Of a DNA stretch of 56,901 nt, positions 1 to 56,901 are shown piece by piece; within the stretch, counting starts at the first letter, position 1; each line of letters begins with the position of its first letter. The position numbers and the translations under genes are program-made. The DNA is from Gemmatimonadota bacterium. GTDB lineage: Bacteria > Gemmatimonadota > Gemmatimonadetes > Gemmatimonadales > GWC2-71-9. The stretch covers positions 1-56,901 of the forward strand of contig QHUT01000058.1 in assembly GCA_003222055.1 (NCBI GenBank). Reading direction: 5' to 3'. The notes under the pieces were generated by a model. That model was given only the letters and a program-made list of their open reading frames with translations. It was not told the DNA's origin and ran no database searches.

Positions 1-165
1 ATGGGCCCATTCCGCCCGTACGCCGAGCATGGGGAGGTCATGCAGTATTACGAGGTGCCCGCCGACCTCCTCGACGACCCGGAGGCGCTGCGGCCGTGGG
101 CTGAGAAGGCGATCACTGTGGCGGGGCGTAAGAAGGTCAAGCGTTCGAGTCGCGGCGGCCCCTAA
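1..165 (+). CDS. TfoX N-terminal-domain protein, 3' end
   Basis: Frame 1 is open from the window edge to TAA at 163-165. The 54 visible residues contain a PFRPY segment, then YYEVPADLLDD and a PEALRPWAEKA helix, followed by a basic tail. This matches the C-terminal part of the small TfoX/Sxy N-terminal-domain family as I recall it. Those proteins are about 100 residues long and are related to competence regulators, but free-standing copies have no proven role. The 5' part lies outside the window, and the ATG at base 1 is probably internal. The stop codon sits inside the attC inverse core (CCCTAAC), as is usual for a cassette gene. Confidence 0.65.
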   Translation: MGPFRPYAEHGEVMQYYEVPADLLDDPEALRPWAEKAITVAGRKKVKRSSRGGP

Positions 166-300
166 CAAGCGCTCGAACCTGGCGGGCGGTGATCGCTCCA
201 ATGGAATCCGAGTGTTTGCGCCCTGGTGGGCGCGGACTAACGTCCAATAACCTTGCGCCGGCGGGCGGGTCGCCCGCAGCTGAAGCGCGATCCGTTAGGC
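160..300 (+). repeat. attC site 1
   Basis: The inverse core CCCTAAC is at 160-166 and the core GTTAGGC at 294-300. The arms AAGCGCTCGAACCTGGCGGGCG and its partner near 266-290 pair with small asymmetric bulges. The right arm carries an inner palindrome GCGGGCG-GGT-CGCCCGC. The total is 141 bp. Confidence 0.8.
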
Positions 301-362
301 AGCCAGCGATGTGACCCTCCTGCCTCAACCATGGGTATAGAACACGTAGGGAGGATCGCGCC

Positions 363-785
363 ATGACACGGACAGCCCAAACGAGTACCTGTCTCTCACA
401 GCGGCGCAGGCCACTCGTCATTGTCTCCGCGGCTCTCGCGGTATTGGCCTGTTCACAGCCGTTAGCCCCTGGGGACCTCTTGCTGGGTACGTGGTCCAGT
501 GCCGATGCCACCCTCAACGCGGAGCGGAGTGGGGCGACCCTCACCATCCCGTGCATTGCCGTTCGATTCGCTGCCCTCCGTCTGGACGACTCGTTGGCAT
601 TTCAGGCAACCGGGGTCGTCACACGTGCGGGAGGGCTCGTGACCGTTCGCGTGGGGGACGCCTTTCCACTCACGGGTCGCGTCCTCGGGAGTCGGATTGT
701 GATACCCTACCCTTGGGTGGTTCCCACGTCGGGGCAGGACACGCTGGCGCCCGGCGATCGAGGGATCCACGTCTGCAACGCTTAA
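363..785 (+). CDS. Putative lipoprotein, cassette gene
   Basis: This is a 140-residue protein. The start is set by GGGAGG eight bases before the ATG. The N-terminus is basic, then hydrophobic (VIVSAALAVLAC), ending in a lipobox with Cys at about residue 31, so it is probably a lipidated envelope protein. The mature part opens with a GTWSS segment, followed by alternating polar/hydrophobic stretches consistent with a small beta-barrel or lipocalin-like fold, ending GIHVCNA. I do not recognise a named family. It is the only gene between attC sites 1 and 2, a classic one-gene cassette. No substrate can be inferred. Confidence 0.75.
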   Translation: MTRTAQTSTCLSQRRRPLVIVSAALAVLACSQPLAPGDLLLGTWSSADATLNAERSGATLTIPCIAVRFAALRLDDSLAFQATGVVTRAGGLVTVRVGDAFPLTGRVLGSRIVIPYPWVVPTSGQDTLAPGDRGIHVCNA

Positions 786-793
786 GGCTGGCT

Positions 794-934
794 GCCCAGC
801 AAGCGCTTGAAGCTGACGGGCGCTCACAAGTAGAGAGGAATTGCGTTACCTCGCCCGCGAGCCCTTTTCTCTGCGCCTCCACCTCCTTGCGCCAGCGGCG
901 ATTGCGCCCGCAGCTTAAGCGCGATCCGTTAGGC
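794..934 (+). repeat. attC site 2
   Basis: The inverse core has drifted to GCCCAGC (794-800), while the right core GTTAGGC (928-934) is intact. The left arm AAGCGCTTGAAGCTGACGGGCG is preserved. The inner palindrome of the right arm is damaged (CAGCGGCGATTGCGCCCG). Confidence 0.75.
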
Positions 935-946
935 AGGCAACGCACT

Positions 947-1780
947 GTGCCATACGATCCCCCGGCCGTCGCAGCCTACTTCGATCAGTTCGGGGAAGGC
1001 GAATGGGAGCGCTTTGACAGATTCGCGCTCGGCGCCGTCCACGAGCACATCCATAACCTCTATCTTGAGCGCTTCGTGGCGCCAGGCTCGCATGTCCTGG
1101 AAATCGGCGCCGGCCCTGGGCGTTTCACGCAAACACTTCATCGCTTGGGCTGCCGCATAGTCGTCGCCGACATTTCTGATGTCCAGCTTGAGCTCAATCG
1201 TCGCTATGGTGCGGAACGCGGCTTCGCGCGCAGTGTCGAGGCCTACCACAAGCTTGATATCTGCGATCTCACTATCCTCCCGCCCGCGAGCTTCGACGTG
1301 GTGGTCGCCTACGGCGGGCCCCTGAGCTACGTCTTTGAGCGTCGAGATGATGCAGTGGAGTCCTGCCGAAGGGTGCTAAGGCCCCGGGGCATGTTCGTGG
1401 CGAGCGTCATGTCGCTGTGGGGCACTTTACACCGGCATTTGGCTGCACTCAGAGACCTCCCCTTGCAGAGTATGGCAAACATTGTCGAGACCGGTGACCT
1501 GACTCCGGAAAACGATCCCACGTCGTCTCATAAGTGTCACATGTTTCGCTCACCAGGACTGACGGCGCTTTTGGAGCGCCACGGGTTCACGATCGAGGCG
1601 TTGGCGGCGTCAAATGCGCTCACAACGAACCTTGAGCCTCTACTGCTCGAGTTGCGTCAGCAGGCGGATCGATGGCAGACACTCCTTGACCTTGAGCGTC
1701 AAGCGACAGCGCAGGCCGGTTATGTCGACGGGGGCACACATTTGATCGTGGCGGCGCGTTCTGGACCGTTGGCTGCCTAA
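947..1780 (+). CDS. Class I SAM-dependent methyltransferase
   Basis: This is a 277-residue Rossmann methyltransferase. Motif I (VLEIGAGPGRF) falls near residue 53, the acidic end of strand 2 is VVADIS, and motif IV is FDVVVAYGGPLSYV. It belongs to the broad Methyltransf_11/25 type. The acceptor is not predictable. A GTG at 947 is preferred: it lies 12 bases after the attC core, whereas the open frame upstream simply reads back through the attC site. The TAA stop at 1778-1780 lies inside the next attC inverse core. No strong ribosome site is visible. Cytosolic. Confidence 0.85.
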   Translation: MPYDPPAVAAYFDQFGEGEWERFDRFALGAVHEHIHNLYLERFVAPGSHVLEIGAGPGRFTQTLHRLGCRIVVADISDVQLELNRRYGAERGFARSVEAYHKLDICDLTILPPASFDVVVAYGGPLSYVFERRDDAVESCRRVLRPRGMFVASVMSLWGTLHRHLAALRDLPLQSMANIVETGDLTPENDPTSSHKCHMFRSPGLTALLERHGFTIEALAASNALTTNLEPLLLELRQQADRWQTLLDLERQATAQAGYVDGGTHLIVAARSGPLAA

Positions 1781-1914
1781 CAAGCGCTTGAAGCTGGCGG
1801 GCGCTCTCGTTCTAAAGGAAGTCGTTGGGTCGTGCCCCGGTGAGCACCGACTGTCGCACCACACTCTTGCGCCGGCGGGCGAGTCGCCCGCAGCTTAAGC
1901 GCGATCGGTTAGGC
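1775..1914 (+). repeat. attC site 3
   Basis: The cores are GCCTAAC (1775-1781) and GTTAGGC (1908-1914). When folded, the left arm GCGCTTGAAGCTGGCGGGCG pairs with the right arm CGCCCGCAGCTTAAGCGC, leaving two unpaired G bases on the left arm. Such extrahelical bases are a hallmark of attC recognition by IntI on the folded single strand. This is the best-preserved copy in the window. Confidence 0.85.
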
Positions 1915-1935
1915 CGCTGCGTCGGAGGTTATCGA

Positions 1936-2073
1936 GTGTTCAGCCGGACTCCCGTGACCCTGCCCATCCTCCTCAGCGCTTCCGCGATGGCCCGCGCGGG
2001 TCGCGCACAGGGCGAAGTCGCTCTCGGGTCCACCACGATCGCAAGGTGCCCAGACCCGCTGTTCAACGCGTGA
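1936..2073 (+). CDS. Possible short secreted peptide or truncated gene
   Basis: A GTG start follows GGAGG by eight bases, one of the better ribosome sites in the array. It opens a 45-codon frame. The product has a hydrophobic N-terminus (TLPILLSASAMA) and an AQG cleavage-like end, then about 20 residues including a single Cys. It overlaps the FkbM gene start by 28 bases in another frame. It could be a true small secreted peptide, a leader for translational coupling, or the stump of a longer gene replaced by the methyltransferase. No family is recognised. Confidence 0.3.
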   Translation: MFSRTPVTLPILLSASAMARAGRAQGEVALGSTTIARCPDPLFNA

Positions 2074-2792
2074 GCACATCGGTCTTGAACTGGCTCGTCC
2101 ACCAGTTCCGCGTGCGTCGACGACCCGTCGTCACGGTGGCAGGGGTTAAGATCCGGCTGGGGCGCCACATGTCGCCACAGGTCGAGCGTACCGTCTCGCG
2201 GGGTCGATACGAACAGGACGAGTTCCGGCTGATTGAGCAAGTGCTCTCACCCGGTGACGTCGTGCTCGAGGTCGGGGCCGGGCTTGGGCTGGTCTCCGCC
2301 TATTGCGCGAAGCGACTCGGGTCGAGCCGCGTGTTTGCCTACGAGGCCAATCCCGATCTCGAGGCGTGCATCCGAGAGACCTATTCGCTCAATGAGGTCC
2401 AGCCAACTTTGGACATGTGCGCCGTTGGCGCGGACGCCGGCAAGGTAACGCTGTTCCGCAGCGAGGACCTGTGGGCGTCGTCGGTGCTACGCCCCAGCGG
2501 CAAAGTCCGTCCGGTCGAGGTTCCCGTAAAGGCGCTTAGTGAGATTGTCCAGCTCGTTCGGGCCACGCTGCTCATCGTCGATGTCGAGGGGGCCGAGAGC
2601 GAGTTGTTCGACCGCGCTCACTTGCCCACCGTGAGCAGGATCATCCTGGAGCTGCACGAGCAGGTGATCGGCACTGTGGGCGCCCGGCGGGTCCGATCAA
2701 CGTTGTCAGTCATGGGGTTCGAGGAACTCCCTGACCTGTCCGCTGGCACGCACCTCGTGCTGCAGCGCGTCCGGGGGAGCGGCGCCGCTTGA
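2046..2792 (+). CDS. FkbM-family methyltransferase
   Basis: This is a 248-residue SAM-dependent O-methyltransferase of the FkbM type, which often acts on polysaccharide or polyketide hydroxyls. Motif I is VVLEVGAGLGLVSAYCAKR near residue 72. Strand 2 ends VFAYEANP. The family signature LLIVDVEGAESELF lies near 178-191. The start is uncertain: GTG 2046 is used, and GTG 2070 is an alternative. The stop codon TGA (2790-2792) lies within a surviving left arm of an attC site (CGCTTGAAGC), so the natural C-terminus may have been altered when that site was cut down. Confidence 0.85.
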   Translation: MPRPAVQRVSTSVLNWLVHQFRVRRRPVVTVAGVKIRLGRHMSPQVERTVSRGRYEQDEFRLIEQVLSPGDVVLEVGAGLGLVSAYCAKRLGSSRVFAYEANPDLEACIRETYSLNEVQPTLDMCAVGADAGKVTLFRSEDLWASSVLRPSGKVRPVEVPVKALSEIVQLVRATLLIVDVEGAESELFDRAHLPTVSRIILELHEQVIGTVGARRVRSTLSVMGFEELPDLSAGTHLVLQRVRGSGAA

Positions 2793-2807
2793 AGCTGACG
2801 GGCGGCG
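2785..2807 (+). repeat. attC left-arm remnant
   Basis: CCGCTTGAAGCTGACGGGCG matches the left arm of neighbouring attC sites, but neither core nor the right half follows before the next gene at 2841. This looks like a deletion scar that fused two cassettes. Confidence 0.65.
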
Positions 2808-2840
2808 TCTTCTCCCACACACTGCTATAGGCATATTCCC

Positions 2841-3629
2841 GTGCTTCAAACTTGGTGTCTCGTCGCCCTAACGATTATGGCACGCCAAGACACAACTATT
2901 GTCGCCGCAGTGCGCGCGATGGCAGCGCGCGATCCGGTCGAAGCCTTCAAGACCGAGAAGGGGTTGGTTCCCGTGCGCGACATCCAGCTCCTCGACGTAG
3001 ATGGCGATGGATCGCCAGAGGCGTTCGTTTCGATCGATCCTTCGTTTCGACAGACCCCGACGATTCTGGTGTACACCTACGACCGTCAGCACGGACCACA
3101 ACGGCTCCTCGAGGGGCTCGTGGCGGGCCAACTCCAGCCGGTTTCGGGCCGCTTCACGGACGACCATACGCTCGGCTTCGGCATCGACATGACCGTCGGC
3201 GAGGACGGAAAGCCCCTTGATTTCGATCGACTCCTTGCGGCGGCAGTGAAGAACAGGATGTCTCTTGTGAGGTACCGGACCTTCCTCCACGCCGATGGCC
3301 GAAAGGGCTTCGTGTCGTTCACCGATCTTTCCGATCGGGCGCTTCCGACGCCAGGAACCAACACCTGCCAGGATTTCGAATTCAGCTCCATTGAGGCACT
3401 AGCGGCCGGGACCCTCTCAGGAAAAGGAGCCACGCGCTACCTCGTCGCACTCACAGCGAGCGACATCACGATCTATTACTTCCGTGGTATTCGCTCGAAC
3501 GGGACTCTTGACAAGCAGGTCTGGGTTCGCCCCAGACTGCCCGGGGCGAGCGGCCTAAAGATCATGCCGAATGGTGAGGTCCAGCTTTCCATGCCGGGTG
3601 GTCGCAGCGAGCCGTTGACCGCTCCCTAA
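2841..3629 (+). CDS. Hypothetical exported protein with a VCBS/FG-GAP-like motif
   Basis: This is a 262-residue protein with a short hydrophobic N-terminus (LQTWCLVALTIMA) that may be a weak signal peptide. A calcium-loop-like segment, LLDVDGDGSPEAFVSI, lies near 51-66 and resembles one FG-GAP/VCBS blade. The rest is beta-rich and not recognised. GTG at 2841 is the first start after the decayed attC, and no good ribosome site is seen. It forms a single-gene module, with attC site 4 following 13 bases after the stop. Confidence 0.65.
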   Translation: MLQTWCLVALTIMARQDTTIVAAVRAMAARDPVEAFKTEKGLVPVRDIQLLDVDGDGSPEAFVSIDPSFRQTPTILVYTYDRQHGPQRLLEGLVAGQLQPVSGRFTDDHTLGFGIDMTVGEDGKPLDFDRLLAAAVKNRMSLVRYRTFLHADGRKGFVSFTDLSDRALPTPGTNTCQDFEFSSIEALAAGTLSGKGATRYLVALTASDITIYYFRGIRSNGTLDKQVWVRPRLPGASGLKIMPNGEVQLSMPGGRSEPLTAP

Positions 3630-3642
3630 CGAAGCCGACGCC

Positions 3643-3783
3643 GCCTAACCAGCGCTTGAAGCTGACGGGCGCCTCCACGTAGAGTAGACTTCCATTTGTG
3701 CGCCTGACGAGTCACGGTCAACGAATGAGCTTGCGGTGCGCCGGCGGGCGAGTCGCCCGCAGCATAAGCGCGAGCCGTTAGAC
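3643..3783 (+). repeat. attC site 4
   Basis: The cores are GCCTAAC (3643-3649) and GTTAGAC (3777-3783), the latter still within the GTTRRRY consensus. The left arm is CAGCGCTTGAAGCTGACGGGCG and the right arm GCGGGCGAGTCGCCCGCAGC. The site is 141 bp. Confidence 0.8.
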
Positions 3784-3871
3784 AGCACCCAACCGCTTGC
3801 CGCTCTTAGTGAGTGCTGATGAAAGTACGCCGGCTCGTGCAGGACCGTCGCAACTCGAGGGTTGAGGTCCA

Positions 3872-4276
3872 ATGACTGCGCCAACCACTCAGGCACAACT
3901 CGGCTACATCGCCCCGTTCTTCATTGTGCGCGATGTCATGCCAGCCATCGCGTTCTACAAAGATCGTCTAGGCTTCGAAGTAACGTTTCTCGGCCCCGAG
4001 GATGGTCCATACTTCGCCATGCTGAAGCGAGACGGCGTTCGGCTCATGCTCAAGGCCATCACGCCCGAGGTGCAGCCGATGCCGAATCCCAGCCGGCATC
4101 ACTGGGCCAGGTGGGACGCGTACGTCTATACTCCTGATCCGGACGCGCTGGCCGAGGAGTTCACATCCCGTGGCGTTTCGTTCCGGGAGCCTCTTGGCAA
4201 CAACTCGGACCAACTGCGCGGGTTCGAAATCATGGATGCGGACGGGTACGTTTTGTACTTCGGGCGACCACTCTAG
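3872..4276 (+). CDS. VOC (glyoxalase/bleomycin-resistance fold) protein
   Basis: This is a 134-residue vicinal-oxygen-chelate protein. The first beta-alpha-beta unit has IAPFFIVRDVMPAIAFYKDRLGFEV and the second ends GFEIMDADGYVLYFGRP, the usual 'D.DG....F' tail with a Glu/Asp metal-ligand position. Such single-domain VOC proteins dimerise and may be lyases, dioxygenases or drug binders; the substrate is not deducible. GAGG four bases before ATG supports the start. VOC proteins are frequent integron-cassette cargo. Confidence 0.85.
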   Translation: MTAPTTQAQLGYIAPFFIVRDVMPAIAFYKDRLGFEVTFLGPEDGPYFAMLKRDGVRLMLKAITPEVQPMPNPSRHHWARWDAYVYTPDPDALAEEFTSRGVSFREPLGNNSDQLRGFEIMDADGYVLYFGRPL

Positions 4277-4478
4277 CGTCCAACGGGGGGCGTGGCCTCG
4301 TCCGCCTGAGAGAGCGGTCGCTCGATACATCTTTTCTATTTCCGTGTGAGCTCGGCGTACGAGCTAAGCGAGAAGTAGATCCGCTCCGCCGTCGAGGTGA
4401 GGACTCGACCTTGGGGAGGGGGACCTCCTGCTCAGACTCGGGGTGTAAGAAGGGCGACACGGAATTGTGGAGGACATC

Positions 4479-4931
4479 ATGGTGTCTCGCGCGCCCCGGC
4501 TGGCTCTAGTTACAGGGGCAGCCGCTCTCCTTGTGGTGTTTGACAGCGGGCCCAAGACTCCTCGTCCGACCTCGCATCCTACAACTCTCCGAATCGAGTC
4601 CCTGAGCCAGAACGAGTTATGGGTGAAGGTGGCCTCATCACCCTGGGTGCCGGACTCCAGTCACCTACCCCTGGGTGTGTGGCTCGACTCCGCTACATCG
4701 CCTGAACCCAGACGGGAGCTCCTCGTACGAACGCCGGCAGTTGTACACGTCGCCGACTTGGTTCTTGCGCTCCACGTCACTGTTGTCGGGGCCGGAGCCG
4801 TCCGCTTACACCTCAGGCAGGGGGATGCGGCCCAAGTGCAACAAGCGGCTCCGTGGGGTCGGGACATCACTCTCGAGCGAGGGGACGACGGCCACTTTCA
4901 CCCGATCTGGAAGATTCACCCACTGCCGTAG
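4479..4931 (+). CDS. Hypothetical exported protein, cassette gene
   Basis: This is a 150-residue protein. ATG 4479 is chosen because GTGGAGG lies just upstream; the longer GTG frame at 4467 would overlap that ribosome site. The N-terminus (RLALVTGAAALLVVF) is signal-like but lacks a lipobox Cys. The mature part is beta-rich, with PLGVWLDSATS and a conserved-looking VHVADLVLALHV segment, ending IWKIHPLP. No family is recognised. The 200 bases upstream hold no clear attC, only a weak GTCCAAC match at 4280. Confidence 0.6.
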   Translation: MVSRAPRLALVTGAAALLVVFDSGPKTPRPTSHPTTLRIESLSQNELWVKVASSPWVPDSSHLPLGVWLDSATSPEPRRELLVRTPAVVHVADLVLALHVTVVGAGAVRLHLRQGDAAQVQQAAPWGRDITLERGDDGHFHPIWKIHPLP

Positions 4932-4943
4932 CCAGGGCGCGCT

Positions 4944-5085
4944 GCCTAACAAGGGCTTGAAGCTGGCGGGCGCTGTCGTTTTGAGGGAAGCCGTCATGTT
5001 CGTGCCCTGGCGGGCACGGGACATTCGTCCACCACACTTGCGCCAGCGGGCGGGTCGCCCGCAGCTTAAGCGCGAGCCGGTAAGC
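4944..5085 (+). repeat. attC site 5
   Basis: The inverse core GCCTAAC is at 4944-4950. The left arm is AAGGGCTTGAAGCTGGCGGGCG. The right arm has GGCGGGTCGCCCGC then AGCTTAAGCGC. The right core has decayed to GGTAAGC (5079-5085), so recombination at this site is probably impaired. Confidence 0.75.
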
Positions 5086-5095
5086 AGCGCACCGC

Positions 5096-5635
5096 ATGGT
5101 CATGGACCAATCACCATCCAACGAGGTGGTCGCCAGCCTATACGCGGTATTTGGCGACGGGCCGCTCGGTCGTGCCCTGATTGGATGCGAGTGTTGTTCC
5201 GATCCGAAAAGGTTCGACCGGTTGGCGGAAACGCCGGCCCGGCACCTACCAGCCGACGACCTCCAGGACTACCTGTACAGCGCGATGTCCACGGTTGGTG
5301 ACGAGGAAGACTTCAAGCATTTCCTGCCGCGGCTCTTCGAGCTAGCTATTCAAGAGCCGGACAGCGTCGAGCCGGAGCTGCTGGGCATCAAGCTGTCTGC
5401 AGCCAAGCGGTTACCGCAGCGCTCGAAACACTATGGCAGGACCTCTTCCTCAAAGAGTACGACGAGTTCGCAGTTGATTCCATCTTCTGTGCATTGGCCC
5501 TTGCCAGCACGTCCAGTTCGCTGGCCAAGGTCAATCTCGACCGGTTCAAGGAGCACAATCGGGCCTCCTTGAAGAACAAGCGCATACCTCGACACGGGGC
5601 GTGCAAAAGGCAAGGTCGTCATCAAGGCGAGTTAG
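5096..5635 (+). pseudogene. Frameshifted conserved hypothetical gene
   Basis: The first 100 or so codons read well: a GCECCSDP cysteine motif, then YLYSAMSTVGDEEDFKHFLP and LFELAIQE. I recall this pattern from a conserved family of unknown function. Near 5405 the sensible frame shifts to one reading TAALETLWQDLFLKEYDEF, with several family-typical residues apparently deleted. Near 5580 it returns to the first frame (AYLDTGRAKGKVVIKAS) and ends TAG at 5633-5635. The formal first frame stops at 5572. The gene is broken unless these are sequencing errors. Confidence 0.6.
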
Positions 5636-5646
5636 GATCGCGGGCT

Positions 5647-5775
5647 GCCTCAGCTGGCGGGCGCCAATCGCTCTCGTGGAAGCGGAGTGTTGTGCCCTAA
5701 TGGGACACGGACTGTCGTCGAGCGGTCTTGCGCCGGTGGGCGAGTCGGCCGCAGCTTACGCGCGGTCCGTTAGGC
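5647..5775 (+). repeat. attC site 6 (left arm shortened)
   Basis: The right core GTTAGGC (5769-5775) is intact and the right arm recognisable (TTGCGCCGGTGGGCGAGTCGGCCGCAGC). The left end reads GCCTCAGCTGGCGGGCGCC, so roughly 13 bases between the inverse core and the AGCTGG part of the arm are missing. Confidence 0.65.
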
Positions 5776-5809
5776 GGCACCTTGATCGACCCAGGAGGAG
5801 GAGGAAACC

Positions 5810-6139
5810 ATGGCGGGCGCGAAACTTGTTGTTCTCTATCCCTCTCCGCGAGACGTTCAGGCCTTCGAGCGAGCATACACGCAGGATCATGCGCCGATGG
5901 TCACTCCACAAACTTTCAAGGGCATCAAGAGATTTATCGCATCCAAAGTGGTAGGCACGCCTGACGGCAGCGCACCTCCCTTCTACAGGATCGCCGAGCT
6001 TCATTTCCCCTCGATGGAAGCTCTGCAAGCGGCTGCAGCGTCCGCCCCGGCGCAAAAGGCAGTAGCACACGCTGTATCTATCTCGACTGGCGGGAAACCA
6101 GTGTTTCTGGTTGCGGAAGAGGAAGCCAAGACGTTTTGA
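5810..6139 (+). CDS. EthD-family protein
   Basis: This is a 109-residue ferredoxin-like alpha/beta-barrel protein. The opening strand KLVVLYPSPRD, the Y..DHAPM motif and the closing KPVFLVAEEE match the EthD family. EthD was named from ethyl-tert-butyl-ether degradation, but most members have unknown roles. A strong ribosome site (AGGAGGAGG) lies six bases before the ATG. Cytosolic. After the stop there is a lone GCCTAAC (6145-6151) with no attC arms. Confidence 0.8.
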   Translation: MAGAKLVVLYPSPRDVQAFERAYTQDHAPMVTPQTFKGIKRFIASKVVGTPDGSAPPFYRIAELHFPSMEALQAAAASAPAQKAVAHAVSISTGGKPVFLVAEEEAKTF

Positions 6140-6239
6140 GGTGCCGCCTAACAATGACCCAACCCCCTTCGTCATCACGGCCATCGCGTGCGCTCTGGCC
6201 GGCGCCTGCAGCAACGACCCTGTGCGCCCGGGGGTGGCA

Positions 6240-6752
6240 ATGCGCAAGGTCGTGATATTCGCTCTCGCTCTACTGTGCGCCCCGGCAGGTTTGTTCGGCC
6301 AGGCATTGCATCCTGACTCGCTCTTCCCACGCCTTATTGGGCGTTGGCTGCTGCGCGGCACCATTGCCCGCCGACAGACCGTCCACGATGTGTCCTTCGA
6401 GTGGCTGCTGGGCCGCGAGTACGTGCAGATGCACGAAGTATCTCGCGGGCGCGCGCCGAATGGCACGCCGACCTATGAAGCGGTGGTGCTGTTTGGTCGC
6501 GATCCCCAGACCGGCGCGTATGGCTGCATGTGGCTCGATAACACTGGCGCGGGAGCCTTCGAGCCCCATGGCATCGGCCGCGGGTCCGTAGCTGGCGATT
6601 CCGTTCCCTTCCTGTTCCACTACACCGCGACCGACAGCTTCCACACGACCTTCGTGTATGATCGTGCGACGGACTCGTGGCAGTGGCGCATGGACAACGA
6701 CAGTTCCGGAGTGCGCAGACCGTTTGCACGGGTCACCCTGACGCGGCGGTAG
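6240..6752 (+). CDS. Secreted DUF1579-like protein
   Basis: ATG 6240 gives a clean signal peptide (KVVIFALALLCAPAGLFGQ) and a mature domain starting LIGRWLLRGTI. It continues through FEWLLGREYVQMHEVSRG and a GAYGCMWLDNTGAGAF repeat-like stretch, as in DUF1579/lipocalin-like small proteins. The frame stays open upstream to 6111, and this upstream part encodes an apparent lipobox (ALAGACSND) after the lone GCCTAAC. That could be the end of another cassette fused in frame. The total with ATG 6240 is 170 residues. Function unknown. Confidence 0.65.
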   Translation: MRKVVIFALALLCAPAGLFGQALHPDSLFPRLIGRWLLRGTIARRQTVHDVSFEWLLGREYVQMHEVSRGRAPNGTPTYEAVVLFGRDPQTGAYGCMWLDNTGAGAFEPHGIGRGSVAGDSVPFLFHYTATDSFHTTFVYDRATDSWQWRMDNDSSGVRRPFARVTLTRR

Positions 6753-6755
6753 GCG

Positions 6756-7352
6756 GTGCGCGATTTGCTCCTGACTCGGACGAAGCTGCGTTCGTGCTGG
6801 ACCGTGTGGCTTGCCGTGGCGTCGGCCTGCTCCGACGCCCGCCCTCAGAAGCAGGCCTTCCAACTTCCCCCTGGGAGTACCCCGACCATCAGGGACACTG
6901 TGGCCTCCGCCACTGAGTCTACGGCCGCGCCGATAGACACGGCCCTCGGGCGATGCGGTGTAGCCCTGCAAGCGCCTTCCGCAGACCAGCAAGAAGTGAT
7001 CGACGCCGTGAGAACGGCCTACGGGCTTGAGGGCGTCCTCTTCCAACGCGCGGGCTCTGACACGATCAGCCGCGAACAGGTCTACGCTCATTACCGACAG
7101 GGTTTCAGCGTCGAGCTAGCTCAACAGCTCGCCGACTATTCTTGGCAACCTGAGAGTCACATGCTCCGGGCGACAGATCGTGCGCTGACGGTCCCGGACT
7201 CCGTCGGTGTACTCGAGCTGAAGCAGGACCGCGCGCTCGTCGCCTGGATCCCGCCGACCACGTTTCGGCAACAGTGGGGTGCTCCCCGGTGCCTGGTTGA
7301 TCGCTTGGTGCGCGAGGATGGTCGGTGGATAGTTGAAGCGCGAGAGCCCTAG
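6756..7352 (+). CDS. Putative lipoprotein
   Basis: This is a 198-residue protein starting at GTG 6756, three bases after the previous stop. The signal ends LAVASACSDA with Cys at residue 25 as the probable lipidation site. A Pro/Thr/Ser-rich linker follows, then a globular domain with RTAYGLEGVLF and VDRLVREDGRWIVEARE, the latter resembling the end of NTF2-like folds. It lies in tandem with the DUF1579-like gene. A lone inverse core GCCTAAC (7365-7371) follows the stop, possibly an attC scar. Confidence 0.65.
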   Translation: MRDLLLTRTKLRSCWTVWLAVASACSDARPQKQAFQLPPGSTPTIRDTVASATESTAAPIDTALGRCGVALQAPSADQQEVIDAVRTAYGLEGVLFQRAGSDTISREQVYAHYRQGFSVELAQQLADYSWQPESHMLRATDRALTVPDSVGVLELKQDRALVAWIPPTTFRQQWGAPRCLVDRLVREDGRWIVEAREP

Positions 7353-7376
7353 TGTGGCGCATCTGCCTAACATCCC

Positions 7377-7796
7377 TCAGGACTTCGCTTTCTTCGAAGG
7401 TTTCGACTTGCCAGAACTGTTGAGGGCGACCGCTTGGCGAACCAGCACCTTGAAGGCGGCCTCGTGGATTTCTTCTCCTTCGTGGATGTCGATCGCGCGG
7501 CGCACGTTTCCGTCGAGACTCGAGTTGAAGAGACCGCCCGGATCCTTGAGAGACGCGCCCTTGGCGAAAGTAAGCTTCACGACATTCTTATAGGATTCGC
7601 CAGTGCAGATGATGCCGTCGTGCGACCAAATCGGAGTGCCCATCCACTTCCACTCCTCGACGACGCCCGGGTCTGCTTGCTTGATGAGCTTGCGCATTCT
7701 GCTGAGGGTTTCCCCACGCCAGTCCCCGAGTTCGGCGATTCGTTTCGAGATGAGCTCCGATGCCGACCGGCCTTGGCTCGCGCCCGACTTCTTCAT
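7377..7796 (-). CDS. DUF1801 family protein
   Basis: This is a 139-residue protein of the DUF1801/YdhG-like fold. Typical features are RMRKLIKQADPGVVEEWKW, then GIICTGESYKNVVKLTF and a DP.G.FNSSLDGNVRRAIDI segment. Members are small cytosolic proteins related to frataxin-like folds, without a firm role. It is the last gene of a reverse-strand operon and its start overlaps the stop of the SRPBCC gene by four bases (ATGA). A lysine/serine-rich tail ends the protein. Confidence 0.85.
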   Translation of the reverse strand: MKKSGASQGRSASELISKRIAELGDWRGETLSRMRKLIKQADPGVVEEWKWMGTPIWSHDGIICTGESYKNVVKLTFAKGASLKDPGGLFNSSLDGNVRRAIDIHEGEEIHEAAFKVLVRQAVALNSSGKSKPSKKAKS

Positions 7797-8380
7797 GTTC
7801 TCCTCCTAGAGGTTCCGGTCCCTGGGCGAGACGGCCGACCGGGGGTCTCAACGCCGAACTGCGTTGCGTACTCGGCGTTCAGTCGCCGCCAGCCGCCGAA
7901 CTTCATGGCGTCGGGGCCGACGATGCGTCCAATGGGCTGACCGGCGAGAAGCCGCTCCAGCACATCGAAGCAGATGTGCCAGCCAGCAGCGCCCATCGAT
8001 ATGAAATTCCGGTCGATGTTGGTCCAAAGCGTCAGGCGCGTGCCGCCACCAAAGGCTTCGAGTTCCCACCGCATATCGAAGCCGCCCCAGTTGTACTCAA
8101 GCGCCTTGGGAGCGTCGGCTCGTGTCACTGTTGTTTCGGAAACATGCGGCCTGGGCGTTCCCACCGTGGTGAGCTTCACCGTGGTTCCAACGGTACCCAG
8201 GCTCCTATCGGCGTCGAAGGGCGCCCACTCGCGTAGCTGCGCCGGGTCGGTCAGCGCCTGCCAGACTTTTTCCGGCGAGTGGCGCAGTTCTCTGACGACG
8301 ATGAGCGTCCACTTCTCGCCTTCCTTTCGTACCTGCGCCCCGCTGGCCGGACCCGGTGCGTACTGCTCGCGATCGGTCAT
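7793..8380 (-). CDS. SRPBCC (AHSA1-like) protein
   Basis: This is a 195-residue START/Bet v1-fold protein. RELRHSPEKVWQALTDPAQLREWAPF is the AHSA1 opening, and the C-terminal helix carries GWHICFDVLERLLAG. Such proteins bind hydrophobic ligands and are often encoded beside ArsR regulators, as here. It is encoded nine bases after doxX and overlaps the DUF1801 gene. Whether it senses, sequesters or modifies a ligand is unknown. Confidence 0.85.
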   Translation of the reverse strand: MTDREQYAPGPASGAQVRKEGEKWTLIVVRELRHSPEKVWQALTDPAQLREWAPFDADRSLGTVGTTVKLTTVGTPRPHVSETTVTRADAPKALEYNWGGFDMRWELEAFGGGTRLTLWTNIDRNFISMGAAGWHICFDVLERLLAGQPIGRIVGPDAMKFGGWRRLNAEYATQFGVETPGRPSRPGTGTSRRRT

Positions 8381-8389
8381 CTTCTTCGG

Positions 8390-8752
8390 CTAGAGCGCAT
8401 AGCGCCCGTAGGCCACCATGGCCGCCAGCAGCCCCATCACGACGCTCCAGACCAGCGGGTTGGTAGCGGCCAGTTTAAGCGAATACCGCGCGTACAGCCC
8501 GGCGAGGGCCAGGGTTTCCAGCGCGAGCGCGGCGGCGGCGAGCGGGGTCAGGCCGGGCATCCACTTCGCGGCGGCCGGGACGACCAGCAGGACCGCGCAC
8601 AACATCTCGAGCACGCCGAGCGCGCGCCATCCGCCGCGCGAGAGCGCGCGCATGTGGGTCGCGAGCTCGTCGAACTTGAACACCTTGTATGACCCCCCGG
8701 CGAGGTAGAGCAGGGCGAGCGCGACCTGGAGGACCCACAAGAGGACGTTCAT
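8390..8752 (-). CDS. DoxX-family membrane protein
   Basis: This is a 120-residue protein with four predicted membrane helices. The opening VLQVALALLYLAGGSYKVF and the central WRALGVLEMLCAVLLVVPA are typical of DoxX-like proteins. A strong AGGAGG site precedes the ATG, and the start overlaps the arsR stop by four bases. It is the second gene of the arsR operon. DoxX proteins are quinone/redox-linked membrane proteins of varied function. Confidence 0.85.
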   Translation of the reverse strand: MNVLLWVLQVALALLYLAGGSYKVFKFDELATHMRALSRGGWRALGVLEMLCAVLLVVPAAAKWMPGLTPLAAAALALETLALAGLYARYSLKLAATNPLVWSVVMGLLAAMVAYGRYAL

Positions 8753-9096
8753 CGGTGTCTCCTCCTTGTCTTCGTTTTCGTTGGTGTTGACTGATCCATG
8801 CGGTCGAGGTGGCGTTCCAGAGCATCCACGTGAGCGGACCAGAACCGACGGAACGGAGCCAGCCAGGCAGCGACCTCCTGAAGCGGTTCAGGGTTCAGCC
8901 GGTAGAGTCGGCGCTGTGCGTCCACCGTGGATTCCACGAAGCCGGCCTCGCGCAGCACTCGCAGGTGCTTGGACACAGTCGGCTGGGGCATACGAAGTTG
9001 ACGCTCGATCTCTCCCACCGACTGTTGGGACGAGACCAGGAGGCTCAATATCGCGCGGCGGTTCGGCTCCGCAATGATCTCGAACACAGATTCCAT
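8749..9096 (-). CDS. ArsR-family transcriptional regulator
   Basis: This is a 115-residue winged-helix repressor. FEIIAEPNRRAILSLLVSSQQSVGEIERQL, then the recognition helix QPTVSKHLRVLREAGFVE and the wing DAQRRLYRLNP are all visible. The usual metal-binding ELCVCD motif is absent, so this is the non-metal branch found beside SRPBCC genes. The ATG at 9096 is chosen because the longer frame (to 9213) reads through the promoter. It heads the four-gene reverse operon and is likely autoregulated. Confidence 0.85.
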   Translation of the reverse strand: MESVFEIIAEPNRRAILSLLVSSQQSVGEIERQLRMPQPTVSKHLRVLREAGFVESTVDAQRRLYRLNPEPLQEVAAWLAPFRRFWSAHVDALERHLDRMDQSTPTKTKTRRRHR

Positions 9097-9102
9097 TCTC
9101 TT

Positions 9103-9140
9103 AATATACCCAGCAGAGCATATGCGTGTCAAGGTATATA
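9103..9140 (-). promoter_or_regulatory. arsR promoter and operator, probably leaderless
   Basis: On the minus strand a perfect TTGACA (9132-9127) and TATATT (9108-9103) are separated by 18 bases. This is the best sigma70-like promoter seen in the array. A start about seven bases past the -10 box falls on or beside the ATG at 9096, so the mRNA may have no leader. An inverted repeat, AATATACC (9103-9110) and GGTATATA (9133-9140), brackets both boxes and is a plausible ArsR operator. Confidence 0.65.
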
Positions 9141-9281
9141 CTGGACTGGGAGCCCAGTCTGGTCGACTTTGGCCGGGGAGTCTATACCGTGATCGGTGAT
9201 ATCGAGAAATCACGGATCAGATCAAGTGCAGAAACGTTAAGCTTCTCTGATCGTTACCGAACCCCAGGGGTGCCGCTTCCC

Positions 9282-9578
9282 ATGTATCGGGTCATGGCCA
9301 TTTTCATCGAGTACCCCCTGCTCGCGGTGCTCCCGTCAATTGCTTTCCTCGGCTTGTACCGGGTTACTCGGCGCCCGTTTGTCGTCGTGGTAGCTCTCGC
9401 TTGGCTGCTCTACGGCATCTATGAATACGCTATGCATGAGCGGATTCTCTGTTCCGGGGAGTGCAACATTCGTGTCGATCTCCTCGCGATCTACCCCGCC
9501 TTGGTGGTAGCCTCAGGCGTGGCACTGGGCCTCGCGGCGGCGGGCCTGCGCGCCCGTCTTCGCCGTCCCGGTCCGTGA
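9282..9578 (+). CDS. Small conserved membrane protein
   Basis: This is a 98-residue protein with about three hydrophobic helices: FIEYPLLAVLPSIAFLGLY, VVVVALAWLLYGIYEYAM and LLAIYPALVVASGVALGLAAAG. The middle carries MHERILCSGECNIRVDLL, a Cys-Gly-Glu-Cys motif I recall as conserved in an unnamed bacterial family. ATG 9282 is used; the longer frame from 9126 would read across the arsR promoter. The next gene starts two bases after its stop. Function unknown. Confidence 0.75.
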   Translation: MYRVMAIFIEYPLLAVLPSIAFLGLYRVTRRPFVVVVALAWLLYGIYEYAMHERILCSGECNIRVDLLAIYPALVVASGVALGLAAAGLRARLRRPGP

Positions 9579-9580
9579 CA

Positions 9581-9940
9581 ATGCTAAGGTTCGCTTCTGC
9601 TATCGCGCTGGGGCTTCTTCTCGGATGGACCGCGGCCCATGTCCTCTCGCTTCAATGGTGGACGCTCGTGCCTTGGGGGCTCGCGGCGGTCGCACTGGGC
9701 TGCCGAGCGGACAGGGCGACCGCTGTCATGGCCGGCGCGCTTTACGGGTTCGTCGTGTGCTTCGTATTCACGCTCGCGACCTATGGCGGGGCAGCTCCGG
9801 CGATCACTCGGGTACCGTTCTTCACGGTACTGGGTCTCGTCGGTGGCGTGTGCGGTTTGCTGCTTGCGCTCCTCGGGACGTCCCTCATGCCCGGGAGACG
9901 CGTGCCAGTGGAATCACCGTCCAGGGATGATGCCGCGTAG
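9581..9940 (+). CDS. Hypothetical membrane protein
   Basis: This is a 119-residue protein with four hydrophobic segments (ASAIALGLLLGWTAAHV, LVPWGLAAVALGC, VMAGALYGFVVCFVFTLA, FFTVLGLVGGVCGLLLALLG). It is encoded two bases after the preceding small membrane protein gene, suggesting a two-gene cassette. The stop TAG (9938-9940) sits in a decayed attC inverse core (GCGTAGC). No family is recognised. Confidence 0.7.
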   Translation: MLRFASAIALGLLLGWTAAHVLSLQWWTLVPWGLAAVALGCRADRATAVMAGALYGFVVCFVFTLATYGGAAPAITRVPFFTVLGLVGGVCGLLLALLGTSLMPGRRVPVESPSRDDAA

Positions 9941-9989
9941 CAAGCGCTTGAAGCTGGCGGGCACAGATCGCTCTAAGGGAAGCGGAGTG
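9935..9989 (+). repeat. attC left half
   Basis: GCGTAGCAAGCGCTTGAAGC plus TGGCGGGCAC and the following spacer match the left half of the array's attC sites, including the drifted inverse core. The right half is absent: the ATG of the next gene follows at 9990. This is a deletion scar. Confidence 0.65.
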
Positions 9990-10409
9990 ATGATCCAAGC
10001 GCTCCTCTTTGACCTCTTCGAGACTCTGGTCACGGAGTCCAGCGCCTCAGTGCGGCGAGCTTCCTCCCTCGCCCGACAACTCGGCGTTGAGGAGGGCGCG
10101 TACAGGCAACTGTGGCGGTCGCGGCGCTCGGATATCGTACGCGGACGCTGCTCCTTTCGGGATACACTAGCCGAGATTGTCCAGACACTCGGGGGTACGG
10201 TGGAGGAGGCGGTGCTGGAGGGCCTGCGCTCGGAACGCGTGCGACAGAAAGGCGCCGTGTTGCGGAGCATCGAACCGGAGGTCTTGGCAGTACTCGAAGC
10301 CCTGCGGGCGAGGCGGCTCAAGCTTGCGGTGGTCAGCCGAAGTGGTGCAGGCTGCCATGGCTGTGTAGGCATACCAGCGTATGTCCATATTGCTGAAACG
10401 GGCGTATGA
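9990..10409 (+). pseudogene. Truncated HAD-superfamily hydrolase
   Basis: The N-terminus is a normal HAD start: QALLFDLFETLV with the nucleophile Asp and DxxxT-like spacing, then a helical cap with RRASSLARQLGV. Motif II is present as LKLAVVSR. Straight after it the sequence loses the family pattern (GAGCHGCVGIPAYVH) and stops at 10409, near residue 139 of an expected 200 or more. Motifs III and IV are missing. The tail overlaps the DUF488 gene, so the truncation probably arose by fusion to that cassette. Confidence 0.65.
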
Positions 10410-10731
10410 GCCGCCGTCCCGCAGCGATGGCTGCCGTATCTTGGTCGAGCGTCTCTGGCCCCGGGGCCTGTCCAAGCAGCGTGTGAAGATCGACCTCTGG
10501 GCCAAAGAGGCCGCCCCCTCCGCGGTCCTGCGTCGCTGGTTCAACCATGACCCGGCAAAGTGGACCGAGTTCAAGCGCCGCTACGTTCGGGAATTGCGAG
10601 CTCATCCCGCCGCGTGGGAACCGATCCTCGAGCGGCTGCGAGCAGGGCGGGTCACGTTCGTCTTCGCGTCGCGAGAGTCGCGCCGCAACAACGCGGTCGC
10701 TCTCAAGGCTTTCCTGGAGCGCGAGCGCTGA
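10381..10731 (+). CDS. DUF488 family protein
   Basis: This is a 116-residue protein. LVERLWPRGLSK, DLWAKEAAPS, LRRWFNHDPAKWTEFKRRYVREL and VTFVFASRES are all typical of the DUF488 family, small cytosolic proteins of unknown function. The usual RVxxPxS start is changed to KRAYEPPSRSDG, close to family norm. The first 29 bases overlap the degraded tail of the HAD gene. Confidence 0.85.
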   Translation: MSILLKRAYEPPSRSDGCRILVERLWPRGLSKQRVKIDLWAKEAAPSAVLRRWFNHDPAKWTEFKRRYVRELRAHPAAWEPILERLRAGRVTFVFASRESRRNNAVALKAFLERER

Positions 10732-10772
10732 GTGTGTTGTCACGTCAACAGCAGGTATGGTGAGCCTCGGAG

Positions 10773-11309
10773 ATGGCGTTCGATCTTCAACCTACGCTCA
10801 GAGGGAAGCTCCTCGAACTCAGGCCGCTCCGCGCTGAAGACTTCGATGTGCTCTTCGCGGTAGCAGCGGACCCGCTGATTTGGGAGCAACACCCGGCCTC
10901 GGATCGGTATCAACTGGCCGTATTCCGGACGTTCTTCAAAGAGGCACTGGACTCTGGCGGTGCGTTGATCGCCCTGGATGCTGAGTCGAGCCGCGTGATT
11001 GGATCGTCACGATTCTTCGCATACGACGCGCAAGCCAGCCAAGTCGAGATCGGTTGGACGTTCCTCGCAAGGTCATATTGGGGAGGTCGCTATAACGCCG
11101 AAATGAAGTATCTCATGCTCGAGCATGCGTTCAGGTTCGTAGACCGAGTCGTGTTCCTTGTCGGTACAGGCAACCGCCGCTCACAGCGGGCGCTTGAGAA
11201 GATTGGAGCCCGTCAGGTGGGACGAAGGCCCGATGCGTACGGCCGGGATAGTTTCCTATACGAGATTACGGCTGCTACATTCGCGCAGCGACGCCGTACC
11301 GCAAAATGA
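10773..11309 (+). CDS. GNAT-family N-acetyltransferase
   Basis: This is a 178-residue RimJ/RimL-type GNAT. LRGKLLELRPLRAEDFDVLFAVAADP opens the fold, VIGSSRFF is strand 4, EIGWTFLARSYWGGRYN covers the acetyl-CoA-binding part, and NRRSQRALEKIGARQVG is the classic late motif. It transfers acetyl groups from acetyl-CoA to an amine or N-terminus not predictable here. GNATs are common cassette cargo. Cytosolic. Confidence 0.85.
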   Translation: MAFDLQPTLRGKLLELRPLRAEDFDVLFAVAADPLIWEQHPASDRYQLAVFRTFFKEALDSGGALIALDAESSRVIGSSRFFAYDAQASQVEIGWTFLARSYWGGRYNAEMKYLMLEHAFRFVDRVVFLVGTGNRRSQRALEKIGARQVGRRPDAYGRDSFLYEITAATFAQRRRTAK

Positions 11310-11349
11310 ATGCGGCGACCGATTTCCCCACTGCGCTTAGATTCCTTCC

Positions 11350-11940
11350 ATGCGTATCCTCCTCATCGGTGCCACAGGCACCATTGGCAAAGCCATCGCA
11401 ACGGCCCTCGGCCCGCGACACGAGGTCCTGCTCGCGAGTCGCCAGCAGGCGTCCCTACACGTCGACATGGCCGACCCGGCATCTATCCGAGGCTTGTACG
11501 CCAAGGTCGGCAAGGTCGGTGCCGTGATCAGCGCTGCTGGTCAGGCTCGCTTCAAGCCCCTCGACGAACTCACGGATGCCGACTTTCGTTTCAGCGTCGA
11601 CAACAAACTCATGGGCCAGGTCAACCTGGTCAGGTATGGACTCGGCTCTGTTATCGACGGCGGCTCGATCACTCTTACGAGCGGCATTCTGGCCCAGCAG
11701 CCGTCTCGCGGCAGCGGCGCGATTAGCCTCGTGAATGCGGGCCTCGAGGGTTTTGCCCGAGCGGCCGCGCTCGAGGCCCCCCGAGGTATTCGGATCAACG
11801 TGGTGAGCCCGCCCTGGGTTACTGAGACCCTGCAGGCACTCGGAATGCCGCTCCAAGGCGGCTTGCCTGCAGCCACGGTGGCCCAAGCCTACGTCCGCAG
11901 CGTCGAAGGCACGGAGACCGGCCGAGTCATTGCCCCATGA
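11350..11940 (+). CDS. Short-chain dehydrogenase/reductase
   Basis: This is a 196-residue SDR. The cofactor loop ILLIGATGTIGKAIA is at the N-terminus, HVDMADPASI marks the D..D segment, and AVISAAGQARF replaces the NAG motif. The catalytic YxxxK is not seen; SGAISLVNAGLEGFARAAALE occupies that place. This matches a subgroup of short SDRs in which Tyr is replaced, so activity may be altered. The NADP or NAD preference is not clear. Confidence 0.8.
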   Translation: MRILLIGATGTIGKAIATALGPRHEVLLASRQQASLHVDMADPASIRGLYAKVGKVGAVISAAGQARFKPLDELTDADFRFSVDNKLMGQVNLVRYGLGSVIDGGSITLTSGILAQQPSRGSGAISLVNAGLEGFARAAALEAPRGIRINVVSPPWVTETLQALGMPLQGGLPAATVAQAYVRSVEGTETGRVIAP

Positions 11941-11984
11941 GGTCGCCGCCTTGGGCGGCCCGCCGCTGCTTGTACCCACCCCAG

Positions 11985-12003
11985 GCCGCCTAAACCAGCG
12001 CGA
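11985..12003 (+). repeat. Possible attC left-core scar
   Basis: GCCGCCTAAACCAGCGCG resembles the start of the attC left arm (GCCGCCTAACCAGCGCTTG at 3641) with one insertion and then divergence. No right half follows. Confidence 0.35.
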
Positions 12004-12027
12004 GGAACCGGAACAACGGAGCTGCCA

Positions 12028-12540
12028 GTGTCGATCGGTCGGTTGCTGCTCCCAGAGTTCGACGAGGAGATGGCCGCCACTCGGCGCGTGCTCGAACGTG
12101 TGCCGTCAAGTCGGTACGCTTGGAAACCGCACCCGACCTCGATGTCTCTGGGCCGTCTGGCGACGCATGTCGCCGAGCTGCCGAAGTGGGCGCTGGACGC
12201 GTTCGTCCGAGACGAGGTAGACATCGCTCCACTCGGCGGGCCGCCCACGAAACAATTGGTCCTTGATTCGGCGACGAGCATCGTCCAGTGGTTTGCAGGC
12301 CACGCCCACGCCGCGCGCCAGGCCCTTGCCGCGGCCAGCGATGACGACTTCGCTCAGCCGTGGACCCTCAAGGCCGGCGGCCGCGCACTCTGGACGAAGT
12401 CCCGGCTTGCCGTTTATCGCAACGCGGTCAACCACATGGTGCACCATCGCGGGCAACTCACCGTTTACCTGCGGTTGAACGGCGTGCCGGTTCCGGGCAC
12501 GTACGGCCCTTCGGCTGACGAAGGGGAGCCTCGCGCGTAG
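12028..12540 (+). CDS. DinB-family protein
   Basis: This is a 170-residue four-helix DinB/YfiT-like protein. The metal-ligand histidines are visible in LGRLATHVAELPKW and in NHMVHHRGQLTVYLRLNG, the usual H...HH..Q pattern. Such proteins are metal-dependent, often thiol-linked enzymes of unclear substrate. The start is GTG 12028, with ACGGAG about eight bases upstream. The protein ends GTYGPSADEG as in many homologues. Confidence 0.85.
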   Translation: MSIGRLLLPEFDEEMAATRRVLERVPSSRYAWKPHPTSMSLGRLATHVAELPKWALDAFVRDEVDIAPLGGPPTKQLVLDSATSIVQWFAGHAHAARQALAAASDDDFAQPWTLKAGGRALWTKSRLAVYRNAVNHMVHHRGQLTVYLRLNGVPVPGTYGPSADEGEPRA

Positions 12541-12579
12541 CGGCGCGCTCCTACGCTCTCGGCAACGGAGATCGGGCTC

Positions 12580-13125
12580 GTGACGAAGCGTCGCAAAGTC
12601 ATCGTCCACATCGCGACCAGCGCGGACGGCTATATCGCGCGTTCCGACGGCGATCTCGAATGGCTGACGTCCCGCCCGGCACCAAAAGGTTTCTACGGCA
12701 TGAACGCCTTCACGAGGTCGGTTGACACGAAGCTGCTGGGCCGGAAGACCTACGACGTGAGCCTGCGAATGGGGGCGAAGTTCGACTCACAGGGTCGGAC
12801 GATCGTTTTCTCCCGCCACCCGCCGCCAGCTGACGCCCCTTCAGGCGTGGAGTTCGTGAACGATGCCATCGGCCCATTCGTGAGCCGTCTTCGAGAGCAG
12901 CCTGGCAAGGATATCTGGTTGATGGGCGGTGGCGAGATCATCGCCTCGTTTCTTGACGCGCAGGCGATCGACGAGTTCGTCATCAGTGTGGCCCCCGTTT
13001 TCATTGGGGACGGCATCCCATTGATCGCGCGGCGACATCGTCACGTGCCGTTGGATTTGCACTCCACTGAACGCTTCGAGGATGGTGTGGTTCAACTGCA
13101 TTACCGCGTTCAGAAGCAACCTTGA
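12580..13125 (+). CDS. Dihydrofolate-reductase-fold (RibD_C-like) protein
   Basis: This is a 181-residue protein. VIVHIATSADGYIARSDGDLEWL is the typical opening of YyaP/YwjB-type reductases. KLLGRKTYD and DIWLMGGGEIIASFLDAQAIDEFVISVAPVFIGDG carry the NADPH-binding strand and glycine loop. It belongs to the RibD C-terminal/DHFR fold; the substrate is unknown and it is unlikely to be true DHFR. GTG start at 12580. It is followed by a degenerate attC. Confidence 0.85.
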   Translation: MTKRRKVIVHIATSADGYIARSDGDLEWLTSRPAPKGFYGMNAFTRSVDTKLLGRKTYDVSLRMGAKFDSQGRTIVFSRHPPPADAPSGVEFVNDAIGPFVSRLREQPGKDIWLMGGGEIIASFLDAQAIDEFVISVAPVFIGDGIPLIARRHRHVPLDLHSTERFEDGVVQLHYRVQKQP

Positions 13126-13205
13126 TGAGCCTGCATCCCACGCGTCCAGGTATTCAGTCGAACTCGACGTAAACTGGTGCACCCGACCGGGACGCCCGCG
13201 TCGCC

Positions 13206-13345
13206 GCCTGATCAAGTGCTTCACGGACCTCAGTCGGCGTGGCTGTGCGGCCGACCTCGATCCTGGCAGCGCCGGGAGGGGCCTCCGTGATGACTTCTCT
13301 TGCGCCGGCGGGCCCGCCACCCGCAGCTTTGATGCGACGTTACCA
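13206..13345 (+). repeat. Degenerate attC site
   Basis: The left end GCCTGATCAAGTGCTT and the right end TTGCGCCGGCGGGCC...CGCAGCTTTGATGCGACGTTACC keep the order and 140-bp spacing of the attC family, with many substitutions. The right core is GTTACCA, whose last base starts the next gene's ATG (13345). Confidence 0.6.
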
Positions 13346-14016
13346 TGAGCTCCTGCTGCTCTTCATTCTTCGCGGCTAACCAGCGTCAGTTCAGCGACGC
13401 CGTCGCCCGGCGCGATCTCACGCGCTACCGGGGGCGAGGTCCCGATCAGACGACGCGCCTACTGAGAGATGCGATTCTCGGGGCAGGGCATGGGAAGACG
13501 GTACTGGATGTGGGCGCCGGTATCGGTGCGCTCAGCTTCGAGCTCTTGGCCGCGGGTGTCGAGCGGGTGACCGCTGTGGAGGCAGCGCCGGCCTACGTTG
13601 CAGCCGCCCGTCAGGAGGCGGGTCGCCGTAACGTCTCCGATCGGCTTGACGTGGTGCACGGCGATTTCGTATCCGTCGCGGGAGCCGTCGCGCAGGCCGA
13701 CGTCGTGACCATGGATCGCGTGGTCTGCTGTTACCCGTCTTACCAACCGCTGCTCGAGGCGGCAGTGCGCCGCAGCCGGCGTCTCTTGGCGTTCTCATAC
13801 CCGCGTGACCGGTGGTATGTGCGGGCCGCCGTGGGGCTACAGAATATGGTCCGCGCCCTGTTCAGAAATCCCTTCCGGGGCTTCGTGCACTCGGCACGGG
13901 CTATGGACGCCCTGCTGGCACAACACGGCTTCGTGCGGATCGAGCGGCGCGCAACGCTGAAATGGTCGGCGGATCTGTACGGTCGAGCGGACGCCGCCAC
14001 CACACGCACCCGTTAA
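13345..14016 (+). CDS. SAM-dependent methyltransferase, BchM/UbiG-like
   Basis: This is a 223-residue class I methyltransferase. Motif I is VLDVGAGIGALSFELLAAG, followed by VTAVEAAPAYV, VHGDFV and DVVTMDRVVCCYPSYQPLL. The CCYP segment and an upstream cysteine-rich MSSCCSSFF opening resemble a group related to Mg-protoporphyrin O-methyltransferase as I recall it; no other tetrapyrrole gene is nearby. Its ATG overlaps the last base of a decayed attC core. The stop overlaps the next start by one base (TAATG). Confidence 0.8.
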   Translation: MSSCCSSFFAANQRQFSDAVARRDLTRYRGRGPDQTTRLLRDAILGAGHGKTVLDVGAGIGALSFELLAAGVERVTAVEAAPAYVAAARQEAGRRNVSDRLDVVHGDFVSVAGAVAQADVVTMDRVVCCYPSYQPLLEAAVRRSRRLLAFSYPRDRWYVRAAVGLQNMVRALFRNPFRGFVHSARAMDALLAQHGFVRIERRATLKWSADLYGRADAATTRTR

Positions 14017-14516
14017 TGCGCCGCGGACGCCTCCTTCTACTCATCGTAGTTATCGCGCTGGGCCTCGCGGTTGGGCTGGTGACCGTGAGCCTATTGCGCG
14101 CGCCCACGCCCACCGTCGCCGAGCGGCCTCCGGCGCCGGTCGTGGAGACGCGCAAGCCGCCGCTTCAAGCCGACGCCGAGGGGTACTACGTCCCGGGCTA
14201 TAGCTTCACGGTAGATCGGTTCCGATTCGTCCGTCTCAGCCTCCGTCCGGAGGCGTTTGTCGTCATTGCGCAGACGGCCACTGGTACCGACCAGGAGATG
14301 GGCTGCGATGAGACTCTCATCAGGGCCGATACGGTCCACCTCCGCTGTGACTACTCTCGAATCGGCATCATTACGATCGACGGCAAATTCCTGACCCGAT
14401 TGGTCACCACCCGCTTTGACGCTCCCGTCCTGGCTGCGGTCGTGGCGGTTCGTACTCCCAGCGGAGAGATCCTGTATCGCGCGCGGGACTCCTTCGTGTG
14501 GCACCCGGCCGAGTAG
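14016..14516 (+). CDS. Hypothetical membrane-anchored protein
   Basis: This is a 166-residue protein translated from an ATG that shares its A with the upstream TAA. One N-terminal membrane segment (LLLLIVVIALGLAVGLVTVSLL) is followed by a proline-rich stalk and a beta-rich domain with GYYVPGYSFTVDRFRF and a Cys pair (MGCDETLI, VHLRCDYSR) that might form a disulfide outside the membrane. No family is recognised. Co-expressed with the methyltransferase. Confidence 0.65.
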   Translation: MRRGRLLLLIVVIALGLAVGLVTVSLLRAPTPTVAERPPAPVVETRKPPLQADAEGYYVPGYSFTVDRFRFVRLSLRPEAFVVIAQTATGTDQEMGCDETLIRADTVHLRCDYSRIGIITIDGKFLTRLVTTRFDAPVLAAVVAVRTPSGEILYRARDSFVWHPAE

Positions 14517-14526
14517 AGGGGCATTC

Positions 14527-17016
14527 ATGTGTAACCGACTCCTTGCTGCACTGCCCGCACTCGTGCTGGGCTTCCCGCCCAGCGCCGGCGCCGCCCAGAC
14601 CGCCCTGCAGCTCCGGTGGGAGCTCGAGCGGGACGTCTTCCAAGACGCCGCCGGGGGGCGGGGCCTCTCGCGCGCGGCCTTTACCATCACGAACCGCGAC
14701 GCGAAGCCGCTCCCCGCGAGCGGCTGGGCGATCTACTTCAACGCCCTCCACTCGGCGCAGCCCGGAACCGTGGAGGGCGGGTTCATAGTCGAGGACGTGG
14801 TCGCCGACCTGCACCGCCTCGTGCCGGCAGCGGGCTTCGGCGGACTGGCCCCGGGTTCGAGCATCCGGATCCCGTACCTCACCGACCTCCTCCTCAATGC
14901 CAGTTTCGTTCCGCGGGGCCCCTACATCGTTTTCGACGCCGCGAAGGACGTGGGCATTCCCTTGAACGATTTTGTGGCCGTCCCCTTCGAGCGGCCCCCC
15001 CAGGGCGCTGGGCGCGATCCCCGCGTGGTGACACCCGAGAATCAGTTCGCGCTCGACTCCGTGATCCGCGCCATCCCCGCGAGCGAGCTGCCACCGGTGT
15101 TCCCGACGCCGGTGGCGGTGTCGCAAGGAGCGGGAGCGTTGCACCTCACGGCGATGCCGCCGGTCGAAGCGCCCGAGGCGCTCGGGAACGAGGCGGCGTT
15201 CGCGGCGGAGTACCTGCGCCCCTACTTCGGTAATAGGGGAAAAGGAGCGGTCCCGCCGCTGCAACTCGAGGCGGGCCCAGTCGCAGGCCAGGCGTCGCCC
15301 GAGGCGTACTCGCTCGTCGTGGATCCCGCGCAGGGCGTACGTATCGTGGGCGCCTCGCCCGCCGGCGTCTTCTACGGTCTCCAGTCCCTACGTAGCCTCT
15401 TGCCTCCGCCCCACCCGCGCACGGGCGCTGGGCTCGACCTGGCGGCGATCCGCGTGGTGGACGCTCCCCGCTTCGGTTACCGCGGGTTCATGCTCGACGT
15501 CGCCCGGAACTTCCAGCCGAAGGCCGCCGTGCTGCGCACGCTCGACCTCATCGCCCGGTACAAGCTCAATGTCTTCCACCTCCATCTCACGGACGACGAG
15601 GGCTGGCGGATCGAGCTACCGAGCCTCCCCGAGCTCACAGCGGTGGGTGCGCGACGCGGCCACACTCTCGGCTCAGGGACACATCTTCCGCCCGCGTTCG
15701 GCTCGGGCCCCGCCGTCGACCGGCCCTGGGGCAGTGGGTTCTTTTCCCGCATGGACTACATCGAGATCCTGCGCTACGCGGCGGCGCGGCACATCGAGGT
15801 CATCCCTGAGATCGAAATGCCGGGCCACGCGCGCGCCGCGATCAAGGCCATGCAGGGCAACCCGCAGTACCGGCTCAACGACCCGGACGACCGCTCGGTG
15901 TACACCTCGGCCCAGGGCTACCACGACAATGTGATGAACCCAGGGCTCGAGTCGACGTACCGGTTCGTCGAGCGTGTGGTCGGCGACCTCGTGGCCATCC
16001 ACCGCGAGGCGGGCGTTCCGCTGCGCCACATCCACATGGGGGGCGACGAGGTGCCGGCCGGTGTCTGGGAAGGATCGCCGGCGGCGCGGGCGTACTTGAA
16101 GGCGCACGATCTCACGAGTGTCGATGATTTGTGGTTCGCCTTTTACGGCCGGGTGGAGCAGATCCTCAAGGCGCAGGGTCTCCTGCCGTCGGGCTGGGAG
16201 GAGATCGCCGTGCGCAAGACCAGCCGCGACGGGCACCGAACGACCATCCCCAATCCCGACTTCGCCGGTCGCGGCTGGCGCGCGTACGTCTGGAACAACG
16301 TCCCGGGCGGGGGCGCCGAAGACCTCGCTTACCGCCTTGCGAATGGCGGCTACGACGTGGTGTTGAGTCCCGTGAGCAATCTCTACTTCGATCTCGCCTG
16401 GAATCCGAATCCGGAGGAGACGGGGCTCGACTGGGGAGGCTACGTCGACCTGCGCAAGCCGTTCCAGTTCATCCCGTTCGACTACTACCGCAACGTCCCG
16501 GTCGACCCCGCCGTGTTCGCCGGGAAGGACCGGCTCACCGACTACGGGCGGGCCCACGTGGTGGGGATTCAGGGCAACCTGTGGTCGGAGACGCTCGTCG
16601 CCGAGGGGCGGCTCGAGTACATGCTGCTGCCGAAGTTGTTCGGCCTGGCCGAGCGGGCGTGGGCGCCCGACCCCGACTGGGCGACGGAGCGCGACCCCGC
16701 AAAGGCCGAGTCCCTCTACCGCGAGGCCTGGTCCCGCTTCGTCAACGTGCTCGGCCAGCGCGAGCTGCCCCGACTCGACCGGGAGGTCTCGGGCCTCAAC
16801 TACCGGATCCCCACGCCGGGTCTCGAGGTGGAAGGCGGGATGGTGCGCTGCAGCGTGGAGCTGCCGGGGTTCGCCCTGCGCTACACGACCGACGGCAGCG
16901 AGCCGACCGTGCGGAGCTCCGAAGTGCGCGGTCCGATCCCCTTCCGCGCGAGCGTCCGCGTCGCCGCGTTCAACACCGCGGGCCGAAAGGGCCACACGGC
17001 CCGTCTCGGGCCATGA
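14527..17016 (+). CDS. Beta-N-acetylhexosaminidase, GH20
   Basis: This is an 829-residue secreted enzyme. After a signal peptide (LLAALPALVLGFPPSAGA) come an N-terminal carbohydrate-binding CHB_HEX domain, a GH20b domain and the GH20 TIM barrel starting APRFGYRGFMLDVARNF. The catalytic Asp-Glu pair is D507-E508 in HIHMGGDE, whose Asp helps the substrate N-acetyl group attack. A C-terminal CHB_HEX_C domain ends ALRYTTDGSEPT and RVAAFNTAGRKG. It removes terminal GlcNAc/GalNAc, for example from chitin fragments or peptidoglycan. At about 2.5 kb it is long for a cassette. The next start overlaps its stop (ATGA). Confidence 0.9.
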   Translation: MCNRLLAALPALVLGFPPSAGAAQTALQLRWELERDVFQDAAGGRGLSRAAFTITNRDAKPLPASGWAIYFNALHSAQPGTVEGGFIVEDVVADLHRLVPAAGFGGLAPGSSIRIPYLTDLLLNASFVPRGPYIVFDAAKDVGIPLNDFVAVPFERPPQGAGRDPRVVTPENQFALDSVIRAIPASELPPVFPTPVAVSQGAGALHLTAMPPVEAPEALGNEAAFAAEYLRPYFGNRGKGAVPPLQLEAGPVAGQASPEAYSLVVDPAQGVRIVGASPAGVFYGLQSLRSLLPPPHPRTGAGLDLAAIRVVDAPRFGYRGFMLDVARNFQPKAAVLRTLDLIARYKLNVFHLHLTDDEGWRIELPSLPELTAVGARRGHTLGSGTHLPPAFGSGPAVDRPWGSGFFSRMDYIEILRYAAARHIEVIPEIEMPGHARAAIKAMQGNPQYRLNDPDDRSVYTSAQGYHDNVMNPGLESTYRFVERVVGDLVAIHREAGVPLRHIHMGGDEVPAGVWEGSPAARAYLKAHDLTSVDDLWFAFYGRVEQILKAQGLLPSGWEEIAVRKTSRDGHRTTIPNPDFAGRGWRAYVWNNVPGGGAEDLAYRLANGGYDVVLSPVSNLYFDLAWNPNPEETGLDWGGYVDLRKPFQFIPFDYYRNVPVDPAVFAGKDRLTDYGRAHVVGIQGNLWSETLVAEGRLEYMLLPKLFGLAERAWAPDPDWATERDPAKAESLYREAWSRFVNVLGQRELPRLDREVSGLNYRIPTPGLEVEGGMVRCSVELPGFALRYTTDGSEPTVRSSEVRGPIPFRASVRVAAFNTAGRKGHTARLGP

Positions 17017-17501
17017 GCGCATCCATCAGGGTAGCCGTCGTATCGCTCGGCATCGCATGCCTCGTCTGTGCGCAGCCGTCCCGGCCATCCGCCCGCGCGG
17101 CCACGGCCGGCATCGACTCGTTGAACGCGGCGTTGGTCCGGGCGTACCGGAGTCACGACCCGCTGGCGTACGCGGCGCTCTACACCGACACGGCGGTGTT
17201 CGAGTGGCCGGCGTTCAACACGGTTCGGGGCCCGACCGAGCTGGCGGCGATGGCGCGTGACAACTGGGCCTCGCTGCGCGACATGGACCTCCGTCTGACC
17301 GTTTCGAGTCGGCGCGTCGCGCCCGACCACGCGACAGAGTTCGGCGCGTTCCAGCAGTCCTGGCGCGACTCGAGCGGCAGACGCGTGACGGAGTTCGGCA
17401 GGTACGTCGCCTTCCTGCTCCGCCTGGAGGACGGCCGCTGGCGGATGGACCGCTTCTTCGGCTTCGAGGACTCGACCCGGCCGCCCTCACCACGACCATG
17501 A
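17013..17501 (+). CDS. Exported NTF2-like (DUF4440/SnoaL) protein
   Basis: This is a 162-residue protein with a signal peptide (VAVVSLGIACLVCA, possible lipobox Cys) and an NTF2-like domain: SLNAALVRAYRSHDPLAYAALYTDTAVFEWP, then a RRVTEFGRYVAFLLRLEDGRWRMDRFFGF end strand. Such domains bind small ligands or act as isomerases. It overlaps both neighbours by four bases, making a three-gene translation-coupled set with the hexosaminidase and the monooxygenase-fold gene. Confidence 0.75.
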   Translation: MSASIRVAVVSLGIACLVCAQPSRPSARAATAGIDSLNAALVRAYRSHDPLAYAALYTDTAVFEWPAFNTVRGPTELAAMARDNWASLRDMDLRLTVSSRRVAPDHATEFGAFQQSWRDSSGRRVTEFGRYVAFLLRLEDGRWRMDRFFGFEDSTRPPSPRP

Positions 17502-17821
17502 CCGTGAAAGCAAGGCCCCTCATGTCGATCACCCGGATAAACGAGTTCCAAGCGAACCCCGACAAGGCCACGGCGTTGCGCGACTTTCTTCGCTCCGTGA
17601 TTGGGCGCATCATCGACGCTCCAGGCTGTCGCTCCTGCGAGTTGCTGGTCCAGCACGACGATCGGACGCGCCTGGCCATCATCGAGGTGTGGGACAGCGT
17701 GGAAGCACATCAAGCATCCGTGTCCCGGATTCCCCCCGGGCTGCTGCAGCAAGCGCAGACCTTGTTCGCGGCACCGGCGCGGGGCGCGTACTACGATCCA
17801 GTGCCCGAGCGCGACCGTTGA
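17498..17821 (+). CDS. Antibiotic-biosynthesis-monooxygenase (ABM) domain protein
   Basis: This is a 107-residue dimeric alpha/beta-barrel domain. ITRINEFQANPDKATALRDFL, then GCRSCELLVQHDDRTRLAIIEVWDSVEAHQAS shows the ABM/quinol-monooxygenase pattern. ABM proteins oxidise quinols or heme or act without a known substrate. The start overlaps the preceding stop (ATGA); an internal ATG at 17522 is an alternative. It is followed by a right half-attC. Confidence 0.8.
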   Translation: MTVKARPLMSITRINEFQANPDKATALRDFLRSVIGRIIDAPGCRSCELLVQHDDRTRLAIIEVWDSVEAHQASVSRIPPGLLQQAQTLFAAPARGAYYDPVPERDR

Positions 17822-17868
17822 TCAGAAAGCCGGTCCTCGGCGCAGTGCTGGTCATCGTCGGGCGGCCG

Positions 17869-17921
17869 CTTGCGCCCGCCGGTGTCCGCCCCGCAGCTTA
17901 AGAGAGAAACGTCCCGCAACC
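17869..17921 (+). repeat. attC right half
   Basis: CTTGCGCCCGCCGGTGTCCG then CCCCGCAGCTTAAGAGAGAA matches the right arm of the array's attC sites. The core has decayed to CGTCCCG and no left half is seen. Confidence 0.6.
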
Positions 17922-17940
17922 GCTGGAGGCAGCTCCGACC

Positions 17941-18231
17941 ATGAGTGAACCGGTCTTCATCCTGGCTCTGACGATCGCCGCCGCCACCATCGTCCTGGTT
18001 GCGAAGACGATAGCCGGGGCAGTCGCCGGACGTGGAGCGTCGCGCACCGACGTGGCCCAGATCAAGCAACAATTGGAGCAGCACGCCGCCGCGCTGGAAG
18101 ACGCCCAGACCACGTTGACCAATCAGTCGACACAGGTCGCAGAGCTCCAAGAGCGCCTTGACTTTGCCGAGCGCCTGTTGGCACAAGGCCGAGATCGCTC
18201 GGCCTTGGGGGCCGGGGAAAAGCGCGGATGA
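17941..18231 (+). CDS. Small membrane/coiled-coil protein, LDFAER paralogue 1
   Basis: This is a 96-residue protein. A single membrane helix (FILALTIAAATIVLVAKTIAG) is followed by a predicted coiled coil (QIKQQLEQHAAALEDAQTTL) and the terminal motif ELQERLDFAERLLAQGRD. It is the first of three paralogues here that share this ending. It lies 20 bases after a half-attC and overlaps the next gene by four bases. The layout (anchor, short linker, coiled coil) is reminiscent of PspB-like proteins, but I see no firm homology. Confidence 0.7.
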   Translation: MSEPVFILALTIAAATIVLVAKTIAGAVAGRGASRTDVAQIKQQLEQHAAALEDAQTTLTNQSTQVAELQERLDFAERLLAQGRDRSALGAGEKRG

Positions 18232-18662
18232 GGTTACGCACCTACGCCTCGCGCGCATCGATCTGGCGATATCTCATCCTCGGGCTGCCGCCGTGTGCGC
18301 TCGCCCGCTGCACGGATACCACTGGCCCGAGTCTCGGCCCTTGCAGCGGCAGCGTCACGGTGACCGCAACGGCGTCCCTCTCCCCAACGCTGTCGTGGAC
18401 GCCGAATTGCCTGATCGATCAGCTCGTCATCGACGAGCCGCTGCCACCATCGGTCGGCGGCGTTCATGCGGTGTGGGCGATCAGCGCTCGCACGCCGGGC
18501 GAGGGAGCGGCCGCACCGCTCCGCTACGGTACGGTTCCCGCGTCCATGCAGGAGTCGGTCGCAGCCGAACCCCTGATCATGGGTCACTCGTACCGCATCC
18601 GAATCTCTGGGAGCGGCGCGCCCGTCGGTGAGGTGCCATTTACGTATTGGGCACCAGACTAG
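18228..18662 (+). CDS. Putative lipoprotein with Fn3-like fold
   Basis: This is a 144-residue protein. The N-terminus LILGLPPCALARCTD ends in a possible lipobox (Cys near 28). The mature part has SVTVTATASLSPTLSWTPNC and a final SYRIRISGSG...PFTYWAPD strand, resembling a single fibronectin-type or Ig-like domain. It overlaps paralogue 1 by ATGA and is followed by paralogue 2. Confidence 0.6.
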   Translation: MRLRTYASRASIWRYLILGLPPCALARCTDTTGPSLGPCSGSVTVTATASLSPTLSWTPNCLIDQLVIDEPLPPSVGGVHAVWAISARTPGEGAAAPLRYGTVPASMQESVAAEPLIMGHSYRIRISGSGAPVGEVPFTYWAPD

Positions 18663-18688
18663 GGCGCCCCACCTCGGAAGAAGGCGAC

Positions 18689-18934
18689 ATGAACCCCGAC
18701 TTTCTTGTCCCACTCATCCCGATCGTGGCGATCATTGCGTTCGCGGCGGTCAGGATCGCTCGGGTGCGTGCCACTCGTCCCGAATCACCGTCGGCCGACG
18801 TCGCCGCGCGCCTGGAGGCACTGGAGCGTGAGGTCCAGGGCCTCCAACAGGAGCTGACGGAAACCCATGAGCGGCTCGACTTTGCCGAGCGCTTGCTCAG
18901 CAAGGCGCGGGAAGAGCGGCGGATCGGCAGCTAG
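18689..18934 (+). CDS. Small membrane/coiled-coil protein, LDFAER paralogue 2
   Basis: This is an 81-residue protein started at ATG 18689, preceded by GAAGAAGG. One membrane helix (PLIPIVAIIAFAAVRIA), a basic turn, then a coiled coil (RLEALEREVQGLQQELTETH) and the shared tail ERLDFAERLLSKAREERR. It is encoded by a short free-standing gene between the lipoprotein gene and paralogue 3. Confidence 0.7.
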   Translation: MNPDFLVPLIPIVAIIAFAAVRIARVRATRPESPSADVAARLEALEREVQGLQQELTETHERLDFAERLLSKAREERRIGS

Positions 18935-18957
18935 CGGGTAGGTCACCGGGCAGTCCC

Positions 18958-19278
18958 ATGACCTTCAAGGCGTCGACGTGGTACCCGATCGCCGTCGTGC
19001 TGAGCGTCATCAACCTGGCCGGAGCCGGGTTCGCGGTCGCGCAAGCCGAGCCGTCGCATGCCGCAGTTCACGCGTCGCTCGCGCTGGCCTTCGGGCTATG
19101 GGCCCGAAGGCTGCGGCAGCGTCCTGCCCGGAGCGACGTCCAGACCAGGCTCGAGGCCCTCGAAGCCGAGGTGGGCAGGCTCGGGCAGGATCTGCGCGAG
19201 CTGCAGGAGCGCCTGGACTTCGCTGAGCGGGTGCTGGCACAGGGACGCGAAACGGGTCGACTGGGCCCGGAGCGCTAG
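18958..19278 (+). CDS. Small membrane/coiled-coil protein, LDFAER paralogue 3
   Basis: This is a 106-residue protein with two hydrophobic stretches (WYPIAVVLSVINLAGAGFAVA and HASLALAFGLWARR), then QTRLEALEAEVGRLGQDLRE coiled coil and the tail ERLDFAERVLAQGRETGRLG. The membrane part differs from paralogues 1 and 2, while the coiled coil and tail are close, so selection seems to act on the cytosolic part. It is followed by a right half-attC. Confidence 0.7.
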   Translation: MTFKASTWYPIAVVLSVINLAGAGFAVAQAEPSHAAVHASLALAFGLWARRLRQRPARSDVQTRLEALEAEVGRLGQDLRELQERLDFAERVLAQGRETGRLGPER

Positions 19279-19299
19279 GGTCCGACCACGGTATTCGAG

Positions 19300-19378
19300 G
19301 CGGCGCGACACGGACTACCCTCCAACGGCCTTGCGCCGGCAGCCAGGTCACCCGCAGGTTACGCGCGATCCGTTGGAG
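19300..19378 (+). repeat. attC right half
   Basis: CTTGCGCCGGCAGCCAGGTC then ACCCGCAGGTTACGCGCGAT and the core GTTGGAG (19372-19378). The preceding spacer GACACGGACTACC also resembles that of attC site 6. The left half is missing. Confidence 0.6.
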
Positions 19379-19418
19379 TGCACGCAACAGTGTAGATCAC
19401 GACACGTGCGGAGGTCTC

Positions 19419-19682
19419 ATGAAGACAACTCATGCCCGGCCGGTGCGCCGCCGGGGCATCAGTCGTATCGATCAACCCTCCACGCGCACGCACGGCTGGT
19501 TCGTGCGCGCGGGCTTCTACCAACGTGCGGACGGCAGTTACGCACCGCGGTACCAGAAGTTCTTCGGCGACGCGAGCCACGGCGGGAAGCGCCGTGCGCT
19601 GCGCGCGGCGCAGGAGTACCTGGCCAAAGTGCAGGGGCGAGGGACGAAGCGGAAACGCCCCACGCTGCGGCGCGCCGCCTAA
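19419..19682 (+). CDS. Small basic AP2-like/hypothetical protein
   Basis: This is an 87-residue, strongly basic protein. The centre HGWFVRAGFYQRADGSYAPR then YQKFFGD...GGKRRALRAAQEYLA has the strand-strand-strand-helix spacing and W/F pattern of AP2/integrase-type DNA-binding folds. This is an inference from pattern only. GGAGG about eight bases before the ATG supports the start. The stop TAA is inside a lone GCCTAAC (19677-19683), so this was probably a cassette whose attC has since been cut. Confidence 0.6.
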   Translation: MKTTHARPVRRRGISRIDQPSTRTHGWFVRAGFYQRADGSYAPRYQKFFGDASHGGKRRALRAAQEYLAKVQGRGTKRKRPTLRRAA

Positions 19683-19692
19683 CGGGGGTGTC

Positions 19693-20001
19693 CTGAGCGC
19701 CATCGCTTGTGCCACGGCGCTTTTTTTCCTCTGCGGCATTGCCGCCGCGGTGGCCGTCACTCATATGAACAATCTCCCCGCGTTCGTCGTGATAGCGCCC
19801 GGCTACATGGTCCAGGCGTGGCTGTTCGAGACTCACCGAGCGCTTGGCGGGTTCGGCTATCGGGTTACGATGGTCGGCGTGTCCGCGCTGGTGTGGACGC
19901 TGATCATCTTCAGCGTGGCTGGTGCAATCCGGCTGCTGCGACGTCGCGTGCGGCGATGGCTGCCACGCTTGTCGGTGGGCAACTCTGGGGGTGTCGCCTA
20001 G
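19693..20001 (+). CDS. Hypothetical membrane protein (start uncertain)
   Basis: About 102 residues, with hydrophobic helices LSAIACATALFFLCGIAAAVAV, LPAFVVIAPGYMVQAWLF and TMVGVSALVWTLIIFSVAGAI followed by an Arg-rich end. No ATG or GTG precedes the first helix in this frame after the upstream attC scar. A CTG at 19693 or the ATG at 19765 (which halves helix 1) are the options. The true start was perhaps lost when cassettes fused. Confidence 0.5.
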   Translation: MSAIACATALFFLCGIAAAVAVTHMNNLPAFVVIAPGYMVQAWLFETHRALGGFGYRVTMVGVSALVWTLIIFSVAGAIRLLRRRVRRWLPRLSVGNSGGVA

Positions 20002-20011
20002 CAGGCGTCCC

Positions 20012-20437
20012 ATGAACAGACCAGGTCAACGGTGGCTGCGGCCGGTGCTCCTCGTAGGAGTCGTGTACCTGGTCGTCGGCGTCACCTTCGCGACGCTCGC
20101 CGGTCGATCCGGGTCCGGTCAAATGCGAGGCGTGTGGCGGCTAGTCGCCTGGGTTGTCAGCGCCGTCACGTTCGCGGCTCACATTGGCTACGAGCACTTC
20201 CGACTGGGTCATTCACCTCGTAGGACGGCGTTGCACTGCGCCATGGCCGTCGCGTTGGGGGCCTTCGCCCTTGCGGTCGCGGCGAACGTCCATCGCTACT
20301 GGGCCGCCTCCAACAACCAGCGCTCCTTCGGTCTCACACTCGCCCTCGTGGCGTGGCCCGCCCTGTGCGGGCTGCCGGCGTTCGTCGTCGCCCGGGCTGC
20401 AGCGAGCGGGCTTGCTCTCGTGCGACGGAGCGACTAG
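20012..20437 (+). CDS. Hypothetical membrane protein
   Basis: This is a 141-residue protein with four hydrophobic segments (VLLVGVVYLVVGVTFATLAG, VAWVVSAVTFAAHIGYEHF, AMAVALGAFALAVAANVHRYW, LTLALVAWPALCGLPAFVVARA). H and E residues between helices 2 and 3 (HIGYEHFRLGHSPRRTALH) could bind a metal or cofactor, but this is speculation. The start ATG lies in a tenuous attC scar (GCCTAGCAGGCG). No family is recognised. Confidence 0.65.
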   Translation: MNRPGQRWLRPVLLVGVVYLVVGVTFATLAGRSGSGQMRGVWRLVAWVVSAVTFAAHIGYEHFRLGHSPRRTALHCAMAVALGAFALAVAANVHRYWAASNNQRSFGLTLALVAWPALCGLPAFVVARAAASGLALVRRSD

Positions 20438-20488
20438 CTAGGGGGCCTGGATGATGCATACCGTCAAGGTCATCGTCGGAGTGCACTG

Positions 20489-20911
20489 ATGACCGGTGTT
20501 CTCGCCGTTGTGCTGCTCGTCATTGCGGTGCCACAGGACACCGAACCGCGCGTGCTCTTGCGGTTGGAGGACGAGTGGGCGCTCGCGTTGATCCATCGGG
20601 ACGCCGCGGTGTTTCGACGACTCCTGGCGGATCGGTTCATCTACACCGAGGACGACCACACCATGAGTCGGGACGATGTGTTGCACGAGATCGTCGCCGG
20701 AGCGGACACGGTCAAGTCGGCGCACAACGAGGACATGCACGTCCACCGCTTCGGGGCGACGGCCGTCGTCACGGGCTGGCTGGTGGTCGCGGGCCTTGGG
20801 CCCGGTGGACCTTTCGATCGCCGGTACCGGTTCACGGATACGTGGGTCAGGCGGGGCGCGCGATGGCAGATCGTCGCGGCGCACGATTACCTTGTTCCGG
20901 CCCACCGCTAG
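20489..20911 (+). CDS. Exported DUF4440/NTF2-like protein
   Basis: This is a 140-residue protein with a short signal (VLAVVLLVIAVPQ). The domain LRLEDEWALALIHRDAAVFRRLLADRFIYTEDD, then GATAVVTGWLVVAG and YRFTDTWVRRGARWQIVAAHDYL, is textbook DUF4440. It binds an unknown ligand in the periplasm. It is related in fold, not closely in sequence, to the gene at 17013. A weak right half-attC follows. Confidence 0.8.
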   Translation: MTGVLAVVLLVIAVPQDTEPRVLLRLEDEWALALIHRDAAVFRRLLADRFIYTEDDHTMSRDDVLHEIVAGADTVKSAHNEDMHVHRFGATAVVTGWLVVAGLGPGGPFDRRYRFTDTWVRRGARWQIVAAHDYLVPAHR

Positions 20912-20980
20912 CGCCGTCCGCCTCGCGGTGGCGGAGCCCGACAGCCCGGCCGCGCACGCGCATCACTGGTTCGAAAAGAC

Positions 20981-21006
20981 GTTAGCTTAGGTGCGGTCCG
21001 TGAGGC
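20981..21006 (+). repeat. attC right-end scar
   Basis: GTTAGCTTAGGTGCGGTCCG then TGAGGC aligns with the array consensus CGCAGCTTAAGCGCGATCCG then TTAGGC, with about 18 of 26 positions kept. The rest of the site is not recognisable. Confidence 0.45.
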
Positions 21007-21031
21007 GCGCGCTCTTCCCCGGGAGGATCGG

Positions 21032-21484
21032 ATGACCGTACCGTCGCTCCGTGTTTCGCTCATGACCTCGTCGCTGGCGGCGTGCCTCGCCGCGGCGCTG
21101 GCCGCTCAAGCGCCCGTCGATACCGCAGCCGCACTCCGGACCGCCGACACGGTCGCGCACGCCTGGCTCGCCCTCGTAGACAAAGGCGAGATCGCCAAGA
21201 GCTGGGACGAAGCCGCCCTCTCCTTTCAGCTCGCCGTCACGAAGACCAAGTGGACGCAGCTCGTCGTGAGCGCGCGCGGGCCGTTCGAGCCGTTCGGGGC
21301 GCGGCATCAGATCCTGGCGCGATACACGACGGACCCTCCCAATGCGCCACCCGGCCAATATGTCCTGCTGCAATACAAGACCGATGTCTCGGGTGGTCGG
21401 CAGGTGGTGGAGACGGTGGTCCCGACCCTCGACGGCAAGCGGGGGTGGCGCATTTCCGGGTATTTCGTCCGGTTGGAGCAGTGA
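21032..21484 (+). CDS. Exported DUF4019 protein
   Basis: This is a 150-residue protein. A signal peptide (SSLAACLAAALAAQ) precedes a domain with DTVAHAWLALVDKGEIAKSWDEAALSFQ, TKTKWTQLVVSARGPF and a closing PTLDGKRGWRISGYFVR strand, matching DUF4019. The family is periplasmic and of unknown function. GGGAGG eight bases upstream supports the ATG. The stop overlaps a possible GTG start of the next gene. Confidence 0.8.
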   Translation: MTVPSLRVSLMTSSLAACLAAALAAQAPVDTAAALRTADTVAHAWLALVDKGEIAKSWDEAALSFQLAVTKTKWTQLVVSARGPFEPFGARHQILARYTTDPPNAPPGQYVLLQYKTDVSGGRQVVETVVPTLDGKRGWRISGYFVRLEQ

Positions 21485-21498
21485 ACGGCGGCCGTCGC

Positions 21499-22605
21499 AT
21501 GGCCGCGGTGAAGATCGGGATCATCGGCTCCCGCTTTCAGGCGGATTGCATCGCGGGGGCCGTCAAAGCCACGGCGGACGACGCCGAGGTCGTCGCCGTG
21601 GCGTCGCCGACGCCCGGACACGCCGCAAGCTTCGCGAAGCGGCACGGCATCCCGCGCTCCTACACCGATTACCGGGACCTGCTGCGCGACCCCGACGTCG
21701 AGATGATCTCGATCACGGCGCCCAACCGGCTGCACGCGCAGATCACGATCGAGGCTGCCAGGGCAAGGAAGCACGTGGTGTGCGAGAAGCCGCTGTGCCT
21801 GACGCTCGAGGAAGCCGACGCGATGATCGACGCGTGCCGCCGGGCGGGCGTGCTGCTGCTCTACGCCGAAGAGCTGTTCTTCGCGCCGAAATACGCGAAG
21901 GCGAAACAGCTGGCGGACGAAGGTGCATTCGGGCGCGTGCACCTGGTGAAGCAGGGTGAGAAACACTCGGGTCCGCACTCGGATTGGTTCTGGGACGTGG
22001 AGCAGTCCGGCGGCGGCGCGGTCATGGACCTGGGATGCCACGGCATCGCCTTCTGCTGGTGGTTTCTCGGCAAGCCAAGAATCAAGAGCGTCTACTCGCA
22101 CATGGCGACGCAGGTGCACCAGGCGCGGACGCAGGGGGACGACGAAGCGGTCACGATCATCGAGTTCGAAGGCGGGGCCGTCGGCATGGTCGAGAGCAGC
22201 TGGAACCGCCCGGGCGGCATGGACGACTGCATCGAGGTGTTCGGCGACAAGGGGCAGACCTACGCCGACCTGCTCATGGGGAACGCGCTCCCGACGTACT
22301 CGGAAGCGGGGTTCGGGTATGCCGTCGAGAAGGCCGCGACGACCAGGGGCTGGACCTATCCCGTGTTCGAGGAGCACTGGAACTACGGCTTCCCGCAGGA
22401 GATGCGCCACTTCGCTCGGTGTGTGCGCGGCCAGGAGACGCCGATTTCGGACGGCGAGACCGGGCGCGTAGTGCAGGAGGTGCTGTATGCCGCGTACGCG
22501 TCCGCGGGCCTGGGGCGAAAGATCCCGCTGCCGTTCCGCCCGCAAGGGATCGTGAAGCCGATCGACCTCTGGAAGATGCCGGAACGCGCCCAGGCGGCGC
22601 TCTGA
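21499..22605 (+). CDS. Gfo/Idh/MocA-family oxidoreductase
   Basis: This is a 368-residue NAD(P)-dependent dehydrogenase. The Rossmann start is VKIGIIGSRFQADCIAGAVK, the signature HVVCEKPLCLTLEEADAM lies near residue 95, and GAVMDLGCHGIAFCWWFLG near 175 includes the catalytic-region His. It probably oxidises or epimerises a sugar or inositol derivative. ATG 21499 is used; GTG 21481 would overlap the upstream stop (GTGA). The APC-type transporter gene follows after 23 bases, suggesting uptake and oxidation of one substrate, though an amino-acid permease is an odd partner. Confidence 0.85.
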   Translation: MAAVKIGIIGSRFQADCIAGAVKATADDAEVVAVASPTPGHAASFAKRHGIPRSYTDYRDLLRDPDVEMISITAPNRLHAQITIEAARARKHVVCEKPLCLTLEEADAMIDACRRAGVLLLYAEELFFAPKYAKAKQLADEGAFGRVHLVKQGEKHSGPHSDWFWDVEQSGGGAVMDLGCHGIAFCWWFLGKPRIKSVYSHMATQVHQARTQGDDEAVTIIEFEGGAVGMVESSWNRPGGMDDCIEVFGDKGQTYADLLMGNALPTYSEAGFGYAVEKAATTRGWTYPVFEEHWNYGFPQEMRHFARCVRGQETPISDGETGRVVQEVLYAAYASAGLGRKIPLPFRPQGIVKPIDLWKMPERAQAAL

Positions 22606-22628
22606 AGCCACCGGTCGGGTCGCCGCCG

Positions 22629-23999
22629 ATGCTGCGCCGGTTCGGCCTGATTCACGCCACGGCGCTCAACATGACGAACATGATCGGGATCGGACCGTTC
22701 ATCACGATCCCGCTCCTCATGTCCGCGCTGGGCGGTCCGCAAGCCATGCTCGGCTGGGTCGTGGCACTGGTGATCGTCGTGTGCGACGGCATGGTCTGGA
22801 GCGAGCTGGGGGCGGCGCTGCCGGGATCGGGCGGCTCGTTCGGGTACCTGCGCCGGGGCTACGGCGCGGAGAACGTCGGCCGCCTGATGGGCTTTCTCTT
22901 CGTCTGGCAGTTCGTGCTCAGCGGTCCCCTCGAGATCGCGTCGGGGTACATCGGCTTCTCACAATACCTCGGCTACCTCTGGAAGGGGATCACGCCGCGT
23001 CAGACGATCCTCGTCGTAACGCTGATCGGACTCGCGAACTTGGCACTCCTGTACCGGCGGATCACGTCCATCGCGACCATCACCGTCGCGCTGTGGATCG
23101 GCACGATCGTCACCGTCATCGTGGTCGTCGTGACGGGTGCCCGACACTTCGACTCCCGGGTGGCTTTCGACTTTCCGCCGGGCGCGTTCACGTTCTCGTT
23201 GGGCTTTCTCCTGGGCCTGGGTGCCGCGTCGCGCATCGGCGTGTACGACTACCTGGGCTACTATGATGTCTGCTACATCGGCGACGAAGTCGAGAATCCC
23301 GGTCGGGTGATCCCCCGGTCGATTCTCATCAGCACGGTAGCGGTCGCGGTGATCTACCTCGCGGTCAATCTGTCGATCATCGGCGTGGTCCCGTGGCGGG
23401 ACTTCGTCCCGGCGGCCTCACACGCGCAGTCCGGTTTCGTGGTGTCCATCTTCATGGAACGCACGTACGGTCCGGGCGTGGCGACGCTGTTCACGGCGAT
23501 GATCCTGTGGACCGCGTTCGGCTCGGTGTTCGCCCTGTTGCTGGGGTACTCACGCGTGCCGTATGCGGCTGCGAAGGACGGCTACTTCTTCAAAGTGTTC
23601 GCCCGGCTCCATCCGTCCCAGGGATTCCCCAACGTCTCGCTCGTGGTGCTGGGCGTCCTCTCGATCCTCGCCGGGTTCGTGTCGCTGGGTATGGTGATCG
23701 ATGCGTTGATCACGACCCGGATTCTCGTACAGTTCATCGGACAGATCGGGGCGGTGACGTTGCTGCGCCGGCGAGCGCCGGATCTGCCGAGGCCCTATCG
23801 GATGTGGCTCTATCCGGTGCCCAGCCTCGTCGCGCTGGTGGGATGGATCTTCATCTTTGCCACCACGCCGCCTGCAGTGATCGCGTTTGGACTGGGCGCG
23901 CTGGCGCTGGGAATCGTGTGTTTCGCCGCATGGTCGTGGAAAGCACGCACCTGGCCGTTCGCGGCACGGCCCCTTCTGACTCCAGGGAGCCACGGATGA
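22629..23999 (+). CDS. APC-superfamily amino acid permease
   Basis: This is a 456-residue membrane protein with about 12 helices. The opening LIHATALNMTNMIGIGPFITIPLL carries the glycine-rich unwound helix 1 of APC transporters, and GDEVENPGRVIPRSI is the conserved cytosolic loop. It probably imports or exchanges an amino acid or amine by proton coupling. It is the second gene of a set with the oxidoreductase and overlaps the next small gene by four bases. Confidence 0.85.
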   Translation: MLRRFGLIHATALNMTNMIGIGPFITIPLLMSALGGPQAMLGWVVALVIVVCDGMVWSELGAALPGSGGSFGYLRRGYGAENVGRLMGFLFVWQFVLSGPLEIASGYIGFSQYLGYLWKGITPRQTILVVTLIGLANLALLYRRITSIATITVALWIGTIVTVIVVVVTGARHFDSRVAFDFPPGAFTFSLGFLLGLGAASRIGVYDYLGYYDVCYIGDEVENPGRVIPRSILISTVAVAVIYLAVNLSIIGVVPWRDFVPAASHAQSGFVVSIFMERTYGPGVATLFTAMILWTAFGSVFALLLGYSRVPYAAAKDGYFFKVFARLHPSQGFPNVSLVVLGVLSILAGFVSLGMVIDALITTRILVQFIGQIGAVTLLRRRAPDLPRPYRMWLYPVPSLVALVGWIFIFATTPPAVIAFGLGALALGIVCFAAWSWKARTWPFAARPLLTPGSHG

Positions 24000-24166
24000 A
24001 AGCCTACCTGCTGGTCACCGGCCTGTTGTTCGCGCTCATCTTCGCCGCGCACGTGTGGGAGGTCGTCGACCGGCAGCGCGTGTTCGCGAGCGACATCCTC
24101 GTCCTCGGCGTGTGCGCCGGACTCAGCGTGTGGGCCTGGCGCCTGGGACGGAACCGCGCCAGCTGA
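23996..24166 (+). CDS. Two-helix small membrane protein
   Basis: This is a 56-residue protein whose ATG overlaps the permease stop (ATGA). Helices are YLLVTGLLFALIFAAHVWEVV and DILVLGVCAGLSVWAWRL. Short proteins with the same HVWEV..R pattern are known to me as unnamed membrane proteins in soil bacteria. It may associate with the permease. It is followed at once by a right half-attC. Confidence 0.65.
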   Translation: MKAYLLVTGLLFALIFAAHVWEVVDRQRVFASDILVLGVCAGLSVWAWRLGRNRAS

Positions 24167-24171
24167 CGCGG

Positions 24172-24213
24172 TCTTGCGCCGGCTGCGCGATGGTCCGCAG
24201 CTTAAGCAGCGTG
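24172..24213 (+). repeat. attC right half, last in array
   Basis: TCTTGCGCCGGCTGCGCGAT then GGTCCGCAGCTTAAGCAGCG matches the right arm, and the core is lost. The ATG (24190) of the following gene lies inside it. Confidence 0.6.
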
Positions 24214-24747
24214 GTCGACCACAAGCGCGCCATCTTGCGGCATTTCCTCGCCACCCTCGCCTATCGGACGCAGAAGGCGCTGCGCGACGCGCCCGTTTCG
24301 TTCGGGACGTTCCAGGCAGGTGGGCAAGTGCGAACCCCCATGGAGCTGGTGCGGCACATGACGAGCGTGCTGGGCTACGCGCGCACGTTCTTCGTGGGCG
24401 GCCGGTATCGACCGGAGCCGCTGCCCGATCTCGCGGCGGAGGCTGCGCGCTTTCACCAGATGCTCCACGACCTGTCCCGCCACCTGTCGGCCGGCACGCC
24501 GCTGCGCGACACCAGCGAGGAGCGGTTGCTCCAGGGCCCGCTCGCCGACGCCATGACGCATGCTGGACAACTCGCGATGCTGCGGCGTCTGAGCGGGTCG
24601 CCGGTATCGCCCGAGAACTTCATTGAGGCCGCGATCGACGCGGCCAACGTAGGGCCGGCACAACCACCGCCGGTCAGCCCCGATGAGCACTGGCCGGAGG
24701 CGCCGCGGCCGTCCAGTACGCGCAATTCTCGAAAGGACGTTCCATGA
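24190..24747 (+). CDS. DinB-family protein
   Basis: This is a 185-residue protein. VRTPMELVRHMTSVLGYARTFFVGG carries the first metal His, and ADAMTHAGQLAMLRRLSGSPVSPENF the second motif, both as in DinB/DUF1569-like proteins. The usual third His is not obvious. ATG 24190 lies in attC-derived sequence, and GTG 24211 would give a cleaner start (VVDHKRAILRHFLAT). It overlaps the next gene by ATGA. It is not closely alike to the DinB protein at 12028. Confidence 0.75.
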   Translation: MVRSLSSVVDHKRAILRHFLATLAYRTQKALRDAPVSFGTFQAGGQVRTPMELVRHMTSVLGYARTFFVGGRYRPEPLPDLAAEAARFHQMLHDLSRHLSAGTPLRDTSEERLLQGPLADAMTHAGQLAMLRRLSGSPVSPENFIEAAIDAANVGPAQPPPVSPDEHWPEAPRPSSTRNSRKDVP

Positions 24748-25238
24748 TCGGTGGGCTTACGACGTTCACGCTGGTTCATGTGGTGCTGAGTCTCGTCGGC
24801 ATGTTCGCGGGGTTCGTCGTCGCGGGAGGACTGGTGGCGGGCAAGCGGCTCGACGGCTGGACCGGCGTGTTTCTGGTGACGACGGTCGCGACGAGCGTCA
24901 CCGGGTTCGGCTTTCCCTTCGTCACCTTTCTCCCCTCGCACGCCGTCGGGATCATCTCGCTCGTCGTGTTGACCGCCGTGATCGTCGCGCGCTACGCCAA
25001 GCATCTCGCCGGAGCCTGGCGCACGATCTACGTGGCTGGGACGATCCTCGCTCTGTATCTCAACGTCTTCGTGTTGCTGGTGCAGCTGTTCCGGCGGCTG
25101 CCGGCGCTGATCGTCGCCGCGCCGAAGCAGCAGGAGCCGCCATTTCTGGTGACGCAGCTCCTCGTACTGGTCCTGTTCGCGTGGCTGGCGCGGGCCGCGG
25201 TCAAGGGATTCCGGGTCCAGCCGGGCGGAATGGCGTAG
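24744..25238 (+). CDS. Conserved membrane protein
   Basis: This is a 164-residue protein with about five hydrophobic segments: LVHVVLSLVGMFAGFVVAGGL, GVFLVTTVATSVTGFGFP, VGIISLVVLTAVIVARY, TIYVAGTILALYLNVFVLLVQLF and FLVTQLLVLVLFAWLAR. The GKRLDGWT and FPF.TFLPSHAVGI motifs are ones I recall from a widespread unnamed family. It is translationally coupled to the DinB gene. Its 3' end is three bases from the convergent MATE gene. Confidence 0.75.
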   Translation: MIGGLTTFTLVHVVLSLVGMFAGFVVAGGLVAGKRLDGWTGVFLVTTVATSVTGFGFPFVTFLPSHAVGIISLVVLTAVIVARYAKHLAGAWRTIYVAGTILALYLNVFVLLVQLFRRLPALIVAAPKQQEPPFLVTQLLVLVLFAWLARAAVKGFRVQPGGMA

Positions 25239-25241
25239 GGT

Positions 25242-26627
25242 TCAGATCGCCACGCGCTTCCAGCGCTCGCTGTTGAGCCACGCGTAGGACAGGCCCAGGC
25301 AGGCGACCCACCCCACGATCTCCGAGGCCCACACCACCTCGAGGGGTAGGCCGAGCAGCGGGCCGGCGCTGTACGCGGACGCGAGCATCACGACCGTGAG
25401 CACGAGCTCGATGGCGAGCGTGCTGCGCGTGTCGCCCGTTCCCATGACGGCCCCGAGCACGAGCTCGGCCGGGATCACGACGACGATCGCGAGCGCCAGC
25501 ACGCGGAGGCAGCCCGCGCCGCGTCGCAACAGATCCGGGTCGGCGGTGAAAACGGCGAGCGGCACGCCCGGGGCGACGAGCACCAGGGCGACGATCGGCA
25601 GGACGACGAGCAGCGCCCATTTCGCCGTGCGCCGCACCAGCGCACCGACCTGGGCGTCGCGCGCCTGGCCGAGCAGGTTGCTCACGGTCGTGCACACCGC
25701 CTCCGCGAGCCCACCCACCGGCAGCAGCAGCAGCGCGTACAAAGCGTGGACCACGTTCGCCACTGCGAGCGGGGCCTCACCCAGGCGCTCGAGGATCACG
25801 AAGAACGCGAACCAGCGCCCGGTGCCGAGCAGCCGCTCCAGCGCCGCGGGCCAGGCGATGGTGAGCATGAGCCGCGTGAGCTTGCGGTCGAGAGTCCGGC
25901 GCCGGAACAGCCCGAAGCGACCCGCGTCGCCGGCCGCCACGGCACCCACGGTGAAGTACAGGAAGCCGGTCATTTCCGCGAGGAGCGACCCGAACGCGGC
26001 GCCCCGTAGCCCGAGTCGCGGGAGGCCGGCGTGGCCGAAGATCAGGAGATAGTCGCACACGACGTTGGTGAGCGCGAGCGCCAGGGTCGCTCCGATCAGC
26101 AGGCGGGTCCGTCCGATACCGACGTACAGCGCGCTGTAGGCCATGTTGAGGCAGTGGAACACCGCGGCATAGGCGAGAATGCCCACGTAGGCATTCACGC
26201 CCGCGCGCACCGCGTCCGATCGGATGAGCCACGCGGTGACGTGCTGAGCGCCGAGCAGCAGGAACAGCAGCACCGCGATGGACGTGGCGACGAGCAGGCT
26301 CGCGCCGTGGAAAAAGGCGTCTCCGACCGCCTGCGGCCGCTCCTGGCCGGCCCGGCGGGCGGCGACGATCTGGATGCCGTCCGCGAGGCCGAACGTGAGA
26401 AACACCGTCACTTCGTAAATAGCCGCGCCGAGCCCCACCGCGGCCAGCTCGAGCGTGCCGAACCGCCCCAGAAACGCGGTGTCGGTCGCCTCGACGATGG
26501 TCTCGCTCAGCTCCGCGAGGATGATCGGCACGGCGATCGCCCACAACGCCCGCGCCGACGCCTCGAGCTTGAGCGACCGCGGTGCGGGGCGGGCCGGGCC
26601 TACGGCAGAGAGAGGTGGGGGCCCCAC
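25242..26627 (-). CDS. MATE-family efflux transporter
   Basis: This is a 461-residue protein with 12 expected helices. The N-lobe opens IAVPIILAELSETIVEATDTAFLGRFGTLELAAVGLGAAIYE and the C-lobe repeats the pattern (IAWPAALERLLGTGRWFAFF). Both halves carry the MATE signatures. It exports cationic or other small compounds using a sodium or proton gradient. It is encoded last in a minus-strand operon 13 bases after the arginine-dihydrolase-like gene, so the likely cargo is a product or by-product of that operon (inference). Confidence 0.9.
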   Translation of the reverse strand: MGPPPLSAVGPARPAPRSLKLEASARALWAIAVPIILAELSETIVEATDTAFLGRFGTLELAAVGLGAAIYEVTVFLTFGLADGIQIVAARRAGQERPQAVGDAFFHGASLLVATSIAVLLFLLLGAQHVTAWLIRSDAVRAGVNAYVGILAYAAVFHCLNMAYSALYVGIGRTRLLIGATLALALTNVVCDYLLIFGHAGLPRLGLRGAAFGSLLAEMTGFLYFTVGAVAAGDAGRFGLFRRRTLDRKLTRLMLTIAWPAALERLLGTGRWFAFFVILERLGEAPLAVANVVHALYALLLLPVGGLAEAVCTTVSNLLGQARDAQVGALVRRTAKWALLVVLPIVALVLVAPGVPLAVFTADPDLLRRGAGCLRVLALAIVVVIPAELVLGAVMGTGDTRSTLAIELVLTVVMLASAYSAGPLLGLPLEVVWASEIVGWVACLGLSYAWLNSERWKRVAI

Positions 26628-26640
26628 GAGGCCGCGGCGC

Positions 26641-27636
26641 CTAGGTCAGCGCGAATTCATAGGAGTGACGGTTGAGATGCAACAGCATGCAGGACAGGAG
26701 GGCGCCGGACTTGTGGTACTCGCTCAGGTTGAAGAAGCTCAGGTCGAATCCCAAACTGACGGCGATGTCCTCCAGCCGGCGATTCTTCGCGACCTCGGCG
26801 GCGTAGTCCTCCGTGCCGGCCTGGAGCTCGCTCACGTGCGAGGCGTTGAGGATCGTATTCGACAACCGCACCGAGTTACAAATCCCGGCGTAGCAGTCGT
26901 CCACGGACACGTCGATGATATTGGTGTGCCGCTCGAGCGCTCCCAGCTCTTCGCGCCCGTAGAGCTCCGTGCACACCAGGGTGTCGTCGCGGGTCACGGG
27001 GAAGACGGTGCAATCGAGATGATACAGGTAGCGGTCCGTTTCCTCGAGTTTGACGACCTGCATGTCGTAGCGCCGCTCCATCCACTCGTAGGCTGCGAGC
27101 TCCGAGCGGATGCCGTAGCCACCCGCGTAGACGTTGTCGCGCAGGTGCTTCAGCTCGGCCTCGCCCTCGAACTTGTAGGGTGGTCGGGCGGTGGTGTAGC
27201 CGAGCGACTCGAAGAAGGCCAACCCGAGCGGGGCCTCGCCCACGCGCGGCGCGGAGCAGAAGTTGGAGATGAGCGCGGTGTTCTTGTCGGGCAGGTGTTC
27301 GAGCACCATGCCGAGATTCGCGGTGAAGACCAGGTCCTGGAGCTTGCAGTCTCCCCGGCTCGGCAGCAGATACACCACCGCCTCGGACGCGACGAAGTGG
27401 TAGAGGTCGAGCCATTGCCGCATGGCCTTCCGCGCGTCGGACCCCCGGCGCTCGGTCGGCAGGTCCTCCATCCAGGGATTGTTGGCGACCTCGGTAGAGA
27501 GCGAAAATGGCACGGCCAGCAAGAACGCCGGCTTGCCGAGCTGCGTCGGGTTCAGGGGCCGGCTCTGCGGCTCGGCGAGCGCGGCGCGAGCCGGCGCGAC
27601 GACGGTCAGGGTGGCTGCGGCCTGTGCGCGTATCAC
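26641..27636 (-). CDS. Arginine dihydrolase/amidinotransferase-fold enzyme
   Basis: This is a 331-residue member of the guanidine-modifying superfamily. NNPWMEDLP is near 52-60 and VFTANLGMVL near 103-112. The acidic motif FEGEAEL lies at 157-162, the catalytic His in YHLDCTVFP (H206) and the catalytic Cys in SGALLSCMLLHLN (C316). The order and wording closely recall the N-terminal domain of cyanobacterial AgrE/ArgZ, which turns arginine into ornithine, CO2 and ammonia. Whether it acts on free or peptide-bound arginine or another guanidine is unknown. GTG start with a strong AGGAGG; overlaps the PSD-like gene stop (GTGA). Confidence 0.75.
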   Translation of the reverse strand: MIRAQAAATLTVVAPARAALAEPQSRPLNPTQLGKPAFLLAVPFSLSTEVANNPWMEDLPTERRGSDARKAMRQWLDLYHFVASEAVVYLLPSRGDCKLQDLVFTANLGMVLEHLPDKNTALISNFCSAPRVGEAPLGLAFFESLGYTTARPPYKFEGEAELKHLRDNVYAGGYGIRSELAAYEWMERRYDMQVVKLEETDRYLYHLDCTVFPVTRDDTLVCTELYGREELGALERHTNIIDVSVDDCYAGICNSVRLSNTILNASHVSELQAGTEDYAAEVAKNRRLEDIAVSLGFDLSFFNLSEYHKSGALLSCMLLHLNRHSYEFALT

Positions 27637-28370
27637 GGTGCCTCCTCTGGTGACCGGTGGGCGATGCGAACCAGCGGGTCGATCCCCGCTTCGACGTGCA
27701 CGCCCGGTTGCTGCAGCGGGCTGAACTCGAAACGCCGCGACAGCGGCACGATGAGATCGACCTGAGATCCGTAGCGGATCTGCGAAAACCGCTGGTTCTG
27801 TGCGACCGGGCGGTTCTGCTTCAGCTGGAACGGCATGATCGAATTGACGTCGTAGTCCGCGATCTGCAGGACGAAATACGACTGCCCGAGGGCCGGGGCG
27901 TACACCCGGTTGAGCATGCGCTGATTGGTGTGCAGGTAGCCGGCGGCGCCGGTGTCGAGGCGCAGCTCCTGGAACAGGCTCTTCTCCACGCCGAGCATCG
28001 GCTGGTTGTACGTGCCGATCTCCTCGAGCTCCTTGTAGGAGAGGCGTCCGGGGAACGGGATACGGTTGATGTGGACGTCCACGAACGTCATGAACACGCC
28101 GATCACCAGACTCTCGCGATCGTACGACGGATCGCGGATGGCGTCCCGCAGGGAGTAACTCTTCCCCTTGATGTCCACGATGGGCTCGTCGGGCATGACC
28201 GTCTGCTGATAGACGACGATGCCGTCGGCGGGGGAGAAGAAATAGCTTGTGTCGGTGAGGGCCGGTCGCGTGGGATCCCGAAAGAAGTATTCTTCGGCAA
28301 GCCAGCGGAGCGGCTTCTCCTTCACGGGCGTCACGTCATTGTCCACCCACTCGCGCAGACTCTTTGCCAT
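27633..28370 (-). CDS. Phosphatidylserine-decarboxylase-like pyruvoyl enzyme
   Basis: This is a 245-residue protein with PSD landmarks in order: SPADG (46-50), FVDVHINRIPFPG (97-108, with the Asp/His of the catalytic triad) and a self-cleavage site RYGSQ (G201-S202) replacing the usual LGST. Cleavage before Ser would create the pyruvoyl cofactor. There is no membrane anchor and no neighbouring phospholipid gene, so the substrate may be a small amino acid or a peptide rather than phosphatidylserine (inference). GGGAG precedes the ATG by a few bases. It is the first gene of a three-gene operon, after a 285-bp gap. Confidence 0.75.
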   Translation of the reverse strand: MAKSLREWVDNDVTPVKEKPLRWLAEEYFFRDPTRPALTDTSYFFSPADGIVVYQQTVMPDEPIVDIKGKSYSLRDAIRDPSYDRESLVIGVFMTFVDVHINRIPFPGRLSYKELEEIGTYNQPMLGVEKSLFQELRLDTGAAGYLHTNQRMLNRVYAPALGQSYFVLQIADYDVNSIMPFQLKQNRPVAQNQRFSQIRYGSQVDLIVPLSRRFEFSPLQQPGVHVEAGIDPLVRIAHRSPEEAP

Positions 28371-28655
28371 CGAACGCTCCCGACGTGGCGTGCGGCCGAG
28401 GCGGAAGCAAAAAAAGTACCAAGACGGGCGCGGTCAGTGCGGTTGCACGGTCCGGCCGATCATTTTGGTCACTTCTGGTTACGTCGGTCACGTTTTCGTT
28501 CCTGACGAGACACTCCACATCGTTGCCGCGGTGCCGCAGCGATGGCGGCGGCGAGACAGGCGGCCGCAACAGTATTGAACCCGCCGCGTGACCGACGTCA
28601 CGCGAGCCACGGTCTCGCGGCAGCGATCGTCGCTTCCCGCCGCGCGGGAGCAGCG
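28371..28655 (-). promoter_or_regulatory. Control region with palindromes upstream of the PSD-like operon
   Basis: No credible gene is found in this 285-bp gap. It holds a perfect 8-bp inverted repeat, CGCGTGAC-CGAC-GTCACGCG (28585-28604). A 12-base motif, ACGTCGGTCACG at 28481-28492, recurs inverted at 28587-28598, about 95 bases away. An extra GGTCAC half lies at 28467. This spacing suits a dimeric regulator, possibly with looping. No clear -35/-10 pair is visible. Confidence 0.45.
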
Positions 28656-29603
28656 TCACACGGCCGGTAACGAGTTCGCTTCGACGTTGACTCGGATGGT
28701 CACCTGGCGGATGCTCCGGCGCACGGGCAGGACCTTGTGCAGCCGCGCGTCGAGATAGTCCTTGAGCATGGGAGGCCGCGGCTGTCGCAGGTAGCCGTCG
28801 GGGTCGCGCCGCAGCGCCGCCGGCGCGACGACGTCCAGGGCTTCGCGCGACGGCACATGCTGCACGATGCACGGCACGTGGCTGACACCCAGGCGGCGAA
28901 GCGCGTAGGCGCGATGACTGCCGTTGTTGAGGATCAGTCGCTTTTCCACATACAGCGCGTTCAGGAAATTGGCGCTGAAGCCCACGGCGATCCCGACGAC
29001 GCCCACGACGGTACCCGGAGGCACGTGGTTGGTGATGTCGGTCTGCTCGAGGCGCATCGTGCCGAGGAAGCGCAGGTCATTCGACGGCGACACGAAGACG
29101 AAGCTGTCGTCGTGCTCCCGCGCCCACGTCGCGGGGGGCCGAGGATGGTCGTAGGCGAGACACGCGCGGAAAATCTGCTCACGATCGGGCGCCGGGCCGA
29201 GCGTCCGCTCGAGCCGCCGGGCAAAGGCCAAATCGATGTGCTTCTGATAGACCACCAAGCGATCCAGTTCGACCAGCGCGACGTCCGTGGGCACGGTGTT
29301 GAACCCGTAGCGCACCAGAGGATCCTTCAGCAGCTCCATCAGGAGTCCCTCGTACTCCGGCCCGAGCGGCGCCATGGGCGGATCGTCGGCGCACCCGGCT
29401 TCCTTCGCCGCCAGCTGTCTCACGACCGCGTGAGCGGCGTGCCACTCGTCCGTCAGCGTCCCCTTGCCGGGTTGGGTCGTGGCGTGAGTCCGTACGTAGC
29501 GCAGGAACTCACGCAGCGTGGGCCGCCCGGTCAGGTACAGGCATTCGTCCACGGCCCGCCCCTCGGGGGGCGCCGCTTGCTCGGGCCTGACGCTCACCAC
29601 CAT
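28656..29603 (-). CDS. ParB/Srx-like domain protein of unknown function
   Basis: This is a 315-residue protein. The only motif I can place is KRLILNNGSHRAYALRRLGV (221-240), which looks like the 'GHHR..AL..LG' core of ParB/sulfiredoxin-like nucleotide-binding folds. A VVYQKHIDL segment (117-125) may be the matching earlier strand. The N-terminal half is not recognised. The ATG overlaps the 3' end of the M50-HlyD gene by ten bases, so it is translationally coupled to it. A ParB-like CTPase or a kinase-like role in peptide tailoring are guesses only. Confidence 0.65.
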   Translation of the reverse strand: MVVSVRPEQAAPPEGRAVDECLYLTGRPTLREFLRYVRTHATTQPGKGTLTDEWHAAHAVVRQLAAKEAGCADDPPMAPLGPEYEGLLMELLKDPLVRYGFNTVPTDVALVELDRLVVYQKHIDLAFARRLERTLGPAPDREQIFRACLAYDHPRPPATWAREHDDSFVFVSPSNDLRFLGTMRLEQTDITNHVPPGTVVGVVGIAVGFSANFLNALYVEKRLILNNGSHRAYALRRLGVSHVPCIVQHVPSREALDVVAPAALRRDPDGYLRQPRPPMLKDYLDARLHKVLPVRRSIRQVTIRVNVEANSLPAV

Positions 29604-31948
29604 GACCAGAGGTTCACTTTGAGGGTGAGGGCCAAGCGGCGCAGCACGACGTCGACGATCCGCAGTCGATCGCCGAACACCTTTGCTTCGCCGCTCATTC
29701 CCGGCTTCAAGAGAAGCGAATCGTTGTCGATCTCCGTGATGACGAGGATCGACCGGGGACTCCTCGCGGCCGCCGACGCGCTTTCGGTCGGTGAGGGACC
29801 GGCGTCCGCACTGGTCGCGATCGCGGTCACCACGCCGTGGAAGGTGCGATTGGGATACGCCCTCGCCTTCAGCGCCACAGGCTCCCCTACGCGCACGGCG
29901 GCGATCTCCCGCTCCGGCACCGTCACCTCGACGGTGAGCCGTTTCAGGTCGTACACCTTCGCGAGCAGGCTGCCCTGCTGCACGTTTTGGCCCGCCAAGT
30001 CGGCCAGTTCCCGGGCCGGGGTGGCGACGATGCCCGAGACCGGGCTGCGCACCTCCACCTGTCGCAGCTCGGTCTCGAGGTAACCGCGCTGCGCCTCGAG
30101 GCCGGCAAGCTCCGCCCTCGCCTGCTCGACCTCCTCGGGGCGGGACCCGTGCAGCACCGCCGCAAGCCGGCGGCTCGCCTCGGCTTCGTCATGTTCGGCC
30201 GTGGCGGCTTGCTCCTCGGAGTTCTCGAGATCGATCCGAGTGAGGACGCCGCTGTCGGCGAGCTGCTGGTTCCGGCTCAACCGGGCGCGGGCGTACTGGA
30301 GGCGCGTGCGGGCCTGCGCCACCGCGGTGCGGGCCAGCGCGATCGAGTCGGCGGTGGGACCGGTCTCGAGCATCCGCAAGCGAGCCCGTGTCTCTCGGAT
30401 CTGCGCGTTGACCTTCGCGAGGTCCGTGCGATGTGCGCGGTCGGACAGGCGGGCCACGAGGTCCCCGGCCCGCACCTCGTTCCCTTCGGTGACGTATACC
30501 TGCTCGACCAGTCCGTCGGTCTCGGTGCGGACGTCCGCATTGCGCACCGGCAGGATGGAGAAGGGTCCCGCGACCCGGAGCCGGGCGTGTCCGAACACGC
30601 CGAGCACGCCCGCCCCGGCGGCCAGGACGAGCCCCGTGAGGGCGCGCTTGCGACGCCGGCGGCGGTGCGGATTGGGAGGGCGCGACGGCCCATCGGAGGA
30701 CGTCGCGGGCGGGCTCGACTCCTCGTCGGCGGGATCGTCGTCGCCGTCGCCGTCCCAATCGTCATCGTCCGAGCCCGTGCCGAAGAGCTTGCGGGCCCGG
30801 CGGCGGACCTTGGCGCTGAGCAGGCCGACGAACGCCGCCAGAGCGAAGGGCTGACCGCCGGCCATCAGGAAGCCCATCGTCTTGACGCTCGCCACCGCCA
30901 GCAATCCCAGCGACGGCACGGCCGCCAGCAGCCCGTATGCAAGGTACAGGCGGCGCTCGCGGGGCGTCACCTCGGCCATGGGCGACGTGACTCCGCCCCA
31001 CAGCCGCCGCATGAGGCCTCCAACATAGCGAAACGATCTCCTGCGGAGGTTGGGGGCGTCGAGATAGTCGCTCAACAGGTAATAGCCGTCGAGCTTGAGC
31101 AACGGACTGAAGTTCAGGAGCGTCTTCACGCCCGAACCCGCCATCACGATCAGCGCCACATAATTCGCCCAGATGTCCACGTCCGTCAGGCGCCAGGTGA
31201 ACACCGCTAGCGCCCAGAGAGTGAGCTCGAAGTACGGCCCGGCGAACCCTACCCACAGTCGCTTCGACTTCTCTGGAAACAGCCATGCGTCGCTCACATT
31301 GCAATAGAAGGCGGGCTGCAGATAGATCAGCATGAAGCCGAGCTCGTGCACTTCCCCGCCGAAGTGCTTGCAGGTGACACCGTGCGCGAATTCATGCGCG
31401 GACGCGGCGATAAACGTGATTGCCAGGAACGGCGGGATCGCCTCGAGCCGGTATAGTCGCGACAAGTCCTGTGTGATGTCGCTCCAGTTCGCGACCGCCG
31501 TACCCACCGCCGCGGTAACAAGGGCGGCGCAAAGGAGGCAGAAATGAGGCGTGTAGCAGACCCGCAGGGCGCGCGCGAGTCGGTCGAACAAGCGGTTCGG
31601 ATCCGCCACCTTGAAGCGGAGGTAGAGCAGACTTCCGCGCACACGGCGGTCGCGCCGAGCGGAGCCGGCCGCCGCCGCGTTTTCCAGCAGGCCCGCCTTG
31701 GCGAGACGGTGGAGGAAGGCCCCCAGACGCTCCGGGGCAAGCGCCCCGCCGAAACGCGCTTCCGTCCGCTGCCGGATAATCTCGAGCGGCGTCTCGCCGT
31801 CGCACTGCTGCGTGATGAAATGCTCGACGTCGCCGAAACGGAAGAAGTCGCCGGTGCGCGCGTTCTTTACGATCGCGACGGTGCCATCCGCTGTGCGCAG
31901 CTCGCGGACGATCAAGTCCCGCCGCAGCCGTGGCGCCGCCGGGCTCAC
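29594..31948 (-). CDS. PqqD-like / M50 metalloprotease / HlyD fusion membrane protein
   Basis: This is a 784-residue fusion. Residues 10-95 form a PqqD/winged-helix-like domain (VKNARTGDFFRFGDVEHFI...LLENA). Membrane helices then carry an M50 site-2-protease motif HEFAH (185-189) and the partner NFSPLLKLDGYY (279-290). A very acidic linker (DDDDWDGDGDDD) and a basic stretch precede an anchor helix near 430 and a HlyD adaptor with biotinyl-lipoyl halves and coiled coil. Such fusions accompany ribosomally made peptides and are thought to process or export them. The start GTG 31948 is chosen because the longer frame crosses the peptide gene and hairpin upstream. Confidence 0.8.
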   Translation of the reverse strand: MSPAAPRLRRDLIVRELRTADGTVAIVKNARTGDFFRFGDVEHFITQQCDGETPLEIIRQRTEARFGGALAPERLGAFLHRLAKAGLLENAAAAGSARRDRRVRGSLLYLRFKVADPNRLFDRLARALRVCYTPHFCLLCAALVTAAVGTAVANWSDITQDLSRLYRLEAIPPFLAITFIAASAHEFAHGVTCKHFGGEVHELGFMLIYLQPAFYCNVSDAWLFPEKSKRLWVGFAGPYFELTLWALAVFTWRLTDVDIWANYVALIVMAGSGVKTLLNFSPLLKLDGYYLLSDYLDAPNLRRRSFRYVGGLMRRLWGGVTSPMAEVTPRERRLYLAYGLLAAVPSLGLLAVASVKTMGFLMAGGQPFALAAFVGLLSAKVRRRARKLFGTGSDDDDWDGDGDDDPADEESSPPATSSDGPSRPPNPHRRRRRKRALTGLVLAAGAGVLGVFGHARLRVAGPFSILPVRNADVRTETDGLVEQVYVTEGNEVRAGDLVARLSDRAHRTDLAKVNAQIRETRARLRMLETGPTADSIALARTAVAQARTRLQYARARLSRNQQLADSGVLTRIDLENSEEQAATAEHDEAEASRRLAAVLHGSRPEEVEQARAELAGLEAQRGYLETELRQVEVRSPVSGIVATPARELADLAGQNVQQGSLLAKVYDLKRLTVEVTVPEREIAAVRVGEPVALKARAYPNRTFHGVVTAIATSADAGPSPTESASAAARSPRSILVITEIDNDSLLLKPGMSGEAKVFGDRLRIVDVVLRRLALTLKVNLWSWW

Positions 31949-31971
31949 GGCGCGACTGGGACGATGAGAAA

Positions 31972-31996
31972 GGCCGCCGGAAAGTTTCCGACGGCC
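31972..31996 (-). terminator. Hairpin between peptide gene and M50-HlyD gene
   Basis: GGCCGTCGGAAA and TTTCCGGCGGCC pair with one mismatch across a tiny loop, followed on the minus strand by TTTCTC. It lies 29 bases after the peptide stop and 23 before the M50-HlyD start. This is typical of an attenuator that keeps peptide mRNA in excess over the downstream genes. Confidence 0.6.
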
Positions 31997-32025
31997 TTCC
32001 CAACACTTCCCATCGAGCGCCGCGG

Positions 32026-32160
32026 TTAGTCGCCGCTGCTGTGGGAGTGGGTGTCGTGGGTTTCGCCAAGATCGACACCGACGCCGATCGAGATACCCCC
32101 GACGAGATCCGGTGCAATCCGCTGCTCGAGTTTCTCGAGCGCAGGGTTCAGGTGCTTCAT
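32026..32160 (-). CDS. Putative ribosomal peptide precursor, 44 aa
   Basis: This short frame is preceded by GGAGG (32172-32168) seven bases before the ATG, one of the best ribosome sites in the window. The N-terminal half is leader-like and amphipathic, with LEQRIAP at 11-17 and a double glycine at 21-22. It is followed by a glycine/hydrophobic stretch (ISIGVGVDLGE, 23-33) and a His/Ser/Asp tail with three His alternating with T/S (35-40). Leader, GG and small core, the downstream hairpin and the M50-HlyD gene together suggest a modified or exported peptide. The class is not one I can name. Confidence 0.65.
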   Translation of the reverse strand: MKHLNPALEKLEQRIAPDLVGGISIGVGVDLGETHDTHSHSSGD

Positions 32161-32167
32161 GATGACA

Positions 32168-32172
32168 CCTCC
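32168..32172 (-). promoter_or_regulatory. Ribosome binding site of the peptide gene
   Basis: GGAGG on the minus strand with a seven-base spacer decides the start of the 44-residue peptide. The upstream interval to 32410 must hold its promoter and that of the divergent deacetylase gene; no convincing -35/-10 boxes are seen. Confidence 0.65.
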
Positions 32173-32410
32173 ATGAAAGACCGGTACATGAAGCCTGGCT
32201 TCCGGCTTCGGACGGGGCTCGCGGCAAACCGCATGCCTCGTACAAGCGGGGCCACTTCCTCCTCGAGCGGCACCAAAACGCGGCAGCGGGTGGCCGCCGC
32301 CGCCTCAACCCACGCGCACCATGCCCGCACCGAACTCGGGCAACGGGGCGGCGGAGCAGGAGGCCCACGTGTTGCACCGTGGCCACGCTGCCAGCACATT
32401 CCCGGCGGCG

Positions 32411-33208
32411 ATGCGCTCCTCTCTGACGATTCCGCCCGTTCTCTGCTACCACCGTATCGGCGGCCCGCCCGAGCTGGGTGTGACCCGCGTGGCCCGCTCG
32501 GTGTTCGCGCGCCAGATGCACGCGCTGGCACGATCGGGCTGGCGGACCGTGCCACTCGGCGCGTTCGTGACCCGTGTGCAACGCGGGATCGCGGCCTCGG
32601 ATCACGAGTTCCTCCTCAGTTTCGACGACGGGTACGCCAGCCTCGCCGACACCGCGTATCCCGTGCTGGCCGACGTCGGGTTCACCGCTACGACGTTTCT
32701 CGTCACCGACTTCGTCGGCCGTTCCAATACCTGGGACGTGCGCTACACGTGGCGCCGGCTGCCGCACCTCGGTTGGGACGCGATCGCACGCTGGCACGGG
32801 CGTGGGCTCGAGTTCGCGTCGCACACTGCCTCACACGCGCGGCTCACCTGGCTCTCGGACGAGCGGGCCGCGGACGAGCTCGGTCGGTCACGCCAGACGC
32901 TGCTCGGGCGGCTGGGACCCGACGCCGGCCGCGCCGTGGCTTATCCGTTTGGTGCCAGCGACCAGCGGGTCGAGCGCCTGGCGCGCGCCGCGGGGTATGA
33001 CGTCGGGTTTGGCGGCGTGCGGGCGAACGGATCAGCGCTCGGTCTCGCCCGCGTCCCGGTCTACCTGTGGGATGTGGGGGACACACCGCTGGGATTGCGG
33101 GGGGACGCAATCGGGGATTTGGGACGACTGGCGGCGCACATCGCCAACCGGTGCGCGGTCGGCACGAGCTGGATGATGAGGCTGCGATCGGGTGGCGCGG
33201 CCCAGTGA
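32411..33208 (+). CDS. Polysaccharide deacetylase (NodB domain)
   Basis: This is a 265-residue protein from ATG 32411, where family similarity begins (IPPVLCYHRIGGP). The NodB metal site is visible as FLLSFDDGYASL (Asp-Asp) and FASHTASHARLTWL (the His pair), and VAYPFGASDQ is the later Arg/Pro-region motif. It removes acetyl groups from a polysaccharide or similar amide. The frame stays open to ATG 32321, but those residues look non-coding. It is divergent from the peptide gene; a shared role is possible but unproven. Confidence 0.85.
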   Translation: MRSSLTIPPVLCYHRIGGPPELGVTRVARSVFARQMHALARSGWRTVPLGAFVTRVQRGIAASDHEFLLSFDDGYASLADTAYPVLADVGFTATTFLVTDFVGRSNTWDVRYTWRRLPHLGWDAIARWHGRGLEFASHTASHARLTWLSDERAADELGRSRQTLLGRLGPDAGRAVAYPFGASDQRVERLARAAGYDVGFGGVRANGSALGLARVPVYLWDVGDTPLGLRGDAIGDLGRLAAHIANRCAVGTSWMMRLRSGGAAQ

Positions 33209-33228
33209 AGAGTGGTAGCCTCTGGCAC

Positions 33229-34719
33229 ATGCGACCCTGGACCTTGCTGCTGCTCGCGACGCCCATGTTGGCGCTTGCCCAACAGCCAGCGCTTGGCGTC
33301 TTCGACGGCCACTCGGACGTCGGCCGCACCCGCAACCCAGGCTCGGTGGTGTACGACGCCGTGCACGAGGTGTACACGATCGCAGGGTCCGGCGCGAACA
33401 TGTGGGCCGACCGCGACGACTTCCATTTCCTGTGGAAGCGCCTGCGGGGGAACTTCATCCTCACGGCGCGAGCACAGTTCTCGGGCGCCGGTGTCGAGCC
33501 GCATCGCAAGTTCGGCTGGACCGTGCGCTCCGACCTCACGCCCGGCTCGGCGCAGGTGACGGGGGCCGTGCATGGGGACGGGCTCGTTGCGCTGCAGTTC
33601 CGTCGCACGCCCGGGGGCGCGACCGAGGAGGTCCGATCGCCCGTGACCGACGCGGACGTGATTCAGCTGGAACGCACCGGAAATCGCTACACCCTCTCGG
33701 TCGGCCGCTTCGGCGACAGTCTCGCACCGGTGCGAGTCGCCGACCTGCCGCTCGGCGACGAGGTCTACGTGGGGCTCTTCGTGTGCGCCCACAACGACAC
33801 CGTCGTCGAGCGAGCCACCTTCCGCGACGTGCGGATCACCATCCCCGCGCGGGACGGCTTCGTGCCGTACCGCGACTACATCGGGAGCAACCTCGAGATC
33901 CTCGACATCGCGACCGGGGACCGCACGATCGTGTACCGCTCTCCCGCGTCGCTCCAGGCGCCCAACTGGACCAGGGACGGCACGGCCCTGATTTACAACA
34001 GTCAGGGCCTGCTGTATCGCTTCGACCTCGCGGACCGGCGACCGGTGGCCTTGAACACGGGGTTCGCGACCAGCAACAACAACGATCACGTGCTGTCGTT
34101 CGACGGGCGCACGCTCGGGCTCAGCCACCACAGCTCGGACGATCACAACGCGTCGATCGTGTACACGGTGCCGGTGGGCGGCGGGACGCCGCGGCGGGTC
34201 ACGGCGCTGGGCCCGTCGTACCTGCACGGCTGGTCCCCGGACGGGAGGTTTCTGGTCTACACCGGAGAGCGCGGCGGGGAGTTCGACGTGTACCGGATCT
34301 CGGTCGACGGAGGGGAGGAAGCGCGGCTCACGACCGCCCCCGGCCTGGACGACGGCCCCGAGTACTCACCGGACGGCGCGTACATCTATTTCAACTCCGT
34401 CCGCAGCGGGACCATGCAGATCTGGCGGATGCGGCCGGACGGCGGCGCGCAGCAGCAGCTCACCAGCGACCGGCATAACAATTGGTTCCCACACGTGTCG
34501 CCCGACGGCAAGTGGATCGTGTTTCTGTCGTTCATGCAGGACGTGGCGCCGAGCGACCACCCCTTCTACAAGCAGGTCTACCTGCGCCTGATGCCCGTGG
34601 CGGGGGGAAGCCCACGCGTGGTCGGCTACCTGTACGGCGGCCAGGGCACGATCAACGTGCCCTCCTGGTCGCCCGACAGCAGGCGCGTGGCGTTCGTCAG
34701 CAATACCGACCTGCGCTAG
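33229..34719 (+). CDS. Secreted TolB/PD40 beta-propeller protein
   Basis: This is a 496-residue protein with a signal peptide ([15 protein letters not shown]). The first part (about 20-230) is a jelly-roll-like domain with [20 protein letters not shown]. The rest carries PD40 repeats: [63 protein letters not shown] and [14 protein letters not shown]. Probably periplasmic and binding carbohydrate or protein. Its stop and that of fabI share the palindrome CTAG. Confidence 0.85.
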
Positions 34720-35618
34720 AGCAGGTTGCCCGTCGCCACCGCCGCGCCCATCGCGTGATATCCCTTGTCCACATAGATCGTCGCGCCCGTGATGCCGCTG
34801 CCCAGGGAACTGGCGAGGAAGGCGGCCGTGGTGGCCACCTCACGGGCGGTGAGTGGCTCGGTGAGCGGCGCATTCGCGGCGTAATAGTCGACCATCTTTT
34901 CGATCTTGCCGATGGCGCTGGCGGCGCGGGAGGCGAGCGGGCCCGCCGAGATCGTGTTCACGCGCACGCCGTATTTGCGCCCCGCCTCGAACGCCAGAGT
35001 GCGGGTATCGCTTTCGAGCGCCGCTTTGGCCGACGACATCCCCCCGCCGTAGCCCGGGACCACGCGCTCGCTCGCCATGTACGTGAGCGAAAGGAACGAC
35101 CCGCCCGGCCGCATCACCGGCGCCAGCCGGGCGACCAGCGACACCAGCGAATACGCGCTCACGCTCACCGCCGCCAGGTACCCCGGTCGGCTGGTTTCGA
35201 GCAGAGGCTTCTTGACCTCGGGGCCGTTCGCGAGCGAATGGACCACGATGTCGAGCGGCCGCTCGCCCAGATCCTGCAGCAGGTGGTTCGCCAGTCCCGC
35301 CACCGAGAAGTCGCCCACATCCTTATAGCGCTTATTGCCGCGGATCTCTTCGGGCGCGTCGGCCAGCGTGTCGTAGGCCGCGTCGAGTGGATAGATCTTC
35401 TCGAACTGGAGCAGGGAGCCGTCCGGCATGCGTCGGGCGTCGTCGATCTTCCCCCGCTCGAGCAGGTTGAGGAAGATGTTGAGGGCCGGGGGCCACGTGC
35501 CGGTGCACACGGCGGCGCCCGCCTCGGCCAGCGCCTTGGCGATAGCGAAGCCGTAGCCGGCGTCGTCGGCCACCCCGGCCACCAGAGCGCGTTTGCCGCG
35601 GAGATCAATAGCTAACAT
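34716..35618 (-). CDS. fabI: Enoyl-[acyl-carrier-protein] reductase, plant/chlamydia type
   Basis: This is a 300-residue SDR-type [29 protein letters not shown] binds NADH. The long insertion with [13 protein letters not shown] and the [25 protein letters not shown] segment mark the longer plant/Chlamydia/apicomplexan FabI branch rather than the 260-residue E. coli type. Catalytic Tyr and Lys are in SAYSLVS and [16 protein letters not shown]. It performs the last step of each fatty-acid elongation cycle. ATG 35618 is used; the longer frame reads through a repeat hairpin. Confidence 0.88.
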
Positions 35619-35630
35619 TGGACTCCCAAA

Positions 35631-35723
35631 GATTGCGGATTGCGGATGTCGGATTGCGGATTGGAAATCGCCGGCCCCTAGGAGCGGGTCGTGCCAATCC
35701 GCAATCCGCAATCCGACATCCGC
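35631..35723. repeat. Intergenic GCGGATT-type palindrome
   Basis: Tandem copies of GATTGCGG on the left (35631-35664) face inverted copies on the right (35694-35723). CGGATTGCGGATTGG (35650-35664) pairs perfectly with 35694-35708. The 29-base loop is CCGGCC-rich. This resembles a REP-type element and could be an mRNA-stabilising or terminating hairpin between the reductase and fabI. Confidence 0.6.
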
Positions 35724-35724
35724 A

Positions 35725-36903
35725 TTAGATGAAGAACCTCGCTGCCACCGGGATCAGTTGCGGGTGTTTGACGAGCGCGTGCGTGAAGATGCGACGCAGC
35801 GTCCGCTTCTCCGGGAGAATCGCGTTCGCAGTACGCGCCAGCGAGTTGAAGAACTGGTCATCCAAGTCCTCGAGCGCCCGCTTGAGCCGATAGTACTTGA
35901 GATGATCGTCCCCGAGCAGCGCCATCCATCCCGCGTGATACGCCGACAGCCGGCTCGCACTGGTGTCGCCGGCCCGGATCGCGGCGGTCGCGACGCGCCC
36001 GGCGAGCCGGCCGGCCTTCATGGCGTTCACGATGCCGCCTCCGGACAGCGGATTGATCATATGCGCCGCATCGCCCGCCACCAGGACCCCGTCGGTGTAG
36101 GTCTGCCGGATGGTCGTGTGAACGATGACGCCGCCCACCGTGGAGCCGGTCTTGGCACCCCGGGGGTAGCGGCGGGCGATCCAGTCGTCGAGATACTGTC
36201 GCGCGTTGCGACCGTCGGCCTTCAGGGCAACGAGGCCGAGCCCCACGTTCGCGACGCCTGGGCCCTTGGGGAAGAGCCACGCGTATCCGCCCGGCGCGAT
36301 CCGGTCCCCGAACTGCAGATAGATCGCGTCCGGATCGAAATCGCAGCCCTCGAGCACGTACTGCGCGCACGATTCCATGTCACGCGCCGGGACGCGAGTG
36401 TCGAGCCCCGCCCACCGGCCGACCATCGCCTCGACACCGTCGGCAGCGATCACGACCCGCGCGCGGCAGGTCTCTTCCCCCGTGACGCCGCGCAGGCGCA
36501 CCTGCCACCGGCCGTCGGGCTCGCACGTCATGCCGGCCGCCTCGGTGCTCACGCGAAGCTCGGCCCCGAGAGCTACCGCCCGCTCGGCGAGAAACGCGTC
36601 GAACCGCGTGCGATCGAGGATCCAGGCGACTGCGCGCCCGGCGACCTTCACTTCTGTATCGTCGGGCGCGACGAACACGATCTGCGTGATCTTGCGAGCG
36701 ACCCAGGGAGCGCCGTCGGGATCGGCGAACTCGCGCAGCCCGGCGTCGCCGACGCCCTCGGCGCAGCGCACCGGCACCCCCACTCCGGCGTCGCGCTCGA
36801 GCAACACGACGTCGAGCTCCGGTGCCGCGCGCTTCGCCTCCCACGCCGCCACCGCGCCCGCCGGGCCCGCGCCAATGACCAGCACATCGGTGTCGTGGGT
36901 CAC
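35725..36903 (-). CDS. Geranylgeranyl reductase-family flavoprotein
   Basis: This is a 392-residue FAD enzyme from GTG 36903. [20 protein letters not shown] is the FAD motif, [13 protein letters not shown] the YxWxFPx7-8GxG-like region with Cys, RFGD...[17 protein letters not shown] and [19 protein letters not shown] the second FAD motif. Such enzymes reduce isoprenoid chains of quinones, lipids or chlorophyll. The start overlaps the ferredoxin stop by GTGA, so the ferredoxin is the likely electron donor. In a menaquinone organism, partial saturation of the menaquinone tail is the most plausible role (inference). Confidence 0.85.
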
Positions 36904-37142
36904 GCCGTGACCATCGCCAACGCGCCGACCGGGCAGGGGGCGATGCACTTGCGGCAGCCGGTGCACGTGGTCCGATCGACGACCAAGTCGGTGAGCCCGA
37001 GGTGGATCGCTTCCGGCGGGCAAAGCGGAAGACACAAGCCGCAACGGTCGCAGACCTGGAGATCAACCACAGCAATCTCGGGGACGGCTGGCGTGGCTCG
37101 CATCCGCGAACGGTAGCCGCCCCCATCAGGGGCGTCAAGCAT
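36900..37142 (-). CDS. 2[4Fe-4S] ferredoxin
   Basis: This is an 80-residue protein with two cluster motifs, CDRCGLCLPLCP and CTGCRKCIAPCP, in the bacterial-type arrangement. ATG 37142 has AAGG upstream; ATG 37103 would give a 67-residue version. It is translationally coupled to the geranylgeranyl reductase gene and is probably its electron donor. Confidence 0.88.
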   Translation of the reverse strand: MLDAPDGGGYRSRMRATPAVPEIAVVDLQVCDRCGLCLPLCPPEAIHLGLTDLVVDRTTCTGCRKCIAPCPVGALAMVTA

Positions 37143-37222
37143 CAGCCTTGCTTGGAGTTACGCTTTTCATTAGCTTGATGCGCTCGCGCGCGCCCCCCTA
37201 ACGACTTTCACCCGACGACCTC
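37143..37222. promoter_or_regulatory. Divergent intergenic region (ferredoxin / mreB)
   Basis: This 80-bp AT-richer stretch separates two divergent operons, so it must hold at least one promoter. TTGCTT (37145) and TTAGCT (37169) are spaced about 18 bases apart and could serve mreB. The match is weak. Confidence 0.35.
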
Positions 37223-38266
37223 GTGCGCTTTCGCTGGCCGAATTGGAAGCTCGGTGCTTGGAGCCCGGCGAATGAGATCGCCGTCGATCTCGGCACGGCC
37301 AACACCCTGATCTACGTGAAGGGCGAGGGCATCGTGCTGAACGAGCCCTCGGTGGTCGCGATCGAGAAGGCGACCGGGAAGATCAAGGGCATCGGGCTCG
37401 AAGCGAAGCGGATGCTCGGACGCACTCCGGACGGGATCCTCGCGGTGCGGCCCCTCAAGGACGGCGTGATCGCCGACTTCGACGTGACGGAAAAGATGTT
37501 GCGGTTTTTCCTGAAGACCATCATCGATCGCCACCTGTTCCGCGTGAAGCCCAAGGTGATCGTGTGTGTGCCGTCGGGTATCACAGAGGTGGAGAAGCGT
37601 GCGGTGCGGGACTCGGCGCAGTCGGCGGGGGCGAAGGAGGTCTACATGGTGGCCGAGCCGATGGCCGCGGCGATCGGTGTGGGGCTCCCGGTCGAGACGC
37701 CGACGGGCAACATGGTGATCGACATCGGTGGGGGCACGACGGAGATCGCCGTGATCGCGCTCTCCGGGATCGTGTCGGACACGTCGATCCGCACGGGCGG
37801 CGACGAGCTGGACCAGGCCATCGTGCAGTTCATGCGCAAGAACTACAACCTCCTGATCGGCGAGCCCACGGCCGAGCAGATCAAGATCCAGATCGGGTCG
37901 GCGGCGCCCGTGGGGGAGGAGCGCGAAATGGAAGTGAAGGGTCGCGACCTCGTCTCCGGAATTCCCAAGATTGTGCGGGTGCACTCGAGCGAGATTCGTG
38001 AAGCGGTACAGGAGCCGATCCAGCAGATCGTGGACGCCGTACGCCGGGCGCTCGAGATCACGCCCCCCGAGCTGGCGTCGGACATCGTGGATCGCGGGAT
38101 CGTGATGACCGGCGGGGGCGCGCTGATCCGCGGCCTCGACGTGCTGCTGCAGCAGGAGACGGGCCTGCCGATCCACCTCGACGAGGACCCGATGACCTGC
38201 GTCGTGCGGGGGACGGGGCGGATCCTCGACGATCCGGAGAAATACCGCAACGTCCTGACCACCTAA
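37223..38266 (+). CDS. mreB: Rod-shape-determining actin homologue MreB
   Basis: This is a 347-residue protein. [29 protein letters not shown] is the phosphate-1 loop, [18 protein letters not shown] phosphate-2, and [18 protein letters not shown] the adenosine motif. It polymerises along the inner membrane and steers cell-wall elongation. The N-terminus WPNWKLGAW may be the membrane-binding amphipathic helix. GTG start. First gene of mreBCD-mrdA-rodA. Confidence 0.95.
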
Positions 38267-38270
38267 GGCG

Positions 38271-39122
38271 ATGGCGCTCGGAGCGGACCGCTACGCGTCG
38301 CGGGCGGACACCCTCGTGTTCCTCGGGTGCGTCCTCCTCTCCGCCGCCGCCATGAGCCTTCCCGGACGGCTGCGCGATCCGCTGACGCGGGCTCTGCGCC
38401 AGACCGTGCTCGCGCCGTTCCTGAGCCTGCAGCAGCAGATCGAGCGCCTCTCCGCGTCGCTGGCGCGCTACGATGCCGTCGTGGCGCAGCGCGATTCGGC
38501 GGCCCTGGTCGCCACCTTCCTTCCGGAGCTGCGGGGGGAGAATGCCCGGCTGCGCAGCCTGCTCGGGCTGGGGACGCGGCTCGGGACCGGCTACATCCCC
38601 GCCGAGGTGCTGCGCGAGCCCGAGCCGACCAGCCCGCTCACGTTCATCGTCTCCGCCGGCAAGAAGCAGGGGGTCAAACCGCTCTCGGCCGTGGTGAGCC
38701 CCGAAGGGCTGGTGGGCATCGTGAGCACGGTCGACCAGCAGACCAGCCTGGTGGTGACGTGGGCGCACCCCGAGTTCCGGGCCAGCGCGATGGCGGCGGA
38801 CGGCAGCGTGTACGGGATCGTCGCGCCGCACGGGTCCGAGGGCCCACGCGTGTGGCTGCTGGCGCTCGAAGGGGTGGCGTATCGGCAGCTCGTCGCCAAC
38901 GGCACGCTGATCCTCACGTCCGGACTCGGCGGCGTCATGCCACGCGGCATCCCGATCGGCGTCGTGGTCGGCGTCGCGGCCGAGGCGGAGGGGTGGGAGC
39001 GCACCTACGTGCTGCGGCCCGCCGTGCACCCGGCCGCCGTCACCCACGTGATGATCCTGGGAGGTACGCCGGCGCGGGGAGACCTGCGGGCGGTGTTCGA
39101 AGCGAGCGGGGAAGCGCCGTGA
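38271..39122 (+). CDS. mreC: Rod-shape-determining protein MreC
   Basis: This is a 283-residue protein. One membrane helix (VFLGCVLLSAAAMSLPG), a coiled coil (LQQQIERLSASLARYDAVV), then the beta-barrel pair beginning YIPAEVLREPEPTSPLTFIVSAGKKQGVKP, with the family motif SPEGLVGIVSTV. It scaffolds PBP2 and RodA in the periplasm. Starts four bases after mreB, and its stop overlaps mreD (GTGA). Confidence 0.93.
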   Translation: MALGADRYASRADTLVFLGCVLLSAAAMSLPGRLRDPLTRALRQTVLAPFLSLQQQIERLSASLARYDAVVAQRDSAALVATFLPELRGENARLRSLLGLGTRLGTGYIPAEVLREPEPTSPLTFIVSAGKKQGVKPLSAVVSPEGLVGIVSTVDQQTSLVVTWAHPEFRASAMAADGSVYGIVAPHGSEGPRVWLLALEGVAYRQLVANGTLILTSGLGGVMPRGIPIGVVVGVAAEAEGWERTYVLRPAVHPAAVTHVMILGGTPARGDLRAVFEASGEAP

Positions 39123-39616
39123 GGCGGAGCGACAAGTACCGCTTCTACGTGATCCTGGGGGTGCTCGTTGTGCTGCAGTTCTCGGCGCGGCGCTGGCTCG
39201 GCGGCGATCGGGTCGCGCCCGACTTCCTGCTGCTGGCCCTCCTGATCTATACCATCCGGGCCCGCCCCGGGCCGAGCGCGGTGGCCGGGTTCGTCGTGGG
39301 CCTGGTGCGCGACGCCCTCACCCCAGCGTCGTTCGGCGCCGGGGCGCTCGCACACACGCTCGTGGGGTATCTCTCGTCCTGGAGCAAGGCGGTCTTCTTC
39401 GCGGAGAACCTGTTCGTGAACGGCTGTCTGTTCTTCGCCGGCACCTGGTGCCGCAATCTGGCGGTGGCGCTCGCCTCCGGGAAGCTCAAGGGCGGCATGC
39501 TCGGCTGGGAGCTGCTCGTGTGGTCGCCAATCCAGAGCCTGACCACGGCGGTCGCGGGCGTGCTGGTGCTGTGGCTCGTGGGCCGCCGCATCGCGGTTCG
39601 GCTGAGCGACGCATGA
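39119..39616 (+). CDS. mreD: Rod-shape-determining protein MreD
   Basis: This is a 165-residue membrane protein with about five helices. APDFLLLALLIYTIRARPGPSAVAGFVVGLVRDALTPASFGAGALAHTL contains the usual 'G...D' signature. Position between mreC and mrdA fixes the assignment. GTG start overlapping the mreC stop; the stop overlaps mrdA (ATGA). Confidence 0.9.
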   Translation: MRRSDKYRFYVILGVLVVLQFSARRWLGGDRVAPDFLLLALLIYTIRARPGPSAVAGFVVGLVRDALTPASFGAGALAHTLVGYLSSWSKAVFFAENLFVNGCLFFAGTWCRNLAVALASGKLKGGMLGWELLVWSPIQSLTTAVAGVLVLWLVGRRIAVRLSDA

Positions 39617-41538
39617 GCTCGTTCCACCCGCACCTGCTCGATCGCCGGCTCCGGCTCGTCCGCATGGTGGTGTGGGTGGCCGTGGCGGCGCTCGTGGTCG
39701 TGTTCTTCCGCACGCAGATCCTCGAGCATTCCAAGTACCAGCTCCAGTCCGAGACGAACCGACTGCGCCCGATCCCGCTCCCCGCGCCCCGCGGCATCAT
39801 CACCGACCGCAACGGCAAGCTGCTCGCCGAGAACGTGCCGGGCTACACTGTCTCCCTGCTCCCCGCGGCGGACGAAGATTCGTTGCACGCGACGCTGCGG
39901 CGCATCGCGCCCATCGTGAAGCTCGACAGCGTCGGCATCGAGCGCGTCCTGGTTCGCTACCGGCGCACGCCCTACCTGCCGGTCACTGTCCTCCCCAATG
40001 CGACCTTCGCGGCGGTGTCGGCGCTGGAGGAGCGGCGCTTGATCTTCCCCGGCCTGCTCATCCAGCCCGAGCCAAAACGCCACTACCCGGACAGCTCGCT
40101 CGTGGCTCATCTGGTGGGCTACATCGGCGAGGTAACCGAGGCGGAGCGGGCGCAGCGGCGCCTGGCGCCGGTGCGGCTGGGGGGGCTGCTCGGCAAGGAC
40201 GGGCTGGAGCGCGAGTACGACGACTCGCTGCGCGGCGCGGACGGCGTGCGGTTCGTGGAAGTGAGCGCGCTGGGACGCGTGGTGCGCGAGGTGGGTGCCG
40301 CCTCGACACTGCCGCCCATTCCGGGACGGGCGCTCTCCACCACGATCGACCTGGACCTGCAGCGCTACGTGGCACAGATTTTTCCGGCGGGCCAGCGGGG
40401 CGCCGTGCTGGCGCTCAATCCCAACAGCGGGGAGATTCTCGCGCTCTACAGCGCGCCGGGGTACGACCCGAACGCCTTCGTGGGCGGCGTGGATCCCGCG
40501 TACTGGCGCTCCCTCACCCTGAGCCCGGCGCACCCGCTGCTCGATCGCGCCATCAAGACGTTTTATCCACCCGGCTCCACCTGGAAGCTGGCGATCGCGA
40601 CCATGGCACTGAAGCGCGGGATCGTCACCTTGCGCTCGCACATGCCGATCCCGTGCCGCGGCGGGCTGCAGTACGGCAATCGCTTCTTCCGCTGCTGGCA
40701 CGCCGCCGGCCACGGCGACCTGACGCTCACCGACGCGATCGCGCAGAGCTGCGATGTGTACTTCTATCAGCTCGGCCTGAAGCTCGGGCTTACGTCGTTG
40801 CTCGAGGACGCGAGCGGGCTGGGATTCCGCTCCCGCACCGGGATCGACCTGCCGAATGAGCTCACGTCGGTGTTCCCCGGCGGGACGGATTATTATGACC
40901 GCGTCTACGGCCCGCGCCGCTGGACCTCCGCCGTCACGCTCAACCTCGCCATCGGGCAGGGGGAAAACGCGCAGACGCTAGCGAACATGGTGCGGTTCTA
41001 CCAGATGCTGGCCAGCGATGGGCGCGCCCGGCCCCCTTACCTCGTGCACCCCGCCGCCGGCACGACCGCGAGCCTCGGGCTCCTCCCGGACCAGCTCGCC
41101 GGCCTGCGTCAGGCGATGGTCAGCGTGGTGGAGCGGGGCACCGCGCGCGGCGCGGGGCGCTTCGGCGGCAGCATCGCCATCGCCGGCAAGACCGGCACGG
41201 CGCAGAATTCCCACGGACCGGACCACGGCTGGTTCATCGCGTTCGCGCCCGCCGAGAAGCCGGAGATCGTGGTCGGCGCCATCATCGAGTTCGCCCGCGA
41301 GGGCCCGTATGTCGCGCCCCTCGTCACGCGCGTGATCGGGCACTACCTCGGCGTCGACACGACGGCGGCGTCGAACGTCCGGATCGTGCTCCCCGCCGAC
41401 ACCGCGCCGCATTCCAGGCAGCTGCTCCCCGGCCCACCGTCGGTCGAGGATTCCACGATCGTGCCGATCGCGCCCACCGACACGAGCGTCACACCCCCCG
41501 ATACCGGCAATGCGACCCCCGCTCCGCGAGATCGATAA
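39613..41538 (+). CDS. mrdA: Penicillin-binding protein 2, peptidoglycan transpeptidase
   Basis: This is a 641-residue class B PBP. Short cytosolic tail and one helix (MVVWVAVAALVVVFF), dimerisation domain with PRGIITDRNGKLLAENVP, then transpeptidase motifs S322 in PPGSTWKLA, SCD in AIAQSCDVYFYQLG and KTG at 526-528. It crosslinks peptidoglycan during elongation with RodA. A Pro/Thr-rich tail of about 45 residues ends the protein. It overlaps rodA by 29 bases. Confidence 0.95.
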   Translation: MSSFHPHLLDRRLRLVRMVVWVAVAALVVVFFRTQILEHSKYQLQSETNRLRPIPLPAPRGIITDRNGKLLAENVPGYTVSLLPAADEDSLHATLRRIAPIVKLDSVGIERVLVRYRRTPYLPVTVLPNATFAAVSALEERRLIFPGLLIQPEPKRHYPDSSLVAHLVGYIGEVTEAERAQRRLAPVRLGGLLGKDGLEREYDDSLRGADGVRFVEVSALGRVVREVGAASTLPPIPGRALSTTIDLDLQRYVAQIFPAGQRGAVLALNPNSGEILALYSAPGYDPNAFVGGVDPAYWRSLTLSPAHPLLDRAIKTFYPPGSTWKLAIATMALKRGIVTLRSHMPIPCRGGLQYGNRFFRCWHAAGHGDLTLTDAIAQSCDVYFYQLGLKLGLTSLLEDASGLGFRSRTGIDLPNELTSVFPGGTDYYDRVYGPRRWTSAVTLNLAIGQGENAQTLANMVRFYQMLASDGRARPPYLVHPAAGTTASLGLLPDQLAGLRQAMVSVVERGTARGAGRFGGSIAIAGKTGTAQNSHGPDHGWFIAFAPAEKPEIVVGAIIEFAREGPYVAPLVTRVIGHYLGVDTTAASNVRIVLPADTAPHSRQLLPGPPSVEDSTIVPIAPTDTSVTPPDTGNATPAPRDR

Positions 41539-42757
41539 GCCGCTGGTGGCGGTCACGGTCGCGCTGGCGGCGTACGGGCTCGCGGCGCTCTATTCCGCCG
41601 GCCAGACGGACGTGCCGACGTTCGTGACCACCATCTGGCACAAACAGCTGATCTGGCTGGGCGTGGGGCTGGTGGCGTTGCTCCTGATGTACCGCACGTC
41701 GCCGCGGCTGCTCGAGTGGGCGACGCCCTACGCCTACGGCATCGGCCTCCTGGTGCTCCTGATCACGCTCACGGCCGGCACCGGGGCGGGCACCGCGGCG
41801 AGCGAGCGCTCCTGGATCTCGATCGGCGGGTTGCGCCTGGGCCAGCCGGCCGAGCTCGCAAAGCTTGCCGTCATCCTGATGCTGGCGCGCTGGCTGGCCG
41901 AGCGGCGCGAAGCGCCCGCCACGCTGCGCGACCTCGTGCCCCCGTGCCTGATCGCGGGCGTGCCGACGCTGCTCGTCGCCAAACAGCCCGACCTGGGGAG
42001 CGCCATCGTCTTCATCGCGGTCCTGTTTACGATGCTGTACTGGGCAGGCACCAAGCCCTCCTTGCTGCTGCTGCTCGGATCGCCGGTCATCGGGTTGATC
42101 CTGGCGTTCTCGACCGTGGCGTGGGGCGCGTGGATCGTGGTGCTGTTCGCGCTGCTCTTGTGGTGGCGGCCGTACGTCTGGGAAGGGCTCGCGGTGATGC
42201 TGGCGAACGTGATCATGGGCGTCATTGCCGTGCCGTTCTGGCGCCGCCTCGCGCCCTACCAGCAGAACCGCCTGCTCGCCTTCCTGAACCCCGAGGTGGA
42301 CCCGCGCGCCACGGGGTGGCACGTCATACAGTCGAAGATCGCCATCGGATCCGGAGGGTTCCTGGGCCAGGGTTTCACCCACGGGCCCCAGAAGCGCCTC
42401 GCGTTTCTTCCGGCGCAGCACACCGACTTCATCTTCCCCGTGGTGGGCGAAGAGCTCGGCTTCGTGGGGGTGCTCGTGGCCCTCGCGCTCTTCACCGCGC
42501 TGGTGCTCGTGTTGCTGCGCGTCTCTCGGCGGGCGACCGATCCTTACTCCAGCCTGTGCGTCTTCGGGATCTCCGGGCTCCTGTTCACCCACATCATCGA
42601 GAACGTGGGCATGACGGTGAACCTGCTGCCCATCACCGGCATCCCGCTGCCGTTCTTCTCGTACGGCGGCTCGTTCTTGCTCACGTGCTCGTTGGCAGTG
42701 GGGATCTCGCTCCGGGTTGCATGGGAATCGCGCCAGTCAGGGTATGCTGAGCTCTGA
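41510..42757 (+). CDS. rodA: Peptidoglycan glycosyltransferase RodA
   Basis: This is a 415-residue SEDS protein with about ten helices. Signatures are SWISIGGLRLGQPAELAKLAVILMLARW, AKQPDLGSAIVF with the catalytic Asp, and NVGMTVNLLPITGIPLPFFSYGGSFLL. It polymerises lipid II and forms the elongasome core with PBP2. The start at 41510 lies inside mrdA, a longer overlap than usual in this operon. Confidence 0.94.
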   Translation: MRPPLREIDKPLVAVTVALAAYGLAALYSAGQTDVPTFVTTIWHKQLIWLGVGLVALLLMYRTSPRLLEWATPYAYGIGLLVLLITLTAGTGAGTAASERSWISIGGLRLGQPAELAKLAVILMLARWLAERREAPATLRDLVPPCLIAGVPTLLVAKQPDLGSAIVFIAVLFTMLYWAGTKPSLLLLLGSPVIGLILAFSTVAWGAWIVVLFALLLWWRPYVWEGLAVMLANVIMGVIAVPFWRRLAPYQQNRLLAFLNPEVDPRATGWHVIQSKIAIGSGGFLGQGFTHGPQKRLAFLPAQHTDFIFPVVGEELGFVGVLVALALFTALVLVLLRVSRRATDPYSSLCVFGISGLLFTHIIENVGMTVNLLPITGIPLPFFSYGGSFLLTCSLAVGISLRVAWESRQSGYAEL

Positions 42758-42839
42758 CAAGGGGTTACACAACCAGGACTAGCGCCGGCTCGGGCCCCCT
42801 CCCAAATTGTCGCCTTCTAGCCCCCCAACTATGGCGCGA

Positions 42840-43697
42840 ATGGCCTGGTTCAAGAAAGAGCGCAAGCCGCGCACGTCGGAACGGGTCAAGCTGGAGATCC
42901 CAGCCGACGCGTGGGAGAAGTGCGACGAGTGCGGCCACATCGACATCAAGGACCGGTTCGTTCGCGCCTTGAATGTGTGCCCCAACTGCGGGCACCATCG
43001 CCGAATCTCCGCTCAGGAATACATCGACCTCCTCGTGGACGAGGGCTCGTGGCACGAGCTCGACACGCGTCTCCGGTCCACCGATCCCCTGCGGTTCGAA
43101 AACTACAAGCAGCGTCTGGAAACGGCGGTCCACAAAGCGGGGCCGCTCGAGGCGGTCCGCACCGGGTACGGCCGGCTGGACGGCATGCCGGTCGGCGTCG
43201 GGGTGATGGATTTCAACTTCATGGGCGGCTCCATGGGCTCGGTGGTGGGGGAGAAGCTCGCCCGGCTCACCAGGCGCTCGGCCGAGCGGCGGACGCCGCT
43301 GATCGTCGTATCGGCGTCGGGGGGGGCGCGGATGCAGGAGGGTGTGCTGTCCCTCATGCAGATGGCCAAGACGTCGGTCGAGATCGCCCGGCTGCGCACC
43401 GCGCGCGTGCCTTTCATCTCCATACTCACCAACCCGACCACCGGCGGGGTATCCGCCTCCTACGCCATGCAGGGAGACGTGATCGTGGCGGAGCCGGGAG
43501 CCGTGGTCGGGTTCGCGGGCCCGCGCGTGATCAAGCAGACCATCGGCCAGGACTTACCGGAGGGCTTTCAGACCGCCGAGTTCCTGCTCGAGCACGGCAT
43601 GGTGGACGCCGTGGTGCCGCGGAGCGAGCTGCGCGACACCACTGGCCAGCTGCTGCGCCACATGGCCGGCCGGGCACCGGCGGAGGCTGCCGACTGA
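42840..43697 (+). CDS. accD: Acetyl-CoA carboxylase carboxyltransferase subunit beta
   Basis: This is a 285-residue protein from ATG 42840 (ATG 42831 is equally possible; no ribosome site favours either). The zinc finger CDECGH...CPNCGHH is near 21-43. The crotonase core follows: GVMDFNFMGGSMGSVVGEK, SASGGARMQEG and NPTTGGVSASYAM. With AccA it transfers CO2 from biotin-AccB to acetyl-CoA. The accD-folC neighbourhood is common in bacteria. Confidence 0.94.
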   Translation: MAWFKKERKPRTSERVKLEIPADAWEKCDECGHIDIKDRFVRALNVCPNCGHHRRISAQEYIDLLVDEGSWHELDTRLRSTDPLRFENYKQRLETAVHKAGPLEAVRTGYGRLDGMPVGVGVMDFNFMGGSMGSVVGEKLARLTRRSAERRTPLIVVSASGGARMQEGVLSLMQMAKTSVEIARLRTARVPFISILTNPTTGGVSASYAMQGDVIVAEPGAVVGFAGPRVIKQTIGQDLPEGFQTAEFLLEHGMVDAVVPRSELRDTTGQLLRHMAGRAPAEAAD

Positions 43698-44914
43698 GCC
43701 GGCTGTCCTTCGAGGACGCCTGCCGCTTTCTCTTCGCACGACAAGGGAGCCGCATCAAGTGGAGCCTCGGACCGACCGAGGGGCTCCTGGACGTGCTGGG
43801 CCATCCCGAGCGGCACTTCCCCTCCGTCCACATCGCGGGGACCAACGGCAAAGGGTCGACCTGCGCCTTCGTGGCGGCGGAGCTGCGCGCCCGCGGCCTC
43901 AAGGTCGGGCTGTACACATCCCCGCACCTGGTCTCGGTCCGCGAGCGCATCGAGGTGGATGGCGTGCCGATCGGCGAGGAAGCCTTCGCCGAGTGGACGA
44001 CCTTCCTCCAGTCCGAGATCGAGCGCCTGGACGCGAGCTTCTTCGAGGCGACCACCGCCATCGCCTTCGCCGACCTCGCGGCGCGGGGGGTGGACGTCGC
44101 CGTCATCGAGGTGGGGCTCGGCGGGCGGCTCGATTCGACCAACGTGATCACGCCGCTCGTCTCGGTCGTGACCAAGATCGCGCGCGAGCACACCGACTAC
44201 CTCGGGACCGACCTCGCGGCGATCGCCCGGGAGAAAGCAGGGATCGCCAAACCCGGCGTGCCGTTCGTCACGGGCGAGCGGGATGCCGCTGTGCGCCAGG
44301 AGCTCGCGGCGGAGGCGGGCCGCCGCGGCGCGGCGCCCGTGATCCTCGTCGACACGGCACGGCCCCCCACACGACGCCTGGGCCTCGTGGGCCGCCACCA
44401 GCACGGCAACGCCTGGGTCGCGCTCGCGGCCTTGAACCGGCTGCCGCCGCCGTTCGGGCCGGCCGGCGACACCTGGCCGGAGAGCTTCGGGCGCGCGTAC
44501 GTGCCCGGCCGGTTCGATGTCCGCGGCAAGTGGATCTTCGACGTGGCGCACAATCCGGACGGGGCGCTGGTGCTGGCAGACACGCTGCGTGACTGCAATC
44601 CGCCGCGTCCCCGTCACGCGTTGGTCGGCGTGCTGGGCGATAAGGATTACCTCGGGATGATCGATGCGCTTTCGCCAGAGGTCGACGCGTTCCTGTTCAC
44701 CGTGCCCGACACCGCGCCCGAGCGGCGACGCTGGGATCTGGGCCGGCTGGAGCGCGAGCTCGGTGGACTCGCGGTGGCGCACGACTTCGAGCCGGACTTC
44801 ACGCGCGCGCTGGAGCGCGTCGTCGTGGACGCGGCGACCGTGATCGTCACGGGATCGTTTCACACCGTCGGCGACGCGCTGGCCCGCTTGCCCGGCTTCG
44901 CGCCGGTCGCGTAA
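43694..44914 (+). CDS. folC: Bifunctional folylpolyglutamate/dihydrofolate synthase
   Basis: This is a 406-residue Mur-ligase-fold protein. HIAGTNGKGSTCAFVAAEL is the ATP loop, then GLYTSPHLVSVRERI, FEATTAIAFADLA, VIEVGLGGRLDSTN and the C-terminal FDVAHNPDGALVL. It adds glutamate to (dihydro)folate. No ATG, GTG or TTG exists in frame before the conserved start, so CTG 43694, overlapping the accD stop (CTGA), is the likely initiator. Confidence 0.9.
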   Translation: MSRLSFEDACRFLFARQGSRIKWSLGPTEGLLDVLGHPERHFPSVHIAGTNGKGSTCAFVAAELRARGLKVGLYTSPHLVSVRERIEVDGVPIGEEAFAEWTTFLQSEIERLDASFFEATTAIAFADLAARGVDVAVIEVGLGGRLDSTNVITPLVSVVTKIAREHTDYLGTDLAAIAREKAGIAKPGVPFVTGERDAAVRQELAAEAGRRGAAPVILVDTARPPTRRLGLVGRHQHGNAWVALAALNRLPPPFGPAGDTWPESFGRAYVPGRFDVRGKWIFDVAHNPDGALVLADTLRDCNPPRPRHALVGVLGDKDYLGMIDALSPEVDAFLFTVPDTAPERRRWDLGRLERELGGLAVAHDFEPDFTRALERVVVDAATVIVTGSFHTVGDALARLPGFAPVA

Positions 44915-44923
44915 ATTGTTGCG

Positions 44924-46207
44924 ATGCAAGGACAAGCCCTCCCAGGGTTTCGCGACTTTTATCCCGAAGAACTCGCTCTCCGCAATCACATCTTCACGAC
45001 GTGGCGCGACGTAGCCCGGCGCTACGGCTTTCAGGAATACGACGGCCCCCCGCTCGAGCCGCTCGAGCTCTACACCGACAAGAGCGGCGAGGAGATCGTG
45101 CAACAGCTGTACACGTTCCAGGACAAAGGGGAGCGCGAGGTCGCGTTGCGGCCCGAGATGACGCCCACCCTCGCCCGCATGGTGGGCGCCCGCGCGCAGG
45201 CCCTGAAGAAGCCGATCCGCTGGTTCTCGATTCCCCAGCTGTTCCGCTACGAGCGGCAGCAACGGGGCCGCCTGCGCGAGCACTTTCAGCTCAACATGGA
45301 CGTGATCGGCGAAGCGGGACCGGCGGCGGATGCCGAGATCATGGCGGCCGTCATCGACATTGCGCGAGCCTGCGGCCTGACGTCGACCGACGTGCGACTC
45401 CGCGTGTCCGACCGACGGATCCTGGTGAACGAGCTGAAAGATCGCCACGCCGTGGCGGATGGCGAGATGTTGGGGGTCCTGAGTGCCCTCGACAAGTGGG
45501 GAGACGAGCCGGCGCTGACCGAGCGGCGGCTGCAGCGGGCGCTGGGCGACTCCCCTGAACGGAGGGGCTCGGTAACTGCTTTCTTGGGCCTCTTGGCCAA
45601 GGAGGACTCCGCGACGGTAGAGCGGCTGCTGGGGGCTCCCGCGGCGGAACCGCTGCGGGAGTGCCGCACGCGGCTCGACGCGATGGGTCTCGGAGACTTC
45701 GTTACGGTCGACTTCCGCATCGTGCGCGGGCTCGCCTACTACACCGGGATCGTGTTCGAGCTGTTCGATGCACAGCGGTCGCTGCGCGCGATCTGTGGGG
45801 GCGGCCGCTACGACACCCTGATTCAGGAGATCGCCGGCGTGGATCTCCCCTGCGTCGGGTTCGGCATGGGAGACGTCGTCCTCGGAGAACTCTTGAAGGA
45901 GCGCGGGAAGCATGCCGAGGCGCCGAGTCGAGTCGACGCCTTTTTGATTGCGGTGGGGGCCGAGGACGTGGCCCCCGTGCTCAAGCTCGCCCACGAGCTG
46001 CGCGATCGTGGCGTCGCCGTAGAGTACGCCTTGCGGGACGCCCCGATCCGCAAGCAGCTCGAGCTCGCCGTGGCACGGGGAGCGCCTCGCGCCGTGATCG
46101 TCGGGCCCGACGAGCGCAAAGCCAAGGTGGCCGTCGTGCGGGACCTCAAGAGCGGGCGGCAGCGCAAGGTGGCGTTGACGCAGGTCCGCAAGGGTGTCTT
46201 CAAGTGA
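44924..46207 (+). CDS. hisS: Histidyl-tRNA synthetase
   Basis: This is a 427-residue class II synthetase. Motif 1 with GFRDFYPEELALRNHIF, motif 2 RWFSIPQLFRYERQQRGRLREHFQLNMDVIG, the histidine loops near GLAYYTGIVFELF and GGRYDTLI, and a C-terminal anticodon domain (VAVEYALRDAPIRKQLELA). It charges tRNA-His. The stop overlaps the proS ATG by one base. Confidence 0.93.
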   Translation: MQGQALPGFRDFYPEELALRNHIFTTWRDVARRYGFQEYDGPPLEPLELYTDKSGEEIVQQLYTFQDKGEREVALRPEMTPTLARMVGARAQALKKPIRWFSIPQLFRYERQQRGRLREHFQLNMDVIGEAGPAADAEIMAAVIDIARACGLTSTDVRLRVSDRRILVNELKDRHAVADGEMLGVLSALDKWGDEPALTERRLQRALGDSPERRGSVTAFLGLLAKEDSATVERLLGAPAAEPLRECRTRLDAMGLGDFVTVDFRIVRGLAYYTGIVFELFDAQRSLRAICGGGRYDTLIQEIAGVDLPCVGFGMGDVVLGELLKERGKHAEAPSRVDAFLIAVGAEDVAPVLKLAHELRDRGVAVEYALRDAPIRKQLELAVARGAPRAVIVGPDERKAKVAVVRDLKSGRQRKVALTQVRKGVFK

Positions 46208-47700
46208 TGGCCCAGGCCAAAAAGATCACTCCGCGTGCGCAGGACTTCAGCGAGTGGTACAACGACGTGATCATGCAGGCGGAGCTGGCCGACTACTCGC
46301 CGGTGCGCGGCTGCATGGTGATCCGGCCCCACGGCTATCATGTGTGGGAGCTGATGCAGCGCGCCCTGGACGACATGTTCAAGGCGACGGGTCATCGCAA
46401 CGCCTACTTCCCCCTGTTCATTCCCATGAGCTTCCTCGCCAAGGAAGCCGAGCACGTCGAGGGGTTCGCCAAGGAAGTGGCGCTCGTGACGCACACCCGC
46501 CTCAAGGCCACCGGCAAGACGGGCGCCCAGGCGGTGATGCCGGACCCCGCATCGCTGCTCGAGGAGCCGCTCGTCGTGCGGCCCACGTCCGAGACGATCA
46601 TCTACGCGATGTTCGCCAAGTGGATTCAGAGCTATCGCGATCTGCCGCTGCTCTTGAACCAGTGGTGCAACATCGTGCGCTGGGAGTTTCGGACCCGGCT
46701 ATTCCTGCGCACCACGGAGTTTCTCTGGCAGGAGGGACACACCGCGCACGCGACGGAAGCGGAGGCCGAGGCGGAGGCGCGCCAGATGCTCGGCGTGTAC
46801 CGCACGTTCCAGGAGCAATGGATGGCGATGCCGGTGATCACCGGCTTGAAGACGGAGAGCGAGAAGTTCGCGGGCGCGCTGCGCACCTACGCGCTGGAGG
46901 CGCTGATGCAGGACAACAAGGCGCTCCAGGCGGGCACGTCGCACAATCTCGGTCAGAACTTCGCCAAGGCGTTCGGCGTCCAGTACCAGACTGCGGCGGG
47001 TGGACTGGAGCACGTGTGGAATACGTCCTGGGGCGTTTCGACGCGCATGATCGGCGGCCTGGTGATGACCCATTCCGACGACAACGGCCTGGTGTGTCCG
47101 CCCAAGCTCGCGCCGGTGCAGGTGGTGATCGTGCCGATTTGGAAGTCGGAAGAAGAAAGGGGCCAGGTGTTAGGGGTCGGAGACCAGGTGAAGGCGGAAC
47201 TGGTGAAAGCCGGCATCCGCGTCGAGCTGGACGCGCGGGATAGCCTGAAGCCCGGCGCCAAGTACTTCGAGTGGGAGGCCAAGGGCGTGCCGCTGCGGCT
47301 CGAGATCGGGCCGCGCGACGTGGCGGCGGGGCAGGTGATGACGGCGCGGCGCGGGGGAAGCAAGGCGCCGCTCAAGCTCGACGGGCTCGCTCGGACGGTG
47401 GCGACCGCGCTCGACGAAGTGCAGGCTGCGCTCTTCAAGGCCGCGTACGAGCGGCGCGAGGCCCACTCGATTCGCGGCGTCACCAAGCAGCAGTTCCTCG
47501 AGTTCATGAAAGGCGCCGGCGGGTTCGCCTACGGCGGCTTTTGCGGCTCGGCGGCCTGCGAGGGCGAGATCAAGCAGCAGACGGCCGCGACCGTGCGCGT
47601 GCTACCCGATCCCGAGTTCCGCTCGCCGGAGGGGCCGAAGACGTGCATGTGGTGTGGCAAGCCCAGCGTCGCGGAGGCGGTGTGGGCGCAGGCGTACTAG
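46207..47700 (+). CDS. proS: Prolyl-tRNA synthetase, eukaryote/archaeal-like type
   Basis: This is a 497-residue protein lacking the large editing insertion of the E. coli type. MAQAKKITPRAQDFSEWYND and DYSPVRGCMVIRPHGYHVWE are typical of the short ProS type 3 form. Motif 2 is RWEFRTRLFLRTTEFLWQEGHTAHAT. The C-terminal zinc-like domain has FCGSAACE and KTCMWCGKPS, ending AQAY as the type requires. It charges tRNA-Pro. Overlaps lysA by 19 bases. Confidence 0.94.
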   Translation: MAQAKKITPRAQDFSEWYNDVIMQAELADYSPVRGCMVIRPHGYHVWELMQRALDDMFKATGHRNAYFPLFIPMSFLAKEAEHVEGFAKEVALVTHTRLKATGKTGAQAVMPDPASLLEEPLVVRPTSETIIYAMFAKWIQSYRDLPLLLNQWCNIVRWEFRTRLFLRTTEFLWQEGHTAHATEAEAEAEARQMLGVYRTFQEQWMAMPVITGLKTESEKFAGALRTYALEALMQDNKALQAGTSHNLGQNFAKAFGVQYQTAAGGLEHVWNTSWGVSTRMIGGLVMTHSDDNGLVCPPKLAPVQVVIVPIWKSEEERGQVLGVGDQVKAELVKAGIRVELDARDSLKPGAKYFEWEAKGVPLRLEIGPRDVAAGQVMTARRGGSKAPLKLDGLARTVATALDEVQAALFKAAYERREAHSIRGVTKQQFLEFMKGAGGFAYGGFCGSAACEGEIKQQTAATVRVLPDPEFRSPEGPKTCMWCGKPSVAEAVWAQAY

Positions 47701-48968
47701 GGTTCGACCCCGCGCTGCTCCGCTCTATCGCGGAGCGGGTCGGCACGCCGGCGTACGTCTACAGCGCGAACCTGATCCGGGCACAGTATCACGCGCTGCA
47801 CGACGCGCTCAAGGACGTGCCCCACCGTATCTGCTACTCTGTGAAGGCCAACGGCAATCTCGGCGTCTTGAAGGTGCTGCGCACGCTCGGCGCCGGCGCC
47901 GACATCGTGTCCGTCGGAGAGCTGCGGCGCGCGCTCGCCGCCGGGTTCGAGGCCGGTGCGATCGTGTTCTCGGGCGTCGGCAAGACGGCGCCCGAGCTCG
48001 ACGAGGCGATCCGGGCGGGCGTGGGCTATCTGAACATCGAATCGTCGGCGGAGCTCGACGCGGCGATCGCGGTCGCGCGACGCATCAAGCGTCCCGCCAC
48101 CCTCGGCATCCGGGTGAACCCGGACGTGGCCACCGAGACGCACCCCTACACCAAGACCGGCGAGAAGACGGCGAAATTCGGCGTCCCGTACGACGAAGTG
48201 GTGAGCGTGGCGCAGCGCATCGCGGCCGAGCCGCTCTTCACGCTGCGCGGCCTGGCGATGCACCTGGGCTCCCAGATCACCGACGTGGAGCCGTACCACC
48301 GCGGCACCGTGAAGCTGCTCGAGCTGGTGACGGCGATTCGCGCCTCGGGCATCGGCACGATCGACGCGCTCGACGTCGGCGGCGGGTTGGGCGTCCGTTA
48401 CCACAACGAGAAGGCGCCTAGCCCCAAGGCCTTCGCCGAAGCCGTGGCGCCCCCGATCAAGCAGGCGGGGCTCGCCCTGGTGTGCGAGCCCGGCCGCTAC
48501 CTCGTGGCCAACGCCGGTGTGCTGCTCACTCGCGTGCTGTACCGGAAGCACGCGGGCGGGAAGGAGTTCGTCGTCGTGGACGCCGGCATGACGGACTTCG
48601 TGCGACCCAGTCACTACAACGCCCATCACGACCTGGTGCCGCTCGAGAACGGGAGCGGCCCCGAGGAGCTCGTCAACGTGGTGGGGCCGATCTGCGAGTC
48701 GGGAGACTTCCTGGCGCTCGATCGCAAGCTGCCCGCGGTCGTGCCGGGAGAGATCCTGGCGGTGCTCGGTACCGGAGCGTACGGCTTCGTGATGAGCTCG
48801 ACGTACAACCAGCGACCCCGACCGCCGGAGGTGCTGGTGGAGGGCGACCGCTACTACGTGGCGCGTCAGCGCGAGACCCTCGACGATCTCCTGCGGGGCG
48901 AAGTGCTCGAGCCGACCACGTGGTACCACGGCGGCCCCCCCGCCGCGGGAGGGAAGGGGACGGGATGA
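47682..48968 (+). CDS. lysA: Diaminopimelate decarboxylase
   Basis: This is a 428-residue fold-III PLP enzyme. [15 protein letters not shown] holds the PLP lysine, then [36 protein letters not shown] and [11 protein letters not shown] with the partner-subunit cysteine. It makes lysine from meso-diaminopimelate, which also links it to peptidoglycan supply. GTG 47682 lies inside proS, and no later start keeps the N-terminus intact. Confidence 0.93.
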
Positions 48969-50518
48969 ACCGCATCCTCATCCTCGACTACGGATCGCAG
49001 TTCACGCAGCTCATCGCGCGCCGGGTGCGGGAGGCGCACGTATACTGCGAAATCCACCCCGCCGCCCGCGGCACCGACCTCGCGTTCATCCGACAGTTCG
49101 ATCCTAAGGGGATCATCTTCTCGGGCGGGCCCAACTCGGTCTTCGATCCGGGCGCCCCCACTGCCGACCCGAAGCTCCTCGACCTCGGCGTGCCGGTGCT
49201 GGGCATCTGCTACGGGATGCAGCTCGTGGCCCACTTGTCGGGCGGGGAGGTGAAGCCGTCGCGCCAGCGCGAGTATGGCCGCGCCGACGTGACGGTGCGC
49301 GAGGCCACGGGACTGTTCGCCGGCTTCGAGCCGGAGGCGTGCATCACCGTGTGGGCGAGCCACGGCGACCGGATCGAGCAGCCGCCGCCGCAGTTCCGGG
49401 TGACGGCATCGAGCGCCAATGCCCCGGTGGCCGGGTTCCAGCACGAGTCGCAGCCGATCTTCGGGATCCTGTTTCATCCCGAGGTCGCGCACACGCCGCG
49501 CGGGCGCGAGATCCTCCACAATTTTCTGTTCCACATCTGCGGGTGCGCCCCGGACTGGACACCGGGGCACTTCATCGACCAGGAAGTGCAGCGGATCGCA
49601 ACGCTCGTCGGGACCGAGCGGCGGGCGATCTGCGGGCTGTCCGGGGGCGTCGACTCGGCGGTCGCGGCGAGCCTCGTCCACCGCGCGATCGGCGACCGGC
49701 TCGCCTGCATCTTCGTGGATCACGGGCTCCTGCGGCAGGGCGAGCGCGAGCAGGTAGAGCATACGTTTCGGGCGCACCTGGGCATGGATCTGCAGGTGGT
49801 GGACGCGGGCGCGCGATTCCTCGAGGCCCTGGACGGAGTGGACGACCCCGAGGAGAAGCGGCGGCGGATCGGCCATACCTTCATCGACGTGTTCCAGGAC
49901 GCGGCCCAGCACGTCCCGGGCGAAGTCGGGTTCCTGGTCCAGGGCACCTTGTATCCCGACGTGATCGAATCCGCGTCGCCCCTGGGGGGGCCGTCGGTCA
50001 CGATCAAGACGCATCACAACGTCGGGGGACTGCGGCCCAATCTCCCCTGGAAGCTGATCGAGCCCTTACGCGAGCTGTTCAAAGACGAGGTGCGTCAGGT
50101 CGGCCGCGAGCTAGGCCTCCCGGAAGAAATCGTGGGACGCCATCCGTTTCCCGGCCCGGGCCTCGCCATCCGGGTGCTCGGCCCGGTCACGCCGGAGCGG
50201 CTCGAGCTGCTGCGCCGGGTGGACGCGATCTACATCGAGGAAATTCGCGCCGCCGGCCTGTACGACCAGATCTGGCAAGCCTTCGCGGTGCTGTTGCCGA
50301 TCAAGTCGGTCGGCGTGATGGGGGACTTCCGCACGTACGATCACGTCGTGGCGCTGCGGGCGGTGACGAGTCGCGACGGTATGACGGCGGATTGGTTTCC
50401 GTTCCCGCACGAGGTGCTGGGGAGAATCAGCAGCCGGATCATCAACGAAGTGAAGGGGGTGAACCGGGTGACGTACGATGTGAGTTCGAAACCCCCCGCA
50501 ACTATTGAATGGGAATAG
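48965..50518 (+). CDS. guaA: GMP synthase (glutamine-hydrolysing)
   Basis: This is a 517-residue protein. The glutamine amidotransferase half carries [30 protein letters not shown] with the catalytic Cys, and FHPEVAHT. The ATP pyrophosphatase half has [20 protein letters not shown], and the dimerisation tail KPPATIEWE is complete. It converts XMP to GMP. ATG overlaps the lysA stop (ATGA). Last gene of the long plus-strand run. Confidence 0.95.
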
Positions 50519-50520
50519 AG

Positions 50521-51027
50521 GCGTTACACGACGCCACGACGCCACGTTGCACGAACCAGGCTTAGCGGGACCGATCACTCATCTTCCGTAGGAGCCCGTA
50601 AACCATCCGAGCGCAGTTCGCGCGCGTCACCTGTAATCCCTTCATTTCGGAGTCGGGAACGTAGCCTTGAGCTGTCGCGAGTTCGAAAATCGCCTCGAGC
50701 TCGTGGAGCGACGATCGAGCGATATCCAGGTACCTGCGAAACTCCGTCGGGCCGCGGCGACTGGCCCCTTCGGCGAGGTTTAGCCCGACGCTGTAGGCCG
50801 CACGGCGCCATTGGTCGCCGAGGGCGTAGCGCTCATCGCGAGGGAGTTTCGCGATCGCGGCCTTGGACAAGACCGCCAACTCCTTCGCTTCCTGCCAAGC
50901 ACGAAGCTCTTTGAAGTCGCCCATATCACGAAGGATCGTTTGCCAGCCACGGGCTCCGGCATCCTTTTCGCGCAGCCGGGTCCGATTTGTCCCTCGTGTA
51001 ACGTGGCGTCGTGGCGTCGTGCAACGC
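50521..51027. mobile_element. Inverted-repeat-bounded four-helix-bundle element
   Basis: The 34-base ends 50521-50554 and 50994-51027 are inverted copies differing at only two positions. Each contains CGTT(A/G)CACGA twice around ACGCCACGACGCC. Between them lies only the four-helix-bundle gene. The left end starts two bases after the guaA stop and the right end is ten bases from the ptsN stop. This may be an insertion of an IVS-like unit that folds into a long RNA stem when transcribed. Confidence 0.6.
50562..50924 (-). CDS. Four-helix-bundle (S23/IVS-type) protein
   Basis: This is a 120-residue all-helical protein. FKELRAWQEAKELAVLSKAAIAKLPRDERYALGDQWRRAAYSVGLNLAEGASRRGPTEF follows the classic order 'F..L..W..A..L' then 'P..E.Y.L..Q..RAA.S...N.AEG..R'. 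Family members are encoded in intervening sequences of 23S rRNA genes or stand alone, and are related in fold to the Avd protein of diversity-generating retroelements. This copy stands alone between near-perfect inverted repeats. Function unknown. Confidence 0.88.
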   Translation of the reverse strand: MGDFKELRAWQEAKELAVLSKAAIAKLPRDERYALGDQWRRAAYSVGLNLAEGASRRGPTEFRRYLDIARSSLHELEAIFELATAQGYVPDSEMKGLQVTRANCARMVYGLLRKMSDRSR

Positions 51028-51037
51028 CTTTTGGATA

Positions 51038-51490
51038 CTAGATGTTCTTATCTTCGAGGAGCTTCAGAAACTCCTGCGGCGTCGTGATCTTCGCGAGCTT
51101 ATCGGGCACATCCGCCTCCTTCGCAAACTGCGCGATCTTGCCGAGCACCGGCAGATACTGGTTGGAGACTTCGAGCGGGGGAGCGACGATCAGGAAGAAG
51201 TAGTGCACCGGCTTGCTGTCGATCGCGTTGAAATCGACGCCTTCGAGCTTGCGGCCGAACGCGACGCGCAGCCGGTTCACCGCGAGCGCGCGGCAGTGAG
51301 GAATCGCGATATTGTGGCCTATTCCGGTCGAGCCGAGCGTCTCACGCCGCTTCAGCATCTTCACGAGCGTCTGCTCGGCCTTGTCGTCGAGGCTGAGGAG
51401 GCCGACCAGCTCCTTCAGGACATCGTCTTTGACGCTGCTTTGCAGCTGCAGGTTGATCGCGTCTTCGGAAAAAAACTCGCGCAAGCGCAC
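51038..51490 (-). CDS. ptsN: PTS EIIA-Ntr domain protein
   Basis: This is a 150-residue protein. LREFFSEDAINLQLQSSVKDDVLKELVGLL opens the domain, and the phosphorylated His lies in GIGHNIAIPHCRAL. It relays phosphate from the nitrogen PTS to regulate metabolism rather than to transport sugar. GTG start with TGGAG upstream. It is divergent from dusB, separated by a control region with an inverted repeat. No ptsO or ptsP is in the window. Confidence 0.88.
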   Translation of the reverse strand: MRLREFFSEDAINLQLQSSVKDDVLKELVGLLSLDDKAEQTLVKMLKRRETLGSTGIGHNIAIPHCRALAVNRLRVAFGRKLEGVDFNAIDSKPVHYFFLIVAPPLEVSNQYLPVLGKIAQFAKEADVPDKLAKITTPQEFLKLLEDKNI

Positions 51491-51520
51491 GTGCGGTCTC
51501 CAGTGCCTGAACGGCGGCGA

Positions 51521-51563
51521 AACGTAATGAGTGGTTGCTCCTCGCGCAACGCGTCATTACGTT
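51521..51563. promoter_or_regulatory. Inverted repeat between ptsN and dusB
   Basis: AACGTAATGA (51521-51530) and TCATTACGTT (51554-51563) form a perfect 10-bp inverted repeat with a 23-base spacer in the 80-bp divergent intergenic region. The arm centres are about 33 bases apart, roughly three helical turns, so it suits paired operator halves. It could also fold as a leader hairpin of dusB. Confidence 0.5.
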
Positions 51564-51570
51564 GTGTGCC

Positions 51571-52560
51571 ATGGACTTCCCGTATCGGACGGGACACGAC
51601 TGCCCGCTCTTCCTCGCCCCCATGTCGGGCGTGTCGGAATCGCCGTTCCGGCTGCTGTGCCGCCGCTTCGGCGCCGACGTCGTCGTGTCCGAATTCATCT
51701 CCGCGGTCGGCGTGGCGCGCGGCCTGGAGCACCTGTTCGAGGACATGCGGTTCGAGCAGGCGGAGCGACCCATCGGCATCCAGCTCTATGGCGCGGACGC
51801 CACGATCATGGCACGCGCGGCGGAGATGGTGACCGCGGCCGCACAGCCCGACTTCATCGACATCAACTTCGGCTGCCCGGTCAAGAAGGTCGTCAAGAAC
51901 AACGGCGGCTCCGGTTGTCTCAAGGATCTCGGCCTCGTGCAGCGGATCATCGCGGCGGTGCGAAGTGCAACGCACCTCCCGGTGACGGTGAAGATCCGGA
52001 GCGGCTGGGACGACACCCAGCGTGACCCCGTCGCCATCGCGCTGCGCTGTCGCGAGGCGGGCGCCCAGGCCCTCACCCTCCACGCGCGCACCCGCACCCA
52101 GATGTTCTCGGGGAAGGCGAACTGGGACGAGATCGCCCGCGTGGTCGAGGCGCTCGACATTCCGGTGATCGGCAACGGCGACATCACGACGGCGGCCGAC
52201 GTGGTCGCCATGCGGCGTCACACGCGCTGCGCCGGCGTCATGATCGCCCGGGGCGCGTTCGGCAACCCGTGGCTGTTCGCGCAGGCCCGAGACCTCCTGG
52301 CCGGGCGGCCGCTGCGCCCGGCTCCCACGGCGGCGGAGCGGTTCGCCGTCGCGCTCGAGCACGCGCGCCTGGCGCTCGCGCTCCAGGGCGACACGCGCAA
52401 GACCGCGCTCGAATTCCGCAAGCACTTCGGCTGGTACACGAAGGGCGTGCCCGGGGCCGGGGGCCTGCGGGAGCGGCTGTTCCAGATCGAGTCGATGCGG
52501 GAGGCGGAAGCGATTTTCGCGGCCTACCTGGCCGGGAGCACGGTGGGGCAGGCGGCGTGA
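51571..52560 (+). CDS. dusB: tRNA-dihydrouridine synthase B
   Basis: This is a 329-residue FMN enzyme. [66 protein letters not shown] and [18 protein letters not shown] follow the DUS order, and [10 protein letters not shown] closes the barrel. It reduces uridine in the tRNA D-loop. ATG 51571 is preferred over the upstream frame, which begins in the inverted repeat. Overlaps larB (GTGA). Confidence 0.9.
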
Positions 52561-53243
52561 AGCTCGACGATCTGTCCCGCTTCATCGAGCGTCTCCCGTT
52601 CGCCAGCGTCGATCACCTCCGACCCCTCACGCAGGGGCACGCGGAGGTGATCCTGTGCCAGGGGAAGACGGCCGCCCAGGTCGTGGGGATCGCCGAGCGG
52701 CTCGTCGCCGCGTCGGGCAGCTTCCTCGCGACCCGCGCGGAGTCGGTGCATCAAGACGCCCTGGCCGCCCGGTTTCCTCGGGCCGAGGTGGGCGAGCTGG
52801 GTCGCACGGTGTACCTGCCGCCCGAGCCCGAGCCCGAACCGACGGGGCGGGGCACGATTCTGATCGTCACGGCGGGCACCAGCGATCTGCCGGTCGCCGA
52901 GGAAGCCGCCGTCACCGCGCGGGCGCTGCGCAATCGCGTCGCGCGGTTGACCGACGTGGGCGTGGCGGGCATTCACCGCATCCTCACGCAGACCGAGCTG
53001 CTGCGCAGCGCCGCCGTGATCATCGTGGTGGCCGGAATGGAAGGCGCGCTCCCGAGCGTGGTGGGAGGCCTGGTGCCGGTCCCCGTGATCGCCGTGCCGA
53101 CGAGCGTGGGGTACGGAGCCTCGTTCGGCGGCATCGCTGCGCTGCTCGGCATGCTCAATTCCTGTGCGTCGGGCGTTACCGTGGTCAACATCGACAACGG
53201 GTTCGGCGCCGCCGCCGCCGCCAGCCGCATCAATCACTCGTGA
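52557..53243 (+). CDS. larB: LarB, nickel-pincer cofactor carboxylase/hydrolase
   Basis: This is a 228-residue protein with the PurE-like C-terminal half. [105 protein letters not shown] is the LarB signature. It starts synthesis of the lactate-racemase cofactor from NaAD. No larA, larC or larE is in the window. Both ends overlap neighbours by GTGA. Confidence 0.88.
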
Positions 53244-54769
53244 AGCTGTCCCCCGCGGGGGTCTGGGTCGGGCGCGGCCTCGCGGCGCTCGGCCTCGTCG
53301 CCGTCGTGCGCGCCGTGCTGGCGGCCAATGTGTGGGCGCTGGTGGCCGCGCTGGGCGGTTTTTTGGCCGCCACCGGGCTGGCGCTCGCGCCGCTCGTGCG
53401 GGCCTGGCTCGCCGACCAGCCGGTCACCGTCCCGTCCGACTTCGAGCACACGCTCGACCTGCTGTGCCGGGCACACGGCGCCCGGGCGGGATGGGCCGTG
53501 GGGTTGGCCGCCGGCGACCTCGAAGTCGCGGACTCCGACGTCGACCGCGCCGTCCGCGAGCGAGGCGCCGCGCTGGTGCAGCTGGCGTCGGCGGATGGAC
53601 GAGCCCACGTGGCGCGCGAGCCGCCCGGGACCTACGTCGCCGTGGGCGACTTCCCGTTCGGGGCAGGCCTGCTGCTGCCGCAGGCGGACGGTGGGACACA
53701 GGTCGCCGCGGCCGTCGCCGACGAGCTGCGCCGCCTGGTCGCGAGTATGCGGCTCGCCCACCTGCACGAGCCGGGAGAGGAGCCGGGGCAGCTCGTGTCG
53801 AAGCAGCTCGCGGCCCTGGCGGGCGGAGCGCTCACGCTCGAGCCCATCGCGAAGGCGGGAGTGGAGCTGGCGCATCAGGTAGCTCAGCGCGGAGCGGCGA
53901 TCGTGCTGCCCGCGGCCGGCGCCGGATCGGGGGGCCGCGTGGTGGCGCTGTCGGGCGGGGCCGACGCGCGGCTCGACAAGGTGACGGTGCCGCCCGATGC
54001 GCCGGTGATGCGGGCCATTCAGTCGGGCGTCCCGGTGGCGGCCCGGGGCGCCGACGACATCTTCGGTGCGGCCATTCCCGACCGCCGGCGCGCGGACCGG
54101 GCCGGGACGGCCTATCCCTTGCGCGACGGGCACTTTGTGATCGGCGCGCTCGTGGTCACCGGGCCGCCGATCCCGCCCGCCACCCCCGCGGCCGACCTGC
54201 TGCAGCGGCTGGTCGCCGACCTCGGCTCGCGGCTCGCGGCGGCGCGCGCCGTGCACGAGGCCGAGCAGCGGGCCGTGCGTGATCCGCTCACGGGGCTCGC
54301 CAACCGCCGCGAGTTCGACCACCGGTCCGCCGTCGCCGCCGGCAAGCCGCCGGCCCTCGTCACGCTCGTGTTCGTGGACATCGATCACTTCAAACGCTTG
54401 AACGACAGCCTGGGGCACCAGGCGGGCGATTCGGCGTTACGCCACGTGGCCGACATTTTCCGTCGCGCGGTGCGCGACAACGACCTGGTGGCGCGGATCG
54501 GGGGCGAGGAGTTCGCGATCTGGATGCCACACACACCCGTCGAGGTCGGCCTGGAGGTGGCCGGGCGCATCCGGGCCACGGTCGAGTCCACGGCGTGGCA
54601 CTGGAGCGGCCAGGTCTATCCGCTGACGCTGTCGTGCGGCGTGGCGAGCTATCCCGATACGGTGCGCGACCTCGCCAACCTGCGGGGCGCGGCCGACGCG
54701 GCGCTGTACGCCGCGAAGCAGGGGGGCCGGAATCGCGTGGAGCGGGCTCACGGAGCTGTGACGCGATAG
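53240..54769 (+). CDS. Membrane-linked diguanylate cyclase (GGDEF)
   Basis: This is a 509-residue protein. Two N-terminal hydrophobic segments ([38 protein letters not shown]) are followed by about 300 residues with GAF-like pattern, then a GGDEF domain: [36 protein letters not shown] and an active GGEEF site. RDND five residues before it is an intact inhibitory I-site. It makes c-di-GMP. GTG start overlaps the larB stop. The 3' end overlaps the convergent secreted-protein gene by 22 bases. Confidence 0.88.
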
Positions 54770-55365
54770 ACCGGATGGATCTCCCACAGGGCGCGCACCG
54801 ATACGTTGCAGCGCCCGTGCTCGCCGTCGATTTTGTCGCTCCGTCGCCCGCCGCGCCGGTGCTGTCCATCGAAGAACGCTGCTCCGCTCACGCGCGCCCG
54901 AAACGGTCGCGCGATGACGCCGCCGCGGCGAATCCTCCGGTCGCCGATCAGCGAGTCGAGCGCCGCCCGGGCCCGCGCGTAGCGGGGGCCGTATTTCGGG
55001 GCCGGGATCTCGACCACGATGCAGGAGTCGGAGGGACTGTCGGACCGCTCCGTGACCTCGACGTGCCAGTCGCCGTCGTCTTTGAGCTTGACGACCCGAC
55101 GTACCCACGCGCTGATGCCGTAGACCTCGCGCTCGCGCTCCGAGCGAGGAGCGCACCGGTCTCGTGGCCCGAGGTCGGGCGGCGTCCAGGTCGCGAGCAT
55201 CGCCGCGACCGAGGCCGGCCGTGGCGCGAGGTCCGCCAGTGCCGTGTCGATCTTTTGCGTCCAACGGTAGTGGGGCTCGCGGCACCGCTGCGCTTCCGCG
55301 GAGGCGCCATGCAGACCCACCAGCGCGAGCCCGATCACGCTCGCCGCGACGTCAGGTCGTAGCAC
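54748..55365 (-). CDS. Secreted hypothetical protein
   Basis: This is a 205-residue protein with a signal peptide (VAASVIGLALVGLHGASAEAQ). The mature part has WTPPDLGPRDRCAPRSEREREVYGISAWVRRVVKLKDDGDWHVEV, a possible Cys pair with DSCIVVEIPAP, and a final WEIHPVYRV strand. The DGDWH motif resembles proteins that bind DNA ends or nucleotides, but I cannot assign a family. GTG or ATG use at 55365 is unresolved. It overlaps the ppk1 3' end by 14 bases. Confidence 0.65.
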   Translation of the reverse strand: MLRPDVAASVIGLALVGLHGASAEAQRCREPHYRWTQKIDTALADLAPRPASVAAMLATWTPPDLGPRDRCAPRSEREREVYGISAWVRRVVKLKDDGDWHVEVTERSDSPSDSCIVVEIPAPKYGPRYARARAALDSLIGDRRIRRGGVIARPFRARVSGAAFFDGQHRRGGRRSDKIDGEHGRCNVSVRALWEIHPVYRVTAP

Positions 55366-56901
55366 CGGTCAGCGCGAGGAGGCGCTCCTGCGAGCTGCGG
55401 GGATCCGCGCCCGGCGTCGCCGTGCGGCGTCGATAGCCGCCGTCCGGATCCAGCTCCCACGCGGTCGGATCGGCCAGCTCGCCCTCGAGGATGCGGTCGA
55501 GCCGGGCGCGGCACGCGGCATCGAGCACGGGCGTGACCACCTCCACCCGCTGCCGTAGATTGCGCGGCCGCCAGTCGGCGGAGCCGATGTAATACTCGGG
55601 ATCGTTCCCATTGGCGAAATGGTAGACGCGAGCGTGCTCGAGAAACCGCCCCAGAACGCTGACGACACGGATGCGGTCCGACAGGCCCGCCACGCCGGGC
55701 CGCAGCGTACACACACTCCGCACCAACAGCGCGATCTCGACGCCTGCCTGCGACGCGCGGTACAACGCCTCGATGATCTCAGGATCGGCCAACCCGTTGA
55801 GCTTGGCACGAATGCGCGCTGGCCGCCCCGCCCGGGCATGCTCCCCTTCCCGGTCGATCAGCGCGATCAGGCGCTTCAGCAGGTAGGTCGGTGCCACGAG
55901 GATGCGCCGAAACGGCGTCTGGGGAGGCCGCGAGGATCCCGACAGCTCGTTGAACAGGTCGTTCACGTCCGCGCCGAGGGCCGGGTCCGCCGACAACAGG
56001 CCCAGGTCGGTATACATGGCCGCCGTCGCGGCGTTGTAGTTGCCGGTGCCGATATGCACGTAGCGCCGAATGCCGCCCGGTTCGCGGCGCACGACGAGGG
56101 CCGTCTTGGCGTGGGTCTTGAGCTCGACCAGACCGTATACCACCCGGATGCCCGCTTCCTCGAGCTTGCGGGCCCACTCGATGTTGCGCTCTTCGTCGAA
56201 CCGCGCCTTGAGCTCGACGAACACGAACACTTCTTTGCCGTGCGCGGCCGCGCGTACCAGCGCGTCGACGATCTCGGAGCGCCCCCCCGCGCGATACAGC
56301 GTTTGCTTGATCGCCAGGACCTGCGGGTCGTCCGCCGCCTCGGCGAGCAGACGCTGCACCGTCGTCTCGAACGCATCGTACGGGTGATGTACGAGGACGT
56401 CCCGGTCGGCGAGTACCGCGAAAATCGACCGACCGGCCTCGATAGGCGCGGCGCCCTGGTGCGGCGCATAGTCGAGCCCGGGGAGCGGCAGGCGAGCCAA
56501 CTCGCGCACGCTTCCGAGGTCCACGAAGTCGCGCGCCTCGTACACGTCGTCCGAGCCGAGCGGGCTCGTCGACGCCGCGTCCTCGTACTGGAGCTCGCGC
56601 AGCAGCAGCTCCCGTACGGACCGGGGCATATCCGCCGCCACCTCCACTCGCACCGTGGCGCCGAAGGGTCGGCGCTTCGTTTCCTCTTCGATCACCTGCA
56701 GCAGGCTCGCCGCGTGGTGCTCGTCGAGCTCGAGGTCCGCGCCGCGCGTGACGCGGAAGGCGTATGCCTCCTCGACCACTCGCCCGGGATACACCATGCC
56801 GAGATTGGCACGGATGACGTCCTCGACCGCGACGAGCCCGCCGCCATCCGCCAAGTTCACGAACCGGAGCAGGGTGTCCGGCACCTTCAGGTAGGCGAAG
56901 T
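55352..56901 (-). CDS. ppk1: Polyphosphate kinase 1, 5' end cut by window
   Basis: The last 516 codons of a PPK1. The frame continues to the window edge (FAYLKVPDTLLRFV), so the real start lies beyond 56901. HHPYDAFETTVQRLL, IKQTLYRAGGRSEIVDALVRAA, ELKARFDEERNIEWARKLEEAG and ELKTHAKTALVVRRE...YVHIGTGNYN carry the phosphohistidine-region motifs, and YYIGSADWRPRNLRQRVEV the C-terminal one. It reversibly polymerises ATP gamma-phosphate into polyphosphate. Confidence 0.93.
   Translation of the reverse strand, partial: FAYLKVPDTLLRFVNLADGGGLVAVEDVIRANLGMVYPGRVVEEAYAFRVTRGADLELDEHHAASLLQVIEEETKRRPFGATVRVEVAADMPRSVRELLLRELQYEDAASTSPLGSDDVYEARDFVDLGSVRELARLPLPGLDYAPHQGAAPIEAGRSIFAVLADRDVLVHHPYDAFETTVQRLLAEAADDPQVLAIKQTLYRAGGRSEIVDALVRAAAHGKEVFVFVELKARFDEERNIEWARKLEEAGIRVVYGLVELKTHAKTALVVRREPGGIRRYVHIGTGNYNAATAAMYTDLGLLSADPALGADVNDLFNELSGSSRPPQTPFRRILVAPTYLLKRLIALIDREGEHARAGRPARIRAKLNGLADPEIIEALYRASQAGVEIALLVRSVCTLRPGVAGLSDRIRVVSVLGRFLEHARVYHFANGNDPEYYIGSADWRPRNLRQRVEVVTPVLDAACRARLDRILEGELADPTAWELDPDGGYRRRTATPGADPRSSQERLLALTGATT

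Follow-up and report, generated by a model that had tools for sequence, protein, structure and literature searches.

A candidate RiPP-like peptide maturation and export cassette beside a probably separate operon in a Gemmatimonadota bacterium

Genes and features of the locus

The window, by which we mean the whole 56,901-nucleotide stretch of DNA analyzed, from a soil bacterium, carries between positions 32160 and 25242 a series of genes that a preliminary description had called a RiPP-like peptide-modification locus. Every feature named there was located, and the genes and their one-strand arrangement were borne out, all lying on the minus strand:

32026..32160, minus strand: 44-amino acid precursor-like peptide gene; leader residues 1–17 (...EKLEQRIAP), tail residues 18–44
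31961..32006, minus strand: conserved attenuator- or terminator-like hairpin with a weak T-tract, between the peptide and protease genes
29594..31948, minus strand: 784-amino acid fusion of PqqD-like (RRE-type), M50 intramembrane metalloprotease, and HlyD/membrane-fusion protein parts, by profile matches
28656..29603, minus strand: ParB/Srx-fold-like protein, overlapping the fusion end by 10 nt and translationally coupled to it
28371..28655, minus strand: block 2 intergenic control region, with operator-like CGTGACGTCGGTCACG at 28587–28602 and a second partial copy at 28477–28492
27633..28370, minus strand: PSD-like pyruvoyl-dependent decarboxylase (PF02666, 5e-24)
26641..27636, minus strand: ArgZ/AgrE-like guanidine hydrolase, overlapping the PSD gene by 4 nt
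25242..26627, minus strand: MATE family exporter (PF01554, 4e-40; TIGR00797 above cut-off)

We refer to the peptide, hairpin, PqqD-M50-HlyD fusion, and ParB/Srx-like gene as block 1 (32160–28656), and to the PSD, ArgZ-like hydrolase, and MATE exporter as block 2. The genes had been described as two tightly coupled blocks; two blocks are present, but 285 nt separate them, and this gap holds a conserved sequence of its own that looks regulatory. An Rfam search of 20–36 kb of the window gave no match, and no sigma-70-like promoters were found in a promoter search.

A peptide cassette conserved across phyla

The peptide gene, whose ATG is preceded by GGAGG, encodes the 44-residue sequence MKHLNPALEKLEQRIAPDLVGGISIGVGVDLGETHDTHSHSSGD, and its tail (residues 18–44) is variable and rich in His, Asp, Ser, and Thr. 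The peptide is conserved in G009, G048, G001, G378, and L068 as well as in many other phyla, and dN/dS values of 0.15–0.19 against close relatives, for what is a short frame, indicate that it is under purifying selection beyond chance. Peptides with the motif LE[EQ]RIAP occur upstream of the M50-HlyD gene in 36 of the 45 relatives that could be tested, which span many phyla. The looser pattern LE.R[IV][AV]P has 53 matches in the 65.7 kb upstream of the relatives' M50-HlyD genes against 4 in the remaining 1298 strand-kb of those loci, a density ~260 times greater. In 11 whole genomes, LE[EQP]RIAP matches were all at M50-HlyD loci, one of them by assignment, at a contig end interpreted as the detached beginning of locus L083. 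The motif as a general secretion tag for large proteins was unsupported by the whole-genome scans of these 11 genomes. Divergent Gemmatimonadota PqqD-M50-HlyD loci have LEERIAP peptides too, with a different leader.

A RiPP precursor is recognized as an encoded precursor with a conserved leader and a variable core beside its processing enzymes, and the constant LE[EQ]RIAP and variable tails found here conform to this. Precursors across the loci end in SSGD, DDD, HHSS, or SKSC. The preliminary description had made its reading depend on a conserved peptide upstream in relatives; because such a frame precedes the PqqD-M50-HlyD gene in most of them, the RiPP-like reading survives. None of the LEERIAP sequences, the peptide and the long-leader ones included, matched an NCBIfam family, and no description of LEERIAP, of M50 and HlyD with a RiPP, or of PSD with a RiPP was found in the literature searched, which did not extend to subscription papers and preprints.

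The attenuator hairpin of the preliminary description is likewise present (z = −3.4 in the window). The GAAGGYCGCNGG..CCNGCGGCCTTC hairpin recurs at loci of several phyla with compensatory changes in 7 of 14 pairs, and its covariance model finds matches at the equivalent position in the relatives' loci.

In the fusion, the metalloprotease motifs HEFAH and LDGYY are conserved among homologues. Residues 19–377 match the daptide protease E model NF041824 (4e-65; 220 bits, cut-off 300), and the HlyD part matches HlyD_D23 (3e-18). The PqqD match, below cut-off, has an E value of 0.04 in the fusion and 0.0016 in L098, is N-terminal in several homologues, and in the fusion lies in a part that the daptide protease model also spans. 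Leader-binding RRE/PqqD-like domains are found in about half of prokaryotic RiPP classes. No dedicated inner-membrane pump is encoded at the locus. Among the relatives' loci, 12 have TolC-type OEP genes, which in several cases adjoin the fusion directly.

The ParB-like partner and the peptide tails

The ParB-like gene recurs with this cassette, at 16 genome-contig loci and in 2 further Gemmatimonadota copies, with homologues adjoining the fusion in Acidobacteria, Verrucomicrobia, Ignavibacteriales, Nitrospirae, Rokubacteria, and Gemmatimonadota. A search for co-occurrence had been suggested in the preliminary description, and for block 1 it was positive, as peptide, fusion, and ParB-like gene recur together in many phyla. 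The partner is not universal: in G009, the peptide and the fusion are retained but ParB is missing.

The label "ParB-like", taken from the same description, holds for a short GSHR motif and a weak fold match, but not at the level of Pfam: Pfam and PDB sequence searches with the protein gave no match. The motif NNGSHRAYALR is conserved among 18 homologues. The AlphaFold model (pLDDT 84.5) has as its top 16 PDB matches ParB, Noc, PadC, sulfiredoxin, and a conserved Pyrococcus protein (1vk1), all weak (E >= 0.05); free serine kinases are also among the weak fold matches, and the TM score against human Srx is 0.61, normalized by target. Enzymes of the ParB/Srx fold (SerK, SbnI, sulfiredoxin) have an NTP-using fold (PMC12704722). 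The protein resembles them in its GxHR-type motif and weak structural match, but differs in having no detectable sequence homology to them and a long N-terminal helical part. Small planctomycete "NHRAA" proteins, found beside Ser/Lys-rich LEDRIVPS peptides, also resemble ParB/Srx by motif; as ParB homologues they were rejected (profile comparison probability 1.8%, low-confidence fold).

Tail composition correlates with the neighboring genes. The Ser+Thr fraction of the tail is 0.29 at the 17 loci with ParB and 0.11 at the 14 without, p = 2e-6 when kinship is ignored; the correlation loses significance when kinship is considered, where all 3 of the independent, well-supported contrasts in the tree point the same way (p 0.25 over 3 pairs). 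L103, which has no ParB and an acidic tail, was rejected as a second contrast to L094 and is regarded as a decayed locus because its HlyD half is gone as well; its inclusion among the 14 loci lacking ParB, and possibly among the three tree contrasts, weakens the contrast test. ParB-like genes go with Ser/Thr-rich tails, a 2OG oxygenase with GYEGQPGNQ tails, and FemAB with some Lys/Ser tails, a pattern that can be read as a constant leader combined with variable, tail-specific tailoring in an undescribed RiPP-like family.

In the mechanism that we propose for block 1, the hairpin downstream of the peptide gene would give more peptide than enzyme, and the leader (the N-terminal 17 residues, ending EKLE[EQ]RIAP) would serve for recognition, binding to the fusion's PqqD-like domain. 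The tail after the proline would be the cargo and, in the cytoplasm, the substrate of the coupled ParB/Srx-fold protein. We infer that this protein phosphorylates or nucleotidylates the tail, NTP-dependent transfer to Ser/Thr being the most likely chemistry. The M50 domain would then cut close to the IAP motif, within the membrane, to remove the leader; the HlyD part would pass the tail to an outer-membrane channel. That the loci represent a RiPP class not yet described, spread across phyla and based on an RRE-M50-HlyD fusion, in which tailoring enzymes specific to the tail are interchangeable and the ParB/Srx protein acts as an NTP-dependent peptide Ser/Thr kinase or nucleotidyltransferase, is a tentative proposal, possible but short of probable; to our knowledge, no RiPP enzyme has such a role for this fold.

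Alternatively, the peptides may stay unmodified, the cassette cleaving and exporting low-complexity, metal- or surface-binding peptides behind a secretion or processing tag, with ParB as a regulator. An unmodified secreted peptide would fit much of the data: tails among the loci are of low complexity (SKSHKS, GYEGQPGNQ, D/H runs), and M50 and HlyD are the only enzyme parts universal across loci. We nonetheless consider this rather unlikely, given the PqqD/RRE-like domain, the coupling of ParB to the fusion gene and its correlation with Ser/Thr-rich tails, and, at other loci, the presence of 2OG oxygenase or FemAB as different enzymes of a tailoring type.

Block 2 and its relation to the peptide cassette

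The PSD-like protein has the motifs FSPADG and DVHINR, and belongs to its family by both the PF02666 match and a serine autocleavage-type site, YGSQ, at the LGST-type position and invariant in 3 homologues; its identity is 97% in G009 and 91% in L068. The hydrolase is only a distant homologue of the ArgZ/AgrE arginine dihydrolases, as judged from a sub-threshold NF052232 match (5e-26, 91.6 bits, cut-off 450), with Alr4995/Sll1336 as the nearest solved structures (5e-19). It shares their N-terminal hydrolase domain, but has no ornithine cyclodeaminase half, and its partner is a PSD-like decarboxylase. Its close homologues were found only in the window, L068, and G009; a further homologue in G265 was set aside as an ordinary AgrE-type locus. 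In plasmids, tblastn for PSD and hydrolase found only ordinary genes distantly related to them (PSD beside pssA; dimethylargininases) and no PSD-hydrolase pair. The region upstream of PSD is conserved in the window, L068, and L069, though the preceding gene differs, and its operator-like sequence has 3 matches in the window against 0.38 expected.

The preliminary description had placed all five proteins in one RiPP-like locus, which as a single pathway would have PSD and the arginine hydrolase tailoring the peptide and MATE exporting it. Both blocks do share a strand, L068 keeps the full gene order, and in the genomes sampled, close PSD and hydrolase homologues adjoin peptide/M50-HlyD loci only. 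Against this, PSD and the ArgZ-like gene occur together at just three closely related syntenic loci (the window, L068, and G009/L069) and at no other M50-HlyD/ParB locus, and G009 keeps both without ParB or MATE, the latter being absent from G009/L069. The preliminary description had itself named a usual lack of linkage between the blocks as grounds against its reading, and this is what the loci show. The peptide core has no Arg in the window, and neither Arg nor Lys at any of the three PSD loci. The blocks also have separate histories: dS of block 1 is 0.11–0.24 against L068 and 0.78–1.55 against G009, while that of block 2 and the flanks is 0.41–0.60 and 0.17–0.33, respectively. These opposite patterns indicate that block 1 was exchanged separately, with block 2 following the chromosomal background. 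The limited linkage, the PSD gene's own upstream region, the opposite divergence, and the lack of core arginine leave the five-protein pathway unsupported, and we regard it as improbable. The RiPP-like call stands for block 1, and block 2 is probably a separate operon, whose more likely role is the synthesis and export of an amine derived from arginine; arginine would probably be converted to ornithine and then decarboxylated.

Among the described systems closest to this one are daptides (Microbacterium MpaA/MpaP), whose short precursors have an ELExMEAP motif recognized by an RRE (PMC10036551) where ELE[EQ]RIAP stands here. A daptide locus that converts the peptide C-terminus to an amine is nevertheless extremely improbable: the RRE-fused M50 protease is related and the leader motif similar, but the protease here is HlyD-fused with a ParB-like partner, the hallmark oxidative decarboxylase, aminotransferase, and methyltransferase are absent from the genes considered, and the precursors end in GD, DDD, SS, or KSC with no C-terminal Thr. 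In epipeptides (YydFGHIJ/EpeXEP, LiaK), an M50 protease is proposed to cleave and export the RiPP (PMC10885120). The fusion matches the corresponding NF058609 weakly (7e-7, 29 bits against 225), but the genes considered include no radical SAM epimerase, and the HlyD fusion and precursor differ.

Taken together, we consider it fairly probable that block 1 is a RiPP-like maturation and export family, apparently widespread and undescribed, and that block 2 is a separate operon. This corrects the earlier pairing of the peptide cassette with arginine and decarboxylase chemistry. If this is true, a large family for maturing and exporting peptides has gone unnoticed in uncultured soil phyla, and at least one isolate, Pseudogulbenkiania subflava DSM 22618, would be available for studying it. 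With its fixed leader, changing tail, and exchangeable tailoring genes, the family would offer a natural test bed for RRE-guided chemistry, and the ParB fold may gain a role in peptide modification.

Gene layout and peptide family

All features named in the preliminary description were found, on the minus strand of the window, whose source assembly comprises 3.69 Mb in 173 contigs:

32160-32026, minus strand: peptide gene, 44 aa, with a good ribosome-binding site
32006-31961, minus strand: hairpin, between the peptide and fusion genes
31948-29594, minus strand: PqqD-like/M50/HlyD fusion gene, 784 aa
29603-28656, minus strand: ParB-like gene, 315 aa, with a 10-nt overlap with the end of the fusion gene
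Gap of 285 nt between the ParB-like and PSD-like genes
28370-27633, minus strand: PSD-like decarboxylase gene
27636-26641, minus strand: ArgZ/AgrE-like guanidine hydrolase gene, with a 4-nt overlap with the PSD-like gene
26627-25242, minus strand: MATE exporter gene

A similar peptide lies immediately upstream of each fusion homologue in G009, G048, G001, and G378, relatives from the same and neighbouring genera, for example MKHLYPSLEKLEERIAPDLVGGISIGISVGDDEDHDHHHHHDDD in G009 (same genus as the window, deposited as a Gemmatimonadetes soil MAG; L069, QHUU01000095) and MKHLNLELEKLEERIATWAVPMGGGGSGSKGSKSHGS... in G001. Scanning the fusion alignment against 84,980 species gave 80 loci, with Acidobacteria, Verrucomicrobia, Nitrospirae, Rokubacteria, Planctomycetes, Proteobacteria, and others well represented. 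Of the 45 loci with sufficient upstream sequence, 36 have LE.R[IV][AV]P peptides no more than 1.5 kb upstream of the fusion gene; this upstream sequence (65.7 kb) contains 53 copies of the motif, against 4 in 1298 strand-kb from the rest of the same loci. At several fusion loci, four or five such peptides stand in tandem and differ in their tails (the variable part after the leader motif). Across 11 whole genomes, every LE[EQP]RIAP match was at an M50-HlyD locus, and the only further matches were three LE[GL]RIAP sites away from such loci; one contig-end LE[EQP]RIAP match was assigned to locus L083 because its genome also holds L083, whose contig starts at the fusion gene. In a distant Gemmatimonadota set (GAF-HlyD, lipoprotein-like adaptor, PqqD-M50-HlyD), each locus has between one and three LEERIAP peptides, whose leader is longer and different and whose motif is followed by only a few residues; the motif is therefore tied to the protease rather than to one tail. 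Judged from these sequences, the predicted peptide gene is real and part of a family.

Loci with GAF-HlyD and lipoprotein-like adaptor genes (L036-L051) show a second architecture of the LEERIAP motif, in which the leader is long (I.LT.EQK..I...TGK.AEA.EL) and hardly any tail follows. Tandem LE[EQAP]RIAP arrays were seen at L121, L087, L082, L091, and L100; near-identical tails (e.g. NPGNNNPPLNNTNNPGNEGTGGQVSTGG) are common to different phyla, suggesting that single peptide genes are horizontally exchanged.

Across several phyla, loci have a hairpin with the stem consensus GAAGGYCGCNGG...CCNGCGGCCTTC after the last peptide gene and before the fusion gene, with compensatory changes at 7 of 14 pairs among 18 sequences. 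A covariance model from these 18 sequences finds the hairpin at the same position, the model being built from many of those same sites. Because its T-tracts are weak, we infer that the hairpin may be an attenuator or transcript-stabilising element that raises the peptide level above that of the enzymes.

A second block with its own history

Close homologues of the PSD and hydrolase were found in 2 of 101 relatives (the window and G009) and, beyond those, only at L068; none were found at any other M50-HlyD locus examined. L068 is a near neighbour of the window, with the full locus in the same gene order at 83-94% identity. Its contig (VAWH01000008.1) belongs to a MAG labelled Actinobacteria, yet is syntenic with the Gemmatimonadota window, and is probably misbinned. 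Upstream of the PSD gene, an operator-like palindrome, CGTGACGTCSGTCACG (CGTGACGTCGGTCACG), lies at 28587-28602, with a partial second copy at 28477-28492, in a region conserved in two relatives, L068 and G009, even though in G009 the fusion gene precedes PSD and ParB is absent. For block 1 (peptide to ParB-like gene), dS is 0.11-0.24 between the window and L068 and 0.78-1.55 between the window and G009; for block 2 (PSD, hydrolase, and MATE) and both outer flanks, it is 0.17-0.33 against G009 and 0.41-0.60 against L068. Given these opposite divergence histories, block 1 has moved between genomes as a cassette, on its own and not together with block 2.

Few loci, a separate upstream region, and opposite dS all indicate that block 2 is a separate unit from block 1. 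The preliminary description had proposed a candidate RiPP-like locus with five proteins; the RiPP-like cassette (block 1) was right, and the five-protein pathway is wrong on present evidence. Tails of the loci carrying block 2 contain no Arg or Lys, and the guanidine hydrolase would thus lack a core substrate. ArgZ-like hydrolases convert arginine to ornithine, and enzymes of the pyruvoyl PSD type act as decarboxylases on alpha-amino acids or serine phosphodiesters, so that the simplest reading of the block 2 product would be an exported arginine-derived amine.

The fusion protein and known RiPP classes

The N-terminal 90 residues of the fusion match PqqD weakly (E 0.04 for the window, 0.0016 for Pseudogulbenkiania), and the daptide RRE-protease model NF041824 aligns with residues 19-377 at 4e-65, yet below the model cut-off. 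A membrane-fusion adaptor makes up the C-terminal half, and TolC-type OEP genes are found at 12 loci, in several directly adjoining the fusion gene. In daptides, a conserved leader motif, ELExMEAP, is bound by an RRE, and the leader is removed by the RRE-M50 protease MpaP (PMC10036551); this motif is strikingly like the ELE[EQ]RIAP of the present family. By its gene content, the cassette appears to have the features expected of a RiPP system at the genome level. Daptide and epipeptide identities were each rejected on the defining tests of those classes. An open-access literature search found no description of the cassette, an absence that is no proof of novelty.

Tails, candidate tailoring enzymes, and the ParB-like partner

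GYEGQPGNQ tails accompany a 2OG-Fe(II) oxygenase in one betaproteobacterium and one acidobacterium, the oxygenases being 74% identical. The former is the isolate Pseudogulbenkiania subflava DSM 22618 (L098:9300-13400), with two LEERIA[PS] peptides with GYEG[QH]PGNQ repeats, the M50-HlyD fusion, and the oxygenase downstream; the latter is a MAG (L107) with the same tail. FemAB-like transferases accompany some Lys/Ser or Gly/Ser tails (L071, L088, L101). In G001 (L033:9000-15200), such a transferase lies between two LEER[IL]A peptides, followed by the fusion, a ParB-like gene, and a Ser/Thr-kinase-like gene. Four planctomycete PqqD-M50-HlyD loci (L102, L105, L106, L108) have LEDRI[AV]PS peptides with long GSSKKH-like repeats, adjoined by a small conserved 'DG[NH]HRAARCL' protein.

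ParB-like homologues adjoin the fusion gene at 16 loci of the genome-contig set, as well as in G048 (second copy) and G378. A Pfam search with the window's protein gave no match; its AlphaFold model (pLDDT 84.5) matches ParB, Noc, PadC, sulfiredoxin, SbnI, and free serine kinases in the PDB, all weakly (best E 0.05). SerK, SbnI, and Srx are enzymes in which the ParB/Srx fold serves as the module that binds ATP (PMC12704722). Mean tail Ser/Thr fraction is 0.29 in loci with ParB (n=17) versus 0.11 in those without (n=14; p=2e-6, kinship ignored), and three independent, well-supported tree contrasts all agree, although three are too few for significance. A clear case is G009, which lacks ParB: its tail DDEDHDHHHHHDDD has lost the terminal Ser/Thr seen in relatives and carries Asp and His instead. 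This link between ParB and Ser/Thr-rich tails suggests, as a hypothesis, that the ParB-like protein may phosphorylate Ser/Thr residues of the tail, or modify them through some similar NTP-dependent transfer.
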